In this document: piece after piece, positions 1 through 64,000 of the stretch
Position numbering within the stretch: the stretch's first letter is position 1
Layout of the letters: each line of letters opens with the position of its first letter
Source of the DNA: Methanocalculus taiwanensis
GTDB taxonomy: Archaea; Halobacteriota; Methanomicrobia; Methanomicrobiales; Methanocorpusculaceae
Length of the DNA stretch: 64,000 nucleotides
NCBI RefSeq assembly: GCF_024372745.1
Contig: NZ_VOTZ01000009.1
Location: 1-64,000 of the forward strand
Reading direction: 5' to 3'
Notes under the pieces: generated by a model
What the model was told of the DNA's origin: nothing
Seen by the model: the letters and a program-made list of their open reading frames with translations, nothing else
Database searches by the model: none
Translations under genes and position numbers: made by a program

Positions 1-105
1 GAAGTGACAGATACGGGATTTAAGTGCCGGATTCTCAATTATACAGATGAATTACAGGATATTACGCGGCTGTTCGGGTCAGGGGTGGAAAAATATTATG
101 CATGA
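1..105 (+). CDS. 3' end of an unidentified gene (cut by window edge)
   Basis: Frame 1 is open from the first base to a TGA at 103-105 and gives 34 protein-like residues ending in GVEKYYA. The composition looks coding, but no family can be recognised from so little. Its last 10 bases overlap the 3' end of the transposase remnant on the other strand. Confidence 0.4.
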   Translation, partial: EVTDTGFKCRILNYTDELQDITRLFGSGVEKYYA

Positions 106-1136
106 AAAAGTAGATGCCGAATGTGGGCTGCACTCACCACCTCGACATATTCAACACGTTTCAGTCGTTGCAACAACTCATCGAACCCATAATCCCTCTT
201 CTTCTTCGGGACCAGATTCAGCTGATAATCATACACCTTCCGGAGCCACAGTGCCATCATGTTCACAAAGAAGATCGCACGGATCCGATGGTTCTTCCAG
301 TGACGGACAGGAGCAATCTTCAGATGTGTCTTCAGCGTCCTGAATATCTTCTCGACAAAATCCTTCTCCATATACTCGTTCACCACCTCTGTCGCCTTCA
401 AAGAGGTATCAGTCGAATACAGGAGGTATTTCCCGTCCAGATCGGCTGCCCTGTCAATCGCTGCCTCGTTATACTCCCATGAAACCGCACACCGTTTCCC
501 GTTCTGAAGAACATGGACTGTGAAAAAGTCAGCATATTGCCCAAGAATACCAGCAATACTCTCTTCAACCTCCTCCTTCGTTCGACCTTTTAGATTCTCG
601 TTAAACACCTGCAATTCAGCATTTAGCTCATCCAACATCGCATTTCTTGAATCAATAGCCTCCATCCTCTTCGCATGGTTGACATACACAATGCCGGCAT
701 CCTCCCTGCCAAAGAGTGTTCCTTTTGCCATGGTTGCATACAATGAACTCGTGCCGGTTGATCTCACCCGGTTTGTAACCTTTGTTGGAACCTCAGTCTG
801 CAGAAGCAGAGATTGTGCCTGGTTTGATCCTTTATTCACGCCACAGATAAGGTTCCATCCAAGCGCCTCAATATCCCGGACAGACTCTTCTGAGGTATTT
901 CCCCGGTCCCAGATCAGTGTTCCCGGCTCATAGGAGAGATCCAGCAGCTGTACCAGGAGCTCCTTTACCGATGACAGTGAGTTGAAATTACACAGCAGCA
1001 AAAAGAATGAAACCGGCACTTTATCCCATTTTGAGACAAGGCTACAGAGATTGATCTGCTTCTGGTTCGCCTTCTTTGAATTATATCCCTTCTCTCCAAG
1101 CACCTCTGCTGAAACACAGCCAGATATCAGAAATTG
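96..1136 (-). pseudogene. 5'-truncated IS1634/IS4-type transposase remnant
   Basis: The frame is open back to a TAA at 1137-1139, and the only plausible start is an internal GTG at 1101-1103. The product lines up with the middle and C-terminal parts of IS1634-like DDE transposases: a GEKGYN...QINLC stretch, a WDRGNTSEE segment around the second catalytic Asp, and a C-terminal FRTLKTHLKIAPV region followed by a hydrophobic helix, where the catalytic Glu helix of this family lies. The N-terminal third, including the first catalytic Asp, is missing, so the element cannot make an active enzyme. It is clearly diverged from the intact element at 56434-58175, so it is not a recent copy of it. No terminal repeats could be identified. 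Confidence 0.75.
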
Positions 1137-1165
1137 TTATTATATTTTACATCAAATGTTAATCT

Positions 1166-1348
1166 ATGAAAAATAAAAACCGTTTTTCGGGGCTTTCCGC
1201 CCTTTCAATAGCAGTTATTGCCGTAATTCTGTCAGCTATTTTTATAGCCGGACTATCGCTTGCAGGAGGCTTCTATGCAATGGATAAAAATGCCCCTGCA
1301 AAATCCGGGGATCAGTTAAAGGCAGACAGTGTGTCGATCTTTCAGTAA
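1166..1348 (+). CDS. small hypothetical membrane or exported protein
   Basis: Sixty codons encode a basic N-terminus (MKNKNRF), one long hydrophobic segment (about residues 10-38, rich in Ile, Ala and Leu) and a short polar tail. It could be a single-pass membrane protein or the signal-anchor start of an exported protein. It begins 30 bases past the broken 5' end of the transposase remnant, so it may be what is left of a longer gene. No family recognised and no strong ribosome-binding site seen. Confidence 0.4.
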   Translation: MKNKNRFSGLSALSIAVIAVILSAIFIAGLSLAGGFYAMDKNAPAKSGDQLKADSVSIFQ

Positions 1349-1415
1349 ACAGGAACAACATAATTTCGGATATACTTTCAGAGTAAATGTTGAATAAAAT
1401 AACCGCCCGCTCAAT

Positions 1416-1421
1416 AAAAAA
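1416..1421 (-). terminator. possible T-run terminator after tRNA-Glu
   Basis: Read on the minus strand there is a run of six T about 30 bases past the tRNA-Glu 3' end, the usual form of an archaeal intrinsic terminator. Confidence 0.35.
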
Positions 1422-1451
1422 GCATTGTCAGATTCTAACCTGACTACGGGA

Positions 1452-1525
1452 TGCTGATATGGGGATTTGAACCCCAGTCGTAGGAGTGAGAGTCCTACAT
1501 GATTGGCCGACTACACTATATCAGC
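1452..1525 (-). tRNA. tRNA-Glu (CTC anticodon)
   Basis: A 74-base cloverleaf: acceptor stem GCTGATA/TATCAGC with discriminator A, anticodon stem TAGGA/TCCTA around the loop CTCTCAC (anticodon CTC), and T arm GGTTCAAATCC. CCA is not encoded. No intron is seen. Confidence 0.93.
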
Positions 1526-1557
1526 AAGAATTTGTGCTCTATTCTGTGAGGCGTGAG

Positions 1558-1567
1558 AATATTTAAT
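1558..1567 (-). promoter_or_regulatory. candidate TATA box of tRNA-Glu
   Basis: ATTAAATATT on the minus strand is centred about 38 bases upstream of the mature tRNA 5' end, consistent with an archaeal TATA box and a short 5' leader trimmed by RNase P. Confidence 0.4.
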
Positions 1568-1731
1568 CATTATGATATCGTCCGATCATCCTGCCTTCCC
1601 TATCCATCCTGTATGCGTCCATATCCACTCCATATCTACCGGTTCTTCCTGATCATTCACTCACCCACACACCCTCACTTTCTCCTCTGCCTTCCATAGA
1701 TTCATGAGCACGGAGATGCCATTAATTACGG

Positions 1732-2844
1732 ATGAGTAGCCTCGAAGAGCAGATCCGCGAGATTGAGGATGAGCTCCGGAATACAAAATACAATAAGGCA
1801 ACCTCCCTCCATATCGGCCGGCTGAAAGCAAAGATAGCGAAGCTGAAGGACGAGGCGGTTACCCGTGCAATGAAATCCTCCGGGACGGGAGAAGGCTATT
1901 CGGTCAAGAAATCCGGCGATGGAACGGTTGTCCTTGTAGGGTTCCCGTCTGTGGGTAAATCCACGCTCTTAAACCAGCTCACAGGCACAAAGAGCGAGAC
2001 CGCCGCATATGCCTTCACCACCCTCACCGTTGTTCCCGGCCTGATGGAACATAGGGGAGCCAAGATCCAGATCCTTGATATTCCGGGATTGATCGCCGGT
2101 GCGGCAATGGGAAAAGGGCGCGGGAAAGAGGTGATCGCAGTTGTCAGAACAGCAGACCTGATCATCATCTTAGGCGACGTCTTCAATGACCGGCATATCG
2201 ATGTGCTGGTAAAAGAGCTGTACGATGCGGGAATCCGGATCAATGTCCCAAAACCCGATATCACCATCAAGAAGACCGGTATGGGCGGTGTACGGCTGAA
2301 CACCGTTGGAAGTGTCGATCTTAATCTCGAAGAGATCCGGACGATCCTTGCTGAGAACAAGATCATGAACGCCGATGTCCTGATCAGAGGCAATGTCACC
2401 CAGGAAGACTTCATCGATGCGATGATCGGCAACCGGCGCTATATCCCTGCCTTCATCGCGATCAACAAGGTCGATCTCATCGATGAGATGTCAAAGAAGG
2501 CAATTGTAAAAAACCTCACAAAGCAGTTTGGCCAGTCGCCCATCATGATATCTGCGCACTCAGGCTACAATATCAACGCATTAAAAGACGCCGTCTACGA
2601 CCATCTCGGCTTCATCCAGATCTTCATGAAACCAGTGGGAGCTCCGGCAGATATGGAAGAGCCGCTGATCGTCCGGGCGGGAAGCACCGTTGAAGACGTC
2701 TGCAACCGCCTCCACCGTGACTTTGTCGAGCGATTCAGATATGCAAAAGTCTGGGGCAATTCTGTAAAACACGATGCCCAGCGGGTCAGCCTCCCGCATG
2801 TCCTCGCCGATGGCGATATCCTGACAATAGTAACAAAACTCTAA
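1732..2844 (+). CDS. Drg/Rbg-family GTP-binding protein
   Basis: A 370-residue GTPase of the Obg superfamily DRG subfamily, an archaeal-eukaryotic family linked to translation and ribosomes. An N-terminal coiled segment (residues 1-50) is followed by the G domain with P-loop GFPSVGKST (70-78), switch region FTTLTVVPG, DIPG and NKVD, and a C-terminal TGS domain ending in DGDILTIVTKL. Its length is normal for the family. The 206 bases between tRNA-Glu and this start hold no other gene. The ATG at 1732 has no obvious Shine-Dalgarno within 12 bases; a CGGAG lies about 20 bases upstream. Confidence 0.93.
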   Translation: MSSLEEQIREIEDELRNTKYNKATSLHIGRLKAKIAKLKDEAVTRAMKSSGTGEGYSVKKSGDGTVVLVGFPSVGKSTLLNQLTGTKSETAAYAFTTLTVVPGLMEHRGAKIQILDIPGLIAGAAMGKGRGKEVIAVVRTADLIIILGDVFNDRHIDVLVKELYDAGIRINVPKPDITIKKTGMGGVRLNTVGSVDLNLEEIRTILAENKIMNADVLIRGNVTQEDFIDAMIGNRRYIPAFIAINKVDLIDEMSKKAIVKNLTKQFGQSPIMISAHSGYNINALKDAVYDHLGFIQIFMKPVGAPADMEEPLIVRAGSTVEDVCNRLHRDFVERFRYAKVWGNSVKHDAQRVSLPHVLADGDILTIVTKL

Positions 2845-2847
2845 ATC

Positions 2848-2854
2848 TTTTTTT
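2848..2854 (+). terminator. T-run terminator of the Drg gene
   Basis: Seven consecutive T begin three bases after the Drg stop codon, between two convergent genes. This is consistent with archaeal T-run termination. Confidence 0.45.
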
Positions 2855-3968
2855 AAAGAGAGAGAACCTCTTCCAGCACTTCAGGCGGGGCATCAGTTAA
2901 AACTGCGGTGCCGGAATAATGCGCCCGGCTTGCACCATATCCCTTCTGCACAAGCCGCTCAAGCAGGATATCCATGGCAGGCGGCGACACCCCGAGCCGT
3001 TTCGCCTCTTTATGGTAATCATAGTGCGGGAGAACCGGCAGTTCAGCCGCAAGTATCCTTAAAAGCCGGGAGAGCCGTGCCTTTGACCCAAACTCCACCC
3101 CGGGAATCCTTTCAAGCAGCCGGAGGCAAAGCTCCCGGTCGGCGATATCTCCGATCCAGAGAGGGCCGATAGGCAGCAATGCTACGGAGCACCCGGGGCA
3201 GGTGCGGCCGGAAGGCACAAGCCCCGCTTCCACAGAGCGGAACGAGCAGTGCGGGCACTGATGAATAAAGCCAAGTGATGCAAGTGTCCGGTCCGCTGCC
3301 CTGACACCCGGCACCACAGCAAGATGCGTCCGGTGAAAATGCTCAAACGAGAAAGAGAGGAGCGGCTCAAAGCCCCGGTCATATTTCATCATCTCCCGTG
3401 CCACATGCCCAATCAGCATCCTGAGCCCGACCTCCGGATGATACTGTGTATTCATCGGCACAGCAGCATACCGGCGCATCCCCGCCTTCAGGTGGGCGCC
3501 GCAGAGCGGGGCAGTATCCGTTGCCGTCACAAACAGATACTTCCGCGCGGACCGGACCGCAGAATCAATGAAGGGCGCCGGGCTCCCGAAGGGATCGAGA
3601 TCAACTACCTCGAACTTTTCCGTTGATAAGAGGGCATTCGCATCCCGGTTCACCACCCGTACCGGCAGGCCAAGCCGTTGGGCATTGGCTTTGAGAAACC
3701 GGATAGCCTCAAAATCACGATCATTTGCGATCACCGGGATTTCGCATTCATTCGCAACCCTGAGCGCCCGGACACCCGTGGCTGCCATCAGATCGAGGTA
3801 TTCAGCAGGTAAAAGCTCTTTTAAAAGGAGAATGGTTGCATCGCGGTTCAGCTCCATCCGCCTGTTAAAGAAGACCGGTGCAGAGCCCGGGGGGAAGTGT
3901 GCAGCATCATCCTGCCATGGTATCAGAAACTGCGTTGTACCCTCAATGACCTGCACATAATTCATCAA
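2853..3968 (-). CDS. trm1: tRNA (guanine26-N2)-dimethyltransferase Trm1
   Basis: A 371-residue SAM-dependent enzyme that dimethylates G26 of tRNA. Visible family features are the N-terminal VFFNRRMELNRD motif, a Rossmann methyltransferase core (ATGVRALR), the catalytic motif DLDPFGSPAPF, a TATDTAPLCG segment and a C-terminal zinc-ribbon-like set of cysteines (CPHC...CPGC) before a winged-helix-like tail. The gene converges on Drg and is divergent from tRNA-Arg. Confidence 0.95.
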   Translation of the reverse strand: MMNYVQVIEGTTQFLIPWQDDAAHFPPGSAPVFFNRRMELNRDATILLLKELLPAEYLDLMAATGVRALRVANECEIPVIANDRDFEAIRFLKANAQRLGLPVRVVNRDANALLSTEKFEVVDLDPFGSPAPFIDSAVRSARKYLFVTATDTAPLCGAHLKAGMRRYAAVPMNTQYHPEVGLRMLIGHVAREMMKYDRGFEPLLSFSFEHFHRTHLAVVPGVRAADRTLASLGFIHQCPHCSFRSVEAGLVPSGRTCPGCSVALLPIGPLWIGDIADRELCLRLLERIPGVEFGSKARLSRLLRILAAELPVLPHYDYHKEAKRLGVSPPAMDILLERLVQKGYGASRAHYSGTAVLTDAPPEVLEEVLSL

Positions 3969-3987
3969 TAATTCTGGATTTTCGCAA

Positions 3988-3997
3988 AACTTATACC
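3988..3997 (+). promoter_or_regulatory. TATA box of tRNA-Arg
   Basis: AACTTATACC is centred about 33 bases upstream of the tRNA 5' end in the 56-base gap between divergent trm1 and the tRNA. Confidence 0.5.
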
Positions 3998-4024
3998 TTC
4001 GTCACCCTAAGTATATTGGCTGGT

Positions 4025-4099
4025 GGGCATGTGGCCTAGTCAGGATAGGGCGTTAGCCTCCTAAGCTAATGGTCGGGGGTTCAAATCCCTCCATGCCCG
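4025..4099 (+). tRNA. tRNA-Arg (CCT anticodon)
   Basis: A 75-base cloverleaf: acceptor GGGCATG/CATGCCC with discriminator G, anticodon stem TTAGC/GCTAA around CTCCTAA (anticodon CCT), and T arm GGGTTCAAATCCC. CCA is not encoded. Confidence 0.95.
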
Positions 4100-4118
4100 T
4101 AGTTCCTGAGGGGATGCC

Positions 4119-4742
4119 ATGGCGGAAATTGACTATTCTGAAGGGAGATTCCCGAAAAACCGCCTTGAAGCATTGACAGACGGGATTTTTGCCATCGCAA
4201 TGACCATTCTGGTGCTTGGAATCGAAGTTCCATCAGTTCATCTCCATAACAATGCCCTCTCTGTTGTTGAAAGCATAGTGCCTGATATCTACCACTATAC
4301 ACTCGCCTTCCTGATGCTGATGGTCTTCTGGGTCATTCATCACCGGCAGTTTGCTAAAATCGATCATATCGATTCGATTATACTCTGGGTATCCGGAATA
4401 TCACTCCTCTTTATTGCCCTCATCCCCTTCACGACTGCTCTGTCAACAGAGTTCCATGGCGACCACCTCGCCCCGGTCTTCCTGGAGGCAAATCTCCTTA
4501 TCGTCGGATGCATCTATGCTTTTTTCTGGTATTACTCAGTTAAAAACGGACTTATCAAATCAGGTGTTCCCACCGAACTGATCATGGTATCCAGCCAGAG
4601 GACCCTGATCATCCCAATTACATCAGTTATTGCGATCGGGATAGCACTTGCCGGATCAACCTACAGCACCATGGCCTATCTTGCCATTCCGTTTGTGAAG
4701 ATGATTCATACACGAATCACCCTGAGACAATCCGGTAAATAG
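4119..4742 (+). CDS. TMEM175-family (DUF1211) membrane protein
   Basis: A 207-residue protein with the diagnostic N-terminal motif NRLEALTDGIFAIAMTILVL and about six hydrophobic helices. TMEM175 homologues are potassium-selective channels that lack the canonical selectivity filter. Two six-helix repeats occur in the eukaryotic protein and one in the prokaryotic form, as here. Ion selectivity cannot be read from sequence. The gene starts 19 bases after tRNA-Arg and is followed 24 bases later by the lipid prenyltransferase gene. Confidence 0.85.
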   Translation: MAEIDYSEGRFPKNRLEALTDGIFAIAMTILVLGIEVPSVHLHNNALSVVESIVPDIYHYTLAFLMLMVFWVIHHRQFAKIDHIDSIILWVSGISLLFIALIPFTTALSTEFHGDHLAPVFLEANLLIVGCIYAFFWYYSVKNGLIKSGVPTELIMVSSQRTLIIPITSVIAIGIALAGSTYSTMAYLAIPFVKMIHTRITLRQSGK

Positions 4743-4766
4743 AAGCAGAGCCAATTGAGTTGTAGA

Positions 4767-5624
4767 ATGCATCTCCCGGGCATTGTCAGGATCATACGGC
4801 CGGCAAACGCCACCATCTCAGGGGCTACTGCCATCCTGGCGTACTTTATCGCAACCGGAACACTAATCCCAGAAGTCCTCCTGGCAGCAGCAGCCGCACT
4901 CCTCATCACCGGAGCCGGAAATACAATCAATGACGCCTGCGATGCCGCAATCGATGCAATCAACCGTCCGGACCGCCCGATACCATCAGGAGAGATGAGT
5001 ATGAATGCGGCATACGCCTATGCCGCCCTCCTCTTCATCGTCGGGCTATCGGCAGCGTTCTATACCAACCCACTCTGCCTTGCAATCGCCATTATCAACA
5101 GCATCCTGCTCATACTCTACGCGAAGATTCTGAAAGGCACGATTCTGTATGGAAATATCGCCGTTGCCTATCTCTCAGGAAGCATCTTCCTCTTCGGCGG
5201 GGCGCTCGCAGGTATTGACGGACTGATCATCACGTTGCCGCTTGCCGGGATCACCCTCTTTGGAACACTTGCACGCGAGATCTTAAAGGATGCAGAAGAT
5301 GTTGACGGAGATGCAGCAGGCGGTGCAACAACGCTCCCGATGGCAATCGGTATCAGCAGGTCAGGGACTATTGCCTTTGGATCTGCCGTTGTCGCCGTAA
5401 TCGTCAGTTTCATCCCGGTTCTCTGGTGGGGGCTTCCGTACCTGGTCGGGATAGCAGTCGTCGATATTGCCATCCTCAGATCTGTCTTTCCGACGATCAG
5501 ATGTGCAACTCCGGCCTGTATCCGGGACCTTGGGATCACCACACAGCTGAAGTACATGATGTACATCGCCCTTTTGATCTTCCTGGTGGCAAGCGCAATA
5601 GATATCTTTATGCCAATGAAATAG
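4767..5624 (+). CDS. digeranylgeranylglyceryl phosphate synthase (UbiA family)
   Basis: A 285-residue polytopic UbiA-type prenyltransferase, probably (S)-2,3-di-O-geranylgeranylglyceryl phosphate synthase, which adds the second geranylgeranyl chain in archaeal membrane lipid synthesis. The two Asp-rich Mg/diphosphate sites are present: NDACDAAIDAINRPDRP and EILKDAEDVDGD. Eight or nine hydrophobic helices follow one another. ATG at 4767 is preferred over an upstream in-frame TTG (4755) because the family normally begins with a short sequence before RPANATISG. Substrate is inferred from the archaeal setting. Confidence 0.88.
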   Translation: MHLPGIVRIIRPANATISGATAILAYFIATGTLIPEVLLAAAAALLITGAGNTINDACDAAIDAINRPDRPIPSGEMSMNAAYAYAALLFIVGLSAAFYTNPLCLAIAIINSILLILYAKILKGTILYGNIAVAYLSGSIFLFGGALAGIDGLIITLPLAGITLFGTLAREILKDAEDVDGDAAGGATTLPMAIGISRSGTIAFGSAVVAVIVSFIPVLWWGLPYLVGIAVVDIAILRSVFPTIRCATPACIRDLGITTQLKYMMYIALLIFLVASAIDIFMPMK

Positions 5625-5646
5625 TTGGTTAGTAACGAGGGGAGAT

Positions 5647-6057
5647 ATGCGGATATACAAAAATAAGAACACCTACCTCGCAGAACCCGGATCCTTCTTC
5701 GAAGGCAATGTCCTGATCCACGGGGACTTTATTGTACCCCAGCGAACCCATTTCTGGGGTAAACTCGTTGTAAATGGCACCCTGGAAATGGGGCCGGAAT
5801 GCTCTGTTGAAGGCGAGGTCATCTGTAAAAACGCCATCATCGGGAGAGACAGCCGGATCAAAGGCACGCTTTTAGTTGATGAAAATGCAACAATCTGCGA
5901 CCGTGTGCATCTTCTCTCAATTGATGCAGGAGGCGATATCATCCTCAGGCCTGGCGTAACGGTCGGGGATGTTAAATCTCAAAACTCCGTCATGATCTAT
6001 GGAAAGATAAACTCAGGAACACTGGTTGGCAGAAACGTCAGGATTATCGGGGATTAG
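5647..6057 (+). CDS. bactofilin-like polymer-forming protein
   Basis: A 136-residue protein made of short beta-helix repeats (GNVLIHGDFIVP, GKLVVNGTLEMG, GEVICKNAIIG, GTLLVDENATIC), typical of the bactofilin family of polymer-forming cytoskeletal proteins (DUF583). Bactofilins form nucleotide-free filaments; archaeal roles are mostly unknown. The last 45 bases overlap the 3' end of the DUF116 gene on the opposite strand. Confidence 0.8.
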   Translation: MRIYKNKNTYLAEPGSFFEGNVLIHGDFIVPQRTHFWGKLVVNGTLEMGPECSVEGEVICKNAIIGRDSRIKGTLLVDENATICDRVHLLSIDAGGDIILRPGVTVGDVKSQNSVMIYGKINSGTLVGRNVRIIGD

Positions 6058-6744
6058 AGCTGGATCAATCCCTATCGTGACAACATCAAAGAGATCGTGC
6101 CAGTCGACGAGGGTCTCGACACACCCATCTTTTGCCGTTACAACCCCCATTGCAACAAGACCGATACGGTTACACATCTCAAGCCCCTCTTTTACCTCCA
6201 TCAGGCATCCGACACCGATGATCGCCTTTGGATGATATTTCTGCACCATCCGCTTGATAAAAGTCGATCCAGGTATGATGAAGACATGGTATCCAAGCGC
6301 CTTCATCCTTGGAATACCGGCACCAAGTTCGCATCTCCCACACCCGACACAACGAAGCCCTTCCGGGGTGAGATGGGCAGGGCACTGCGCAGATCTGAGG
6401 CACTGGGGGAGGAATACCGCCCTTTCGTTTGGAGGGATTGCAGCAAATGACTGGGTATTCATCCGGTTATCAAGGCGTATTAAGAAGCGGAGGAGCTCTC
6501 CGGGTTCGATCCCAATCAGGGTGCAGATACTCTTCACAAACCCTTCCATCAGGACAAGAAACGGACGGAGAAGAGCAGGGAAGAAGAGACGGCCTGATCG
6601 GATGGACGTTCCGATCAAGATCGCCATGACGATTGATATGAGAATCAGGAAGAGGGCGACAAAGAGGGTCACCTCTCCAAGCAGGATCATCATCCGGTTC
6701 CAGATCTCATCTTCGAAAAACATATTCAGATTATTATATGCCAC
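6013..6744 (-). CDS. DUF116 family membrane-anchored protein
   Basis: A 243-residue protein with two N-terminal hydrophobic helices (about 18-50 and 55-72), then a soluble domain with clustered cysteines (CLRSAQCPAH...CVGCGRCELG) and a C-terminal region containing GVGCLMEVKEGLEMC. This matches DUF116, a family of unknown function common in methanogens. The cysteines may bind a metal or Fe-S cluster (inference). It lies 21 bases downstream of mtnA on the same strand. Confidence 0.85.
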   Translation of the reverse strand: MAYNNLNMFFEDEIWNRMMILLGEVTLFVALFLILISIVMAILIGTSIRSGRLFFPALLRPFLVLMEGFVKSICTLIGIEPGELLRFLIRLDNRMNTQSFAAIPPNERAVFLPQCLRSAQCPAHLTPEGLRCVGCGRCELGAGIPRMKALGYHVFIIPGSTFIKRMVQKYHPKAIIGVGCLMEVKEGLEMCNRIGLVAMGVVTAKDGCVETLVDWHDLFDVVTIGIDPALIPDNPDVSANQCS

Positions 6745-6765
6745 TAGAGACTATAGCATCTTGCT

Positions 6766-7788
6766 TCAGGGCATGAGCCATGGATGATCAAAAGGCGCCC
6801 GTATAAGACCCTCTTCCGTGATAATCGCTGTCACCAGGGAGAGCGGAGTTCCGTCAAAGGCATAGTTTTTGACAGGAACAGCATCCGGCAAAGTCGTCCT
6901 CCCAAAGAGAGAGGCAATCTCCTCACGTCCACGCTCTTCGACGATTATATCTGCCATTGTGTGAAGGGGATCAAAGGTTGATCGCGGCGCCGCCACATAG
7001 AAGGGGATCTGGTGATAGGCCGCAACAACTGCATGCATGTAGGTTCCGATCTTGTTGAAGACACCGTCAGTGCAGATCCGATCCGCGCCGACGATCACGC
7101 AATCGATCTCTTTCTTCTGCATCAGGTATGCCGCTTCGGAGTCGATGATGGTTGTCACCGGAATTCCATCCCGTGAGAGCTCCCATGCCGTCAGCCGGGA
7201 GCCCTGGAGGAGGGGGCGCGTCTCACACGAGATTACACGCACGATCTTTTTCTCTTCAACCGCAGAGCGGATCACCCCAAGCGCGGTCCCCCAGGCAGCA
7301 CAGGCTAGCGCTCCCGCATTACAGTGGGTAAGGACGGTGCATTCATCGGGCAGCAGTTCCGCGCCATATGAACCGATCCTCCGGCAGGTCTCCTCATCTT
7401 CATCGGCTATCTGCTCTGCAATGGCAAGCGCCCGTGCAGCTACCTTCGCAGGATCACTCTCCGTAAGAACAACAGACAGCACGCGATCCACACCCCAGGC
7501 GAGATTTACCGCAGTCGGACGCGCAGACCGGAGTAGCGCTGCCGCACCCTCCACGGAGCGGTAAAAGTCTCCTTCATGACCCTCAAGCGCATTTTTGCAG
7601 GCGAGGGCAACCCCGTATGCACCGGCAACCCCGAGTGCGGGCGCTCCCCTGACCTCAAGCCGCCTGATTGCCAGGACGAGCCGGGGGACATCAGCGCAGA
7701 CCACTTCACGGTACTCTTCAGGAAGGAGGGTCTGCTCGATCAGCCCGACCCCGCCTTCTTCCCACCAGATCGTCCGGTCCTGCATCAC
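6766..7788 (-). CDS. mtnA: S-methyl-5-thioribose-1-phosphate isomerase (MtnA family)
   Basis: A 340-residue aldose-ketose isomerase related to eIF2B. Family signatures are EVRGAPALGVAGAYG, THCNAGALA with the catalytic Cys, ETRPLLQGSRLTAWEL, GADRI with the catalytic Asp, FNKIGTY and PFYVAAPRST. It would act in methionine salvage from methylthioadenosine. Related archaeal proteins may act on other 5-deoxy- or phospho-ribose substrates, so the exact substrate is inferred. It overlaps the HdrA-like stop by four bases, implying co-transcription. Confidence 0.9.
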   Translation of the reverse strand: MMQDRTIWWEEGGVGLIEQTLLPEEYREVVCADVPRLVLAIRRLEVRGAPALGVAGAYGVALACKNALEGHEGDFYRSVEGAAALLRSARPTAVNLAWGVDRVLSVVLTESDPAKVAARALAIAEQIADEDEETCRRIGSYGAELLPDECTVLTHCNAGALACAAWGTALGVIRSAVEEKKIVRVISCETRPLLQGSRLTAWELSRDGIPVTTIIDSEAAYLMQKKEIDCVIVGADRICTDGVFNKIGTYMHAVVAAYHQIPFYVAAPRSTFDPLHTMADIIVEERGREEIASLFGRTTLPDAVPVKNYAFDGTPLSLVTAIITEEGLIRAPFDHPWLMP

Positions 7789-9062
7789 TCACCGGCAAGG
7801 AGTACATCACGGGTCGCCCGCATCGCAGCAGCACCCGCTGTCATCACTGAATCAGGGATATCGCGGGGGGCGGTCACCGTTCCCGCACAATAGATCCCCG
7901 GCCTGATTGTCCCAACCGGATCAAGCTTCAGGTCAGAGGTATTCAGGAAACCGTTCTGGTCCATCGGTATCCCGAGCCGCTCTGCAATCACCTGCGTATC
8001 AGGTACCGGCTCAAATCCTACCGAGAGGACGACGAGATCGGCATGGAGGTTCACAAATTCTCCTGTCTCGGTATTCTCAAGCGGCAGGATCAGATCACCC
8101 TTTCCCTCGATCACCTCTCCGGGGAAACCACGTACCAGGTGGACGCCTCCTGCTTCTGCACGGTTTAGATACTCCTCGTACCCCTTCCCATAGGCTCGGA
8201 TATCATTGTACAGGATCGAAACCTCGCAATCCGGATAGTGCTCCAAAATCAGCATCGCATTCTTCAGTGCATACATGCAGCAGACCGAGGAGCAGTATGT
8301 CCGCTTCATCTGGATATCGCGGGATCCTACACACTGGACAAAGACAACAGACTGTGGAATCTTCCCATCCGAGAGGCGGCGGACCTCTCCCCCGGTCGGC
8401 CCGCTTGCATTGATCATCCGCTCGAATTCGAGGCTTGTGATCACATCCGGATATCGATTATACCCAAACATCACTTTCTTTTCTGCATCAAAGAGCTGGT
8501 AGCCGGTGGCTATGATGATGCTTGCCGCTTCGATCACCTCGGTCTTCTCACTATCTTCACGGAGCACTGCCTCCCTTCCGCAGACATCATAGCAGAGCCC
8601 GCATTCGATGCAGTGTTCGGCATCGCGGACAACAACATTCGGAACAACCTGCGGATGTGACTTGTAGATCGCCTTCCTGACCCCGATTCCGGCATCGAAA
8701 CGGTTATAGACCTCAACCGGGCAGATATCAACGCAGTCGCCGCACCCATTGCAGAGGCTCGAATCAACATACCGGGGATGCTGGAGCACCGTCACCCTGA
8801 ACGCGCCGACATCGCCCTCGATATCCCGGACTTCGGCGAGTGTTCTGATCGTAACCAGCGGATGCCGCTCAACATCCACCATCTTCGGGGAGAGGATGCA
8901 CATCGAGCAGTCGTTTGTCGGAAAGGTCTTGTCAAGCTGTGCCATGTGGCCGCCGATACTTGGCTCTCGCTCGATAATGGTCACCGGGATTCCGTGGTTG
9001 GCGACATCCAGCGCTGCCTGGATTCCGGCAACCCCGCCCCCTATAACCACAACCCTACGCAT
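7785..9062 (-). CDS. short HdrA-like FAD/Fe-S oxidoreductase
   Basis: A 425-residue flavoprotein of the heterodisulfide reductase subunit A family. It has an N-terminal FAD motif (VIGGGVAGIQAALDVA), a conserved Cys-containing segment CSMCILSPKMVDVERHP, two ferredoxin-type 4Fe-4S motifs (CNGCGDCVDICP and CIECGLCYDVCG) and C-terminal FAD-binding elements. Canonical HdrA is about 650 residues with extra clusters, so this is a short HdrA-like protein. No HdrB or HdrC is nearby, and its partner is unknown. ATG at 9062 was chosen because FAD motifs normally sit at the extreme N-terminus and the start overlaps the upstream stop by eight bases. Confidence 0.85.
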   Translation of the reverse strand: MRRVVVIGGGVAGIQAALDVANHGIPVTIIEREPSIGGHMAQLDKTFPTNDCSMCILSPKMVDVERHPLVTIRTLAEVRDIEGDVGAFRVTVLQHPRYVDSSLCNGCGDCVDICPVEVYNRFDAGIGVRKAIYKSHPQVVPNVVVRDAEHCIECGLCYDVCGREAVLREDSEKTEVIEAASIIIATGYQLFDAEKKVMFGYNRYPDVITSLEFERMINASGPTGGEVRRLSDGKIPQSVVFVQCVGSRDIQMKRTYCSSVCCMYALKNAMLILEHYPDCEVSILYNDIRAYGKGYEEYLNRAEAGGVHLVRGFPGEVIEGKGDLILPLENTETGEFVNLHADLVVLSVGFEPVPDTQVIAERLGIPMDQNGFLNTSDLKLDPVGTIRPGIYCAGTVTAPRDIPDSVMTAGAAAMRATRDVLLAGE

Positions 9063-9546
9063 CCCTCTGCCCCCGTGCAAGATCAACATAGACGGATGCA
9101 TTCCTGCGGATGGATTCACGCTGCTCCTCTGTTGTCTCCGAGATAACCTTTCCCGGCACTCCAAGGACGATAGAATTTTCCGGGATCACCTTCCCTTCAG
9201 TGACAACGGCACCGGCGCCGATGATGCTGCCTGACCCGATCACCGCGCCATTCATCACGATTGCACCCATCCCGATCAGCACATCGTCCAAGACCGTACA
9301 GCCATGCAGAATTGCACCATGTCCGACAGAAACCCCGGAACCGATGGTTGTCGGATAGCCGGGACTACCATGGAGGACGGCATTATCCTGGATATTTGAT
9401 CGATCCCCCACCACGATCCGGACACGATCAGCACGGATGACCGCGGAAAACCAGACGCTCACATCCTCGCCGAGCTCAGCATCGCCAACAACCGTTGCGT
9501 TACCAGCGATGAAAGCACACCTGCCGGTGGCCCCTCCATTACACAT
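9055..9546 (-). CDS. gamma carbonic anhydrase-like hexapeptide protein
   Basis: A 163-residue left-handed beta-helix protein with hexapeptide repeats. It contains the gamma-CA family sequence VSVWFSAVIRAD, NIQDNAVLH and VSVGHGAILHG, with three His in the positions that bind metal. Methanogen gamma-CA (Cam) hydrates CO2, but many short homologues have no proven activity. ATG at 9546 avoids overlap with divergent coaD. First gene of a probable operon with the HdrA-like, mtnA and DUF116 genes. Confidence 0.87.
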   Translation of the reverse strand: MCNGGATGRCAFIAGNATVVGDAELGEDVSVWFSAVIRADRVRIVVGDRSNIQDNAVLHGSPGYPTTIGSGVSVGHGAILHGCTVLDDVLIGMGAIVMNGAVIGSGSIIGAGAVVTEGKVIPENSIVLGVPGKVISETTEEQRESIRRNASVYVDLARGQRDA

Positions 9547-9573
9547 AAGAGTATATATGCAGAGGTAAATTGC

Positions 9574-10032
9574 ATGAACGTTATGGTAGGAGGCACCTTC
9601 GATCCCCTCCACATCGGCCATAAGACTCTTCTCAAGAGATCCTTTGAAATCGCCGGAGATGGCGGATTTGTGACAATAGGACTTACTTCAGACAATTTTG
9701 CATCACGGAAGAGCCATCCCGTCCGTCCATATGAAGTGAGACGGGATGAGCTGATCGCATGGATTGAGTCCATGGAGTTTCCTGCAGGCTACCTGGTCGA
9801 ATGCCTCGCTGATCGGTTCGGATCAGCACTGAACCAGGAATTTGAAGCGCTTGTTGTCTCAGAGGAGACATTCCCTGTTGCAGAGGAGATCAATTCCCTG
9901 CGGCAGGAGAAGGGAAGAAGTAAAGTGGATATCTACCAGATACGCTGTATCATGGCAGATGACGGGAAGATCGTCTCAAGCACACGAATCTACCGAAAAG
10001 AGATTGATCAGGAAGGGCATCTGATCAGATGA
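9574..10032 (+). CDS. coaD: archaeal phosphopantetheine adenylyltransferase
   Basis: A 152-residue nucleotidyltransferase making dephospho-CoA from 4'-phosphopantetheine and ATP. It has the GGTFDPLHIGHKTLL motif (HxGH) near the N-terminus and the C-terminal VSSTRIY motif, with the length and spacing of the archaeal PPAT group. It is divergent from the gamma-CA gene with 27 bases between starts. Its last eight bases overlap pyrI, which converges. Confidence 0.93.
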   Translation: MNVMVGGTFDPLHIGHKTLLKRSFEIAGDGGFVTIGLTSDNFASRKSHPVRPYEVRRDELIAWIESMEFPAGYLVECLADRFGSALNQEFEALVVSEETFPVAEEINSLRQEKGRSKVDIYQIRCIMADDGKIVSSTRIYRKEIDQEGHLIR

Positions 10033-10489
10033 TATACGAGGCTATATCACGGGTGATCATGGTGTCGCAGTACCGGCACCGGTATCCCCTCTTCTGGCAG
10101 GCAAATGAGCTCTGAATCGGTTCATTCGCATTCGAGATACATCCGGGATTTGGGCATCTGATCACCCCAAACACCTCAGAAGGTATCTCAACACCGATCT
10201 TTTCTTTCACCAGGTATTCCCTGATAATATTGATACTCGCATTCGGTGCAATCAGGGAGATACGATCCACCTCTTCCTTTAAGAGTTCCCGGTTCTCGAT
10301 CTTGACGATATCCTTCTTCCCCATCTGGTGGCTTGCGACATTTGTCGCCACCGATAACGACTCGCTTGTCCTCCCGGTGATGCCAAGGATCCTGAGGACA
10401 GACAGCCCCTCGCCTGCATCGATATGATCGATTACGGTTCCGTTCCGAATCGGGCTGATCAATAACCCCTCTTCTGGTTTTCGCTTCAT
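10025..10489 (-). CDS. pyrI: aspartate carbamoyltransferase regulatory subunit
   Basis: A 154-residue PyrI: N-terminal allosteric nucleotide-binding domain (GTVIDHIDAGEG, GKKDIVKIENREL) and C-terminal zinc domain with the four Cys in CPNPGCISN and CRYCD. It overlaps the pyrB stop by four bases, giving a pyrBI operon for pyrimidine synthesis. Confidence 0.96.
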   Translation of the reverse strand: MKRKPEEGLLISPIRNGTVIDHIDAGEGLSVLRILGITGRTSESLSVATNVASHQMGKKDIVKIENRELLKEEVDRISLIAPNASINIIREYLVKEKIGVEIPSEVFGVIRCPNPGCISNANEPIQSSFACQKRGYRCRYCDTMITRDIASYII

Positions 10490-11382
10490 AGCAGCACCTT
10501 CTGGAGCATCGCCATCCGTACAGGCACCCCGTTTCTCGCCTGTTCGAAGTACTTTGCACAGGGCATTGCATCAACGGCGGGATCGATCTCATCGACACGT
10601 GGGAGCGGATGCATAAGGATGAAACGATCCGAAACCCCGGCAAGCGTCTCCGGAGTAACCCGGTATCCGAGGGCAACTGAGGCGTATGCGCCGGGGTCAG
10701 GGAACCTCTCCCTTTGTATCCGGGTCACATACAGAACATCAAGGTCTGTAATGATATCTTCCAGATGCTCATACACAACGATCTTTGTACCGGTGTCCAG
10801 GAGATCATGGGTGAGGCTTGGAGGGAGTTCGAGGCCCGGGGGGGTGATGGTATGGATCGAGACGCCGTACCTGGAGAGGGCCGTTGCGAGCGAATGTGCC
10901 GTTCTTCCATAACGGAGATCTCCCAGGAACCCGACATTAATCCCTTCAAGTGGCATGGACTGCCTGATAGTGAAAAGATCAAGGAGGGTCTGGGAAGGGT
11001 GCTGGCCGGCGCCGTCACCGGCATTGATCACCGGAACCGAAGAGAATTCCGATGCCAGCCGTGCCGCACCTTCCTTGGGATGGCGGAGGACGATTGCATC
11101 GGCATAGCCTGAGGCGACCCGTATCGTATCGGCGAGGGTCTCGCCTTTGACGATCGAACTTGCCTCGACTGATCCGAGATTGATCACCTTTCCACCAAGC
11201 CGCAGCATCGCAGAGACAAATGACATCTGTGTACGGGTGCTTGGTTCAAAAAAGAGATTGGCGAGGATTTTTCCATTCAGGGCATCAGGATCAAAGGCAC
11301 CCTGATCGATAGCAGACGCGCGGTCAAGGATATCATCGATCTCCTCTATAGATACCTCGTTTATCGAGATGATATGACGCAT
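10486..11382 (-). CDS. pyrB: aspartate carbamoyltransferase catalytic subunit
   Basis: A 298-residue PyrB with the carbamoyl phosphate-binding motif FEPSTRT, VLRHPKEGAA, the HPSQTLLDL motif and the C-terminal HPLPRVDEI motif. It condenses carbamoyl phosphate with aspartate. ATG at 11382 (preceded by GGCGG) matches the usual N-terminus; an in-frame ATG at 11427 would add 15 unusual residues. Confidence 0.95.
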   Translation of the reverse strand: MRHIISINEVSIEEIDDILDRASAIDQGAFDPDALNGKILANLFFEPSTRTQMSFVSAMLRLGGKVINLGSVEASSIVKGETLADTIRVASGYADAIVLRHPKEGAARLASEFSSVPVINAGDGAGQHPSQTLLDLFTIRQSMPLEGINVGFLGDLRYGRTAHSLATALSRYGVSIHTITPPGLELPPSLTHDLLDTGTKIVVYEHLEDIITDLDVLYVTRIQRERFPDPGAYASVALGYRVTPETLAGVSDRFILMHPLPRVDEIDPAVDAMPCAKYFEQARNGVPVRMAMLQKVLL

Positions 11383-11445
11383 AATGATTCCGCCGGGCAG
11401 AAATGTACCTGTCTGTTGATGCGCCATCCAGATAAAACGAAGGGA

Positions 11446-12174
11446 TCACTTCCGGGCAATGGTCAGAAATCCGCTGTGTGCCACACGTGTTGATGGACGG
11501 GTGCCACGTGCTGTCCGGGTCAGTTCCCGCTCCATACACTCAAAACAGTTGACACCGCCTGAAAAGAACTCATTGCAGGCATCTATCACCGAGAATGTCT
11601 GTTCAAAGAAGGGGGTGTAGGTCACAAAGAAACCACCCGGCACCAGAAGGGAATGGGCATGCGCAACATGTTCCTTCTGGATCATCATATCCAGGTGTAC
11701 GATATCATATGAGCCCTCTGCCGAGAGGACATCCTCTGCATGGACAGTGACATTGTCAAGGGATGCATCGACGATATTCTTCTCTGCAAGCCGCGCAAAC
11801 TCAGGGCGTATCTCGTAGGTATCGACGTGGTGTGCAATCCCTCCGAAATAGATGGCGGCAACACCGCTTCCCGTTCCGGCATCCAGCACAGAGTCGTTTC
11901 TGTTCATGCCGGTGTAGGCGATCACCATCCCGATATCCTTCGGGAGCATCGGGGCGCCGCTCCGTTTCCCGTGGGTAAAGAAATCCGGCGGACGGGGCAC
12001 CCTGATCGTGAAAGTTTTTCCAAGATGGGTCTCTACCCGGTCACCGGGCATCTTTCCGATCAGATCGGCAAGCTGTATCTCACCGGCATCGGATCCGAAC
12101 TTGCCCGGACCCGCCCGAAGATAGTATTCCCGTTTTTGCCCGACCAGGATAACTCGATCGCCTTCTTCAATCAT
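11446..12174 (-). CDS. trmI: tRNA (adenine-N1)-methyltransferase TrmI
   Basis: A 242-residue class I methyltransferase with an N-terminal beta domain (GDRVILVGQKREYYLRAG), the SAM motif LDAGTGSGVAA and a downstream DIVHLDMMI motif. This is the archaeal TrmI pattern, which forms m1A57/m1A58 in the tRNA T loop. It overlaps the NAC gene by four bases and is probably co-transcribed with NAC and the PUA gene. Confidence 0.9.
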   Translation of the reverse strand: MIEEGDRVILVGQKREYYLRAGPGKFGSDAGEIQLADLIGKMPGDRVETHLGKTFTIRVPRPPDFFTHGKRSGAPMLPKDIGMVIAYTGMNRNDSVLDAGTGSGVAAIYFGGIAHHVDTYEIRPEFARLAEKNIVDASLDNVTVHAEDVLSAEGSYDIVHLDMMIQKEHVAHAHSLLVPGGFFVTYTPFFEQTFSVIDACNEFFSGGVNCFECMERELTRTARGTRPSTRVAHSGFLTIARK

Positions 12175-12536
12175 TGGTCGCCAAGTTTCATGATTGCTTC
12201 TGCGATATCCCCGTTCGTCTCGATGAGGGCTGCTTTTGCAGCATCCAAAGAGACATTTGCCTGCATGGAAACGAGTGAGATGTCATCGTCTGAGATCTCG
12301 GCCTCAACCGGTGCTGAGTCGATCACTCCGGCGCCCTCAAATTTTGGAGTGCCGGTCAGCTGGTAGGTAGTCGTTCCCTGCATCGTCATCGCCACTACCT
12401 CTGCATCTTCAAAGAGGTACGTTCCTTCAGCCGTCTCGATGGTGACGCGGGTAACCCCCTCGATCGGATCCATCGACATACCGAGCTTGTTCATCATCTG
12501 TTTCATCTTTCGTGGATTCATTCCGCCGGGCATCAT
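12171..12536 (-). CDS. nac: nascent polypeptide-associated complex protein
   Basis: A 121-residue archaeal NAC alpha homologue. It has an N-terminal MNPRKMKQMMNKLGMSM segment, the NAC beta-barrel core (GTYLFEDAEVVAM) and a C-terminal UBA domain (about 80-121, DAAKAALIETNGDIAEAI). It binds ribosomes and shields emerging chains. Flanked by four-base overlaps on both sides. Confidence 0.95.
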   Translation of the reverse strand: MMPGGMNPRKMKQMMNKLGMSMDPIEGVTRVTIETAEGTYLFEDAEVVAMTMQGTTTYQLTGTPKFEGAGVIDSAPVEAEISDDDISLVSMQANVSLDAAKAALIETNGDIAEAIMKLGDQ

Positions 12537-13021
12537 CGTTTATCCCTTCCCTGTCGTACTTTTACGGCACCGCCGTACTTAAATTCCAGCATCTCATCTC
12601 CGGAGAGGTTTGCCATCCCCGTTGCCAGGAGCGAGTCATCCTCTGAAACAACAAAAACCTCATCTTCTGCGCGGATATTTGGATCAGCGCTCAATACATG
12701 CTTTGCCATTGCAGTCTTCCCCTCTGATACAAAAGGAACTGCATCTTCATGCACAACAACCCGCCCCGCCGGCGGCGCGAGGAATGCATGGAGGCGGGCA
12801 GCACCCTCATAACTGAGGGTGAGGCGGCCGTCCTGTGCCCGCACTGTCGCGAGCCTGACTTTCCCCAGCATCACATACCGTATCCTCTGGGATGTCGAGT
12901 ACTGGAATGTACATTCATCGGGAAAGAGCGTATCCCCTGCACCGCGCCCGAACTGAAATTCAGCAATCTTTCGTACCCTGCGCAGACTGGCGTGCGAGGA
13001 TCTCATCAATTCTTCTGACAA
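12533..13021 (-). CDS. PUA domain protein
   Basis: A 162-residue protein whose C-terminal half (about 80-160) has the PUA RNA-binding fold pattern: GRVVVHEDAVPFVSEGKTAM, LSADPNIRAEDEVFVV, ATGMANLSGDEM. The N-terminal half is a small domain seen in archaeal archaeosine/pseudouridine-type PUA proteins. It probably binds tRNA or rRNA; no catalytic residues are recognisable. The first 62 bases lie inside the end of the RecJ-like gene, so either a later start is used or the overlap is real. Confidence 0.8.
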   Translation of the reverse strand: MSEELMRSSHASLRRVRKIAEFQFGRGAGDTLFPDECTFQYSTSQRIRYVMLGKVRLATVRAQDGRLTLSYEGAARLHAFLAPPAGRVVVHEDAVPFVSEGKTAMAKHVLSADPNIRAEDEVFVVSEDDSLLATGMANLSGDEMLEFKYGGAVKVRQGRDKR

Positions 13022-14354
13022 ATGTCTCCTCCGTCCCTGCAGGGATATATGCCCCTGCTGCTATTGCATGACCTCCACCGGCACCGCCAACAAGGGCTGA
13101 CGCTTCACAGAGTGCCGCCTGGAGATCGATTCCCGATCGGACGACCCGATCGACTGTTCTCATAGAAACCTTCACCACCTCGGGATCATCGGGCAAGGTG
13201 CAGAAGACCATAATCGGAAGCCTCCGATCCAGTTTTGAGAGGGCCATCCCTGCTCCAATCCCGACAATGGTATCGGGGAACTGATCCTGTGTGTGAATCC
13301 ACTGGAAGTTCTCTGTTCTGGCGACCCCTGTCCTGATGATATACTGGAAGAGCTCCCGTATAACACTCCGGTGGTGGCGGAGCATCTCCTCAGCCTGCTG
13401 ATATATCAGGCCCCGATCGCCCCGGCAAACCTCGCTCCCGATCGCGGGGCGGGTCCATCTGCCGCAGGCATTCAGCAGCGTCGCATATTCCGAGGCATTC
13501 CTGAGGGGTGAACGCGGGGCTTCATCCGGGAAGATATAGGATTCTCCAAAGAGGCGGTCGACCGACTCGCCATGGGCAACCAGCTGTTCAACGAGTGCAG
13601 AGGCGATAATCCTCCTCTCTTCAGATCCAAGATCCTCCCAGACCCGCCACTGCCCTTCTGAATCCCGTAGCTGTATGCCGAGCCGCTCGAGGAAGAGCTG
13701 AGCGCCATTTGGGTTGTTACTGATCCCCGGAATCACCGGATCGTCACTATAGCTCAGGCAGATATGAATCGGGCGCGTGGAAAGGCCATAACAGTTGAGA
13801 TCATGGGAGATTGCACGGACATTCCCTGCCTTCACGCCATCGAGCGCTATCTCACGGGCAGGTCCGACAAGCCCGCATCCCTCACGCGCCATCATGTCGC
13901 CGACATTTCCGACCACAGCAAGCTTGGCCAGATCCCGGTTTGAGGAATCCATCTCCCGTGCAACAAGGTATGCAATACCTGCCGCAGAGAGTTTCGTAAC
14001 TCCGTACGGCAGGCAGTTTACCTGGCGGTATTCGGTCTTCGAAGGCTGCCCGATATGATGATCGAGGATGATCACCTCTTCATATAAGAGACCGTGCTCT
14101 TCGATCAGGTTCTGTTGCCCGGCGCCCAGATCGACGAATATCTTCAGGGAATCATCCTTTGGAACCCACTTCATCATCAGGGGTTCAAGCTGCCTGAGGA
14201 ATACCGATTCAGAGGGTATCTTCCCACGCCCGACAGCCTCTTTCAAGATAGCCTCGCTTGCAATGCCATCCGCATCGATATGCGAGATGATAGTGACAGA
14301 GTCAGCAGATCTGATGATCTCCGAAGCCTCCAGGAGATCGTCAGTAAAAGCCAT
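12960..14354 (-). CDS. RecJ-like DHH phosphoesterase/exonuclease
   Basis: A 464-residue DHH-DHHA1 protein: motif I SHIDADGIAS, the DHH motif ILDHHIG, and a C-terminal GGAGGGHAIAAGAY DHHA1 motif. Archaeal members include the GINS-associated nuclease (GAN) and RecJ-like single-strand nucleases. The operon with tRNA-modification genes does not decide between these. It overlaps the downstream PUA gene by 62 bases and is divergent from nnr. Confidence 0.9.
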   Translation of the reverse strand: MAFTDDLLEASEIIRSADSVTIISHIDADGIASEAILKEAVGRGKIPSESVFLRQLEPLMMKWVPKDDSLKIFVDLGAGQQNLIEEHGLLYEEVIILDHHIGQPSKTEYRQVNCLPYGVTKLSAAGIAYLVAREMDSSNRDLAKLAVVGNVGDMMAREGCGLVGPAREIALDGVKAGNVRAISHDLNCYGLSTRPIHICLSYSDDPVIPGISNNPNGAQLFLERLGIQLRDSEGQWRVWEDLGSEERRIIASALVEQLVAHGESVDRLFGESYIFPDEAPRSPLRNASEYATLLNACGRWTRPAIGSEVCRGDRGLIYQQAEEMLRHHRSVIRELFQYIIRTGVARTENFQWIHTQDQFPDTIVGIGAGMALSKLDRRLPIMVFCTLPDDPEVVKVSMRTVDRVVRSGIDLQAALCEASALVGGAGGGHAIAAGAYIPAGTEETFVRRIDEILARQSAQGTKDC

Positions 14355-14395
14355 ACACTAAAGTTTAGGATCTCCCAATAGAAGAATGGTGTGTC

Positions 14396-15784
14396 ATGCC
14401 ATCCTGGTTAACCGAATGGGAAGATGAAGACCCGATTGAACATTCCCGTATGAAAGCCATTGAGAGGAATGCCGAAGCTCTTGGCGTCTCCACCCGTCAG
14501 ATGATGGAAAGCGCGGGCAGAGCGCTTGCAGAAGAGGCGCTTATGCAATCTCCAGAGCAGGTGCTCGTGCTCTGCGGCAGGGGAAATAATGGTGGAGATG
14601 GTTTTGTCGCTGCCCGATACCTGGCCCGTACTATGGAATGCAGCTGCATCTATGTTTCAGGTGATCGGAAGGGGGATTCCGCGGCAAACCTTAAGGCACT
14701 TACCGCATGCGGCATCCCCCTCCATGAGGTATCATGCAGAGAAGACATCTCCAGGCTTGCCGATCTCTTTTCATCGGCGGATCTGATCATCGACGCGCTG
14801 CTCGGCACCGGTGCAGGCGGAAACCTCCGTGAACCGATCGCATCCTGCGTTGCGATGGCAAACGAATCGCCAGCATATATCCTCTCAGCAGATCTCCCGA
14901 CACCCGGTATCTCCGCAGATGCAATCCTTGCTTTTCACAGGAGCAAGGGAATCGCAACATCCATCGCTGATATCGGAATTCCCCTTGAAGCCGAGTGTTT
15001 TACGGGACCAGGCGACCTCCTTTCCATTCCAAAGAAGCCGGAGAATGCCCATAAGGGGTATGGCGGGAAGGTGCTCGTCGTCGGCGGAGGACCGTACCAG
15101 GGTGCGCCTTACCTCGCGGGTCTTGCTGCTCTGCGTGCAGGAGCGGATATCGTCTTCGTTGCAAGCCCACATGCCCTTGACTGCCCGGACCTGATCCATA
15201 TTCCCCTCCCAGGCAGAATCTCTGGAGAAGAGATATGTGACCTTTTAATCAAATATGCACGTGAAGCCGATTCGGTGGTGATCGGGCCCGGGCTCGGAGC
15301 CGGGAGCCATGATGTCGTGCTCCGGGTGGCAGCGGCTGCACGGCGCGCAGTCATCGACGCAGATGCACTCCGCCTCCCCCTTCCAGCCGGAGGGGAGACG
15401 ATCTATACCCCCCATGCAGGCGAATTTGCCCGCGCTTTCGGAAGAGATCGATCCGGTAATAATGAGACAGACGCAGCAATTGTCCGGGATGCATGTACAG
15501 AAAATGGGATTATTCTCCTGAAGGGCCCAACAGATATCATCACCGATGGCAGGCGGATACGGTTCAACAGGACAGGCGTTCCTGCGATGACGGTGGGCGG
15601 AACCGGCGATATCCTTGCGGGAGTGGCAGCTGCCCTCTTCTGCCGTATGCCGGCATTTGAAGCAGCCGCAATCGCCGCTTATGTAACAGGTCGTGCCGGG
15701 GAAGAGGCGGCTTTGGCAATTGGCGACGGGCTGATCGCAAGCGATCTTCTTCTGTTCATTGCACAGATACTCTATGGAGACTGA
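14396..15784 (+). CDS. nnr: bifunctional NAD(P)HX epimerase/dehydratase
   Basis: A 462-residue fusion for repair of hydrated NAD(P)H. The N-terminal YjeF_N epimerase domain (about 1-210) has CGRGNNGGDGFVAAR and DALLGTGAGG. The C-terminal ADP-dependent dehydratase of the carbohydrate kinase fold (about 220-462) has GPGLGAG, NRTGVPAMTVGGTGDILAG and TGRAGE. Followed six bases later by moaC. Confidence 0.96.
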   Translation: MPSWLTEWEDEDPIEHSRMKAIERNAEALGVSTRQMMESAGRALAEEALMQSPEQVLVLCGRGNNGGDGFVAARYLARTMECSCIYVSGDRKGDSAANLKALTACGIPLHEVSCREDISRLADLFSSADLIIDALLGTGAGGNLREPIASCVAMANESPAYILSADLPTPGISADAILAFHRSKGIATSIADIGIPLEAECFTGPGDLLSIPKKPENAHKGYGGKVLVVGGGPYQGAPYLAGLAALRAGADIVFVASPHALDCPDLIHIPLPGRISGEEICDLLIKYAREADSVVIGPGLGAGSHDVVLRVAAAARRAVIDADALRLPLPAGGETIYTPHAGEFARAFGRDRSGNNETDAAIVRDACTENGIILLKGPTDIITDGRRIRFNRTGVPAMTVGGTGDILAGVAAALFCRMPAFEAAAIAAYVTGRAGEEAALAIGDGLIASDLLLFIAQILYGD

Positions 15785-15790
15785 AATTGT

Positions 15791-16261
15791 ATGGTTGAAT
15801 TTACCCATATCGACGGCGACCACGTCAGGATGATCGATGTTACCGGGAAACCTGATGTTCACAGAAAAGCAGCTGCACAGGGGAGGATATACCTCAGCAG
15901 CGAGACATTGAAAGCAATTGCCGGGAAGACGACACGGAAAGGAAATGTCCTTGCTACAGCTGAGATTGCAGCGATTCTTGCAGTGAAGGAGACATTCCGG
16001 ATCATTCCGATGTGCCATCCCCTCCCAATCGGCGGAGTATCCGTTGATTTTTCAGAGACTGATGAGTACATCGAGGCAACCGTCACCGTTAAGACCTACG
16101 GAAAGACCGGCATCGAGATGGAGGCATTAACCGGAGTCTCGGTTGCACTCCTCACCATCTGGGACATGGTAAAATCAGCGGAGAAAGATGAATTCGGGCA
16201 GTACCCCGGAACACGAATCGAGGGGATCAGAGTTCTCTCAAAAGAGAAGAGTACAACATAA
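15791..16261 (+). CDS. moaC: cyclic pyranopterin monophosphate synthase MoaC
   Basis: A 156-residue MoaC forming cyclic pyranopterin monophosphate in molybdopterin synthesis. Conserved parts are [20 protein letters not shown], the active-site [10 protein letters not shown] and [20 protein letters not shown] with the catalytic Lys region. Methanogens need the cofactor for formylmethanofuran dehydrogenase and formate dehydrogenase. Confidence 0.96.
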
Positions 16262-16292
16262 CCAGCATCCTTTAAGTTCGCAGGAGTCGAAG

Positions 16293-16298
16293 TATAAA
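16293..16298 (+). promoter_or_regulatory. candidate TATA box of the eL15 superoperon
   Basis: AGTATAAAG lies in the 105-base gap upstream of the eL15 gene and fits the archaeal TATA consensus. It would place the transcription start around 16320. Confidence 0.5.
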
Positions 16299-16302
16299 GA
16301 TC

Positions 16303-16318
16303 ACGGGATATCTCCCGT
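16303..16318 (+). repeat. perfect inverted repeat between TATA box and eL15 start
   Basis: ACGGGA-TATC-TCCCGT, six-base arms with a four-base spacer. It lies just past the TATA box and around the expected transcription start. It could be an operator, or a 5' hairpin if transcription starts earlier than predicted. Confidence 0.5.
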
Positions 16319-16366
16319 CAAGGAATGTGGCTTCAACATCAAGTAAGCCGAACCTGGAGAAGACAA

Positions 16367-16951
16367 ATGTCACGATCAATGTATTCGTATGTCCGTGAGG
16401 CATGGAAAAAGCCTGACGAGACCGAGGTAAAAAAACTCCTCTGGCACCGCATGCAGAAATGGCGGCGTGAAGGATCTATTGTCCGGATCGAACACCCAAC
16501 GCGAATCGACCGAGCCCGCACCCTCGGATACAAGGCAAAGCAGGGTATCATTGTTGTCCGCGTCCAGATCCGCCGTGGTGGCCGGAGAAAGTCAAGATAT
16601 ATCCGCGGGCGGAGAACCGCACGTATGGGCATGGCCCGCACCACCGCCGGCAAGAGCATCCAGCGGATGGCAGAAGAGCGTTCCGCCAGGCGCTATCCGA
16701 ACATGGAGGTTTTAAACTCCTACTGGGTGGGAGAAGACGGTGTCAGGAAATTCTATGAAGTGATCCTTGTCGACCGCACTCATCCGGGTATCAGAAGCGA
16801 CAAGACCCTGAACTGGATCTGCGACCAGAAGAACCGTGTCTTCCGTGGCAAGACCTCCGCCGGAATGAAAGGCCGTGGCATGCGCCGCAAGGGTACCGGT
16901 ACCGAAAAGACACGCCCAAGTATCCGCTCACATAAAAACCAGGGGAAATAA
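16367..16951 (+). CDS. rpl15e: 50S ribosomal protein eL15
   Basis: A 194-residue, highly basic protein with the eL15 sequence [42 protein letters not shown] and the C-terminal [16 protein letters not shown] at 16367 is chosen because it is preceded by CTGGAG at correct spacing; an in-frame ATG at 16325 would add 14 non-conserved residues. First gene of the translation/RNA-processing cluster. Confidence 0.96.
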
Positions 16952-16966
16952 CCCCACTTTTCTTTT

Positions 16967-17602
16967 ATGACGGTCACGGATGTCTTCATCCACCCCTTTC
17001 CCGAGGGCGACTCGACACTTCAACGCATGGCCCTTACCGCACGCGAATGTGGTTTTGACACGCTCATTGCCGTTCATCATCATCCCTGTGAGTACCATGG
17101 CGTCCGGATCCTGCAGGGAATACTGGTGAACGAAGGCACCATGAAAACCGTGATGAGCGCGATCCGGCAGAACAGACGTGCAATCATAGGAGTTGCTGCA
17201 GGTGATGCCAACTTCAACCGGAACCTCCTCAAGACACAAGGTGTCCATCTCATTACCGATCTGCATAGATCGCAGAGAAATGCCTTTGATCAGGTATCGG
17301 CAAAACTCGCCGCCGGGAGACGGGTCGCAATCCACCTGGATATCAGCCAGATCATCTCCTGCCGCGGACACTCCCGACAGAAGGTACTTACAAGGTACGC
17401 CGAGCTCCTAACACTCCAGAGGAAATTTGGGTTCTCCTTTGCAATCGGGAGTGGGGCGCGCTCCATCCTTGGCCAACGGAGCGTCCGTGAGATAATCCTC
17501 CTGACTGCACTCTTTGGGATGACAAAGGAAGAGACGATCGATGCCCTTGGAACTGTCCCGGAACTGTATCAGGATACCTCACTTCCCCGGGTGGTCGTGT
17601 GA
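16967..17602 (+). CDS. rnp3: ribonuclease P protein component 3 (Rpp30)
   Basis: A 211-residue PHP-type TIM-barrel protein, subunit of archaeal RNase P. Visible are VTDVFIHPFPEGDS, AIHLDISQI and the C-terminal GSGARSI segment. It pairs with Pop5/Rnp2, encoded immediately downstream with a GTGA start/stop overlap. Confidence 0.93.
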   Translation: MTVTDVFIHPFPEGDSTLQRMALTARECGFDTLIAVHHHPCEYHGVRILQGILVNEGTMKTVMSAIRQNRRAIIGVAAGDANFNRNLLKTQGVHLITDLHRSQRNAFDQVSAKLAAGRRVAIHLDISQIISCRGHSRQKVLTRYAELLTLQRKFGFSFAIGSGARSILGQRSVREIILLTALFGMTKEETIDALGTVPELYQDTSLPRVVV

Positions 17603-18108
17603 AGCACCTCTCCCCCACCCTCAGGGAGAACCGGAGATATGTCCTTGCAAGGATCACTCCTCCCGACTTTGAGTCAGATACCCGGGAGCTCTATTACGCA
17701 GTCTCAGACAGCATCACTTCTCTTTATGGCGATTGTATCGCTGCGGAGGTGCATGCCGCCACGATTCTTCGGGAGGGAGAATACGTGATTGTCAGATGCA
17801 GGCGGGGGCGGGAAACAGAGCTCTGCTCCGCAATTGCCGCGATCAGATCCATCAACGGGACGCAGATCCGGATCACCGCCATCGCCACATCAGGCACAAT
17901 CGCAGCACTCAGGAAGAAGATCAGGCCAAAGGAGGCGGCAACTGCCATCACCTGCACCATTGATGCAGAGGAGCAGAGCGGCCTCTTGTATGCCGATGGA
18001 AAGATTGACCTTATCAGAAGAGATATGAAAGGTCAGGAATTAGTATATCTCACGAAAGACGATATGGAGAAGTTTCATGCAACCACAACCAAACCAGATG
18101 GGATATGA
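17599..18108 (+). CDS. rnp2: ribonuclease P protein component 2 (Pop5)
   Basis: A 169-residue Pop5 homologue: [18 protein letters not shown] at the N-terminus, a ferredoxin-like RNA-binding fold (about 10-125) and an acidic tail of about 45 residues. The GTG start overlaps the rnp3 stop. The 3' end overlaps the proteasome gene by 32 bases. It stimulates RNA cleavage in complex with Rpp30. Confidence 0.92.
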
Positions 18109-18802
18109 CCGGGCGATCACCGTCTTCAGTCCGGACGGCCGTCTCTACCAGGTCGAATATGCACGCGAAGCAGTGAAGCGGGGAACGACTGCCGTTGGAA
18201 TCAAATGCAAAGAAGGAGTCGTCCTGATCGTTGACAAGCGGGTCAGCTCGAAGCTGCTCGAACCCTCTTCGATCGAGAAGATCTTCCAGATTGACGCACA
18301 TATCGGTGTTGCATCATCCGGCCTTGTCGGCGATGCACGCGCCCTTGTGGATCGTGCCCGTATTGAAGCACAGATCAACCGTGTCTCCTATGACGAGGCG
18401 ATCGATGTCGAGACCCTCGCTAAGAAACTTTGTGATCACATGCAGACCTACACCCAGTTCGGCGGCGCCCGCCCCTATGGAACAGCCCTCCTGATCGCAG
18501 GTATTGCCAATGGGACAGCCCATCTCTTCGAGACAGACCCATCCGGCACCCTGCTCGAGTACAAGGCAACCGGGATAGGAATCGGCAGGCCCGCAGTGAT
18601 GAAGGTCTTCGAAGAGGAGTATAATCCAGAAAACTCCTGCAAAGAAGCGATCATGCTCGGGCTCAAGGCCCTGCATGCAGCAACCGAAGGAAAGTTTGAC
18701 GTGAATACCGTTGAAATCGGCCTCGTATCGCTTGAGTCTGGCACATTCAGGAAGATGGCACCAGAAGAGGTCGCAGTCTGCGTCGAAACATTTGAGCAGT
18801 GA
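18077..18802 (+). CDS. psmA: proteasome subunit alpha
   Basis: A 241-residue alpha subunit. It has the N-terminal signature [20 protein letters not shown] and the [15 protein letters not shown] strand, and it lacks a catalytic N-terminal Thr. It forms the outer rings of the 20S core and gates substrate entry. The 32-base overlap with the upstream Pop5 gene suggests translational coupling. Confidence 0.97.
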
Positions 18803-18813
18803 GGTGTCACCCG

Positions 18814-19515
18814 ATGATCTCCCTCGATAACGCTGTTGTTGCGCGCCTTGAATCACATGGCGAACGGTTTGAGATCCTCGTCGATCCTGACCTTGCCCAG
18901 AAGATCCGGGAAGGGGAAGAGATCGATGTTGAGAATGTTGTTGCTGCACAGTATGTATACGAGAATGCAGCCCATGCCGAGAGGGCTTCTGATGAAACCC
19001 TCACAAAGGTATTCAAAACAATCGACTTTGAGACGATCGCACGTACAATTATCGAAAAAGGAGAGATCCACCTCACCTCGGAACAGCGGAAACAGCGATC
19101 CGAAGAGAAGAAGCGGCAGGTGATCACCTATATCGCCAGAAACGCCATCAACCCCCAGACCAACCTCCCCCATCCGCCGCAGAGAATAGAACTTGCACTT
19201 GAAGAGATCAGAATCAATTTTGATCCCTTCAAATCCGTGGATTCACTTGTGAAGGAGACAGTAAAGGCACTCAGGCCAATTCTCCCGATAAAGTTTGCCG
19301 AGCGCAGGTTCGCCGTGAAGATCCCGCCTGACTATGCGGCACGCGGATATGGCGAGATTGCAGGCTCTGCCATGGTGACGATGGAGCGGGAAGAGTGGCA
19401 GGCGGACGGGTCCTGGATCTGCATCGTAAAGATCCCTGCAGGTATGCAGGAAGAGTTCTTCTCGCTGATCAACCGTGTCTCAAAAGGGGATGCCGAGGTC
19501 AGGATCATAGAGTAG
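18814..19515 (+). CDS. ribosome maturation protein SBDS
   Basis: A 233-residue orthologue of the Shwachman-Bodian-Diamond protein, which helps release the subunit anti-association factor aIF6 from large subunits. The three domains read in order: N-terminal FYSH (1-90, IDFETIARTIIEKGEI), helical middle (95-160) and C-terminal ferredoxin-like (PIKFAERRFAVKIP). ATG at 18814 follows GAGGTG at ideal spacing; an in-frame GTG at 18799 is less likely. Confidence 0.95.
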   Translation: MISLDNAVVARLESHGERFEILVDPDLAQKIREGEEIDVENVVAAQYVYENAAHAERASDETLTKVFKTIDFETIARTIIEKGEIHLTSEQRKQRSEEKKRQVITYIARNAINPQTNLPHPPQRIELALEEIRINFDPFKSVDSLVKETVKALRPILPIKFAERRFAVKIPPDYAARGYGEIAGSAMVTMEREEWQADGSWICIVKIPAGMQEEFFSLINRVSKGDAEVRIIE

Positions 19516-19568
19516 CTTAATAGCAATCAATAGCAAATACAATAAGACATCTATCGGAGATTCGAATC

Positions 19569-19859
19569 ATGGCAAAAGGAAAACATAAGGCAAAGGGTCG
19601 TATTTCGGGAAGTTCAGGGCGCTTTGGTCCGCGTTACGGCAGATTTATCAGAAAGAGCGTCAACCAGACCGAAAAGATTCAGAGGGCAAAGCACCTCTGC
19701 CCAAAATGTGATACGGTCTCTGTAAAGCGCGAGGGAACCGGTATCTGGACATGCAGAAAATGCAATTACAAGTTCGCAGGTGGGGCATATGCACCACAGA
19801 CACCGGGCCTGAAGGTTGCGCTGAGGAACATCGAGGCATCGATCAAGAAGGAGGCGTAA
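19569..19859 (+). CDS. rpl37ae: 50S ribosomal protein eL43 (L37Ae)
   Basis: A 96-residue ribosomal protein with a zinc ribbon (CPKC...CRKC) flanked by basic segments and the conserved FAGGAYAPQT motif. CGGAG lies upstream of the ATG. It starts only 53 bases after SBDS, where many archaea carry the exosome genes. Confidence 0.96.
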   Translation: MAKGKHKAKGRISGSSGRFGPRYGRFIRKSVNQTEKIQRAKHLCPKCDTVSVKREGTGIWTCRKCNYKFAGGAYAPQTPGLKVALRNIEASIKKEA

Positions 19860-19865
19860 GCTGGC

Positions 19866-20000
19866 GTGACCGGGTCATACAAGTGTGCCCACTGCAAGAG
19901 GAAGGTTGAGATAGACGTGAATGTCCGGTGTCCATACTGCGGACACCGTATCCTCTTCAAAGAGCGTGGGGCAATCATTAAAGACCTCAAAGCCAGATGA
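19866..20000 (+). CDS. rpoP: DNA-directed RNA polymerase subunit P (Rpb12)
   Basis: A 44-residue subunit starting with GTG at 19866. It has the zinc-binding pattern YKCAHCKRK...RCPYCGHRI and the C-terminal [14 protein letters not shown]. It starts six bases after the eL43 stop. Its TGA overlaps the ATG of the Brix gene. Confidence 0.95.
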
Positions 20001-20389
20001 CGATCCTTACGACGTCACGGCGGCCTACCCCCGAGATCCGGGCCTTTGCCAGGGATCTCGCTTTTGCACTTGGGTGCGATCACATGAATCGGGGAAAAGC
20101 TGGCCTTCGTGAACTCTCCCCAAAGGATCCAGCCATCCTTTTTATCGAGAAGAAACAGGAGAAGATCGCCATCCGACTTGAAGTGGAGGGCGATTTGAAA
20201 GGGGAGATCATAGTATCCGGCTGGTCGGTCGAAGTCCGTGAAGGAGAGATGCAGAGAGGCATCTTCACGAGCGACCAATCGGTTTATGATCTCCTGAACC
20301 GATATGTACCTGTCACAATGGTTGAAAACCAGGTCGGGACAATTACCTTCGATGGAAGGCAGAGACGATTATACCGGTGTGAAAAGTGA
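19997..20389 (+). CDS. archaeal Brix/IMP4-like ribosome biogenesis protein
   Basis: A 130-residue minimal Brix-domain protein: [21 protein letters not shown] at the start, [16 protein letters not shown] in the middle and LYRCEK at the end. Eukaryotic Brix proteins bind pre-rRNA; the archaeal form is half their length. It overlaps rpoP and pcc1 by four bases each. Confidence 0.85.
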
Positions 20390-20640
20390 TGATGATGCAT
20401 ACTGCGGAGTTTACATTTACCACCCCGTATGCACCCATACTCTATCAGGCTCTTGCCCCGGAGGCAGCAGATGAGACCGGGGAGAGATCTCATGCCACAA
20501 TCACCAGAAACGGCGATCGCCTCAACCTGACAGTTACCGCCGGCGATATACCGGCGTTGCGGGCCGCGTTGAATATGTGGCTCCGCCTGATAACCATAGC
20601 AGAAGAGATGCAGGAGATTGGATACGATGGAAAACCCTAA
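20386..20640 (+). CDS. pcc1: KEOPS complex subunit Pcc1
   Basis: An 84-residue protein matching Pcc1, the dimerisation subunit of the KEOPS complex that makes t6A37 of tRNA. The C-terminal helix NMWLRLITIAEEM is typical. It sits between the Brix and prefoldin genes, its usual archaeal position. Confidence 0.88.
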   Translation: MMMMHTAEFTFTTPYAPILYQALAPEAADETGERSHATITRNGDRLNLTVTAGDIPALRAALNMWLRLITIAEEMQEIGYDGKP

Positions 20641-20992
20641 CATACCCCCAAAAGTGCAGCAGCAGATCGCCCAGCTTCAGCAGATGCAGCAGCAGATGCA
20701 GACGATTCTTCAGCAGAAGTCACAATATGAGATGACCGTGCGCGAGGCAAAGCGTGCCGAAGAAGAACTGAAAGAGACTAAGGAAGATGCTGAAGTCTTT
20801 ATGAGCATCGGATCGGTGATGGTGCAGCAGACAAAAGAATATGTCGAAAAATCACTCGCTGATAAGATCGATACGCTTGAACTCAGGATTAAATCCCTTG
20901 AAAAACAGGAGAAGGCGATCGCCACCAGATTCGAGCAGCTTCAGCAGCAGGTGAGAAGCTCGCTTGAAGGGCGTATGCCGGAAGCGGCATAA
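20627..20992 (+). CDS. pfdB: prefoldin subunit beta
   Basis: A 121-residue coiled-coil protein: Gln-rich N-terminal helix (QQQIAQLQQMQQQMQ), a beta hairpin (EVFMSIGSVMVQQ) and a second long helix. It forms the prefoldin hexamer with alpha subunits and hands unfolded proteins to the thermosome. ATG at 20627 follows GGAG. The gene overlaps pcc1 by 14 bases. Confidence 0.95.
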   Translation: MENPNIPPKVQQQIAQLQQMQQQMQTILQQKSQYEMTVREAKRAEEELKETKEDAEVFMSIGSVMVQQTKEYVEKSLADKIDTLELRIKSLEKQEKAIATRFEQLQQQVRSSLEGRMPEAA

Positions 20993-22417
20993 TCATCTCT
21001 CATTTATAATCAACATCTTTTCTACCGTCATCTCGCGTATTGCTGAGGCAGGGCCTTCCCGGCCGATGCCGGAAGCCTTAACACCCCCATAAGGCATCTC
21101 ATCAACCCTGAATGTCGGGATATCATTTACGAGGAGGGCCCCGACATTAATTCTCCTGAAGGCATTTTGGACGGTTTCAAGGGAGTCGGTGAAGATGCCC
21201 GCCTGGAGGCCATAGGCTGAATCATCTGCGATTCCAAGCGCTTCATCAACCTCATCAAAGGGCACCAGCAGAATGACCGGGGCGAAAAGCTCCTGGCAGG
21301 AGAGATCCATACATGTATTGACATCGGCAAGAACCGTGGGGTACAGGAGTGCCCCTTCCCGCTTCCCCCCACAGAGAAGCCGTGCGCCTTCTTCGACTGC
21401 TGATTGTACCAGTGCCTCGGCCCGCGATGCTGCCTCAATTGAGATCATCGGACCGACATCAGTATCCGGGTCAGACGGATCCCCCACCTTCAGCATGCTG
21501 AGGTGCGCCAGAATCTTCTTCTCCATCTCTGAATATATCGAGCGATGGACGATAACACGCTGCACCGAGACGCAGTTCTGACCCGCATTCACAAACCCAC
21601 CGGCAACAATCCGGGATGCAGCATACTCCAGATCGCAATCCGGGAAGATGATTACCGCAGCATTCCCCCCAAGTTCAAGTCCGACCAGCTTTCTCCCTGC
21701 CCGGCTTTTGATCGCCCAGCCCACATCCGGGCTCCCGGTAAAGGAGAGGTAGCCAAAGGAATCATCGGGGATGATCTCGTCAGCCACCGCACCGGGTGCC
21801 GGAATGACAGAGACTGCTTCGGGAGGATAGCCTGCTGCCAGGACAATCTCTGCCAGGATCAGTGAGGAGAGCGGTGTGGCGGTTGCCGGTTTCAGGAGGA
21901 ACGGAGCGCCAATAGCAATCGCAGGACCGATTTTGTGACAGGCGAGATTCAGGGGGTAATTAAATGGAGTAATGGCAAGCAGCGGTCCGGCAGGCACCCT
22001 CGTGAGATATCCGGTATGGCCTGCCCCCCCCAGGGTCCGGTCAAGAGGGATGATTGAGCCATCGACACGCCCTGCCTCCTCGGCAGATATCGTGATCGTC
22101 TCGATCGCACGGGTGACCTCACCCTCTGCTATCTTCCGCGCCTTCCCGCCTTCTGCGATAAGGGTGGATACAAGCTCTTCCCGCCGTTCTTCGAGAAGCC
22201 GGGCTATGGCATACAGCACCTTACGCCGGGTGTAGAGGGGCAGTGACCGGGTCGTTTCAAAGGCTGCTTCAGCCGCTGCTGCACCCTCCCTGAGATCATC
22301 AGCTGATCCGAAACAGACAGCAGCTACCTGATCACCTGTATAAGGAGAGATGACTGTGGAGATGGCAGGGCTGCTCTTCCATCTTCCGCCAACACAGAAT
22401 GGTCGTGGATCTTCCAT
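20993..22417 (-). CDS. aldehyde dehydrogenase, probably lactaldehyde dehydrogenase CofA
   Basis: A 474-residue NAD(P)-dependent aldehyde dehydrogenase. It has the cofactor-binding ITPFNYPLNLACHKI, FTGSPDVGW, the general base in LELGGNA, the catalytic Cys in NAGQNCVSVQR and the C-terminal MPYGGVKASGIGREG. Overall order and length resemble the methanogen CofA that oxidises lactaldehyde to lactate for coenzyme F420. A glyceraldehyde-3-phosphate substrate is possible. Its stop abuts prefoldin beta (convergent). Confidence 0.82.
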   Translation of the reverse strand: MEDPRPFCVGGRWKSSPAISTVISPYTGDQVAAVCFGSADDLREGAAAAEAAFETTRSLPLYTRRKVLYAIARLLEERREELVSTLIAEGGKARKIAEGEVTRAIETITISAEEAGRVDGSIIPLDRTLGGAGHTGYLTRVPAGPLLAITPFNYPLNLACHKIGPAIAIGAPFLLKPATATPLSSLILAEIVLAAGYPPEAVSVIPAPGAVADEIIPDDSFGYLSFTGSPDVGWAIKSRAGRKLVGLELGGNAAVIIFPDCDLEYAASRIVAGGFVNAGQNCVSVQRVIVHRSIYSEMEKKILAHLSMLKVGDPSDPDTDVGPMISIEAASRAEALVQSAVEEGARLLCGGKREGALLYPTVLADVNTCMDLSCQELFAPVILLVPFDEVDEALGIADDSAYGLQAGIFTDSLETVQNAFRRINVGALLVNDIPTFRVDEMPYGGVKASGIGREGPASAIREMTVEKMLIINER

Positions 22418-22449
22418 ATGAAAAGAAGAGATGTGAGAGGATAAAAAGA

Positions 22450-23970
22450 TCAGGGTGATTTCTGAGTGTATCGGACGAGGTTGATTGCGTTCACCATCGC
22501 CTCTGCCGATGCAAGGACAATATCATCACCAGATGAGCTTGCATCATAGGTTCTGCCCTCAGGATCCTCAACGGTGATCGTGACATGCCCGATTGCATCA
22601 GTACCTCCACTGATCGCCTCAATTCTGAAATCCTTCAGCTGGATACCAATCGGCATGACGCTGAGCACCGCTTTCACCGCTGCATCCACAGGACCATTGC
22701 CTATTGCACTCGCCGCCTTCTCTGCCCCAAGGACGCAGGCCCGGACGCTGGCTGTCGGTATGCAGTGGTTCCCGCTCATCACAGCGATATCACGGAGTTC
22801 GACTGTTTTTGCAACCGCCTGGATATCCATCACATCTTCTGCGATCACATAGAGGTCATGATCTGTGACCCTTCTCCCGCGTGCGGATATCAGCTTGATC
22901 CGCTCGACAATCAGATCCAGTTCGGAGTCATTTGGATTGATATGGACAAGCGAGAGCATCTGCCGTACCGCATGCCTGCCGACATGCTTGCCAAGGGCGA
23001 GGCGGCGGCGGTGGCCGACCATCTCGGGTGTCATGATCCCCGGCTCGAAGGTCTGACTGTTTGCCATGATGCCGTGGGAGTGGATTCCGGATTCGTGGGC
23101 GAATGCATTATCTCCGACCACCGGCTGCACCGGGATAATCGGGATACCCGAGTACCGGGAGACAAGCCGCGACATCTCAACAAGACGGGTCGTCTCGATC
23201 CCGGTCGAGATCCCATCAATTGCTTCTAAGATCATGACCGTCTGGGCGATATCCGCATTGCCTGCACGTTCACCGATGCCATTAACAGTCACCTGCACCT
23301 GGGAGGCACCCGACTCGACGGCGGTTGTGGTGTTGGCAACGGCGAGGCCGAAGTCGTTGTGGCAGTGGATATCGATAGGAACATGAATCTCCTCTGCAAG
23401 TGCCGATATCAGGGCACGCATCTTCATCGGCGTATAGACCCCGACGGTATCGGGGACATTCACCACAGTTGCCCCTGCATCAGCTGCGGCCCTGAAGACC
23501 TCAATCAGGTATGGCAGATCAGTTCTTGTCGCATCCATCGCCGAGAACATGCATTGATCGAGATGATCGCGGACATACCCCACAATCTCGCCTGTTATTG
23601 CCAGGACCTCTTCCCGAGTCTTTTTGATGGTATTCTCACGCTGGATATCCGATGTCGGAATAAAGACATGCACCATATCGACATCGCAGTCAAGGCAGGT
23701 GTTGACATCATCGACACGTGACCGGGAGAGGCCGCAGATAGATGCAGCATGGCCTTCAGCGGCAATTCTCGATACGGTCTCCTTCTCCTGTGCTGAAGAT
23801 GCAGGAAAACCGGCCTCGATCGCATGTACACCAACCTCAGAGAGGATGCGTGCGATATCCAGTTTCTGTTCAAGGGTGAAAGATACACCCGGTGTCTGCT
23901 CACCATCCCTCAGGGTGGTGTCAAAAACAGTTACTCTCTTGGGCGACCTGCTTTCAACAAAGAAAGCAAT
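22450..23970 (-). CDS. 2-isopropylmalate/(R)-citramalate synthase family protein, start unclear
   Basis: About 506 residues of the LeuA/CimA family, which condense acetyl-CoA with 2-oxoacids. The N-terminal metal-binding motif FDTTLRDGEQTPG is encoded at about 23892-23930. The barrel motifs HCHNDFGLAVANT and NGIGERAGNAD follow, then a LeuA-type regulatory domain (about 375-500, AVLSVMPIGI, SGGTDAIGHVTI). The domain rules out AksA-like short forms but does not separate LeuA from CimA. No ATG, GTG or TTG exists in frame upstream of the conserved motif until the tRNA. ATT at 23968-23970, next to GGGGA, is given as a tentative start. Confidence 0.8.
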   Translation of the reverse strand: MAFFVESRSPKRVTVFDTTLRDGEQTPGVSFTLEQKLDIARILSEVGVHAIEAGFPASSAQEKETVSRIAAEGHAASICGLSRSRVDDVNTCLDCDVDMVHVFIPTSDIQRENTIKKTREEVLAITGEIVGYVRDHLDQCMFSAMDATRTDLPYLIEVFRAAADAGATVVNVPDTVGVYTPMKMRALISALAEEIHVPIDIHCHNDFGLAVANTTTAVESGASQVQVTVNGIGERAGNADIAQTVMILEAIDGISTGIETTRLVEMSRLVSRYSGIPIIPVQPVVGDNAFAHESGIHSHGIMANSQTFEPGIMTPEMVGHRRRLALGKHVGRHAVRQMLSLVHINPNDSELDLIVERIKLISARGRRVTDHDLYVIAEDVMDIQAVAKTVELRDIAVMSGNHCIPTASVRACVLGAEKAASAIGNGPVDAAVKAVLSVMPIGIQLKDFRIEAISGGTDAIGHVTITVEDPEGRTYDASSSGDDIVLASAEAMVNAINLVRYTQKSP

Positions 23971-24001
23971 TCCCCACAGAAGCTTTTGCCGTAGGCATAC
24001 G

Positions 24002-24009
24002 ATTATATT
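24002..24009 (-). promoter_or_regulatory. candidate TATA box of the LeuA/CimA-family gene
   Basis: ATATAAT on the minus strand, between tRNA-Asp and the synthase gene. It would start transcription near 23980, giving a leader of only about ten bases before the tentative ATT start. Confidence 0.45.
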
Positions 24010-24063
24010 CGCGGTGTGGAGAGATAAAGAGTTCTGTTGCAGAAAATCTAAAAGAAAAGGAAA

Positions 24064-24136
24064 CGCCCAGATCGGAATTCGAATCCGAGTCGATGCCGTG
24101 ACAGGGCATCATGATAGGCCACTACACTATCTGGGC
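24064..24136 (-). tRNA. tRNA-Asp (GTC anticodon)
   Basis: A 73-base cloverleaf: acceptor GCCCAGA/TCTGGGC with discriminator G, anticodon stem ATGCC/GGCAT around CTGTCAC (anticodon GTC), T arm CGGATTCGAATCCG-like. It follows tRNA-Tyr by 14 bases on the same strand, so both are probably one transcript. Confidence 0.95.
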
Positions 24137-24150
24137 ACTTTGTGGGTTGA

Positions 24151-24257
24151 TCCCGCCTCCCGGAGTCGAACCGGGGACATCGCGGTAGCCGCGCAGTTCG
24201 CCCGCAGGCGATGATCTTACTACAGCCGCGCACTCTACCAGTCTGAGTTAAGGCGGG
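24151..24257 (-). tRNA. tRNA-Tyr (GTA anticodon) with intron
   Basis: Exons 24220-24257 and 24151-24186 join to a cloverleaf with acceptor CCCGCCT/AGGCGGG, discriminator A, and anticodon loop CTGTAGA. The C1-G72 pair is the identity element of archaeal tRNA-Tyr. A 33-base intron (24187-24219) lies at the canonical position between bases 37 and 38 and would be removed by the splicing endonuclease at a bulge-helix-bulge. Confidence 0.93.
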
Positions 24258-24287
24258 TAACTGCACTAAATAAAAAGGCTAAGATGA

Positions 24288-24295
24288 CATATAAA
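24288..24295 (-). promoter_or_regulatory. TATA box of the tRNA-Tyr/tRNA-Asp transcript
   Basis: TTTATATG on the minus strand is centred about 34 bases upstream of the tRNA-Tyr 5' end. The 171 bases from here to the Ppx stop otherwise show no gene. Confidence 0.55.
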
Positions 24296-24428
24296 CATGT
24301 CGAATCAGAAATTCAAGGCGATTGGGAGGAGAATGGATAAATAAACACATTTTAAAGATAAAATCGATAACAAGACGTTTCTGAGGGTTGGATGAAATAG
24401 TGAGGGATGGAGCAGAAAGGCATACTCA

Positions 24429-26027
24429 TCAGTCGGGGAGTTCTCCGCGCAGTGGATCGCCGGCCCCTTCGGTGACAATGACCTCAAAGCCTGATCCAAA
24501 GACCTTCCTGATTGTATGGCTTTCAGACCGGACACCCCAGACCTCCAGGATACAGTCTCCACGCGCCTCAAGGTCAAGGATAACATGTCCGTTCTGATCT
24601 TTTGAGAGGCAGGCATCAGTTATGCGGCCTGCATGGGTTCGATCGAGGTGCTCAGCCATCCTGAGAAAGAGGGAGAGGATGCGGATCTGCTCCTGAACAA
24701 CCGGATCAAAGAGGCTGAAACTGTGATCCTTCTTTCGTGGAAATTTCTTCCGGTGATACCGTGCAATCTCCCCCATGATTCCGACCTCCTGCACATCGAA
24801 ACCGACCAGATCCGCATGCCTGATGATATATGCAGAGTGGATATGATGATCCAAAAACGAGATGAAATTGCCGATATCATGCAGGTATGCTGCATACAGG
24901 AGAAGGGTTCGTTCTTTTTCAGTATATGAATGGAGACCGGCTTCACGTGCCGAATCAAAAAGACGGGCAGAAAGAGCGACAATGGTAAGTGCATGGCTCT
25001 CATCAATCCGGCAGGATCGTCCCAGCTGAACAACACTCCTTTTTCTGGAAGATATCTTCTCTGCATGGGGAAAACCAGGTATTCGGGAGAGATATTCCAT
25101 GAGAAGACCTTCACGCAGGCCATGGGGCGATATCTCAATCCCGGCGATTCCAAGCTCTTCCATCACCGATTCGAGGATCACCGCGCCACCGATGATGATA
25201 TCCGCCCGCTCTGGATTAATCCCGGGAACTTTTCGCCGCTCTTCAAGTGTCATCGAGCAGAGCCGCTCGATTGTATGCCCAAGATCGTCAAACCTCAACC
25301 GGGAAGGTGTGGAGCTGGCAGGATAAAGCCTTGATGCAATCTCTGCCAGATTCTGGATTGTACCGGAGCTCCCGATCACCCGTGAATAGGGAACTTTCCT
25401 GATACGGCTTAAAGGCTGGACGATCACATTTCTGACATACTGCTGAATCCGGGAATACTTCTTCCAGGAGACAGATCCCTCTTCGCCTGATCGGAAGAAC
25501 TGGTTTGTCACCCTGATCGCCCCAAGTTTCATCGATTCAAGGGTGATGTAATCATGCTGGCTCCCGACTGACAGCTCGGTGGATCCACCACCAATATCAA
25601 TAAAGAGGGCGCGTTGCGTGCCGATATCAAGCCCGGATACAACACCCCGGTAGATCAGCCGTGCCTCCTCCTTCCCTGAGACAACCCGGACATCAAGGTT
25701 CGCTTCCCTGAGGAGCATCTCAAGGAACTGATCGGCATTCTTTGCCTCCCGTGTTGCCGATGTGGCAACCGCAACAAATTCCCTCACCCCGTAGGCCAGC
25801 CCAAGATCGACGAACTGTTTGCAGATCGTGACACCGCGGCCTATCGCCTCACCGGAAAGCTCTTCCTGTGAGAAGACGCCTTCACCAAGCCGGGCAACCT
25901 CCTTCTGTATCGTGAGAACCGTTATTGATCCATTCGGATTCAGCCTGACAACCAAAAGCCTGATCGAGTTCGTCCCGATATCGATGAAGGCAACATTCTC
26001 TTCCTTTATCAACGATGATTCCATCAT
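24429..26027 (-). CDS. Ppx/GppA family exopolyphosphatase
   Basis: A 532-residue protein of the ASKHA superfamily: N-terminal FIDIGTNSIRLLV (phosphate 1), SATREAKN, the FIDIGGGSTELSV motif, GSSGTIQNLA, then a C-terminal HD-type helical domain (about 315-500) containing YLHDIGNFI. It would release phosphate from polyphosphate or hydrolyse pppGpp. Last gene of the polyphosphate operon; the start overlaps the upstream stop by four bases. Confidence 0.93.
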   Translation of the reverse strand: MMESSLIKEENVAFIDIGTNSIRLLVVRLNPNGSITVLTIQKEVARLGEGVFSQEELSGEAIGRGVTICKQFVDLGLAYGVREFVAVATSATREAKNADQFLEMLLREANLDVRVVSGKEEARLIYRGVVSGLDIGTQRALFIDIGGGSTELSVGSQHDYITLESMKLGAIRVTNQFFRSGEEGSVSWKKYSRIQQYVRNVIVQPLSRIRKVPYSRVIGSSGTIQNLAEIASRLYPASSTPSRLRFDDLGHTIERLCSMTLEERRKVPGINPERADIIIGGAVILESVMEELGIAGIEISPHGLREGLLMEYLSRIPGFPHAEKISSRKRSVVQLGRSCRIDESHALTIVALSARLFDSAREAGLHSYTEKERTLLLYAAYLHDIGNFISFLDHHIHSAYIIRHADLVGFDVQEVGIMGEIARYHRKKFPRKKDHSFSLFDPVVQEQIRILSLFLRMAEHLDRTHAGRITDACLSKDQNGHVILDLEARGDCILEVWGVRSESHTIRKVFGSGFEVIVTEGAGDPLRGELPD

Positions 26028-28069
26028 TGTGGCTCGAATCCCATCTGCATTTTATCAACACTACACTCAGCAGATATACCCCCGATTTCCTTTGGAGCCT
26101 CTCCACCCCTCCCAATCATCCCGGCTTCCCCGATGGGGATACCGTGCCGGAGCATCGTGCAGAAGATAGCAGGAAGACCTGCTTTCTGGATCGCGCCTGT
26201 CACAGACTCGATATCATAGGGTATCCGGATATGGCAGATAGAGAGGGGGTTTGCTTCAAGCAGGCAGTAGCATGCCCTCGGATCCCCATCTGCCGGTCGC
26301 CCGACCGAACCGGTATTGATGAAGTGGCATTCAGAAACCGTCCGTGTGAACGGAACATGCGTATGTGCTGAGACGATGAGATCCACACCCGTTGTGTTCG
26401 CATATGCTAGAAGTTCCATATCAGGCGTATGCGGACCGATACGCCCTGTGGTCGATTCCGGGCTCCCATGAGTGAGGAGGAGGGTCATATCACCGATTCG
26501 TGTCCTTATTTCCCGCGGGAGTGAACGTAGATAACTCCTGCTGTCTTTTGAGAGCTGCTTTCTTGTCCAGCAGAGTGCCTGCATCTTCACATCATCAGAA
26601 ACAGCCTTCTTTCTACAGTCATTCTTTCTGAGCGAAAGGGTATCGATATCGATATTGCCTGCGATCCCGTTAATTTTCTTCTCCCCAATCAGTTGTAGCG
26701 TCTCTTCCGGATGCGGTCCAAAACCTATTAAATCCCCGAGATGAAGGATATGCGTTGCCCCTCTCTGTTCCGCATCCGCGATGACCGCCTGGAGCGCCGG
26801 AAGATTTGAATGGATATCCCCGATCAGGGCGATCCGTATATTCCTCCCCTCAAAAGTGCCATGAAGCCCGGGGTTTTCGAGGAGAAACGGCTCGACAATC
26901 TTCTGCCTGATATCCTCTATCAGATCATCCTCCACCATAGCCTTCCAATGGAGAGAGAAGAGCTCATACAGCTCATTCCGGCGGCATCTCCGATCGTCTG
27001 CAAGATGCAGCAGACCCGGCCTGATGAACCGCATAAACCCGTTATGCCCAAAGAATGATCGGACACGGGATTCCTCTTCCTCCATGAAGTGCGGCAGGAC
27101 ATCCAGCCAGACATCACAGTCATGCATATCTCCCAGGAGATCCTGAAGCTTCTTCACCACCTGTATCGGCTTTTTCAGGGCATCGGGGTAGAGATCACTG
27201 AAGATCTCCATTGTGTACCTTAGCCTCTTGGCTGCGATCCGCATCTCATGATGCTCTGCAATTCTTGTCGGATCGGGCACATAACGTTCAAACGAGATCA
27301 GCTCCTCAAGCCGGGTACTGATCGCATGGTATGCTGCTTCATAGGTAAACCTGCTATGGATATCGGTTTCATGAAGGTGTGCTGAGACGATCTGATCCCT
27401 GCACCACTCAAGAAGTACGTCAGCAACTCCTGAAGATTCAAAGGCATCAACCGATGAAACGACCTCCGGGTGGAGCGAAGCCCGCCTCTCTGTCCATCTG
27501 AGGAGAAGGCATTCTATCCCCGGTCTGATAAGCGGTTGAAAGGCAGTCTCTTCACACGGGGCGGGGAGCGCAACACCGCCGGTGATATAGACCCGAATCT
27601 TCCAGAGGAGTTCACGCATCCGCATGCGGATACCCGGCGACGGGGGTAGAGATAAAACACCGACGGGAGGGGCATCTGCTGTTACAAGGACGGTTGTATC
27701 CTCTGCCGGAGGCAGGAAACCCGCATACCAGACGGGAGGATGCTCGTCTGGGAGTGAATGAAGAAACGACTGAAGAAATTCGATCTGTACATCCAGATCC
27801 CGCGCCGCCCCAAGTGAGCGGGTAATGGAGCGGACACCTTTACGCGCCTTTTTATACGCCGACTCGGGAAGGCAGGGGGCAAAAAGAGGAAGAGCTGCCC
27901 GGACACGCCGTGAGGCAACCCGCATCCTGTGGATATATTCGATATCATCCGATTCCCTGACGCCGTCTGCTTCTGCTTCAAGATCCTCGGTGAGTCTTCT
28001 GAGAGTTTGTGCCCCAAAAAGGGAGAAGCCCCCATCAATCTTCTCTTTCTTTCCACCCATGCCATGCAC
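26024..28069 (-). CDS. CHAD domain-metallophosphoesterase fusion
   Basis: A 681-residue fusion. The N-terminal CHAD domain (about 20-390) has helical histidine-containing blocks, HRMRVASRRVRAAL and HEMRIAAKRLRYTMEIF; such domains bind polyphosphate. The C-terminal calcineurin-like phosphoesterase (about 410-640) has GDIHSNLPAL, LGDLIGFGP, GNID, THGSP and SAHTHVPF, a complete set of metal ligands. A role in polyphosphate or nucleotide hydrolysis is inferred from the operon. Its start overlaps the upstream kinase by 35 bases. Confidence 0.88.
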   Translation of the reverse strand: MHGMGGKKEKIDGGFSLFGAQTLRRLTEDLEAEADGVRESDDIEYIHRMRVASRRVRAALPLFAPCLPESAYKKARKGVRSITRSLGAARDLDVQIEFLQSFLHSLPDEHPPVWYAGFLPPAEDTTVLVTADAPPVGVLSLPPSPGIRMRMRELLWKIRVYITGGVALPAPCEETAFQPLIRPGIECLLLRWTERRASLHPEVVSSVDAFESSGVADVLLEWCRDQIVSAHLHETDIHSRFTYEAAYHAISTRLEELISFERYVPDPTRIAEHHEMRIAAKRLRYTMEIFSDLYPDALKKPIQVVKKLQDLLGDMHDCDVWLDVLPHFMEEEESRVRSFFGHNGFMRFIRPGLLHLADDRRCRRNELYELFSLHWKAMVEDDLIEDIRQKIVEPFLLENPGLHGTFEGRNIRIALIGDIHSNLPALQAVIADAEQRGATHILHLGDLIGFGPHPEETLQLIGEKKINGIAGNIDIDTLSLRKNDCRKKAVSDDVKMQALCWTRKQLSKDSRSYLRSLPREIRTRIGDMTLLLTHGSPESTTGRIGPHTPDMELLAYANTTGVDLIVSAHTHVPFTRTVSECHFINTGSVGRPADGDPRACYCLLEANPLSICHIRIPYDIESVTGAIQKAGLPAIFCTMLRHGIPIGEAGMIGRGGEAPKEIGGISAECSVDKMQMGFEPQ

Positions 28070-30131
28070 CCCGGTGTTGAATCAGCCATTCCTGTGAATT
28101 ACAGGCTTTATCTGTATTCTCTGGATGAATCCTGTCATAACTTCCATCAGTATTCAACCGCCACGATTTCTGGTTATCTGAAAGATGCACCCTCATGATC
28201 CTGATGAGAGCGGATCTGATCGCCGGATCCCGCACCGGAAAGAGCACCTCCACCCTCCGCCTGAGATTCCGCTGCATCATATCGGATGAGCCAAGGAGTA
28301 CCTCATCATCTCCCCCGTTATGGAAATAATAGATGCGTGCATGTTCGAGGAAACGGCCGACTATTGAGGTAACACTGATCGTATCGGAAACACCTGCAAT
28401 ACCGGGCCGAAGAGCGCAGAGCCCCCGGACATTCAGATCCATTCTGACACCTTCATGTGAAGCCTGGTAGAGAGCGGATATGATATCAGGGTCAAGAAGC
28501 CCGTTCAGCTTCAGGGCGATATATCCATTCTGATCCCGCTTCTGGTGTTCGATCTCCCGTTCAATCCGGTTCAGGATCCCCTGCCGGAGGTTAATGGGAG
28601 CGACAAGGAGCTTCCGGTATTCCTGCCGATCCACATAACCGGTCAGGTGGTTGAAGAGCTCCGTTGCATCGGCCCCAATATCAGGATCAGCGGTCAGGTA
28701 ACCGATATCTCCGTAGATACGGGTCGTCACTGTGTTGTAGTTTCCCGAGCTTAGGTGCACATACCGGTAGATGCCATCTGCTTCACGCCTGATTATCAAT
28801 GCCACCTTCGCATGCACCTTCAGACGCTCATGCCCATAAACGACATGCACCCCTTCCTGCTCAAGAGCCCGCGCCCAGGTGATGTTATTCAGCTCATCGA
28901 ACTTTGCTTTCAGTTCGAGCACCACCGTCACCTGTTTCCCATGCTGACGGGCTTTCATCAGGGCATCAACAATAGGGGATTTTTTATCGATCCGGTACAT
29001 GGTGATCTTGATCGCAAGCACATCCGGATCGATCGCCGCCTGACGGAAGAGCCGTACAATCGGAATGAAGCTGTCGTATGGATGGTAGAAGAGGATATCA
29101 CGTGATCGGGCGACATCAAAGATATCCTCTTCATGAACCAGTGGATTGGTGATATGGGGAACAAATGGTTCATCAAGGAGATCGGGACGTGAGAGATCAT
29201 GCAGCTGCCAGAGATCATTATGGCCGATGAAGCCGGAAACACCATAGACATCTATCTCTTTCAGCCCAAGCCGCTCTGAGAGAAGGAGGATCAGCCGCGG
29301 TGGCATAGCAGGATCAACTTCAAGCCTGACAGGCACCCCTGTACGCCTGCATTCGATACTGTCCTCCACTGCAGTCAGGAGATCTGATGCATCATCAATG
29401 ACCACTTTGATCTCCGCATCCCGTGTTACCCTGAACCGGTATGCACCCTCCACACTCATTCCCGGGAAGAGGGAGCCTAGATGCTCAGCTACGAGATCTT
29501 CAAGGAGGATGAATCGGGACGATGGTGCTCCGGAGGACGATTTTACAGGAATGAACCTGCCAAAAGTGAGGGAGGGGATCTTTATCCGCGCGAGATAACG
29601 CCGACCATCAGTTGATCCAAGGACAACAGCCAGATTCAGCGATAGATTCGAGATGAAGGGGAACGAGCGTGCGGCATCGATTGCCATCGGAGTCAGTATC
29701 GGGTAGATGGTAGACTGGAAGTAATCATGCATTGCCTCTTTTTCATCATCCGTCAACTGGGAGAACTGAACAATTGATATTCCTGCATCTGACAGAGCCG
29801 GAAGGAGAGACCTGCTCCAGGTCTCTTCATAGAGGCAATAGAGTTCATCCACTTCAATCTGGATCTTCCAGAGGAGATCAGCGGGGGCTGTTCCATCGGG
29901 AGGCAGTTTCCAGATACCGTCCTTTACCTGGTGGCGAAGCCCTGAGACCCTGACCATAAAGAATTCATCGAGGTTGCTCCCGCAGATCGCGAGGAATTTC
30001 ACCTGTTCAAGGAGCGGATGCCTGCTGTCATTTGCCTCTGCCAGAACCCTCCTGTTAAAGGAGAGCCACGAGAGTTCCCGGTTGATGTAATAGTCAGGAT
30101 CTTTTGGATTAAATGCCTCTTCAGTTGCCAT
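28035..30131 (-). CDS. ppk1: polyphosphate kinase (PPK1 family), second of two
   Basis: A 698-residue PPK1: N domain INRELSWLSFNRRVL, head domain with LDEFFMVRVSGL, and two phospholipase D-like domains. The autophosphorylated His is in LKVHAKVAL with HLSSGNYN after it, and the second catalytic His is in RFLEHARIYYF. It reversibly transfers ATP gamma-phosphate to polyphosphate. It overlaps the other ppk by 11 bases. Confidence 0.95.
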   Translation of the reverse strand: MATEEAFNPKDPDYYINRELSWLSFNRRVLAEANDSRHPLLEQVKFLAICGSNLDEFFMVRVSGLRHQVKDGIWKLPPDGTAPADLLWKIQIEVDELYCLYEETWSRSLLPALSDAGISIVQFSQLTDDEKEAMHDYFQSTIYPILTPMAIDAARSFPFISNLSLNLAVVLGSTDGRRYLARIKIPSLTFGRFIPVKSSSGAPSSRFILLEDLVAEHLGSLFPGMSVEGAYRFRVTRDAEIKVVIDDASDLLTAVEDSIECRRTGVPVRLEVDPAMPPRLILLLSERLGLKEIDVYGVSGFIGHNDLWQLHDLSRPDLLDEPFVPHITNPLVHEEDIFDVARSRDILFYHPYDSFIPIVRLFRQAAIDPDVLAIKITMYRIDKKSPIVDALMKARQHGKQVTVVLELKAKFDELNNITWARALEQEGVHVVYGHERLKVHAKVALIIRREADGIYRYVHLSSGNYNTVTTRIYGDIGYLTADPDIGADATELFNHLTGYVDRQEYRKLLVAPINLRQGILNRIEREIEHQKRDQNGYIALKLNGLLDPDIISALYQASHEGVRMDLNVRGLCALRPGIAGVSDTISVTSIVGRFLEHARIYYFHNGGDDEVLLGSSDMMQRNLRRRVEVLFPVRDPAIRSALIRIMRVHLSDNQKSWRLNTDGSYDRIHPENTDKACNSQEWLIQHRGAWHGWKERED

Positions 30132-32238
30132 GCCAGATCCCCCTGTGCTGGATCATCCATGCCTGTGAATCGATCGGTTCAGCACCCGGCTCGACCCGCT
30201 TATAGGTGCCATCCCTGTTCATCAGGCGAAGCTTAACCGTATCCTTCAGATGGATCTGAAGGATTGTTTTAATAACTGCGTTTCTGATCTCGCTATCCCG
30301 TATAGAATAGAGGATCTCAACCCTGCCATTTAAGTTCCGCGGCATCAGATCGGCTGATCCTATCAGCACCTCCTCTTCACCGGCGTTTCTAAAATAATAG
30401 ATCCTGGTATGTTCAAGGAACCGACCCACGATTGAAGAGACGGTGATGTTGTCGGAAAAACCTGGGATGCCGGGGCGCAGGCAGCAGATGCCACGCACCT
30501 GAAGATGGATCCGTACACCCTCCCCTGATGCCCGATAGAGTGCTGCGATAAGATCCGGGTCAACAAGTGAATTACATTTAAAGGCAATATACCCGTTCCC
30601 ATATTCCCGGTGCATACGTATCTCACGACCGATCCGGGAAATGAGATCCTCACGCATCCGCCCCATCTTTCCATGGGAAACGAGCAGAGTCCGGTATTCT
30701 ATCTTTGCGGAGTAGCCTGTCAATGCATTAAAGAGATCTGCTACATCGGCTCCAACTGCCGGATCTGCGGTGAAGAGACCGAGATCGGAATATACACGTG
30801 CAGTCTGGGCATTGTAGTTGCCAGTTCCAAGATGGGTATAAGTGACAAGCCCGGTGGATTCGCGGCGAACCACCATGCAGAGTTTTGCATGCACTTTCAG
30901 GCCTATCAGCCCGTATACCACATGAACACCAGCCCGCTCAAGTGCCCGTGCCCAGATGATATTATTCTCCTCATCAAAGCGTGCTTTCAGCTCGACTAAA
31001 ACCGTCACCTGCTTGCCCTGTTCACGCGCCTCCATCAGAGCCTCGACGATGGGAGAGTTCTGCCCGACACGATAGAGTGTCTGTTTGATCGCAAGGACAT
31101 CCGGATCGCGTGCTGCCTGCCTGATGAAGCTCACCACCGGGATGAAACTGTCATAGGGATGGTAGAGAAGATAATCCCGCTTCTTAATGGCACGGAAGAT
31201 TGTTTTCTCAGATTGTAGCCCTTCAGGAACAGATGGCAGGAATGGAGCGTCTTTAAGTTCGGGGCGATTAATTCCTGCAAGCTCCATGAGATCGGCCATA
31301 CCAATCGGACCGGTGCAGGTATCAACCTGTTCAGGGTTTAGCCTGAGTTTTGAGGCGAGCATGTCCCGAACCCATACCGGGATAGAAACATCTACTTCAA
31401 GCCGGACAGGGCGCCCGATCCGGCGGTGCTCCACGCTCTCCTCAATTGTGGTGAGGAGATCAGATGCTTCATCCTCTTCGATCTCAAAATCAGCATCCCG
31501 TGTCACCCTGAATGGATAGGAGGCCGCTATCTCCATTCCAGGGAAGAGGAGATCCAGATTGTCTGCGATTAAGTCTTCAAGGAGGACATAATGGTGCTCT
31601 TTTCCACCAGAATCCTCCTGGGAGAAGAGCCGAACAAATCGCTGGACAAGACTACGGGGCACCTTCACCCGTGAGAAGAGGCGACCCCGCTTTTTATCAT
31701 TAATGATGACTGCCAGGTTTAGCGAGAGGCTTGAGATGAAGGGGAAGGGATGAGAGATATCAAAGGCCATCGGGGTGACGATTTGGAATATATCCCTGAT
31801 GAAGATCTCGCGGGCTTGTTTTCGATATTCCGGGCTTAATTCATCCATCCTGTGGATAATAATCCCTTCACTTTTGAGTTCCGGCAGAAGATGATCCTTC
31901 CAGCAGGAGGTTGCTTCATTCAACAGAGATGTGAGATCTGATCGGATACCGGCGATCTGCTCTTTTGGGGAGAGGCCGTCAGGCGGTCGCTCGAGTGCCC
32001 CGGCTGCGGCCTGCCTCCAGAGTCCCGATAGCCGGATCATTACAAATTCGTCCAGGTTATTCGCAAAGATCGAGAGGAATTTGACCCTTTCGAGAAGCGG
32101 GTGGTTCCGATCCAGTGCTTCTTCAAGGACACGCCTGTTGAACTGTATCCAGGAGAGTTCGCGGTTATGAAAGACTTTCGGAGTATAGAGCAGCACTGAG
32201 TCGGAAATACCCTGATGAATGGTGCGGTCTGTCTCCAT
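30121..32238 (-). CDS. ppk1: polyphosphate kinase (PPK1 family), first of two
   Basis: A 705-residue PPK1 paralogue with the same domains: HNRELSWIQFNRRVL, NLDEFVMIRLSGL, catalytic LKVHAKLCM and HLGTGNYN, and RFLEHTRIYYF. All catalytic residues seen in the second copy are kept, so both look active. By eye it is clearly diverged from its neighbour, so not a recent duplicate. ATG at 32238 is preceded by GAGTGATC; an in-frame ATG exists at 32256. First gene of the operon. Confidence 0.93.
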   Translation of the reverse strand: METDRTIHQGISDSVLLYTPKVFHNRELSWIQFNRRVLEEALDRNHPLLERVKFLSIFANNLDEFVMIRLSGLWRQAAAGALERPPDGLSPKEQIAGIRSDLTSLLNEATSCWKDHLLPELKSEGIIIHRMDELSPEYRKQAREIFIRDIFQIVTPMAFDISHPFPFISSLSLNLAVIINDKKRGRLFSRVKVPRSLVQRFVRLFSQEDSGGKEHHYVLLEDLIADNLDLLFPGMEIAASYPFRVTRDADFEIEEDEASDLLTTIEESVEHRRIGRPVRLEVDVSIPVWVRDMLASKLRLNPEQVDTCTGPIGMADLMELAGINRPELKDAPFLPSVPEGLQSEKTIFRAIKKRDYLLYHPYDSFIPVVSFIRQAARDPDVLAIKQTLYRVGQNSPIVEALMEAREQGKQVTVLVELKARFDEENNIIWARALERAGVHVVYGLIGLKVHAKLCMVVRRESTGLVTYTHLGTGNYNAQTARVYSDLGLFTADPAVGADVADLFNALTGYSAKIEYRTLLVSHGKMGRMREDLISRIGREIRMHREYGNGYIAFKCNSLVDPDLIAALYRASGEGVRIHLQVRGICCLRPGIPGFSDNITVSSIVGRFLEHTRIYYFRNAGEEEVLIGSADLMPRNLNGRVEILYSIRDSEIRNAVIKTILQIHLKDTVKLRLMNRDGTYKRVEPGAEPIDSQAWMIQHRGIWHGN

Positions 32239-32412
32239 GGAGATCACTCTTACCATTGGGCTTGATACAGATATTTGTTCCCGCTGGAGGGCGCGTATGC
32301 ATACTGAATGCCACAGTGGATACACTATATCGTGATCATGCCACCTATCGGTGATGATGAGGGAGACTGGCAGGGACAAAGAACAATACCATCCCGCACA
32401 AAAATATTTCAT

Positions 32413-32904
32413 ATGATTTATGGTAAAAATAATACTCCATCCACCTTTGATCAGATAGCCGGGATCTATCGTACAGCAGAATCCCCTGAAGAGAAGATCG
32501 CAGCACTCAGGGATATGGGATCTTCAGATCGTGAACAGGCGATTCCGTTTTTAATTGGAGCTCTCAGGGATGATAATAAAGAGGTCAGAAAGGCAGCAAC
32601 TGAAATCCTCGGTAGTGCCGGAGAGTCGGCGATTGCTCCGCTTGCAGCACTCCTGAGAGACGAATGGTGGGTGGTTCGTTATCGGGCATGCGAGGCGCTT
32701 GGAATGATCAAAAATCCCCTTGCCTATCCCCATATCCGCTCTGCTATCTCTGATGAAAAAGATCATGTCAGGTATATGGCAGCAAAAGGAATTGGCACAC
32801 TCGGGATTCCTGCTGCTGCATTGGATCTGGAACCACTTCTTGAAGACGAGAACCCTTATGTCCGCAGGATGGCTGCAAACGCTGTTGTCAGGATTAAAGG
32901 GTGA
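32413..32904 (+). CDS. HEAT-repeat protein
   Basis: About 163 residues with four HEAT/PBS-lyase type repeats: IPFLIGALRDDNKEVRKAA, APLAALLRDEWWVVRYRA, HIRSAISDEKDHVRYMAA and LEPLLEDENPYVRRMAA. Such proteins are scaffolds for protein contacts; no enzyme activity is implied. The start is uncertain: ATG 32413 lies in an AT-rich stretch that itself resembles a promoter. Divergent from the polyphosphate operon. Confidence 0.8.
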   Translation: MIYGKNNTPSTFDQIAGIYRTAESPEEKIAALRDMGSSDREQAIPFLIGALRDDNKEVRKAATEILGSAGESAIAPLAALLRDEWWVVRYRACEALGMIKNPLAYPHIRSAISDEKDHVRYMAAKGIGTLGIPAAALDLEPLLEDENPYVRRMAANAVVRIKG

Positions 32905-33298
32905 AGAAGACAGGTTTTCTGCAGAAGATATCCATCACCCCATGCCTGATGGTATATGTCGAATGAAAGACATTGATCCGGGAGGGAAGAGGGATCCAGG
33001 TTTCATGTTCGTTCACGACAATTGCCACTCTTTCTGTCTCGATCCGTGCATAGGGTGCTGAGGTGAGCATGGTGTCTGGTGGGAGTGCAGCTGTAATGTA
33101 GATCCGGTTCTCCGTCTCGATCATTTCAAAGGGTATATCCGGAGGATGGTTCTCTACCGGGACAAGGACATAGCCTCCAAAACCCCCTTCCGGCCGGAGA
33201 ATACACCCGATGATACGCAGGCTCCCCCTCCGGTATGAGCCGTCATCTTCAAGCCTGTGGCGTTCCATAGATACCCTCGATACGGTACCGCTCTCCAT
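32894..33298 (-). CDS. Hsp20-like (alpha-crystallin fold) protein
   Basis: A 134-residue protein whose C-terminal half follows the Hsp20 pattern: FEMIETENRIYITAALPPDT, a strand region, WIPLPSRINVFHSTYTIRHGVMDI, corresponding to the usual VPLP...NGVLEI. It lacks the typical IXI tail. It overlaps the upstream regulator by 50 bases in another frame, so the two are translated from one transcript. Its role is unknown; a chaperone-like or regulator-partner role is inference. Confidence 0.65.
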   Translation of the reverse strand: MESGTVSRVSMERHRLEDDGSYRRGSLRIIGCILRPEGGFGGYVLVPVENHPPDIPFEMIETENRIYITAALPPDTMLTSAPYARIETERVAIVVNEHETWIPLPSRINVFHSTYTIRHGVMDIFCRKPVFFTL

Positions 33299-33881
33299 CC
33301 TGTGTCACAATACCCCGCATCAGAAGGGTGGCGAGCGAAGCCAGAACAGCAGATTTATCCACTTCCATGATCTCCACCAGTTCATCAAGGGTGAGATCCT
33401 GGTGAGAGAGGGTGATAATGATATCGAGATCAATACCCTGCCCTTTGTCTCCACTGTTCATCCTGACGATATCATTCATCGTCGCCTCAATATCCCGCTC
33501 AAGATTCTCAAGGGTATCAAGAATTGCCTCTCTGGCTCGTGCCATCCTTCTGAGCATTGAAAGGGCTTCAATAAGACGGAGATCAGCTGAGGGGAGGCTT
33601 GCGGTGCGCTGCTCTCCTTTCGGATTTCTTACAGAAACGACGAGGTCAAATTCTGTCTGGAGATAATAATATTTTCTCCGCCGCTCATCAAGGAAAAAAC
33701 CGATGAGCGATTCCCGTTCCATCATATTCAGGTGCTCGATAACAGCTTTTGGAGAGAGGATCAGCCGATCGGATATCTCTGTCACAAAGCACGGCTTCTG
33801 GCGAAGCAGTTCGATGATACGCCTTCGGTTGCGGTTTCCAAGAATATCAAGCAGGCGGGAGACCTCGACATGGTCGAGCAT
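33249..33881 (-). CDS. ArsR-type winged-helix transcriptional regulator
   Basis: A 210-residue regulator. The N-terminal winged helix (about 5-80) has LLDILGNRNRRRIIELLRQKPCFVTEIS in pieces typical of ArsR proteins. A helical middle and a second winged-helix-like C-terminal region (about 150-205, LTLDELVEIMEVDKSAVLA) follow. No metal-binding Cys cluster is obvious. Probably controls itself and the Hsp20-like partner. Confidence 0.85.
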   Translation of the reverse strand: MLDHVEVSRLLDILGNRNRRRIIELLRQKPCFVTEISDRLILSPKAVIEHLNMMERESLIGFFLDERRRKYYYLQTEFDLVVSVRNPKGEQRTASLPSADLRLIEALSMLRRMARAREAILDTLENLERDIEATMNDIVRMNSGDKGQGIDLDIIITLSHQDLTLDELVEIMEVDKSAVLASLATLLMRGIVTQDGERYRIEGIYGTPQA

Positions 33882-33916
33882 ACTAACATTATGTTAGGAT
33901 TTTAATTATAAAAATA

Positions 33917-35383
33917 TTACGATGAGAGCCGATAATTCGGGGCCTCATCTGTAATAACAATATCGTGCGGATGGCTCTCTTTCATCCCGGCGGCGGTGAT
34001 ACGGACAAAGCGTGACCGCTTTTTCAGATCCTCGATCGTCCGGGCACCGGTATAGCCCATCGCGGACTTCAGTCCGCCGACGAGCTGGTACACCACATCA
34101 GAGACCTCGCCGACATAAGGGATTGCTCCTTCAACACCCTCTGGAACAAACTTCGTTGCACCGATCCCTTTTGCCTGGAAATACCGATCGCTCGACTGCC
34201 CTCCGGTCATGACACCAAGGGAACCCATGCCGCGGTACTGCTTATACCGCCTTCCTTTGATGACGATAATTCGGCCGGGAGACTCATCTGTTCCAGCGAG
34301 CATGCTGCCGACCATGATGCTATCGGCACCGGCAGCGATCGCCTTTGCGACATCGCCTGAGAAGCGGATGCCACCATCAGCAATCACCGGAACCCCGGCC
34401 TCGTTCATAACATCAGCAACCGAGGCGATTGCAGAGATCTGGGGTAATCCGACACCTGCGACAACCCTGGTCGTGCAGATTGAACCAGGCCCGATACCGA
34501 CCTTTATCCCGTCCACAACATCGACAAATTCCGAGGCCGCCTTCCCGGTAGCAATATTGCCTGCCACACAGTCGGCTTTGGCACTCCCCTTGATATCCCT
34601 GACAGATTTTACGACATTCATGTTATGGCCGTGTGCACAGTCGATAACAAGTGCATCTGCACCCGCCTCATCAAGGAGCATCGCACGTTCGAAATCAAAG
34701 GGGCCGACAGCAGCCGCCACTCTCAGTTTTCCGTGCTCATCACGGTTTGCCCGCGGGAACTGCCGTTTCTGCAGGATATCCTGCATGGTGATTATCCCAA
34801 GAAGCGCACCTTTCCTGTTCAGCACCGGCAGCCGCTCGACCTTCTTCATGTACATCAGTTCAAGCGCCTGTTCCGGGGTGACATCCTCGCCAACAGTGAA
34901 TGGATCGTGGGTCATTACCTGTTCAACAGGCTCTTCTCCACGCCTCCCTACAATTGCCCGGATATCACGCCGGCTGATGATCCCGACCAGCTGTCCATCC
35001 TCGACAACCGGGGCTCCGCCGATGCCGTGCTCGTTCATCAGCCGCTCGACTGAGATGATCGTTGCTTTTGGATCGACATAGAGAACCTGCCGTTCGATGA
35101 GATCATCAGCACGTTTGACAGTCCTGACCATCTCTGCCTCGTCTTCAGCAGTGAGGTTTCGGTGAATAACACCGATTCCTCCTTCACGTGCAAGTGTAAT
35201 CGCCATCTCATGCTCAGTCACCGTATCCATTGCCGAACTGCAGATCGGGATCGTCAGTGGAATGTTCTTTGAGAAACGGGATCGAACATCGGCCTGGCTC
35301 GGCTCGACAAAGGATTCCGCAGGTTCCAGTAACACATCATCGAAGGTGAGCGAAATAGGGATATTCAGCTTCTCTTTAAACAT
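33917..35383 (-). CDS. guaB: IMP dehydrogenase
   Basis: A 488-residue GuaB converting IMP to XMP in GTP synthesis. TIM barrel with ICSSAMDTVTEHEMA, an inserted pair of CBS domains (about 95-205), the catalytic loop GPGSICTTRVVAGVG and the mobile flap region YRGMGSLGVM. Three bases downstream of mfnB on the same strand. Confidence 0.97.
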   Translation of the reverse strand: MFKEKLNIPISLTFDDVLLEPAESFVEPSQADVRSRFSKNIPLTIPICSSAMDTVTEHEMAITLAREGGIGVIHRNLTAEDEAEMVRTVKRADDLIERQVLYVDPKATIISVERLMNEHGIGGAPVVEDGQLVGIISRRDIRAIVGRRGEEPVEQVMTHDPFTVGEDVTPEQALELMYMKKVERLPVLNRKGALLGIITMQDILQKRQFPRANRDEHGKLRVAAAVGPFDFERAMLLDEAGADALVIDCAHGHNMNVVKSVRDIKGSAKADCVAGNIATGKAASEFVDVVDGIKVGIGPGSICTTRVVAGVGLPQISAIASVADVMNEAGVPVIADGGIRFSGDVAKAIAAGADSIMVGSMLAGTDESPGRIIVIKGRRYKQYRGMGSLGVMTGGQSSDRYFQAKGIGATKFVPEGVEGAIPYVGEVSDVVYQLVGGLKSAMGYTGARTIEDLKKRSRFVRITAAGMKESHPHDIVITDEAPNYRLSS

Positions 35384-35386
35384 ACA

Positions 35387-36079
35387 TCAACTCCTGACCA
35401 TGGCCAGCGCCTTCTCGACCAGCTCCGGCTGAATGGTGCATGACCGATCACCACCACAGACCATACCCCGGACACCGATAATATCGGGATCAATCCGCTT
35501 CAGGGGAGAAATATCCTCAAATACAAGCGAACCTGCAAGAGCTGTCTTCATTCCAAGCTTTTTATTCTCCCGTGTAAAGGAGGTGAGAGCAGCCTCATCC
35601 ATAAATTCAAAGGTGCTCTTTCCATCCTTTAATCCAGTATCGATCATCGAAATATCCGCACCCTCTTCTCCGGCGATTGCCGCCATGTCAAAGGGAGAGA
35701 TCGTTAAAAGGCGCTCATAATCCGAGTATGCAGCAATGACAACCGTCTTTTCGGGGAACTCAGGTTTGATCGCCTTGACAACGGCCCGGATCACCTGGCG
35801 CGCATCTTCTGCGTCCGAAAACATGAGGCCTATCTTGACATAATCAGCTCCGGCGCAGGCGGCTCCATATGCCGCAAGCGCGGCGGTGCCGGGCTTCGGA
35901 GCAAAATCGCCAATAGCGGCTGAGATCGGTTTTTCACCTGTAATCTCTTTGATGGACCGGATCACCCAGGGGAAATTTGCACCAAGCGATCCTTCAGCAG
36001 GGCGTTTTACATCGACGATGTCAGCAGAAAGAGAGAGTTTCGCCTCTTCCAAAGAACTCGGGCTGACAAGTAATTCCAT
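35387..36079 (-). CDS. mfnB: (5-formylfuran-3-yl)methyl phosphate synthase MfnB
   Basis: A 230-residue TIM-barrel enzyme (former DUF556) that makes the furan precursor of methanofuran from two glyceraldehyde-3-phosphates. Conserved are MELLVSPSSLEEAKLS, DVKRPAEGSLGANFPWVI with the catalytic Lys, ADYVKIGLM and GGDRSCTI. ATG at 36079 gives the family N-terminus; a longer frame to 36151 would overlap the divergent gene. Supports a methanogen host. Confidence 0.95.
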   Translation of the reverse strand: MELLVSPSSLEEAKLSLSADIVDVKRPAEGSLGANFPWVIRSIKEITGEKPISAAIGDFAPKPGTAALAAYGAACAGADYVKIGLMFSDAEDARQVIRAVVKAIKPEFPEKTVVIAAYSDYERLLTISPFDMAAIAGEEGADISMIDTGLKDGKSTFEFMDEAALTSFTRENKKLGMKTALAGSLVFEDISPLKRIDPDIIGVRGMVCGGDRSCTIQPELVEKALAMVRS

Positions 36080-36122
36080 AGAACTTAATGATCTCCGATG
36101 ATAATAGTGATTGCGTTCTATC

Positions 36123-36794
36123 ATGCAGCTCATTTGTGCACTAGATCTCAAAGGTGGCCGGGTCGTTCATGGGAGAGGAGGAAGGCGCTCTGAATATGCC
36201 CCGCTCACATGGGGACTCTCGCCTACAGCAGAACCCCGGGGATACATTGAAGCGGTCCGGCCGAAGTCTGTTTACATTGCGGACCTGGACAGGATTGCCG
36301 GAGTCGGATCGCATGACGAAACGGTGATGGGACTTGGCGATCTCGTCGCCCGCTGCTATATCGACAGGGGGTGCAGGGGGCCTCTGGATATGCTTGATGC
36401 GCCCTTCATCGAGAATGTCATCGGAACTGAGACCGCCGGAAGTGATCTCTCTGGCTTCTCAGGCGGTTATCTGAGCGTGGATGTGAAAGACGGGCGCGTC
36501 ATTCCGGGTGGACAAATGCCGGATCAGATCCTCTCCCGCGCAGAGGAATGGGGGTTCTCAGGCTGCATCCTTCTTCATATCTCCGAAGTTGGTAGCGAGG
36601 GCGGAATCAACCGCACCGATGCGGAACATTATCGATCCCATACAGAACTACCTCTTCTCCATGGTGGCGGAGTCCGTGATCCTGACGACCTTCAGACACT
36701 CGCGGATGCCGGATATGACGGGGCGATCATTGCAACCTCCATCCATACCGGAAAAGTACCCGTTGAGTATATCAGGAGGGGATCATTCTGCTGA
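36123..36794 (+). CDS. HisA/HisF-like TIM-barrel protein
   Basis: A 223-residue phosphate-binding TIM barrel related to HisA: LICALDLKGGRVVHG at the start, YIADLDRIAG, LLHGGGVRDPDDL and GAIIATSIHTG at the C-terminal phosphate site. It lacks the full HisA catalytic pattern and sits beside mfnB, so it probably has a C1-cofactor-related rather than histidine-biosynthetic role (inference). Divergent from mfnB with 43 bases between starts. Confidence 0.75.
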   Translation: MQLICALDLKGGRVVHGRGGRRSEYAPLTWGLSPTAEPRGYIEAVRPKSVYIADLDRIAGVGSHDETVMGLGDLVARCYIDRGCRGPLDMLDAPFIENVIGTETAGSDLSGFSGGYLSVDVKDGRVIPGGQMPDQILSRAEEWGFSGCILLHISEVGSEGGINRTDAEHYRSHTELPLLHGGGVRDPDDLQTLADAGYDGAIIATSIHTGKVPVEYIRRGSFC

Positions 36795-37405
36795 TTACAA
36801 TCGAAGGAATTGATGGATCTGGTAAGAGCACCCTGATCAAGAGGCTTGAAAATAGGTTATCCGATCTCAACTGTGTCTTCACGCGCGAGCCTGGCGCAAC
36901 CTGGATCGGAAAAGCGGTCAGGCAGGCAATAGCCGAAGAGACTGATCCAATCTCAGAGGCCCTGCTCTTTGTTGCAGATCATGCGATGCACCTGAAAACA
37001 ATCGTATGGCCGGCTCTTGATGACGGGAGGATTGTGATCTCAGACAGGTTTACCGACTCGAGGTTTGCCTACCAGCAGGTGACCCTCTCAGGGGTAATCG
37101 ATGATCCCGGGAGATGGCTGGCTGCACTCCATGAAGGCTGGTCACTGACACCGGATCTCACATTTCTGCTGATCATCCCGCCAGCGCGCGCAATTGAGCG
37201 GATCGACAGAGAGGGTGTGCTGGAACATTTCGAGCGGGAAGAGGTGCTCGCCGCGGTCCAACAGGTCTATCTAAGCCGTGCCCGTGTGGAGCCAGAGCGT
37301 TTTGTCCTCATTGACGCTGAAGAGGAGATGGAGGAGATCGCCTCCTTTGTGGCAGAAGAGATCAGGCGCGTTTGCGGATCGCAAGAAGCGCATCGCCAAC
37401 CGTGA
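36788..37405 (+). CDS. tmk: thymidylate kinase, apparent CTG start
   Basis: A 205-residue dTMP kinase with P-loop [11 protein letters not shown], the DRF-type motif [14 protein letters not shown] and the lid region. The conserved N-terminus LITIEGIDG is encoded directly after CTG at 36788, itself preceded by AGGAGGGGATC. No ATG, GTG or TTG lies in frame before residue 67. The start overlaps the stop of the HisA-like gene by seven bases. The 3' end overlaps valS by 44 bases (convergent). Confidence 0.9.
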
Positions 37406-39959
37406 GAAGATCCACCTCTTCTCCCTCAATTGCATAGGAGAAGACGGGGGCATATGAACCATCCGGTATACTGATATCTGACCCGTTGACACTAATTGTG
37501 TCAACACCTGCTTCAAGCGATTCCGGCGGGAGCGCCCGTATCGCCTGCATCACAGCCCCTGCCTCCTTTCTGAATGCAGGGCCTATGATCCCCATGTTAA
37601 AGGTGATATCCGAGAGCACGCGGTCAAGGTGAGGCTCATCTGATCTCCACTCAATCTCCGCATTGGTTGTCCTTCCGGCATCTCCACCATCATCGATTGT
37701 TTTGCCGGGAGTATAGATGGTCACATGGCCAAGCGGCGCGTTCAGGGCAAGTCCGGCATCATGCTTGTATTTCCGGAGCTGCCCAACAACAGATGCAAGA
37801 AGATTGCCGTTTTCATCTGCTGTCGGGTCAATATAGTCAAGGCCAGGCCATTGCTGATCGATGATCCGACCTCCTGAAAGGTGATAGTAGCATTCACTTG
37901 CAAAGAAGGGGGTGTACGGCGCAAGCAGTCTGCAGAGGGTATCGAGTGCTGTTTTCAGGGTAAAGACGGCACCGGCCCGGGATGGGAGATCTGAATAGAG
38001 CCTCCCTTTGACAAGCTCGAGATAGTTATCTGCTAATGATGACCATGCAAAGTCACGGATAGCCTTCAATCCTTTATCATACTGGTAAGAATCAAGGGCA
38101 TCTGTCACCTCCTGTACTGTTGCCGAGAGTTTTGACAGAAGCCAGCGGTCAGCCAGTTCTGTTGGCCTGTCTGAAGATACAGAATCGTCTTTTCTGATCT
38201 GGAGAAGTGAGAAGCGGACGATATTCCACATCTTCGTCTGGAACCGGGATGCTGCGACGACATCATTCCAGGTAAATGTGATATCAGAGCCCATCGCAGC
38301 CCCAACCGCGGCCCACTGGCGGAGGGCATCCACCCCGTACCGATCGATCAGCTCATCCGGGGTGATGACATTGTTCCGAGACTTCGACATCTTGAAACCA
38401 TCTTCACCAAGGACCATGCCGTTAATCATGATTCCATCCCAGGGTTTCTTCTGCGTGAGCGCCATTGACCTGAGGATCGTATAGAATGCCCACGTCCTGA
38501 TGATATCATGCCCCTGCGGCCGGAGCTGTGTCGGATAGAATGCTGGTGTTGTCTTCCCATCCCACTTCGTGATTGCAAGTGGTGAGATGGATGAGTCCAT
38601 CCATGTATCAAGAACATCTGTCTCTCCGGCAAATGAATTCGATCCACAGACCGGACAGGGATGTTTCGGGGAATCCACCGTTGGATCGATGGGGAGATCC
38701 TCTGGAACAGGAAGGATCATCTCACCGCAATCTGAACAGAACCAGACAGGGATTGGCGTTGCAAAGAGCCGCTGCCGTGAAATGCACCAGTCCCATTCCA
38801 TCTGTTGCGTCCAGTTCAGAAGCCGGGTCTGCATATGTTCAGGATACCAGGTGATCTCTGAAGCAGCACTGACAATCTCCTCAGGCCTCACCTTCACAAA
38901 CCATTGTCGTGCCGAGAGGATCTCGATCGGGGTCTGGCACCGCCAGCATGTTCCGACCCGCTGGGGCAGTTCCTCCTGCGTTTTCAGAATACCCGATTCC
39001 TTCATGTCCGAGAGTATCGCTTCACGGCACTCTTTCGCCTTCATTCCGGTATATTTTCCACAGATTGCTGTCATCACACCTTTCTGATCAATTGCGGATC
39101 TGAGGTCGAGGTTATGGGACTTCCACCAGACAACATCCTGCTTATCTCCGAAGGTGCAGATCATCACAGCACCTGAACCAAAAGCCGGATCGACTGCTTC
39201 ATCCTCGACTACCGGCACAGGATACGAGAAGAGAGGAACGGTGAGGGTCTTTCCCTTCAGGGTGTGGTACCGGTTGTCATCAGGATGAACGGCGACGGCG
39301 ACACATGCTGCGAGGAGTTCGGGGCGCGTAGTTGCAATCTCCACGCCATCGAAATCAAAGTAATTAAGCAGTGTCGTATTCTCAGAATATGCAACCTCTG
39401 CAAAGGCAATTGCGGTCTCGCACCGGGTACAGTAATTAACGGGGTGCTCGGACTGGTAGATATAGCCGTTTTTCAGCATTTGTAAAAACGATGCCTGGGT
39501 GAGACTGTAATACGATTCCTCCATCGTTATGTATTCGTTACTCCAGTCAACCGAGAAACCCATCAGCCTGAGAGAGTGGCGCATCATACGAATGTTCTCG
39601 CGTGTGAGATCACGGCACATCTGGCGGAACTCTTCCCTGGGAACGTCATTTTTTGTTATGCCATGGATCTCTTCCACCTTCACTTCTGTCGGAAGGCCAT
39701 GACAATCCCACCCCTGCGGGAACATCACATTATAGCCGCGCATCCGCTTGTACCGGGCAACGATATCCATATAGACCCAGTTCAGTGCATGCCCGATATG
39801 CAGGCGACCCGTCGGGTATGGAGGGGGCGTATCGATGATATATCGTGGCTTTGCTGATTCCCAATCAAAATAAAAATCCTCATCGCGCCATTGATCGAGC
39901 CATCGCCGCTCAACCTCGGCATAATCATAGGTTTTTGTGAGATCCTCGGGTGACGACAT
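37362..39959 (-). CDS. valS: valyl-tRNA synthetase
   Basis: An 865-residue class Ia synthetase: [17 protein letters not shown] with the HIGH motif, a CP1 editing domain (about 170-330), a zinc-binding CSDCGEMI...CPVCGS region, the [10 protein letters not shown] signature and an anticodon-binding domain. A full-length archaeal ValS that charges tRNA-Val. Confidence 0.97.
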
Positions 39960-40056
39960 TTATAACAGGTTGTCTGCGTCATCTGATATACTGATCGCAC
40001 CGCTAATGGGAGAGATACGAAGGTTATTCTCTCCGCCTCACCAATGTTTCCTATTC

Positions 40057-41256
40057 ATGAAGAGCCAGCCACGCCTTCTGGCAGCAACTATCGTTGCGAT
40101 CCTCGGGATTCTCATCTCTCCTTTCATTCTGCCAGCGTGGCTCTTCGCAATCTTTGTTATCTCCTTTTCAGCTGTCCTCTACCTGATTCGGGGAACACAA
40201 TACATTTCCCTCGCCCTGGGTGCAACAGCCCTCCTCTATGGGATTGGAATCCTCCCGCTTGTGGCATTTGGCGCCACCGTTGGTATCGTCACCCTCGGTG
40301 AACTGGCATACCGGGCAGCCGGTGAAGGAAAACGTGCATATCTGCATTATACAGGAGGGGCATTTGCGGGTGCTCTTCTTGTGATGGCTTACCTTGGAAG
40401 TATCGAGCCGCTTGTCCTGATCATCGGGGTGCTCGTCGCGCTGATGCTCAAATCAATTCTGGAAGGCAGGAAGGATGCCTATATGATCATCATGCTCGGG
40501 GTGGCGATGACGATCTTCCTCTTTATCGAGCTGGACTTCCAGGTGAATATCCTCCTCCTCTTTGTCGCAGCATCGATTGCACTCCTTTTTGGGTATACTT
40601 CCTTCCGGATCGGTGCAGCAGATCTCTCAGGGCTTTTCTCCGGTGCAATCATCGGTGTTCTTCTGATTGTCTTTGCCGATGTCCGATGGTTCCTTGTGAT
40701 GCTCGCTTTCTTTATCATCGGATCCGCAAGTACCCGGTTTAAGTATGCCCAGAAGAAGGCGATGGGTGTTGAACAGGAGCGGGGTGGCGCAAGAGGGTAT
40801 AAGAACGCCTTCTCAAACGGACTTGTCGGAACCGGAGCTGCAGTCCTCTTCGGGCTTACCGGAGATCCAATCTGGACCGCCCTTTTTGTCGGTAGTGTGG
40901 CAACAGCAACGGCAGATACTGTCGCCTCCGAGATAGGAGTGACCGGCGGACAGCCGATTATGATCACCACACTAAAACGGGTTCCGGAAGGAACAAACGG
41001 GGGGGTTACAATAAGGGGTGAGGCTGCATCGCTCCTTGGATCCTGTATAATTGCCGGGATCGCGTACGGATTCCAGATGATTCCACTCCCCGTCTTCTTC
41101 ATCTGTCTCCTTGCAGGATTCCTTGGAACCAATATCGATAGTCTTATCGGGGCGACCCTTGAAAACAGTGGATTCATCGGAAATGCCGGCACAAATCTCC
41201 TTGCCACATTTGGCGGAGGTATCTGTGCGGTAATGATGGTGCTTCTGCTGGTATGA
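40057..41256 (+). CDS. DUF92 family membrane protein
   Basis: About 399 residues with ten or more hydrophobic helices. The C-terminal half carries the DUF92 pattern: FIIGSASTRFKYAQKKAMG, RGYKNAFSNGLVGTGAA, ATATADTVASEIG and GNAGTNLLATFGG. Some DUF92 members from plants are linked to phytyl-phosphate kinase (VTE6); in archaea the substrate is unproven but a polyprenyl phosphate link is reasonable. The start could also be ATG 40006. Divergent from valS. Confidence 0.82.
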   Translation: MKSQPRLLAATIVAILGILISPFILPAWLFAIFVISFSAVLYLIRGTQYISLALGATALLYGIGILPLVAFGATVGIVTLGELAYRAAGEGKRAYLHYTGGAFAGALLVMAYLGSIEPLVLIIGVLVALMLKSILEGRKDAYMIIMLGVAMTIFLFIELDFQVNILLLFVAASIALLFGYTSFRIGAADLSGLFSGAIIGVLLIVFADVRWFLVMLAFFIIGSASTRFKYAQKKAMGVEQERGGARGYKNAFSNGLVGTGAAVLFGLTGDPIWTALFVGSVATATADTVASEIGVTGGQPIMITTLKRVPEGTNGGVTIRGEAASLLGSCIIAGIAYGFQMIPLPVFFICLLAGFLGTNIDSLIGATLENSGFIGNAGTNLLATFGGGICAVMMVLLLV

Positions 41257-41340
41257 TCGTAAAAAGGCAGTTACAAAAAAAACTGGAGAGTTATTCCCTC
41301 CCCTTATGTTTCTCAGATTCAACAGGAGATGCTGTTAAAT

Positions 41341-42174
41341 TCAGTACTTATACCAGCGTCCCTTCTCATCATAGACGCCCACCTGCTGCTCGACAATCGG
41401 CACATCTCCAAGCCGCTGGAAGAAGGATGCCTTGAAAGCAAGGGTAAACGGTGTTGCGATCAGCGCCCAGATGAAGAGTATGACTGCTGTTGCAAAGAGG
41501 GCATCCGGACCAAGGAGGTTCAACACCTCTTCACCACTCATCGAAGCCAGCAGATCAGGATCCATTGCACCAATCTCACTCACCTTCTCCCAGAGGATAC
41601 CCATCCAGACAAAGGCGAGACCAAAGAGAAGCATGCCAAGGGCGACAACGTTCACCACGATGAAGAGGAGGACCTTCCAGGAATGGAACAGTACAAGTGT
41701 GATACTTGAGCGGATAGAGTCGAAGATCTTCTCATCCGAAAAGACTGCGAAGCAGTCATAGAAGTATGTCAGCAGGATGATCGGGATGGTGACACCCATT
41801 GCAATGAAGAAGACCATATCCGGATTCAGATCACCTCCCATGATTGCCATTGGAATTAAGAGCAGAAAGATCGTCACGAATGCGGCAAAGATGATGACGA
41901 TCAACGGTAGCAGAACCCGGAAATAATACCGGGTGCCATAGCTCATGAAGTCGGAGATATCTCCTTTCTTCTCCCTGATGATGCCATAGCTCCCGGCGAT
42001 GATGAAGGGGAAGAGCAGGAGTGAAAGTAGCTGAAGAGCTCCTGAAATAGCAGGGTTTGCTTCTCCAAGGAGTATGTCGCCGATTGAGACGGCGCCGATC
42101 ACGAGCCCTCCAAGCCAGAGGAGGGGGAATCGCTTCAACAGCCCGAATGTATCGATGAATGCCTCACGGATCAT
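41341..42174 (-). CDS. polytopic membrane protein, function unknown
   Basis: A 277-residue protein with six hydrophobic helices and an N-terminal REAFIDTFGLLKRFPLLWLGG segment. This pattern is common in uncharacterised archaeal and bacterial membrane proteins related to the DUF7847/glycerophosphodiesterase membrane-domain group. No catalytic motif seen. The stop of the following gene on this strand is upstream by three bases, so the two are co-transcribed. Confidence 0.7.
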   Translation of the reverse strand: MIREAFIDTFGLLKRFPLLWLGGLVIGAVSIGDILLGEANPAISGALQLLSLLLFPFIIAGSYGIIREKKGDISDFMSYGTRYYFRVLLPLIVIIFAAFVTIFLLLIPMAIMGGDLNPDMVFFIAMGVTIPIILLTYFYDCFAVFSDEKIFDSIRSSITLVLFHSWKVLLFIVVNVVALGMLLFGLAFVWMGILWEKVSEIGAMDPDLLASMSGEEVLNLLGPDALFATAVILFIWALIATPFTLAFKASFFQRLGDVPIVEQQVGVYDEKGRWYKY

Positions 42175-42177
42175 GGC

Positions 42178-42768
42178 TCACCGGTTCCTTGGCATCGCGA
42201 TCATCTCCCGCACCTGGAGGTCAAAGAATGAAGCAGTGTGGGCCGGGCGGATGACAGCAGCACAGTCTGCACCGGATATTGTTCCACCGACAGCTATCAC
42301 CTCGTCTTTGACTCCGATTGCACCCTGATCGGCTGCGATCAGCACGCATTCAACGGCAACCTTCAGCCCGACTGCAACAACCCGCCTGAGAGCTTCTGCA
42401 ATCGCCTCTGTCCTTGATCCGCCACCAACCCGCGCGGATCGGGAGAGGGCGCGTTCAAGGCCGGAGAGGGCATGCGTGCCGGTGACGATTGTGTGGCCTT
42501 CTGCGAGAAGTGATGCTTTTGCATCTTCTGAGAACTCCCAGATACCTGGCTCTAAGAAGCCGACGACATGCGTTACAACCACCAGGCGGATGCCGGTGCC
42601 TTTTACCGCCTTCTGGAAAGAAAGGGCGGTCGCGCCGGAGGTGCTTGCAAGGACAATTACGTTGATATGTTCATCCTGTGCCCGTGATACACAGAGCTGG
42701 ATACAATCATCCGTATTTTGTGGTCCGGGTGCGTCAAAGTATGCAGTTTCTCGTGTGGTATAGCCCAT
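42178..42768 (-). CDS. pyruvate kinase C-terminal-like domain protein
   Basis: A 196-residue stand-alone domain resembling the pyruvate kinase alpha/beta C-terminal domain: INVIVLASTSGATALSFQKA, IRLVVVTHVVGF, EGHTIVTGTHALSG and C-terminal DEVIAVGGTISGADCAAVI. In pyruvate kinase this domain binds effectors; here it has no catalytic barrel. ATG at 42768 avoids overlap with divergent ychF. Confidence 0.8.
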   Translation of the reverse strand: MGYTTRETAYFDAPGPQNTDDCIQLCVSRAQDEHINVIVLASTSGATALSFQKAVKGTGIRLVVVTHVVGFLEPGIWEFSEDAKASLLAEGHTIVTGTHALSGLERALSRSARVGGGSRTEAIAEALRRVVAVGLKVAVECVLIAADQGAIGVKDEVIAVGGTISGADCAAVIRPAHTASFFDLQVREMIAMPRNR

Positions 42769-42805
42769 GCATGTTAATATGCATCGGTCGTACATTTCAA
42801 TTACG

Positions 42806-43972
42806 ATGATCACCCTTGCACTTGCCGGAAAACCAAATTGTGGAAAGTCGACTTTTTTCAAAGCGGCGACACTTGCCGATGTCGAGATAGCAAACTACCC
42901 GTTCACCACCATCGATGCAAACCACGGAGTTGCCTATGCCCGCGTACCCTGCCCATGCAGGGATCTGGGGCTTCAGTGTGATCAGTGCAAAGATGGATTC
43001 CGCTTCATCGGTGTCGGGCTCGTGGATGTTGCCGGGCTTGTCCCGGATGCGCATCTTGGTAAAGGACTTGGAAACCAGTTCTTAGATCACCTCCGATCAG
43101 CCGATGCAATCATCCAGGTGGTTGATGCGAGCGGGGGAACAGATGCAGAAGGAAACCCGGTCGATTTGGGATCCCACGACCCGATGGAAGATGTGCGGTT
43201 CCTGCGATATGAGATGGCGATGTGGGTCTCCGGAATCATTGAAAAACACCTCCCACGACTCACCCGTGCCGCGCAGGGGAAGGAGCCCGCATTGATCGAA
43301 CATCTTGCAGAGGCACTTGCAGGTCTTTCCATATCAGCCGAGGATATCAGATCTGCCATTGATGCAACTGACGTCGATCTCTTCAGGGCAGATGCAGATG
43401 CACTCTGCCGATTATCTGATGCACTGGTAACCATCAACAAGCCGATGGTAGTTCTACTCAATAAGGCAGATATGGCAACTGAAGATATGCTGAACACACT
43501 GCCGGTTGAGATGATCCGGGCAACCGCAGCGGGCGAGCTTGCGCTGAGAAATGCTGCCTCTGCAGGTTTAATCAGGTATCTTCCGGGTGATCCGGATTTT
43601 TCAGAGATTGAATCTGTAGCGATGACGCCGCAGCAGAAGAAGGGACTGGCAATGATTCGGGATGTAATGAAGCGTTTCGATGGAACCGGTGTTCAGCAGG
43701 CAGTCAATCATGCGATATTCTCGCTTCTCGACCTTATCGTCGTCTATCCGGTTGAGGACGAGACCCACTATACTGACGGAAAGGGCCGGGTGCTTCCCGA
43801 TGCCTTCCTGATGAAGAAGGGATCGAACCCCCGTGACCTTGCGTTCCGGGTTCATACCGATATCGGGAAAGGGTTTCTGCATGCAATTGATGCACGGACA
43901 AAGATGCGGATCAAGGATACAGCAGAACTCAAAAGTGGGGATATTATCCGGATAGTAAGTGCAGCAAAATAA
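42806..43972 (+). CDS. YchF-type GTP-binding protein
   Basis: A 388-residue Obg-superfamily NTPase: P-loop GKPNCGKST, NYPFTTIDANHG, a Cys-rich insert VPCPCRDLGLQC, DVAGLVPDAHLGKGLGNQF, LNKAD, and a C-terminal TGS domain. The archaeal YchF group has this Cys insert. Probably ribosome-associated; nucleotide preference is not readable. The ATG at 42806 leaves 37 bases to the divergent gene. Confidence 0.92.
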   Translation: MITLALAGKPNCGKSTFFKAATLADVEIANYPFTTIDANHGVAYARVPCPCRDLGLQCDQCKDGFRFIGVGLVDVAGLVPDAHLGKGLGNQFLDHLRSADAIIQVVDASGGTDAEGNPVDLGSHDPMEDVRFLRYEMAMWVSGIIEKHLPRLTRAAQGKEPALIEHLAEALAGLSISAEDIRSAIDATDVDLFRADADALCRLSDALVTINKPMVVLLNKADMATEDMLNTLPVEMIRATAAGELALRNAASAGLIRYLPGDPDFSEIESVAMTPQQKKGLAMIRDVMKRFDGTGVQQAVNHAIFSLLDLIVVYPVEDETHYTDGKGRVLPDAFLMKKGSNPRDLAFRVHTDIGKGFLHAIDARTKMRIKDTAELKSGDIIRIVSAAK

Positions 43973-44076
43973 GGTGGGGAATAGTGGTTTTCTGCAAGTG
44001 AAGCGCCACAATAAGCCGGTTGGGCTACAATCCTGCGAAAGCCTTATATTACCTGGATGTGAAGGAGTTATTACGT

Positions 44077-44397
44077 ATGGCTGGCGAGGTGTATCAGGCA
44101 CAGGTGCTGAAGAATTTCTTCGATACGATCACCGGGACTGACAGGAACCTCACCAGGATCTCAATGTGCGTGGTGACGCTTGCGAAGCTCAGAAGCGAAG
44201 ATCCCGCCAAAGTCACATTTCTTTTGGACCAGATGAGAAAGTCACGGGAGAAGAAGGAGCTCTCGATCGATATTCTGGATTATATGGTGGATGCAGCTGT
44301 TGCCCTTGAACTGGATATTGTCCAGACAGCATTTGGCGTCACCAGTGTCAGGCAGCTTACAGACGAGTTCGGCTCAGTCTCACTCGACTCGTTTTAG
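44077..44397 (+). CDS. conserved-looking hypothetical protein
   Basis: A 106-residue, mostly helical soluble protein (MAGEVYQAQVLKNFFDTI..., ending in GSVSLDSF). ATG at 44077 follows AAGGAG at proper spacing. No domain recognised. It is separated from ychF by 104 bases with no other gene. Confidence 0.65.
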   Translation: MAGEVYQAQVLKNFFDTITGTDRNLTRISMCVVTLAKLRSEDPAKVTFLLDQMRKSREKKELSIDILDYMVDAAVALELDIVQTAFGVTSVRQLTDEFGSVSLDSF

Positions 44398-44480
44398 AGT
44401 GGGGGCATTATAAAGCCTTTTTTTCCAATGAGATAGTCTGCTCATTATCCTGATGTATTGGGTCGGGAAGATTGTCCAGT

Positions 44481-44556
44481 TCAAATGATCAATTCTTTCC
44501 ATTTGTATTGATCAATAGTGTCCATTTAGAATGGATAGATTTATCATTTCAAATGA
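44481..44556 (+). promoter_or_regulatory. cluster of inverted repeats upstream of the DUF4143 ATPase
   Basis: In an AT-rich 175-base gap there are four short inverted repeats: CAAATG/CATTTG (44482-44487 and 44500-44505), the palindrome ATTGATCAAT (44507-44516), TCCATT-TAG-AATGGA (44521-44535) and TCATTT-C-AAATGA (44544-44556). The shared half-site T(C)CATTT suggests operators for a dimeric regulator. Confidence 0.5.
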
Positions 44557-44572
44557 ACACTATTCGTATACC

Positions 44573-45784
44573 ATGATCCTGAAGAGCGAACTCAGAAAGA
44601 TCCTGAGATCCCAGAGAGAGGCAATAGAGAGGCGCAAGCCCGGTGTTACCCGGCAGGATCTTATACGAGTGAAGCCACTTCACAATTTTGCGATTATCAT
44701 ATCCGGTATCAGACGGTGCGGAAAAAGCACCCTCCTCGTCCAGTCGATGAAGAGAGAGGAGGAGTTTTATTACCTGAATTTTGAGGACCCCCGACTTGCT
44801 GATTTTGAAATCAGGGACATTGAGATGCTGGAAGAAGCCTTTTCCGAGGAGTTTCATGAGGCAGATCTCTACTATTTTGATGAGATCCAGAACATCTCAG
44901 GCTGGGAATCGTATGTACGATATCTTCTGGAGAACGAGAAGAAGGTGGTGATCACCGGATCGAATGCATCACTCCTGAGCCGTGAGCTCGGGACAAAGCT
45001 GACAGGAAGAAATCTTCGAATCGAGCTCTTTCCATTCTCCTATCATGAATACCTGGAGTACATGGAACGCGAGGATTCAGCAGATTCATTTGGCGAGTAT
45101 CTTGCTTCGGGCGGTTTTCCGGAATATTTGAGAACTGAAATGGATGAGGTCCTGCAGAATCTTCTGCTGGACATCATTGCACGGGATATTATCTTCAGAA
45201 ATCCCGTGAAAAACCCACACATTGTAACAGAAATTGCAGTCTATCTGCTGGGGAATACTTCCAGGGAGTTCACACTCTCAAAATTGCAGAAGATTTTTTC
45301 TGCAATCGGATCGGTGACCACCATCGCATCATATGTTGATCTGCTTGAGGATGCATACATCATCTTCACCCTGCCACGGTTCTCCTATTCCCAGAAAACC
45401 AGGCAGATCAACCCAAAGAAGGTATATGCCATAGATAACGGTCTTATTCGTGCAAATTCGATCCAGTTCTCAGACGATTCGGGCAGGTTCCTCGAGAACC
45501 ATGTCTTCCTTGAGCTCAGGAAGCGGTACCGGGAGCTCTTCTATTTCCGTGAAAAGGGTGAGTGCGATTTCCTCGTCAAAGAGAAGACGAAGATTACAAA
45601 GGCGATACAGGTCTGCTATGAGCTGACCACCCGGAATAAAAAGCGGGAGATCGAGGGGCTGACAGAAGCAATGGAGTACTTCGGGCTTGATGTCGGGTAT
45701 ATTCTGACGCTCGATCAGGAAGAGGATATTCTCGTTGCCGGGAAAAGGATATCAGTTATTCCGGCTCGAAAATTTGAGTATTGA
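44573..45784 (+). CDS. AAA ATPase with DUF4143 domain
   Basis: A 403-residue protein: P-loop ISGIRRCGKSTLL, YYLNFEDPRL, Walker B YYFDEIQN, ITGSNASLLSRELGTKLTGR, and a C-terminal DUF4143 nuclease-like domain (about 210-400) ending with a KGECDFLVKEKTKI motif. This family is abundant in archaea and has been linked to mobile or defence contexts; activity is unproven. An in-frame ATG at 44531 lies inside the inverted repeats, so 44573 is preferred. Confidence 0.88.
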   Translation: MILKSELRKILRSQREAIERRKPGVTRQDLIRVKPLHNFAIIISGIRRCGKSTLLVQSMKREEEFYYLNFEDPRLADFEIRDIEMLEEAFSEEFHEADLYYFDEIQNISGWESYVRYLLENEKKVVITGSNASLLSRELGTKLTGRNLRIELFPFSYHEYLEYMEREDSADSFGEYLASGGFPEYLRTEMDEVLQNLLLDIIARDIIFRNPVKNPHIVTEIAVYLLGNTSREFTLSKLQKIFSAIGSVTTIASYVDLLEDAYIIFTLPRFSYSQKTRQINPKKVYAIDNGLIRANSIQFSDDSGRFLENHVFLELRKRYRELFYFREKGECDFLVKEKTKITKAIQVCYELTTRNKKREIEGLTEAMEYFGLDVGYILTLDQEEDILVAGKRISVIPARKFEY

Positions 45785-45843
45785 TAAAAGGGATAATCCG
45801 GCATATTCTGCCAGATGAACCTAATGCGGGCTGGGGATGCTCT

Positions 45844-46197
45844 TTATCCTTTCCTGATCCGCCACTGGAGCCGCGCCGTCAGGATGATGATCGTTACTGT
45901 GAAGAGCACCATCAGCGGGAGCTCCTGCGGGATGTCGCTTGGCAGGATGAAGAAGATGACTGCATAGAGCGGTGTGAACATCGATACAAGGTCACGCTTC
46001 GGATCGGCAAAAGCCATCCCAAGCAGGAGGAAAGACGCTATGATACAACCCCATATTCCGGGTGCTGCCAGAAACGGGAGAGGCAGGGTGATCCCAAGAG
46101 CGGTGAGGAGTACGCCGATAATAGCGACACCGGGAGTCATGTACCAGTACCGGTTGATCACTTCAGCAAAGGGAGGGGTCGGTTTTGTCTGTGCCAT
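45844..46197 (-). CDS. small membrane protein, function unknown
   Basis: A 117-residue protein with four hydrophobic helices and short basic ends (MAQTKPTPPFAEVINRYWY, WRIRKG). No family recognised. 31 bases downstream of nadM on the same strand. Confidence 0.65.
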   Translation of the reverse strand: MAQTKPTPPFAEVINRYWYMTPGVAIIGVLLTALGITLPLPFLAAPGIWGCIIASFLLLGMAFADPKRDLVSMFTPLYAVIFFILPSDIPQELPLMVLFTVTIIILTARLQWRIRKG

Positions 46198-46228
46198 TGA
46201 TAGTATCGTTGGTTCTGCCTATTGATAT

Positions 46229-46735
46229 TCAATCGGTTTCGGAGATGGTTCGCAGGCGTGAGACACCATCAATCTCCAGGATCACTTCGACAACTGCTGG
46301 AGGTACACACTGTTCCCACTCCTCTCCAAGGAGCATCTTCTGTCGGATCGCGGTTCCTGAGAGGGTTTCACGGAGGTACATCGGAGGGGATTTGATTGAG
46401 ATTGATGCTTCTCTGAAGAGCTGGATCACAAGCGGGTTGGAGGTATAGCATATGTCAAACGGTGGTGTCATCGAGGTAACATGAGCAACCCAGAGGGCGT
46501 TTCTTCTGAGATCCTCAATCGGTATCACATAGAACGGACACCCGATCTCCTCAAGCGCGCGGGTGATCATCAGCACCCGCTCTCCTGCAGTGAACGGGTT
46601 CTGCATATCATGGGAGAGCTGGGCACTCCCGACACCGATAATGATCTCGTCAACCTCCTCTGCGATCCCTTCCAGCACCGCCTGGTGGCCGTTATGATAT
46701 GGCTGGAAGCGTCCGATATAAAAACCACGTTTCAT
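46229..46735 (-). CDS. nadM: nicotinamide-nucleotide adenylyltransferase
   Basis: A 168-residue archaeal Nad[14 protein letters not shown] with the HxGH site, [19 protein letters not shown], and C-terminal [13 protein letters not shown]. It makes NAD or deamido-NAD from the mononucleotide and ATP. Start overlaps the larB stop by four bases. Confidence 0.94.
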
Positions 46736-47502
46736 TCTTTTCGTACCCCTGATGCGATCTGTGCGGCAAATGCACCTGCCGTAAAACCTGCGTCGATGTT
46801 GACGACTGCGAGCACCGCACAGGACTGGAGCATGCTGGCAAGTGCCGCCTCGCCTTTTCCCATGTACCCATACCCAACCGAAACCGGAACACCGATCACC
46901 GGCCGATCGACAAGTCCTGCGACAACGGCGGGTAGGGTTCCTTCCCTTCCTGCGCAGACGATGAAGGCATCGGCATCCCCCAGCTCTTTGAGTGCATGGA
47001 AGAGACGGTGAATGCCGGCAGCACCAACATCATATGCCGTGAGTGTCCTGCAGCCCATCTCCTCTGCGATGATCCGTGCCTCCTCTGCCACCCGGATATC
47101 AGAAGTGCCAGCGGTGATGATGCCAACCGTTCCACCGTTCTCTGGTTTTTCTGTTCCGTTCGAGAGGATAACGATCCGGGCCTCAGGATAATATTCGCAG
47201 ATGAGGTCAGAGGCAGCGTTCATAATGGCATCTGCCTGTTCTTCTGTAGCCCTGCTCGCAACACACCGGCCGGATGCTTCCACATACCGCCTCATGATCT
47301 CAATAAGATGAGAGATATCCTTCCCCTCAGCCAAAACCACTTCGGGAATACCGCAACGGATCGAACGTCCAAGGTCAAGTCGGGCGACTCCTGCAATCTC
47401 CTCCAGGCGAAGCCCGCCGATATGGTCGGCGGCCTCTTCCGGAGAGCATCTGCCGGATCGTACCTCTTCCATGAGATTCAATATGCGGGAATTTATCGGC
47501 AT
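46732..47502 (-). CDS. larB: LarB-type nickel-pincer cofactor carboxylase
   Basis: A 256-residue PurE-like protein: [45 protein letters not shown], and [25 protein letters not shown]. LarB carboxylates and hydrolyses deamido-NAD to make the nickel-pincer nucleotide precursor. ATG at 47502 chosen; an in-frame start at 47517 also exists. LarC and LarE are not in this window. Confidence 0.87.
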
Positions 47503-47545
47503 GGTCACTATTATCAAGGGACGAGGCGCATAATAAGTTCATTGT

Positions 47546-47851
47546 ATGGATATCCTCTTTCCTGTCACCTGTTTTGGAGCCGCAGTTGTGATATTTCTCT
47601 GGATGCGTGATCTCCGGATCTATGGGAGAACAGGACGGCAACTCTATCGGAGGGCAGCACTCCGGGGTGTAATCTGGATGGCTCTTGCCTCGGCCGGAGT
47701 TGCTGCTGCCTTCTTCGGCCAGCTGTTCCTCGGGATCGGACTTGTGCTCGCCGCCCTCTATCTTCAGGGAAGAGATGAGCGGGAGAAGATATGGAGCGAT
47801 GAAGGGAATCTCGAGCGATTCCTCGGTGCAGTGAAGACAAAGAAGAGATAA
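47546..47851 (+). CDS. small membrane protein, function unknown
   Basis: A 101-residue protein with two or three hydrophobic helices and a charged C-terminal tail ending in VKTKKR. No family recognised. It precedes hisS by 17 bases and is divergent from larB. Confidence 0.65.
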   Translation: MDILFPVTCFGAAVVIFLWMRDLRIYGRTGRQLYRRAALRGVIWMALASAGVAAAFFGQLFLGIGLVLAALYLQGRDEREKIWSDEGNLERFLGAVKTKKR

Positions 47852-47868
47852 TGTATACGTGATGCGTG

Positions 47869-49092
47869 ATGATTCAGAAACCACGAGGAACAAGGGATTT
47901 CTTTCCGGATGAGCTTGAAGCACGGAGGAGTATCGAAAAGACGATGCGGGAGACTGTCTCACGCTGGGGGTACCGTGAGGTTGCCACTCCTGAGTTTGAA
48001 AATCTCGAACTCTTCACCCTCCGTTCAGGCGAGGGAATCATTGAGGAGATGTATGCGTTCCAGGATAAAGGCGGACGCGATATTGCGCTCCGTCCCGAAC
48101 TGACAGCACCTGTCCTGCGGATGTATGTGAATGAGGCAAAGGTGCTGAACAAGCCTGTTCGCTGGTACTATTTCGGTGATTGTTTCCGGTATGAACGGCC
48201 GCAGAAGGGACGGTACCGGCAGTTCTGGCAGTTTGGTATCGAGCTTGTCGGTGCTGATTCTGCGATGGCCGATGCCGAGGTGATGGCGGTGGGCTATGAC
48301 CTGTTGAAAGCTACCGGGGTATCGTTTGAGTTGCGTGTCGGCGACCTTGCGATGATGCGGAGCCTCCTTGATGATCTTGAACCGGAACTCCAGAAACAGG
48401 TTCGGGGATGCCTTGACAAGAGGGATTATGAGGCACTTGAGGGAATGGGGCTGAAGAGCGATCTTGCCGGATCCTTAACAGCCCTCATAGAGTCAAAGAC
48501 ACTGGATGATGCATTTGCAATCACAGGTGCCATACCTGAAGAAGAGCGGATCCGTGAGACTTTTGCAATACTGGATGCACATGAGGTGCCATATATCCAG
48601 AACTTCGGGATTGCACGCGGCCTCGACTACTATACCGGATGTGTATTCGAGGCATTTGCAGAAAATCTGGGTGCCGAGAACCAGATCATGGGAGGAGGGG
48701 CATACCGCCTTGCCCACCTCTTCGGTGGTGAAGATACCCCGTCCTGCGGGTTTGCGATCGGATTTGACCGTGTGATGGTATCTCGGGGAGAGAGTGAAAT
48801 GCAACGGCCGCAGACTGTTGCGGTTGTTGCGACACCTGAGGGCCGGATCTTTGGGATCAGGGTTGCAGCTGCATTCCGGCAGGCCGGGGTCAGGACGATT
48901 ACTGATCTTATGGGAAAGAGCCTCTCTGCACAGCTCTCGCAGGCGGCAAAACATGCTGATTTCGTTGCTGTTATCGGAGGGCGAGAGGCTGAAGCCGGGA
49001 TGGTGACACTCCGGGATCTTGCCTCCGGAGAACAGCAGACTTTGTCGATCGAGGAAGCCGTTGCCGGGGTGGTTGGCAGTGGTACTCGCTGA
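47869..49092 (+). CDS. hisS: histidyl-tRNA synthetase
   Basis: A 407-residue class II synthetase: motif 1 [11 protein letters not shown], motif 2 [20 protein letters not shown], the His-specific [12 protein letters not shown] and [12 protein letters not shown], motif 3 GFAIGFDRV, and a C-terminal anticodon-binding domain. ATG at 47869 lies directly after an in-frame GTG. The 3' end overlaps top6B by 14 bases. Confidence 0.96.
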
Positions 49093-50881
49093 GGAACTTG
49101 CAAAGCAACAGAAGAGCATCAGTGTTGCGGAGTTCTTTGAAAAGAACAAGCATCTCCTTGGTTTCGATTCACCAGTCCGCGGTCTTATCACCACGCTGAA
49201 AGAGGCGATCGACAACGCCCTCGATGCCTGCGAGGAGGCAGGAGTCCTCCCTGACATCCTCGTGATCATTAAGAAGACACCATCAGGGTCATTTACGATC
49301 ACAGTCGAGGATAACGGTCCCGGGATTATACCCGAACAGGTACCGTTTGTCTTTGGAAAACTGCTCTATGGATCACGGTTTCACCAGGTACGGCAGAGCC
49401 GGGGACAGCAGGGGATCGGGATCTCGGCTGCGGTTCTGTATGCGCAGCTGACAAGCGGTGTACCGGCAATGGTGATATCACGCACCGGTGCGAAGACAAA
49501 GGCCCACCGGTTCACCCTGATGATCAAAACGCAGACAAATGAGCCGGATGTGCTGTCACACGAGGAGATCGACTGGTCACTTCCGCATGGCACCAGGATA
49601 GAGCTTGAGTTTGAAAGCTCAATGTCCGCAAAGAAGCGGCTGCTTGAGTACCTGAAATACACGTCCATTGTCAATCCCCATGCACGGTTCCGGATCGAGA
49701 TCGATGGCGAGAGTGCGACATTTGAACGTGTATCCGGAGAAGTACCTCCCTGCCCGCAGTCGATCAAGCCACACCCTTATGGAATCGAGTTTGGGATTTT
49801 AAAGAGGATGGCCGCGGCCAGTGAGATGACGGTTGACCTTTTTCTCCAGGAGGAGTTCTCCCGTGTCGGCAAGAAGACGGCAGCAGAGATTCTGGCTCAT
49901 GCCGGGATGAAGGGATCGCTGAAAGCTTCCAGACTGGAGCCGGGTGATCTGAAGAAACTCCTCACTGCAATGCAGGAGGTGAAGATCCCGGCACCGCCTG
50001 CCTCAAGCTGCCTCTCCCCAATCGGGGAGGATCTGATTCTATCCGGTATTGAGAAGGAATTTGCACTCGATTTTGTAAAATCCAGGAGCCGTGCGCCGGG
50101 CGTCTTTTCAGGCCACTCGTTTGTGGTGGAAGCTGCAATCGGGTATGGCGGTCGACTTGAGGCGGAAGGTACTGCCCGGATTCTCCGGTTTGCGAACCGG
50201 GTGCCGCTCCTCTACCAGCAGGGAGCCTGTGCGATCACCCAGTCGATTGCTGCTGTGAACTGGAAGGGCTATGGGATCGCACAGTCGGGGCTACCTGTCG
50301 GGCCGGTGCTGATCCTGGTACATATCGCCTCAACAAATGTCCCTTTCACCAGTGAGAGCAAGGATGCAGTCGCCTCCATCCCTGAGATTGAAAAAGAGAT
50401 CGTGCTCGCACTCCAGGAGCTAGGCCGCGACCTGAAGGCGTTCCTCTCCCGGCGGGACCGGAACCGGATCGCAGAGGATCGTGCCCGTGCGGTCTGTGCG
50501 ATCATCCCTGATATCGCCCGGAAAGTCTCGGAGATTGTGGAGAAGCCCGTACCCGAGACTGCCGCAATTGAAGGGCGGATCATGCGGCGGGTGGTGGTTA
50601 AACGGGAGCTCCTTGATGGGAAGGTGCAGATCCGGATAGACAATCATACCACAAAGCCGGTTGAGCTGACCCTCTATGATATTTCTCCCGATACAGGGGA
50701 AGGGGCAACGGTTGCCCCGGACTTTTCATCTGATCTTGATGGCGAGGTGACGAAGTGCTGGCGGGTTGTGGTGGAGCCCGCTTCTTCGTGGGTGACGCTG
50801 TATCCGGGTGCCGGAGGCGGGAGCCTGACGGTGCAGGGGATGGATGAGTCGAAGATGGTGGTTATGGATTGTGAGGAGTGA
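49079..50881 (+). CDS. top6B: DNA topoisomerase VI subunit B
   Basis: A 600-residue type IIB topoisomerase ATPase subunit: GHKL fold with [34 protein letters not shown] and [14 protein letters not shown], then a H2TH domain, transducer domain with TSESKDAV and a C-terminal Ig-like extension (about 510-600). GTG at 49079 follows GGGGTGG. Its partner top6A is 2.3 kb downstream, not adjacent. Confidence 0.95.
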
Positions 50882-50939
50882 GGGGCTGCCGGGAGGGGGG
50901 TTTGATGTTGGGAGCATACCTTGTTTTTAACCAGGAAGC

Positions 50940-51176
50940 TCACTTCCGTATGGTCACGAGTTTTGTAAGAAATTCATCCCTTGTGAGTCCCGATTGTCGA
51001 ATAATTGCACGAAGAATTCCCCTTCCCAGTTCTTCTCCCGGATGAACAGGAATGACAACACTCCTTCCATCGGGATCCTGCATAATCACATGGCCACCCG
51101 TCTGACGAATAAACGAAAAGCCTGTATCTTGCAGGATTTTGATTACTATTTCTGCCTTAAGTGGAGTTAACTTCAA
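50940..51176 (-). CDS. hicA: HicA-type mRNA interferase toxin
   Basis: A 78-residue toxin of the YcfA/HicA family: KLTPLKAEIVIKILQDTGF, RQTGGHVIMQDPDG with the catalytic His, and VPVHPGEELGRGIL. The TTG at 51174-51176 gives the normal family N-terminus; the frame extends further but would run far into hicB. It overlaps hicB by 20 bases. Confidence 0.88.
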   Translation of the reverse strand: MKLTPLKAEIVIKILQDTGFSFIRQTGGHVIMQDPDGRSVVIPVHPGEELGRGILRAIIRQSGLTRDEFLTKLVTIRK

Positions 51177-51375
51177 CCGCCCCGACCCCAACAAATTCCC
51201 GAATTTCATCTGGATCGGGGGGTCCATTGAGATCAAGGTACAACGAAATAGCCTCATGGAGACGTTCAATCAATTCTTCGTATGTCTTTGCCTGAGTGAA
51301 ACATCCCGGAAGAGTTGGGATCGAAGCATAATAGTAGCCATCCTCGTCTTTTTCAATAAGGCAATAATATTTCAT
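51157..51375 (-). CDS. hicB: HicB-type antitoxin
   Basis: A 72-residue partial RNase H-fold antitoxin: KYYCLIEKDEDGYYYASIPTL in part, LPGCFTQAKTYEELIERLHEAISLYL. It lacks a separate DNA-binding domain. Upstream of hicA, the less common hicBA order. ATG at 51375 is preferred over 51405. Confidence 0.9.
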   Translation of the reverse strand: MKYYCLIEKDEDGYYYASIPTLPGCFTQAKTYEELIERLHEAISLYLDLNGPPDPDEIREFVGVGAVEVNST

Positions 51376-51499
51376 GATTAGTGTATGGTGGTTTAGAGAA
51401 GACAAATAGGTTTGCTCTTTGGATCAAACCCTCCGGGAAGATTTCACAACATGAGCAATATGAGATCAGAACTCTATTCCTGCACGAACAAGAGCGGCC

Positions 51500-51757
51500 T
51501 TGATAAAAGCTATTTACCGTCTAATATTGTGTTTTTCTTCATTGAGATTGAAATCAGACATTCAGTTCATCAAAGAAGATCTTTCAGAAATAAATCTTTC
51601 AGAAATAAAACATATGCTCCATGAGTTGATTCTGCACCATGAAGCAGGAGGAATGATGAAGCTATCGAACCGTTCCTTACACCGGTTTCTCCAGGATGAA
51701 CCGGATATATATACGCTTGATGATGCAAAGGTTGTATACCGGTGTGAGGATTATTAA
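51500..51757 (+). CDS. doubtful small ORF, possible gene remnant
   Basis: An 85-codon frame whose last 48 residues (from MLHELILHHE to VVYRCEDY) look protein-like. The first part contains a 15-base in-frame duplication at 51580-51609. It matches no family I know. The stretch 51376-51982 between hicB and the next HicB-like gene otherwise holds no gene that can be supported. Confidence 0.3.
   Translation: MIKAIYRLILCFSSLRLKSDIQFIKEDLSEINLSEIKHMLHELILHHEAGGMMKLSNRSLHRFLQDEPDIYTLDDAKVVYRCEDY
51580..51609 (+). repeat. tandem duplication of 15 bases
   Basis: TCTTTCAGAAATAAA occurs twice in a row (51580-51594 and 51595-51609), adding five codons (LSEIN/LSEIK) in the surrounding frame. Confidence 0.8.
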
Positions 51758-51982
51758 TAATACCCATATGACTTCCTTTTCCGTTTCTTGGAGTAATCTT
51801 CAACGAAAAGTGCTTTGCGAGTATATGCGTCTTGCACGTAGCAATACCAGTTAAGGGGTTATCTGGATCTTTTCAGGTGAGCGCATATCAGAGGAGACGT
51901 TCTGCTAATATGGTGCAACCACAAAGTGCTTTTTCATCCAGACAAAAGCTTATTACTCTACAGAAAGGAGATATCAACTATC

Positions 51983-52189
51983 ATGACCAGTTTTGGTGTT
52001 GTCATTGAAAAGGACGATGATGGCTATTATGCTCATATACCAGCAGTCCAGGGATGCTATGCGCAGGGTGATACCTATGAGGAGGTGCTCACCAATATAC
52101 AGGAAGTGCTACACCTGATTCTGGAAGAGGAAAGAGCAGACCGGAGTATGAGGTATATAGAGCGAATAGAAAATATCACATCCGAATAA
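51983..52189 (+). CDS. orphan HicB-like antitoxin domain protein
   Basis: A 68-residue protein with the HicB pattern FGVVIEKDDDGYYAHIPAV, GCYAQGDTYEEVLTNIQEV. AAAGGAG lies upstream. No HicA-like gene follows, so it stands alone. It is clearly related to, but not identical with, the HicB at 51157-51375. Confidence 0.8.
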   Translation: MTSFGVVIEKDDDGYYAHIPAVQGCYAQGDTYEEVLTNIQEVLHLILEEERADRSMRYIERIENITSE

Positions 52190-52235
52190 TTTCCAGACAA
52201 TAAACCCTTCTAAAAATTTTTGAGAATAATATAAT

Positions 52236-52631
52236 TTACATATCAGAATACCGAATAACATGCAGATCTGAAAAGCGTGCAATTATTTCAAAATCCTTAT
52301 CAGCCGTGATGATTTGATCGATATTGGAAGCACAGGCTGTACCTGCAATCAAAATATCAAGCGCGTTCACAGGAGTTCCTGCAGCCTTCATCCTCGCCGA
52401 GAGGGTACTTGCATAGTGAGCTGCTGTAAGATTAAAATCCAGAATCTCTATTTCAGTAAACAATCTCTGAAAGAATTCTTCTTCTTTCTTTGAACGAAGA
52501 CGCTTGATCCCGGACATGATCTCATAATATGAGATGACAGAAACAACAGGGATCTCATTCTCCGGAATGAACGATGAGTATTTTTCATCTCTGAAAAAGT
52601 CGATAAGAAAAGATGAGTCGAGGAGTATCAT
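52236..52631 (-). CDS. vapC: VapC-type PIN domain ribonuclease toxin
   Basis: A 131-residue PIN domain protein: ILLDSSFLIDFFRDE with the first Asp, SYYEIMSGIKRL with the Glu, ALDILIAGTA with the second Asp, and IITADKDFE with the third. All acidic residues of the active site are present. Overlaps vapB by four bases. Confidence 0.92.
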   Translation of the reverse strand: MILLDSSFLIDFFRDEKYSSFIPENEIPVVSVISYYEIMSGIKRLRSKKEEEFFQRLFTEIEILDFNLTAAHYASTLSARMKAAGTPVNALDILIAGTACASNIDQIITADKDFEIIARFSDLHVIRYSDM

Positions 52632-52840
52632 ATTCTTTCCTTTGCCGAATCGCGAATCTCCCGTATCTCTTCTTTCAGTGTATCAAGGTTCTTTGAATGC
52701 TTCAAAGCACCGGCGAACTTCCTGATATTTCCTGTTTTATAGGTCAGCAGACGATCGATCACATCGCTGAAACTATCATGGTCATCTTTCATCTGCCTAA
52801 GCATATAATAAGTGTCCTCACGGATGGTGATCGTCTTCAT
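52628..52840 (-). CDS. vapB: VapB-type antitoxin
   Basis: A 70-residue antitoxin: N-terminal MKTITIREDTYYMLRQMK strand-helix pattern of archaeal DUF217-type VapB, then SFSDVIDRLL and a charged C-terminal tail that would wrap the toxin. The TATA box is only 26 bases upstream of the ATG, implying a leaderless mRNA. Confidence 0.88.
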   Translation of the reverse strand: MKTITIREDTYYMLRQMKDDHDSFSDVIDRLLTYKTGNIRKFAGALKHSKNLDTLKEEIREIRDSAKERI

Positions 52841-52861
52841 AATATTGTGTATTAAACACGA

Positions 52862-52870
52862 TTATATAAA
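52862..52870 (-). promoter_or_regulatory. TATA box of vapBC
   Basis: TTTATATAA on the minus strand, centred 26 bases before the vapB ATG. Confidence 0.6.
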
Positions 52871-53121
52871 TATTTTACCTTGGCACTAAGAGTGGCAAGT
52901 ATAAATCATTTCAGGCGCGATAGCGCCATAATCCCCATGGCGGTGCCCCCCCGCGGAGTCGGAGTGGGTATTGTTCATAGGGATATATCATTATTGATGA
53001 AAAGGATAGAGGATATTGGAAGAGCGAACAATATCTGAGCGGTGGAACAATCAGGCAGCCATTTCGTAGAGGGATGTATATGCATGGTTAGTTCTGTATA
53101 CTGTAACCACCAACAAATCTC
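52871..53121. other. non-coding gap with hairpins between vapBC and top6A
   Basis: No gene can be supported in the 337 bases 52841-53177. It holds a perfect hairpin GGCGC-GATA-GCGCC (52914-52927), a run of seven C near 52944-52952, and an eight-base inverted repeat TATTGTTC/GAACAATA (52969-52976 and 53026-53033). These may be remnants of the insertion that separated top6B and top6A, or regulatory. Confidence 0.4.
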
Positions 53122-53129
53122 TATAATAA
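53122..53129 (+). promoter_or_regulatory. candidate TATA box of top6A
   Basis: TATAATAA lies 56 bases before the TTG start of top6A. It would give top6A its own promoter, independent of top6B. Confidence 0.5.
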
Positions 53130-53177
53130 ACCGAAAACCCGTCAGGAAAATGCACCCATACACCAGAGGAACCCACA

Positions 53178-54281
53178 TTGAAAGAGATATCAGAGAGCGA
53201 TAAGTTAAAGAACACCCATACAATCGGCCGCCTCGTTGAGATAGCACAGCAGTGGTATGACCAGATATCTGATGGCGAGATCCCCTCGATCCGGCTGCCG
53301 ACCCGGACAAAGCAGAATATCGCCTATGACGAGGCAACTGACGTCTGGAAGTACGGGGAGAAGGAGAGCACAAGGGCTGCTTCAACTGCCCGGGGTGCGA
53401 CACACCTCTTAAAGATGGCTTATGTGATCGGGTTTCTCAAAGGGCAGCTCACAGAGAACCGGTCATCGACACTGAGGGAGATGTACTATATCTCTGAGGG
53501 CTGGAAGAAGGCGAAGTTCACCGCACAGGACGAGAGCAACTATCTTGTAGAGGATCTGGAGATCGTCACCGCACTCGAACGCGAGGCATTCCATCTCCGG
53601 CCCGAAGAAGATGGGGCGACGATATTCGGGCCGGTCAGGATTCGGGAGACAACCCGTCGCGGTGCACGCGAGATTCATTGCCGGGACGATGTCGGCGAGG
53701 CGGGCTATGCGATCCCAAACAATGTCGGGAGTGTCGAATTTATCGATCATGACGCGAAGTTTGTCATCGCTATGGAGACGGGCGGTATGTATGCCCGTCT
53801 CCAGGAGAATGGCTTTGATGAGGAGTACAACTGTGTCCTCGTCCATCTCAAGGGGCAGCCGGCCCGGTCGACCCGGCGGATGCTGAAGAAGCTGAATGAG
53901 GAGCTGAAACTCCCTGTACTTATCTTCACTGACGGCGACCCCTGGAGTTACCGGATCTATGCCTCGGTCGCCTACGGCTCCATCAAGAGCGCCCACATGT
54001 CCGAGCTGCTTGCAACCCCGGCGGCCCAGTTTGTGGGCGTACAGCCCTCGGATATCCGGGACTATGATCTGCCTGCGGATACACTGAGCGAACAGGACAT
54101 CGCCGCCCTCAAGGCAGAGCTCTCGGATCCCCGGTTTGCGACTGATTACTGGAGGGAACAGATTAATCTCCAGCTGTCAATGGGACTGAAGTCGGAACAG
54201 CAGGCGTTTGCTGCCCGGGGGCTGGACTTTGTGACAGGGGAGTATCTGCCGAAGAGGTTGAAGGAAATGGGGGTTGTTTGA
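53178..54281 (+). CDS. top6A: DNA topoisomerase VI subunit A
   Basis: A 367-residue Spo11-type subunit that cuts DNA. The catalytic Tyr is in [13 protein letters not shown] (Tyr 103 or 104). The Toprim domain has [11 protein letters not shown] and the [12 protein letters not shown] acidic motif. The TTG start at 53178 follows AGAGGA at good spacing and gives a family-length protein. Confidence 0.95.
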
Positions 54282-54314
54282 GGGTTATTGTCAAAGAAAT
54301 GGAGGTTCTATAGA

Positions 54315-55022
54315 ATGAATATGAATATTCCTGAAAAATACCTCAATGGCGAGTATCTAAAAAATAATCCAAATTGGTTTATCGAAGATTCTCAATGGAA
54401 AGCTAACCAGATACTAAAAATTATCCAGAGAAATAAGCTTTCACCAGAATCGATTTGTGAAGTTGGGTGTGGAGCAGGTGAGATTTTAAGTCAACTTCAG
54501 AACCTACTAGATGAGAATTGTTATTTTTTTGGTTATGAAATATCACCTCAGGCATATACAATCTGTAAAAATAAGGAGAATGATCGATTGAAATTCTATC
54601 TGATGGATTTCCTTTGTGAAAGGAGAAGTTTTTATGATATTACTTTATCAATAGATGTAATTGAACATCTTGAAGATTATTTTACGTATTTACGAAATAT
54701 AAAAGAAAAGAGTAAATATAAAATATTTCATATACCTCTTGAGTTTTTTGCGCTATCGGCAATACATAACAATTTTATAATTAATCAAAGGTGTAGAACA
54801 GGTCATCTTCATTTCTTTACAAAGGATATTATTATTCAGACTTTGATAGAGCTTAATTATGATATAATCGATTGTTTCTATACACCAGGATATTCTCTTG
54901 GACACAATTATGGGTTAAAGGACAAAATCATTAACATACCAAGAAAATATCTTTATTATTCGAATCGGGATTTAACTGTACGATTACTTGGAGGGTACTC
55001 CCTTATGATTTTGGCAAAATAA
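54315..55022 (+). CDS. class I SAM-dependent methyltransferase
   Basis: A 235-residue protein with motif I CEVGCGAGEILSQL, an acidic residue at the end of strand 2 (GYEISPQ) and the DVIEHLED motif. It belongs to the Methyltransf_11/23 group often found in glycan clusters. Substrate unknown. ATG at 54315 follows GGAGG. Markedly AT-rich against the preceding top6A, suggesting transfer. The next gene follows by 12 bases. Confidence 0.85.
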   Translation: MNMNIPEKYLNGEYLKNNPNWFIEDSQWKANQILKIIQRNKLSPESICEVGCGAGEILSQLQNLLDENCYFFGYEISPQAYTICKNKENDRLKFYLMDFLCERRSFYDITLSIDVIEHLEDYFTYLRNIKEKSKYKIFHIPLEFFALSAIHNNFIINQRCRTGHLHFFTKDIIIQTLIELNYDIIDCFYTPGYSLGHNYGLKDKIINIPRKYLYYSNRDLTVRLLGGYSLMILAK

Positions 55023-55034
55023 CGGTGAACATCC

Positions 55035-56069
55035 ATGTCAAAATATACACTAGGGCTTTTTGCTAATATGTATCCAAGTGATGAAAAAGATAGTAAAGGT
55101 ATTTTTATAAAACGTATGGTTGATGATCTTGAAGAAAGTAATGTTAGAGTTATCAAAGCTGTAAAAACAATTGCCTCACCTTTAGCCTATTCAACTTTTT
55201 ATTATAAAAGTTTCATTATTGCATTAAACAATCAGATCGAGATCTTCCAAGCAGAATATATACCTCATAGCAGTCTTATTCCTTCCCTCTTAAAATTTAA
55301 TAGGCCTCTGATTTTAAGATTTCATGGTGATGACGCTAGAATCTTCCCTTTTAAGAGTCCTTTACACAAGGCTGTGATTCAATGGATGATCCAGCGCTCG
55401 AATTATATTATAACCGTGAGTGAGGAGATGCGACATATTTTAATTGGAATGGGTGCTGATCCGGATCGATCTGCTGCGATTGCAGTAGGGGTAAACACAG
55501 GTCAGTTTATTCCAATGACAAAGAATACCTGCCATCAAGAATTCAATTTCAATATCGATCGCATGATCTTCCTCTTTATCGGTAGATATCACCCTTGGAA
55601 AGGAATACATGAACTCATCGAAGCAGCAAAGGCGCTACCTGAGGATGTTTTCATATTTGCAGGTGCCGGCATACTACCTGTTCATCCTGAGAATTGTATA
55701 GACATTGGAGAAGTTGAACCAGAGAAGATACCAATACTGATAAACGCAGCAAATTGCCTGGTACTTCCAAGTTATACCGAAGGGCTTCCAACTGTCCTCA
55801 TGGAGGCACTCTCTTGTGCAGTACCAGTAATTGCAACCAACGTGGGCGGATGTCCGGAGGTAGTAAAAAATAACATTACCGGCCTCTTGATACCACCAAA
55901 AAATATTCCCGCATTATGCAATGCACTCATATGGATGAAAGAGCATCCTGACGAGCGTAATAAGATGGGAGAGAGGGGGAGAGAAGATATGATAAATAGA
56001 TATGATCGGAAATACCTTATCAGTAAAATGGTTCATATCCACAGAAAAATACTGGAAGAGAGACCATAA
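55035..56069 (+). CDS. GT4-family glycosyltransferase
   Basis: A 344-residue retaining GT-B glycosyltransferase: LRFHGDDARIFP, FIGRYHPWKGIHELIEA, and the donor-binding PSYTEGLPTVLMEALSC with its EGLP...E motif, then ATNVGGCPEVV. It probably adds a sugar to a lipid-linked or surface glycan. AT-rich like its neighbour. Confidence 0.92.
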   Translation: MSKYTLGLFANMYPSDEKDSKGIFIKRMVDDLEESNVRVIKAVKTIASPLAYSTFYYKSFIIALNNQIEIFQAEYIPHSSLIPSLLKFNRPLILRFHGDDARIFPFKSPLHKAVIQWMIQRSNYIITVSEEMRHILIGMGADPDRSAAIAVGVNTGQFIPMTKNTCHQEFNFNIDRMIFLFIGRYHPWKGIHELIEAAKALPEDVFIFAGAGILPVHPENCIDIGEVEPEKIPILINAANCLVLPSYTEGLPTVLMEALSCAVPVIATNVGGCPEVVKNNITGLLIPPKNIPALCNALIWMKEHPDERNKMGERGREDMINRYDRKYLISKMVHIHRKILEERP

Positions 56070-56103
56070 GAGATTCTACAGAACTCATCTGGAAAACAGC
56101 AAA

Positions 56104-56433
56104 TCAAAACTTGGAGGAGTGATACTCATTACCCATTATATCTGCCACCGCAATCACCGGCACACCATCCAGCTCATCATACACTATCGGATAAAGCCTG
56201 AGTGTGAAGGCTCCATCAAGCAGTTTTTCTGATGAGAGATCTAGATCCTCAAGCAGAAGTATCGGGTTCTCCCCACAGAGAAACGCCCGGTGAGCGGCGC
56301 GGCTCTCCTCACCGTGTCGAGGAGTGCCGATTGAGATAGTATCCATTCCGAAGACGCGCAGCTGCGGGCAGACTTCCCTGAGATATGCGGGGAGCGCAGG
56401 GTGTGCCCAGGGGTGGACTGAGGCATAGAGATC
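56104..56433 (-). pseudogene. cyclase-family protein, C-terminal part (IS-disrupted)
   Basis: About 110 codons with the C-terminal pattern of the cyclase/kynurenine formamidase family: SVHPWAHPALPAYLRE, GMDTISIG, HGEESRAAHRAFL and ELDGVPVIAVAD. The frame joins exactly to the N-terminal part (58176-58535) when the IS and one target-site copy are removed: ...APD-LYASVHPW. The family usually hydrolyses amides or lactones; substrate unknown. Confidence 0.85.
56428..56433. repeat. target-site duplication GAGATC, left copy
   Basis: Matches 58176-58181 exactly and flanks the IS terminal repeats; six bases fits IS1634-family duplications. Confidence 0.85.
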
Positions 56434-56446
56434 CCTGAACTCCCGG
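56434..56446. repeat. IS terminal inverted repeat, left
   Basis: CCTGAACTCCCGG, exact inverse of 58163-58175. Confidence 0.88.
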
Positions 56447-56572
56447 TGTTTGTAGGCACTGGATCACAATAGAATCCCTTATAATCATCTATTTCCGCAT
56501 TCTCTTTTCGATATGGCCTCATAGCCGAAAGAACTTTATACTATAATGTGCCCATAATTATGTGGGCACACC

Positions 56573-58153
56573 ATGGAGCCTATTCGAAGGATCAAAAAGT
56601 CTGACGGAAGAGAATACTGGTACGAAGAAACACCATACTACGACCCGGTATCAAAACAAACTCGATATAAGGACTCCAAATATCTTGGTCGGAATATCGA
56701 TGGAAAACCCGTTCGTATGCGGGATGCACCACAAGAAGTCAGAGAAAAGATCAGGAAAAATACCAAAACACTAGCGATCCGCTCTGCCTATGACCATGGA
56801 TCAGTTATGCTTCTCACGCAGATCATGCATGACCTGAAACTGGATCAATACCTGCATGAGATCCTCAATGACTCCGATACCGCAATGGTCACTGCACTTG
56901 CACTCAACCGGATTATCAGGCCACTCGCGATGAAAGATGTCGGGGCATGGTACGCCGGAACCACTCTCGCTCTTGATTCGCCACATATTTCTCTTACCGG
57001 ACAGAGAATCAGTGAACTGCTTGCTCGAATCGGGTCAAGTACTGTTCCGCAGCAACTGATGGCAAGACTTCTGGAAGAGAACGGGACGAAACGGACACTG
57101 ATTTATGATATCACCAGTCTCTCCAGTCATTCTACCCTGATGAACCTCCTTGAATACGGATACAACAGGGACGGTGTTTCACTTCCCCAGATTAACCTCT
57201 CACTCATCATGGACAAGGAACTCGGCATCCCGGTGATGTACGATCTCTATCCAGGGAGTATCACTGATGTCACAACGCTCACCGGCACACTGAAGAAACT
57301 TGCTGCATATGGCGTGAAAGACTATACCGCCATTATGGATCGTGGGTTTTTCAGCCAGCATAATCTTCTGGAGATGCTTGACCAGCAGCTCTCTTTCATT
57401 ATCTCTGCCACGTTCCAGCTGAAGGATGTAAAACTCCTCCTCACCGAGGCTCAGCGGAATATCACCAATGTCGAATACATGCAGAAGTTCAAGGACAGGA
57501 CGATCTACGCAAAACCAGTGATGCTGCCTCTTGAGTCCTATCATCTGAAGGGGTATCTCTTCTATGATCCAAAACGGGAACTTGAGCAGAAAGAATCACT
57601 CACCAGCCGTCTTGTTGATATCAGGGATGGACTGGCCGGAGTTAGGCTGAGGAAGGATAAACCTGCATTTATCAGGTTTTTTGAGATTGCAGGCAAATTC
57701 AAGAACTTTTTCGATTGGAAACAGGTGGATGATCGGATTGAAGCAACAATTCGGCAGAATGCTGTTACACAACGGATGAACAGAATGGGGAAGTTCATGG
57801 TGTTTTATTCAGGAGGTGTTGACTGGTTGACTGCTCTGTCGCGGTACCGGGAACGCGATGAGATCGAGAAGGAGATTGAGATGATGAAGTCGGATCTGGA
57901 TATTCTACCACTGAATACGCATAAGGACATTACCACAAGCGGTTTCATCTTTATTGTGTTTGTAGCTTTGATCATCCGCGCCCGATTGCTGCGAATGATG
58001 ACTGAAGCAGGGTTGCTGAAACACTATTCTGTCAAGAGCCTCTTGCTTGAACTCGATAAGCTCAAAAAGATCACTCTTGCGGATGGGCAGGTGATGACGA
58101 CAGAGATGACGAAGAATCAACGTCTCATTCTTGAACCACTTGGGATCATGTGA
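56573..58153 (+). CDS. IS1634-like DDE transposase
   Basis: A 526-residue transposase. It has an N-terminal region (PIRRIKKSDGREYWYEE), the first catalytic Asp in YDITSLSSHS, the second in AIMDRGFFSQHNLLEML, and a C-terminal region with a helical ITTSGFIFIVFVALIIRARLL segment in pieces typical of the family. The family Glu is probably in the region around 440-470, where DDE motifs are poorly conserved. No frameshift or stop is seen. Confidence 0.9.
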   Translation: MEPIRRIKKSDGREYWYEETPYYDPVSKQTRYKDSKYLGRNIDGKPVRMRDAPQEVREKIRKNTKTLAIRSAYDHGSVMLLTQIMHDLKLDQYLHEILNDSDTAMVTALALNRIIRPLAMKDVGAWYAGTTLALDSPHISLTGQRISELLARIGSSTVPQQLMARLLEENGTKRTLIYDITSLSSHSTLMNLLEYGYNRDGVSLPQINLSLIMDKELGIPVMYDLYPGSITDVTTLTGTLKKLAAYGVKDYTAIMDRGFFSQHNLLEMLDQQLSFIISATFQLKDVKLLLTEAQRNITNVEYMQKFKDRTIYAKPVMLPLESYHLKGYLFYDPKRELEQKESLTSRLVDIRDGLAGVRLRKDKPAFIRFFEIAGKFKNFFDWKQVDDRIEATIRQNAVTQRMNRMGKFMVFYSGGVDWLTALSRYRERDEIEKEIEMMKSDLDILPLNTHKDITTSGFIFIVFVALIIRARLLRMMTEAGLLKHYSVKSLLLELDKLKKITLADGQVMTTEMTKNQRLILEPLGIM

Positions 58154-58162
58154 CTACGTTTT

Positions 58163-58175
58163 CCGGGAGTTCAGG
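58163..58175. repeat. IS terminal inverted repeat, right
   Basis: CCGGGAGTTCAGG, exact inverse of 56434-56446. Confidence 0.88.
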
Positions 58176-58535
58176 GAGATCGGGTGCTTCGGCGCGGAGA
58201 CGGAACATTCCGGTGCGTATCAAGAGTCCAGCAGCATTTTGGATTCCATCAATCTGGGATAGCGGCTGTTTGAGATCTTCTGAAGTGATAGGCTGATCAC
58301 CTTCAATCGGGAGATCGATACAGAAGACAGGGGCAAAAATTGTCTCTGGTAAGAGAATATCAGTAACCGCTGCCCCATTCTGGCAGAAGTGGCGAGGGAG
58401 ATCGAGGTGGGTACCGCTGTGGCTGCTGAATGTAATCATGCTCGTGTTTGAGGAATCGCCTGTGGCGATTGATTTGCTCTGACTAATCCCGACTTGCGGG
58501 GTGCCGGAGTAGAGAGGCGCAGAGGATAGGAAATG
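58176..58535 (-). pseudogene. cyclase-family protein, N-terminal part (IS-disrupted)
   Basis: Codes for FLSSAPLYSGTPQVG..., the metal-binding motif HSGTHLDLPRHF and GLLIRTGMFRLRAEAPD. This is the N-terminal half of the cyclase whose C-terminal part is at 56104-56433. The true start is unclear: an ATG at 58546 reads MLLLISYPL in a different frame, suggesting an additional frameshift near the N-terminus, since family members begin with a similar DISxPL segment. GAGATC at 58176-58181 is the right target-site copy. Confidence 0.8.
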
Positions 58536-58622
58536 AGGAGGAGCATTGATATATTTGTTTGCTAAGTAAAAACTCAATATATAAGCATTTATGGTTATTG
58601 CACTAATATACGGTAGATAGCA

Positions 58623-60569
58623 ATGAGGTCTCAAAAATCAAACAATACTATTTTTCTTGCTCTTCAGAATGATATCAATCCTTCCAACCTGCAAAGAAAA
58701 CTTGAAACTTTGGACATACGCCAGTGGATCTATCTTGGAGAGGATAGCACTTGGCTGGCAGAGATAGAAGGTCTTCTTTCGGAACAGATTAAACGAATTC
58801 CAATTGCAGATCAGCTAGATACTGTAGCAAATAATCTACGCCATCAATTTATCGATTGGATAGGCGATCTATCCCTTTTAAACGACTCACGAGAGTGGTG
58901 GGCTTCAGAAATGCCCGCAAAAAATCCATATTTCATGCTTTATGAGAGAATTTGCCTTCTTGCTGTAGGAAGAGAACTGATTTCAAATGGTGTTGATAAA
59001 CCAACATTGATTGTTACTTCAACACACGGTCTTTTTGAGGAGATTTCATCATTTGCTACGAAAAATGAAATAAAAACTAAGATATTCCCAAAATCTCAAA
59101 TAAATACTTTTCTAAAGATATCACAAGACGTAATTCAAAGGCAACTTATTTACATTCTGCGAAGACTTCCACCAATACAGAAAGGTGATCGTATATCAAA
59201 TAATTATAAAAAGTTACTTGAAATTCATCCCGAATTTCGAAGGAAAGTAATTAAAAAAAATACTGACACTAATATCAAACCCTTTTCTGGAGAGCGATCA
59301 ATACTGCTTTTTACATTTGTTGATCATCGTAATTTTCTACCAGATGGCTCGTACAGAGACCCCTATTTGGGTCCTCTCCCACAGATGCTCAAGGCAAAGG
59401 CTTACGAGGTTGCCTATGTCCCACGGGTGCTTTATACTGCATCATATGAGGAGACTATTAAAAAGCTCAATCAAACCGGCGAGAGATTTTTCTTTCCAGA
59501 TTGGTTTATCAATAAGAAAACGTGGTTTGAATGTCAGAAAGCTGCTTCACATTATACACCAATAATACCTGAGACAAGCACTGTAGGAGATATTCCCACC
59601 TATAGATTAACAATGGAACATATTACACAAACACGCCAATCTCTCTCAGATACACTCCTTTATGAACCGCTCATCGCTGGTTTGGCAGCAGCCGGGATCA
59701 AACCCTCACAGATAATTCATACAGTTGAAGGCCATAGCTGGGAACATGCACTTGCCTGGTCCGTTAAACGCCATATGCCCAACACAATAATTGTCGGGTA
59801 TGATAATGTGACCTTTTCCCGAATGGTTCTCTCAATGTTTCCTTCACAAAAAGAATATGGTATCCGTCCACTTCCAGATCGTCTTGTGACAAATGGACCT
59901 CTTTATAGAGACATATTGATAAACGAAGGAAGGCCAGAAGACCAGGTTATATCCGGGTGTGCACTTCGACATACATATCTTTGGAAAGAACAGCTGGAGG
60001 GGAATAATATCCACAATATACAAGAGGATAAAATCATTAATATTCTGGTTGCTACTGCAATTGGTTTTGGAGATTCAGTTGAGCTCATTGCTAAAGCAGC
60101 TGAAGCATTTGGAGGCAATTGCGATTATAAAATCATAATAAAATGCCACCCCCTTGTCAATATTGATGCTGTTAAAAAATACCTTGGTTCACTCTTATCT
60201 TATGACAATATCACATTCGCTAATGAACCTATAGATCTTCTTCTACAATCAGCCGATATACTGTTATACACCTACACAACCGTTTGCTATGAAGCTCTAC
60301 AGATGGGCGTCGCTCCGATCTTTGTCAGATCAGAAACATTTGTTAACCTTGACAAGTTGGATATTGCACCAGGTGTCAGATGGGTTGCAGCGACGCCTGA
60401 AGACCTTCGGATTTTAGCATCGAAATTATCTTTCATGTCGATTGAGGAGCGAGATGCATGGAAACAACAAGCATCTTTTATTGTTAAGAGAGCTTTGGCT
60501 CCAACTTTTTCAGACTGTACGAATATATTTATAGATAAAAATTATAAGAATAAGCAATATATTATTTAA
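58623..60569 (+). CDS. large surface-polysaccharide biosynthesis protein, GT-B-like
   Basis: A 648-residue soluble protein. The WWASEMPAKNP segment and overall layout resemble the TIGR04326 surface carbohydrate biosynthesis family. The C-terminal half (about 380-640) follows a GT-B pattern: VATAIGFGDSVELIAKA, KCHPLVNIDAVK, LLQSADILLYTYTTVCYEAL (a nucleotide-sugar site pattern seen in capsule polysaccharide transferases). Donor and acceptor are unknown. AT-rich. Only one base separates its stop from the convergent radical SAM gene. Confidence 0.7.
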   Translation: MRSQKSNNTIFLALQNDINPSNLQRKLETLDIRQWIYLGEDSTWLAEIEGLLSEQIKRIPIADQLDTVANNLRHQFIDWIGDLSLLNDSREWWASEMPAKNPYFMLYERICLLAVGRELISNGVDKPTLIVTSTHGLFEEISSFATKNEIKTKIFPKSQINTFLKISQDVIQRQLIYILRRLPPIQKGDRISNNYKKLLEIHPEFRRKVIKKNTDTNIKPFSGERSILLFTFVDHRNFLPDGSYRDPYLGPLPQMLKAKAYEVAYVPRVLYTASYEETIKKLNQTGERFFFPDWFINKKTWFECQKAASHYTPIIPETSTVGDIPTYRLTMEHITQTRQSLSDTLLYEPLIAGLAAAGIKPSQIIHTVEGHSWEHALAWSVKRHMPNTIIVGYDNVTFSRMVLSMFPSQKEYGIRPLPDRLVTNGPLYRDILINEGRPEDQVISGCALRHTYLWKEQLEGNNIHNIQEDKIINILVATAIGFGDSVELIAKAAEAFGGNCDYKIIIKCHPLVNIDAVKKYLGSLLSYDNITFANEPIDLLLQSADILLYTYTTVCYEALQMGVAPIFVRSETFVNLDKLDIAPGVRWVAATPEDLRILASKLSFMSIEERDAWKQQASFIVKRALAPTFSDCTNIFIDKNYKNKQYII

Positions 60570-60570
60570 A

Positions 60571-62097
60571 TTACCTTAGATATCGCATAAAAAACCAGTA
60601 TTCAAAAGGTATTTTGAATATAAAATGCTTTATACGAAATTTCGACAATTGGTGCATAAAATAGCTTGCCAGACCTTTAATAGAACTTTTTTTATCGGAT
60701 GTACGCAGGAAGGCAAAATACGAATAAAAAGGAAGTAAATGGGCAATAATTTGGAATTTTTCCGGAGTCCATGGCATATGAGTATAGCAGGACTCGTTTT
60801 GAAGGAATATAACCCAGTCTTCAAGCTCTTTCGGAATATCAAGATCATACCTTTTAATAATTCGGTCATAAATCGGCGAGCCCGGATAGAGCCTGAATAT
60901 GAACGGACCTGCAATATCTACTTCAGGATTGATCTTGAGTAGTGCAAAACAAAAACGATAGGTATTCTGTATCTGATCCAATGTTTCGTTCTCAAGACCT
61001 ACCATAAAGCTATAACGGGGCATTATCCTTGTGCCGGTTATCGTACGCAATGAGTGCAGAATCTGTTCCGGAGTAATACCCTTTTTGAGAGCATCTAACA
61101 TTTCCTGATTTGCACTCTCTCCCCCCATAACGAGCGAACCATGACCAATTGCGGCAAGTCTTTCAATGAAATTCCTATCAATGTATTTTTCTTTGAAATG
61201 ATCGACTCTGCACCACATTCTCCAATTAAAATGCAAACCCTCTTTTTCCACAAGATCAACGAATTCAAATGCTCGCTTTTTATTGATAAAAAAATCCTCA
61301 TCAAGAAAGAAAAATGTGTTTACATTATACTGGGACATAAGATGCTTAATTTCAGATACAATTGATTCCGCCGATCGAATTCGGTATTTTCTCTTAGTAA
61401 TCACATTAAAGCAGAATTGGCACTTATATGGACATCCAAGAGCTGTTAAGATTGGAAGAACACGAACCTTATCATGATATGATTGGAACTCTCTCTGGTA
61501 TACTGATGATGACGATGAATTAAGATAATTATCAAGTTCTATTAATGAAAAGTCAAAGTATGGGAGTTCTTCCAAGATATCTAGACATGCTGATTCAGAA
61601 AAAATAATGTTTCCAGATTGATCTTTATAACCAATTCCATGTATTGAATGAAGAGGCCTATTAGTCACAAAGGCTTGCGCTAGCGCAAGTGAGGCAGATG
61701 TACCTTCATTAATAACAACAATGTCAATATTGTCATTCCGAAGTGTCTGTTCCGGGAAAAGAGTCGGATGAGGTCCACCCCAAACAACCTTAATAAGTGG
61801 ACAAAAATCCTTAATAAGTTTAGAAGCCTCAAGTGCGAATGGTATCTGTGTTGTCATAACAGTCATACCAACGTAGAGCACGTCCTCCGATAGCAACTCT
61901 CTTAATTGCTCAAGATAATCCTGATGGTAAGCACCATCAATAATTTTCACATCAAATTCATGTTCATTTAAATAGGTCCCTAACAACAAAGAGGCAGTGC
62001 ATGGATAGATACTCCCTTTATTTGAATATGAAGAGTCAATTGCTGGCAGAAAATTTAGAAAAATTATTTTATTTTTTTTTTTGGTCTCCATCGACAA
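60571..62097 (-). CDS. B12-binding radical SAM protein
   Basis: A 508-residue protein: N-terminal cobalamin-binding-like Rossmann domain (about 1-180, with VVWGGPHPTLFPE) and a radical SAM barrel with the cluster motif CPYKCQFCF, GGESANQEML and MPRYSFMVGLE. The usual DXHXXG of B12 domains is not obvious, so cobalamin use is not certain. Such enzymes often methylate unactivated carbons or sugars. Last gene in the operon with kdsB. Confidence 0.87.
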   Translation of the reverse strand: MSMETKKKNKIIFLNFLPAIDSSYSNKGSIYPCTASLLLGTYLNEHEFDVKIIDGAYHQDYLEQLRELLSEDVLYVGMTVMTTQIPFALEASKLIKDFCPLIKVVWGGPHPTLFPEQTLRNDNIDIVVINEGTSASLALAQAFVTNRPLHSIHGIGYKDQSGNIIFSESACLDILEELPYFDFSLIELDNYLNSSSSSVYQREFQSYHDKVRVLPILTALGCPYKCQFCFNVITKRKYRIRSAESIVSEIKHLMSQYNVNTFFFLDEDFFINKKRAFEFVDLVEKEGLHFNWRMWCRVDHFKEKYIDRNFIERLAAIGHGSLVMGGESANQEMLDALKKGITPEQILHSLRTITGTRIMPRYSFMVGLENETLDQIQNTYRFCFALLKINPEVDIAGPFIFRLYPGSPIYDRIIKRYDLDIPKELEDWVIFLQNESCYTHMPWTPEKFQIIAHLLPFYSYFAFLRTSDKKSSIKGLASYFMHQLSKFRIKHFIFKIPFEYWFFMRYLR

Positions 62098-62100
62098 ACC

Positions 62101-62841
62101 TCACTTAATATATAAATTATAAATGGAATCTGAGCGCATAAGAATTCTAACCTCTTCTAGATCATCAGGTGTATCAACACTAATTTTTGCGTCATCAACA
62201 TGAACACCCCGGATTTTAACACCATGTTCTAAGACACGGAGATATTCATTATATTCGATCTGCTCAAGTGGAGTCGGACTCCAGGACGCATATTGAATTA
62301 AAAAATCCTTTCGGAAAGGAACAATAAAGCTCATTTTAAGCATTTTTTCTACAGCTGTTCTTGCATCACTCGGAAGATCAGTACGAGAACAATACATGAT
62401 ATCATTATTCAGATCTAAAACGGCCTTAATATCGGATGGGCTATTCTTTTTAGAATATTGTGTAACCCCAACAGCAATCTGAACAGACGTATCCAAAAGA
62501 AGGGGTTCAACTATTGCATCAATATGATCCGGGTTAACCAGAGGTTCATCTCCCTGAATATTTACAACGATCTCACAATCAATCTCCTTGCAGGCTTCAG
62601 CAAGCCGATCTGAACCGGTTTTATGATCTCGGCTTGTCATAATAACTTTACCCCCATGTTGCTCTACAACACTCCTTATTCGACCACTATCAGTTGCAAC
62701 AAAAACATCATCAAGTGTCTGAGCCAGTAGTGCTCGCTTATAGGTATGAACAATCATAGGAAGACCACAGATATCCACGAGTGCCTTCTCAGGGAGACGA
62801 CTGGACTCCAACCTTGCCGGGATTAAGCCCACAACCCTCAT
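62101..62841 (-). CDS. kdsB: KdsB-type CMP-3-deoxy-sugar acid synthetase
   Basis: A 246-residue nucleotidyltransferase with the KdsB pattern: GLIPARLESSRLPEKALVDI in part, DVFVATDSGRI, DHKTGSDRLAEA, NIQGDEPLV, IVPFRKDFL and SVDTPDDLEEV. KdsB couples CTP to Kdo in Gram-negative bacteria. A NeuA-type identity is unlikely given these motifs. The actual sugar acid in this archaeon is unknown. It overlaps the aldolase gene by four bases. Confidence 0.88.
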   Translation of the reverse strand: MRVVGLIPARLESSRLPEKALVDICGLPMIVHTYKRALLAQTLDDVFVATDSGRIRSVVEQHGGKVIMTSRDHKTGSDRLAEACKEIDCEIVVNIQGDEPLVNPDHIDAIVEPLLLDTSVQIAVGVTQYSKKNSPSDIKAVLDLNNDIMYCSRTDLPSDARTAVEKMLKMSFIVPFRKDFLIQYASWSPTPLEQIEYNEYLRVLEHGVKIRGVHVDDAKISVDTPDDLEEVRILMRSDSIYNLYIK

Positions 62842-63644
62842 ATGCGCCCCTCCTTCTGGACGATCTGTTTAAAAATACGATGTGTATCGGCAAATGCATT
62901 GTAAATTAAGGTTAGATCGGGGAGCAGCGTGATAATTTGCATACCCATATCACACATCCAACGCATATCTTCACCTTGTTTGGCAACATAGCCACCAGGT
63001 GCTATTCCTGCATCCCTAATTTTTTTGATACAAACAGTAAGGTGTCTTCTTACCTCAGGGTGGTCGATCTCCCCAGGGCAACCAACAGCCTGAGAAAGAT
63101 CATACGCTCCAATATATATGAAATCTATTTTCTCAGATATGTCTTGAATTGATAAGATATCATCGAGATTGTTGATTCCTTGTATTCCTTCAAGTAATAA
63201 GCCAAGGACTGTCCGGGCATTCTGAACCTGAGCATGTTGCTTAATATCATCTGGAGAGAAACCTCCTGCCCGTGTATACGGTGAAAAACCACGGTTCCCG
63301 AGGGGATGATATTTCGCATATTTTATTGCTCGTTCTGCATCCTCGCGTGATTCTATATGAGGGACGAGCAGGCCTGTTGCACCAATATCCAGTGCATGGA
63401 GAATATGAGATTCGTCATTTTTAGCAACTCGAACAAGCGCCGCACACCCATAAATATCTGCTGATCGAATCATATCAACAAGATGCTCAGTTGAGTGGGG
63501 TCCATGTTCCATATCAACAATGACAAAATCCATTCCGGTTTTTGCAATTATCTCGATTATATCAGAGGAAGGTAATATGCACCAGGGACCCGCTACCACA
63601 GCTCCTGTTTTCAGGCGTTTTTTTAAGGCATCTGAATAAGTCAT
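62838..63644 (-). CDS. HpcH/HpaI-family pyruvate aldolase
   Basis: A 268-residue TIM-barrel class II aldolase: FVIVDMEHGPHSTE with the base His, LVRVAKND, GATGLLVPHIES, LLLEGIQGINNLDDIL with the metal Glu, and YIGAYDLSQAVGCPG with the metal Asp. The family joins pyruvate to aldehydes, giving 4-hydroxy-2-oxo acids. In this operon it may make the deoxy-ulosonate used by KdsB. ATG at 63644 is chosen over 63653. Confidence 0.88.
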   Translation of the reverse strand: MTYSDALKKRLKTGAVVAGPWCILPSSDIIEIIAKTGMDFVIVDMEHGPHSTEHLVDMIRSADIYGCAALVRVAKNDESHILHALDIGATGLLVPHIESREDAERAIKYAKYHPLGNRGFSPYTRAGGFSPDDIKQHAQVQNARTVLGLLLEGIQGINNLDDILSIQDISEKIDFIYIGAYDLSQAVGCPGEIDHPEVRRHLTVCIKKIRDAGIAPGGYVAKQGEDMRWMCDMGMQIITLLPDLTLIYNAFADTHRIFKQIVQKEGRI

Positions 63645-63662
63645 ACACACCATAATTCCATA

Positions 63663-64000
63663 TTACTCCTTTATGTGTATTGCGGAGACACTATTGATTA
63701 CGTAGGGCGTAATCTCTAAGAGTTCCTTTTCGGATGTCAAACCGGTGAGTACTCCAATCGAAGCCTGACATTTTGCTTGAATACCCATCGCAACATCTGT
63801 CAAAGCATCACCAACCATAATAGTCCGGGTACTAATACAGCCGGTTTCATTCAGGATCTTTTCAATCGTCTCCGGATTGGGTTTTGGCATCTTTACAAGG
63901 TCTGCACCGATGATGCAGTCAATAAAAGGTGAGCATCCCAGATAATCCATAGCAAGCCGGGCACGTTCGGTTCGATCGGTTGTTGCAATAGCAATCTTGC
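63663..64000 (-). CDS. HAD-superfamily phosphatase (5' end outside window)
   Basis: The last 111 codons of a HAD hydrolase: IAIATTDRTERARLAM (motif II Thr), KMPKPNPETIEKIL (motif III Lys) and TIMVGDALTDVAMGIQ (motif IV). Motif I lies beyond the right edge. It resembles phosphoglycolate-phosphatase-like enzymes and could dephosphorylate a sugar phosphate in the same pathway. It precedes the aldolase by 18 bases. Confidence 0.87.
   Translation of the reverse strand, partial: KIAIATTDRTERARLAMDYLGCSPFIDCIIGADLVKMPKPNPETIEKILNETGCISTRTIMVGDALTDVAMGIQAKCQASIGVLTGLTSEKELLEITPYVINSVSAIHIKE

Follow-up and report, generated by a model that had tools for sequence, protein, structure and literature searches.

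To our knowledge, all characterized CMP-ulosonates (Kdo, Kdn, and sialic, pseudaminic, and legionaminic acids) are built by PEP-dependent synthases. Activation by KdsB proceeds through attack by the anomeric hydroxyl group of an ulosonate in its cyclic form. The products of pyruvate aldolases are 4-hydroxy-2-oxo acids, and aldolases of the HpcH family accept pyruvate together with varied aldehydes. Genes of the KdsB and HpcH families are neighbors in an operon at the end of the window, i.e. the whole analyzed stretch of 64,000 nucleotides from Methanocalculus taiwanensis (contig NZ_VOTZ01000009.1). We propose to view this operon as a mobile cassette for a surface glycan, which would provide a CMP-activated 3-deoxy-2-ulosonic acid with no need for a PEP-dependent synthase, and assign to this reading a probability of about 0.55. 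It builds on direct observations, namely the genes and their conservation, the kept catalytic residues, the absence of KdsA, and the altered sugar-site motifs.

The operon consists of six genes, two of which, encoding LdpA-like and HMGL-like proteins, are located beyond the window (Table 1). The gaps between the four genes within the window are 9, -4, and 3 bases, the HpcH and KdsB genes overlapping by 4 bases. The sequence-only reading of this DNA described a tight operon of HAD, HpcH/HpaI, KdsB-type, and radical SAM genes; all four were found together at 60571-64000 on the minus strand, but the gene list was incomplete, as the LdpA-like gene and the gene for a second aldolase extend the operon. 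The genome encodes McrA and is that of a methanogen, and, among named relatives, a Methanocorpusculaceae MAG comes closest for the operon.

Table 1. Genes of the operon and the convergent neighboring gene (contig positions; the window ends at 64000).
Gene product	Position	Strand	Remarks
TIGR04326-type surface-carbohydrate protein, predicted GT-B glycosyltransferase	58623..60569	+	convergent to the operon
B12-binding radical SAM protein	60571..62097	-	PF04055 2e-17, PF02310 3e-16
KdsB-family cytidylyltransferase	62101..62841	-	PF02348 5e-49
HpcH/HpaI-type class II pyruvate aldolase	62838..63653	-	PF03328 1e-27
HAD phosphatase, C-terminal part	63663..64000	-	rest outside the window, to contig position 64427
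LdpA-like Fe-S TIM-barrel protein	64449-65444		outside the window, co-directional with the operon
HMGL-like (DRE-TIM) aldolase	65529-67193		outside the window, co-directional with the operon

The cassette of HMGL, LdpA, HAD, HpcH, KdsB, and glycosyltransferase genes, the order of which is shuffled, occurs in methanogens, Micrarchaeota, and numerous bacterial phyla; its linkage is conserved across many phyla within polysaccharide clusters, together with genes for nucleotidyl or glycosyl transfer. All five core genes occur together in 16 loci, and HpcH adjoins KdsB in 14 loci. Since the same genes stand side by side in many phyla, their linkage is not due to chance. The system, presented earlier as that of a methanogen, is present there, but is not methanogen-specific, being found also in many bacteria and other archaea. 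Aldolases of the HpcH/HpaI and 4-hydroxy-2-oxovalerate types are most familiar from pathways that break down aromatic compounds and sugar acids, and the genes might be catabolic or unrelated ones brought into a glycan region by accident; however, the linkage conserved in polysaccharide clusters of many phyla strongly disfavors this explanation, which is hardly credible, and the operon has no aromatic-degradation context. No description of the cassette was found in the literature searched; the Leptospira papers name kdsB1 and kdsB2, with no mention of the cassette.

The surface-glycan setting suggested earlier is supported by the glycan-type genes in and around the operon, including the convergent gene. 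Its product matches TIGR04326 with 67.7 bits (7e-19), under the 250-bit cut-off; one cassette relative scores 432 bits, and the family is matched by 19/19 aligned cassette partners. A fold search with the predicted model (pLDDT 88) gave GT-B matches and indicated no CMP-sugar family. Genes of this type are located directly downstream of KdsB in 12 loci, the family being the KdsB partner in bacterial cassettes.

The KdsB-family enzyme of the window scores above the curated NCBIfam cut-offs of TIGR00466 (169 bits vs. 155), PRK13368 (262 bits vs. 255), and PRK05450.1-5, and its best PDB match is KpsU (1gq9). The catalytic N-x-QGDE motif is present, QGDE being kept in the cassette KdsBs. A phylogeny, which the sequence-only reading had proposed as a check, places it with 19 other cassette KdsBs in one clade (support 100/100); the Prochlorococcus loci L103, L104, L108, and L109 carry a different KdsB type outside this clade. 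Three motifs, HxG[IL]Yx[YF], described as a substrate-binding motif (PMC7717453), LEQ, and G[VI]D, are intact in 16 canonical KdsBs (14 from this genome set plus two references) and replaced across the 20 cassette KdsBs, with KMSFIVPF, NEYLR, and SVDT in their place in the window protein. Since motifs common to Kdo-activating KdsBs are replaced throughout the clade, Kdo itself appears an unlikely substrate, and the 'Kdo-like' identity suggested for the sugar is not supported. We conclude that the window enzyme belongs to a separate cassette clade of predicted CMP-sugar-acid cytidylyltransferases, and that the sugar is probably not Kdo.

Ordinary Kdo might nevertheless be formed by a non-KdsA route, with condensation of pyruvate and arabinose 5-phosphate followed by the HAD and KdsB steps. 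Family membership of the window KdsB by the NCBIfam cut-offs, a HAD phosphatase where KdsC would stand, and the aldehyde range known for HpcH-family aldolases are compatible with this route; the motifs replaced in 20 cassette enzymes and the bacteria that carry the cassette in addition to KdsA and a canonical KdsB make it quite improbable. The replaced motifs would also suit an enzyme whose substrate is a hydroxy or oxo acid other than a sugar, or a compound modified by radical SAM chemistry, yielding a CMP-activated decoration with no ulosonic acid. The B12 radical SAM enzyme within the operon points in the same direction, as does the variant cassette described below, which appears to use the module product as a ThDP donor. 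However, the use of an anomeric hydroxyl known for the KdsB family, as well as the glycosyltransferase partner and the fused sialyltransferase-like domain, favor a sugar acid, and we consider a non-sugar substrate unlikely.

The sequence-only reading noted that KdsA is not present at the operon. In the whole M. taiwanensis genome, which is 99.86% complete, neither PF00793 (the KdsA/DAHP-synthase family; control positive in 11/14) nor TIGR01362 has a match, with positive controls, so that no KdsA pathway lies outside the window either, and WaaA (PF04413) also gave no match. TIGR01362 exceeds its cut-off in only 13 of the 30 cassette genomes, WaaA was not found in 15 of the 16 tested genomes without KdsA, and about 12 cassette genomes have neither KdsA nor WaaA found; as most comparison genomes are MAGs, KdsA absence is less firm there than in the M. 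taiwanensis genome. The KdsA-bearing cassette genomes mostly have a second, canonical KdsB beside the cassette copy.

Two NeuB-family synthases are encoded on other contigs of the M. taiwanensis genome (C6 and C38), none of them next to the window KdsB. Their presence, and the occurrence of the LdpA-HAD-HMGL-HpcH module also without KdsB, would allow KdsB to activate an acid made elsewhere (e.g. a NeuB product), with the aldolase module supplying a 2-oxo acid of its own, used to decorate the same glycan in another way. However, each NeuB gene is near its own PF02348 cytidylyltransferase gene, one of them in a recognizable PseB/PseC/PseG cluster, and the HpcH-KdsB adjacency in 14 loci, with the gene overlap seen here, leaves this explanation with a low probability.

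The pyruvate aldolase ascribed to the operon has the residues expected of an active enzyme: the counterparts of HpaI D42, H45, R70, D84, E149, and D175 are all present in the window HpcH/HpaI protein, and the catalytic residues are conserved in all complete cassette members. Its PDB matches are YfaU, HpaI, and GarL-type aldolases, and it scores far below every NCBIfam equivalog cut-off. The second aldolase of the operon is a DRE-TIM, HMGL-like protein fused to an MptE/sialyltransferase-like domain. DCT[IL]RDGG is found in most members of this group, and the HxH metal ligands are invariant; the C-terminal domain has an MptE-like match in 19/27 members (best 8.5e-9) and a CST-I sialyltransferase match in two. 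The simplest scheme needs one aldolase, and two are present. The aldolase product could also be a building block other than the acid activated by KdsB.

The full HAD protein (254 aa; HAD_2 3e-25) carries the motifs DKDGT and GDALTD. The LdpA-like protein combines an Fe-S ferredoxin segment with an LdpA_C domain, scores 146 bits with the CircClkLdpA model (cut-off 450), has only distant TIM-barrel matches in a fold search (TM about 0.5), and has no match in PLSDB plasmids. LdpA-like genes of cyanobacteria and Gastranaerophilales, mostly located outside the cassette, were excluded from the argument, named loci excepted. The radical SAM protein belongs to a BchE/HpnJ-like class, below all NCBIfam equivalog cut-offs; its gene has the same position in loci L072 and L073, lies within the cassette in L083, and is an accessory rather than core operon member.

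In a variant cassette (loci L111, L114, L132, and L149), KdsB is swapped out, and the LdpA-HAD-HMGL-HpcH genes are joined by RfbF/RfbG/RfbH-type genes and a JanthE/YerE-like ThDP carboligase (456 bits vs. 8rph); this carboligase was found only in these loci, and no annotated ORF in the window's cluster encodes it. ThDP enzymes related to it require long hydroxy-2-oxo acids, e.g. 4-hydroxy-2-oxopentanoate (PMC12247030), which separately links the aldolase module to a family taking 4-hydroxy-2-oxo acids. The core idea of a pyruvate-aldolase route to a CMP-activated sugar acid is supported at the level of sequence. Because KdsB needs a C2-OH nucleophile, the activated compound could not be a short hydroxy-keto acid like the one ErwE uses and must instead be longer and cyclizable. 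More tentatively, and at somewhat less than even odds, the cross-domain HMGL/LdpA/HAD/HpcH module might form an undescribed 4-hydroxy-2-oxo sugar acid independently of PEP; a new KdsB subfamily would then activate this acid with CMP for glycan transfer, or YerE-like enzymes would use it as acyl donor for branched sugars, giving a third CMP-ulosonate route besides those of KdsA and NeuB.

For the proposed route without a PEP-dependent synthase, we infer every reaction, the step order, and the sugar identity from sequence, as follows: (i) the class II aldolases, HpcH/HpaI and/or HMGL-like, would condense pyruvate with a sugar or a hydroxy-aldehyde, probably phosphorylated, to a 4-hydroxy-2-oxo acid, (ii) the HAD enzyme would then strip the phosphate, the role played by KdsC in the Kdo pathway, (iii) the LdpA-like Fe-S TIM-barrel protein may perform a redox or sugar-phosphate step, (iv) the KdsB-family enzyme would join the cyclized acid to CMP, and (v) the TIGR04326 GT-B protein and/or the MptE/sialyltransferase-like domain of the HMGL aldolase would transfer it to the glycan. 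In this lineage, tailoring of the product, by methylation or in another way, is probably the task of the B12 radical SAM enzyme. If true, the pyruvate-aldolase route would be a distinct solution shared by archaea and by Gram-positive, candidate-phylum, and Gram-negative bacteria, would account for 'kdsB' genes in organisms without LPS genes, would make automatic annotation as Kdo cytidylyltransferase probably wrong for the cassette clade, and would offer a concrete genetic handle on a methanogen surface sugar.

Comparison with the known systems reveals both shared and distinct features. The Kdo pathway (KdsD-KdsA-KdsC-KdsB) shares the HAD phosphatase, CTP-dependent activation by the KdsB family, and a surface-glycan product, whereas the cassette has pyruvate aldolases and no KdsA, a separate KdsB clade with changed sugar motifs, and extra LdpA-like and HMGL-like genes, and occurs in archaea and in bacteria without LPS genes. 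The nonulosonic acid pathways of NeuB/PseI/LegI and NeuA/PseF/LegF, known in archaea and present in this very genome, also supply CMP-activated 3-deoxy-2-ulosonic acids for surface glycans; unlike them, the window cluster lacks a NeuB-type PEP synthase and uses KdsB, not the NeuA subfamily. With HpaI, GarL, and YfaU, the window aldolase shares the fold family and catalytic residues, but its gene context is biosynthetic. The LdpA-like proteins have the architecture of cyanobacterial LdpA, although their genes are found here within glycan cassettes, away from any clock context. The YerE/ErwE/JanthE pathways of yersiniose, erwiniose, and caryophyllose, in which ErwE uses 4-hydroxy-2-oxo acids, resemble the variant cassette, in which a YerE-like ThDP enzyme and CDP-sugar genes accompany the LdpA-HAD-HMGL-HpcH genes; in the window-type cassette, KdsB and the glycosyltransferase replace the ThDP enzyme, so that the expected fate of the acid would be activation and not decarboxylation.

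The operon under study likely builds a CMP-activated ulosonic acid by a route that does not depend on a PEP synthase. The four genes noted by the sequence-only reading (HAD phosphatase, HpcH/HpaI aldolase, KdsB and radical SAM) were all located on the minus strand of contig C9 (73,734 bases, of which the window is 1-64000) of the Methanocalculus taiwanensis genome (G000; 2.34 Mb, 99.86% complete, McrA present), and the operon starts beyond the window on the same contig (see the table). The intergenic gaps, from the HMGL-like gene to the radical SAM gene, are 84, 21, 9, -4, and 3 bases. Of the named matches to the operon, the best comes from a Methanocorpusculaceae MAG, in which the LdpA-like protein is 85% identical.

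Table. Features of the operon, its surroundings and the compared loci
Feature	Location	Strand	Remark
HMGL-like aldolase	C9 67193-65529	minus	1st in transcription order
LdpA-like protein	C9 65444-64449	minus	2nd
HAD phosphatase	C9 64427-63663	minus	3rd
HpcH/HpaI aldolase	C9 63653-62838	minus	4th
KdsB	C9 62841-62101	minus	5th
B12 radical SAM	C9 62097-60571	minus	6th
GT-B-type protein	window 58623-60569		convergent with operon
PF04199 putative cyclase	window 58146-58634		arylformamidase-like
DDE transposase	window 56573-58153		beside glycan island
Two polyphosphate-kinase-like genes	window 28035-32412	minus	tandem
NeuB region (L008)	C6 77422-83371		
NeuB region (L009)	C38 5949-11036		
PF02348 cytidylyltransferase	L085 11762-12499		Anammoxibacter cassette

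Upstream of the operon are a TIGR04331 transferase gene and divergent sugar-nucleotide genes encoding a glucose-1-phosphate cytidylyltransferase-type nucleotidyltransferase, a 4,6-dehydratase, RmlC- and RmlD-like proteins and a GT2. The low GC content of the operon region (0.39 versus 0.525 in window 1-52000) and the neighboring transposase are consistent with a mobile glycan island. The cyclase gene directly after the transposase gene looks truncated and may be disrupted. Elsewhere in the window, the polyphosphate-kinase-like pair was recognized by eye from the translation.

A full-length LdpA-like relative was found in only 4 of 150 genomes among relatives (G000, G004, G064, and G094), and scanning 84,980 species genomes yielded 80 loci. 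Mapping of their neighbors revealed a recurrent HMGL-LdpA-HAD-HpcH-KdsB-TIGR04326 glycosyltransferase cassette, hosted by methanogens and Micrarchaeota among archaea and also by WOR-1, Saganbacteria, Syntrophorhabdus and other former Deltaproteobacteria, Omnitrophota, Elusimicrobia, Parcubacteria, Bacteroidales, Nitrosomonadales, and Microthrix; Chloroflexi and Thioglobus have partial sets. The successions LdpA to HAD, HMGL to LdpA, HpcH to KdsB, and KdsB to glycosyltransferase were counted in 32, 21, 13, and 12 loci, respectively; all five core genes co-occur in 16 loci, and several incomplete cassettes are accounted for by contig ends. In the Anammoxibacter cassette, a different cytidylyltransferase takes the place of KdsB, a possible non-orthologous replacement. 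The 20 cassette KdsBs form one clade (support 100/100) with the methanogen sequences nested in a mainly bacterial set, a placement that makes a transfer of the cassette between domains probable. Four Prochlorococcus LdpA neighborhoods (L103, L104, L108, and L109) contain another KdsB-type enzyme from outside this clade, and L103, L104, and L109 also have HpcH and HAD genes. We found no description of the cassette in the open literature that was searched; subscription journals could contain one.

The cassette KdsBs were compared with a canonical set: 14 KdsBs encoded by the same genomes, together with E. coli KdsB and KpsU. The reference sequence used for E. coli KdsB agrees with the aligned PDB entry. 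The E. coli enzyme presumably contacts its substrate through His181, Glu210, and Gln211. Three motifs kept throughout the canonical set are all replaced in the cassette enzymes: (i) HxG[ILV]Yx[YF] by [MA]xx[IV]V[PS]F (20/20), (ii) LEQ by NEY (19/20; HEH in one), and (iii) G[VI]D by SVD (20/20). The nucleotide motif QGDE is present in 18 of the 20, with QADE and FGDE in the remaining two. The first motif type has been named as substrate-binding (PMC7717453), and the C-terminal domain of KdsB binds Kdo (PMC3149649). Judged by these motifs, the cassette KdsB is not a Kdo enzyme, and the activated sugar is probably another one. The initial interpretation is partly supported: the evidence favors a route without a PEP-dependent synthase but not the Kdo-like label of the sugar.

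Genome content was examined for the Kdo pathway as well. KdsA scored above the cut-off in 13 of 30 genomes, and most of these 13 have a second, canonical KdsB (187-293 bits) besides the cassette copy. It was below the cut-off or absent in the other 17, including five methanogen genomes, Micrarchaeota, Microthrix, Parcubacteria, Chloroflexi, and WOR-1/Saganbacteria. Among 16 tested KdsA-lacking genomes, WaaA was absent from all but Thioglobus, where a KdsA fragment suggests that the lack of KdsA may reflect an incomplete genome. KdsA and WaaA thus both appear to be missing from about 12 KdsB-bearing cassette genomes (G000, G390-G395, G403, G404, G408, G409, and G412, whose KdsB is a fragment at the end of a contig), the comparison genomes being mostly MAGs of unstated completeness.

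Both aldolases look active from their conserved residues. Counterparts of HpaI D42, H45, R70, D84, E149, and D175 occur in all complete HpcH members. The nearest matches of the HMGL-like protein are the structural-genomics 'putative aldolase' 3dxi and 4-hydroxy-2-oxovalerate aldolases; across the HMGL-like members, the two HxH histidines are invariant and DCT[IL]RDGG is mostly retained. Their C-terminal domain matches MptE-like proteins in 19 of 27 members and the CST-I sialyltransferase in 2; among the proteins of this superfamily are CMP-sugar-acid transferases such as Maf and CST. The DKDGT motif of HAD is preserved in nearly all members. For the LdpA-like protein, structure prediction gave a high-confidence model (pLDDT 91) in which a TIM barrel carries a ferredoxin insert; a fold search found no specific relative.

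Pyruvate aldolases make 4-hydroxy-2-oxo acids. In a variant cassette (L111, L114, L132, and L149; partial in L134 and L135) from Omnitrophota, Magasanikbacteria, and Gastranaerophilales, LdpA-HAD-HMGL(-HpcH) genes without KdsB are, in the four former loci, followed by a YerE/JanthE-like ThDP carboligase alongside RfbF-, RfbG-, and RfbH-type genes, which suggests synthesis of a branched CDP-sugar. The best PDB match of the L111 ThDP enzyme is 8rph (456 bits), the YerE-like JanthE, whose substrates include 4-hydroxy-2-oxovalerate (PMC12188165). Since relatives of the ThDP enzyme accept such aldolase products, gene context supports the LdpA-HAD-HMGL-HpcH module as the supplier of a 4-hydroxy-2-oxo acid, which would be CMP-activated in the KdsB cassette and decarboxylatively transferred in the variant.

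The absence of KdsA, first noted near the operon, extends to the whole M. taiwanensis genome: neither PF00793, a profile covering KdsA and DAHP synthase (positive in 11 of 14 control genomes), nor the KdsA model TIGR01362 gave a match. The genome has two NeuB genes, on contigs C6 and C38, each near its own PF02348 cytidylyltransferase; the C6 set is a recognizable pseudaminic-acid-type cluster (PseB, PseC, and PseG, the last as a PseG-like domain within a 608-aa fusion protein). Thus, the two other clusters of a cytidylyltransferase and an acid synthase in this genome use a PEP-dependent synthase, whereas the KdsB of the operon adjoins pyruvate aldolases.
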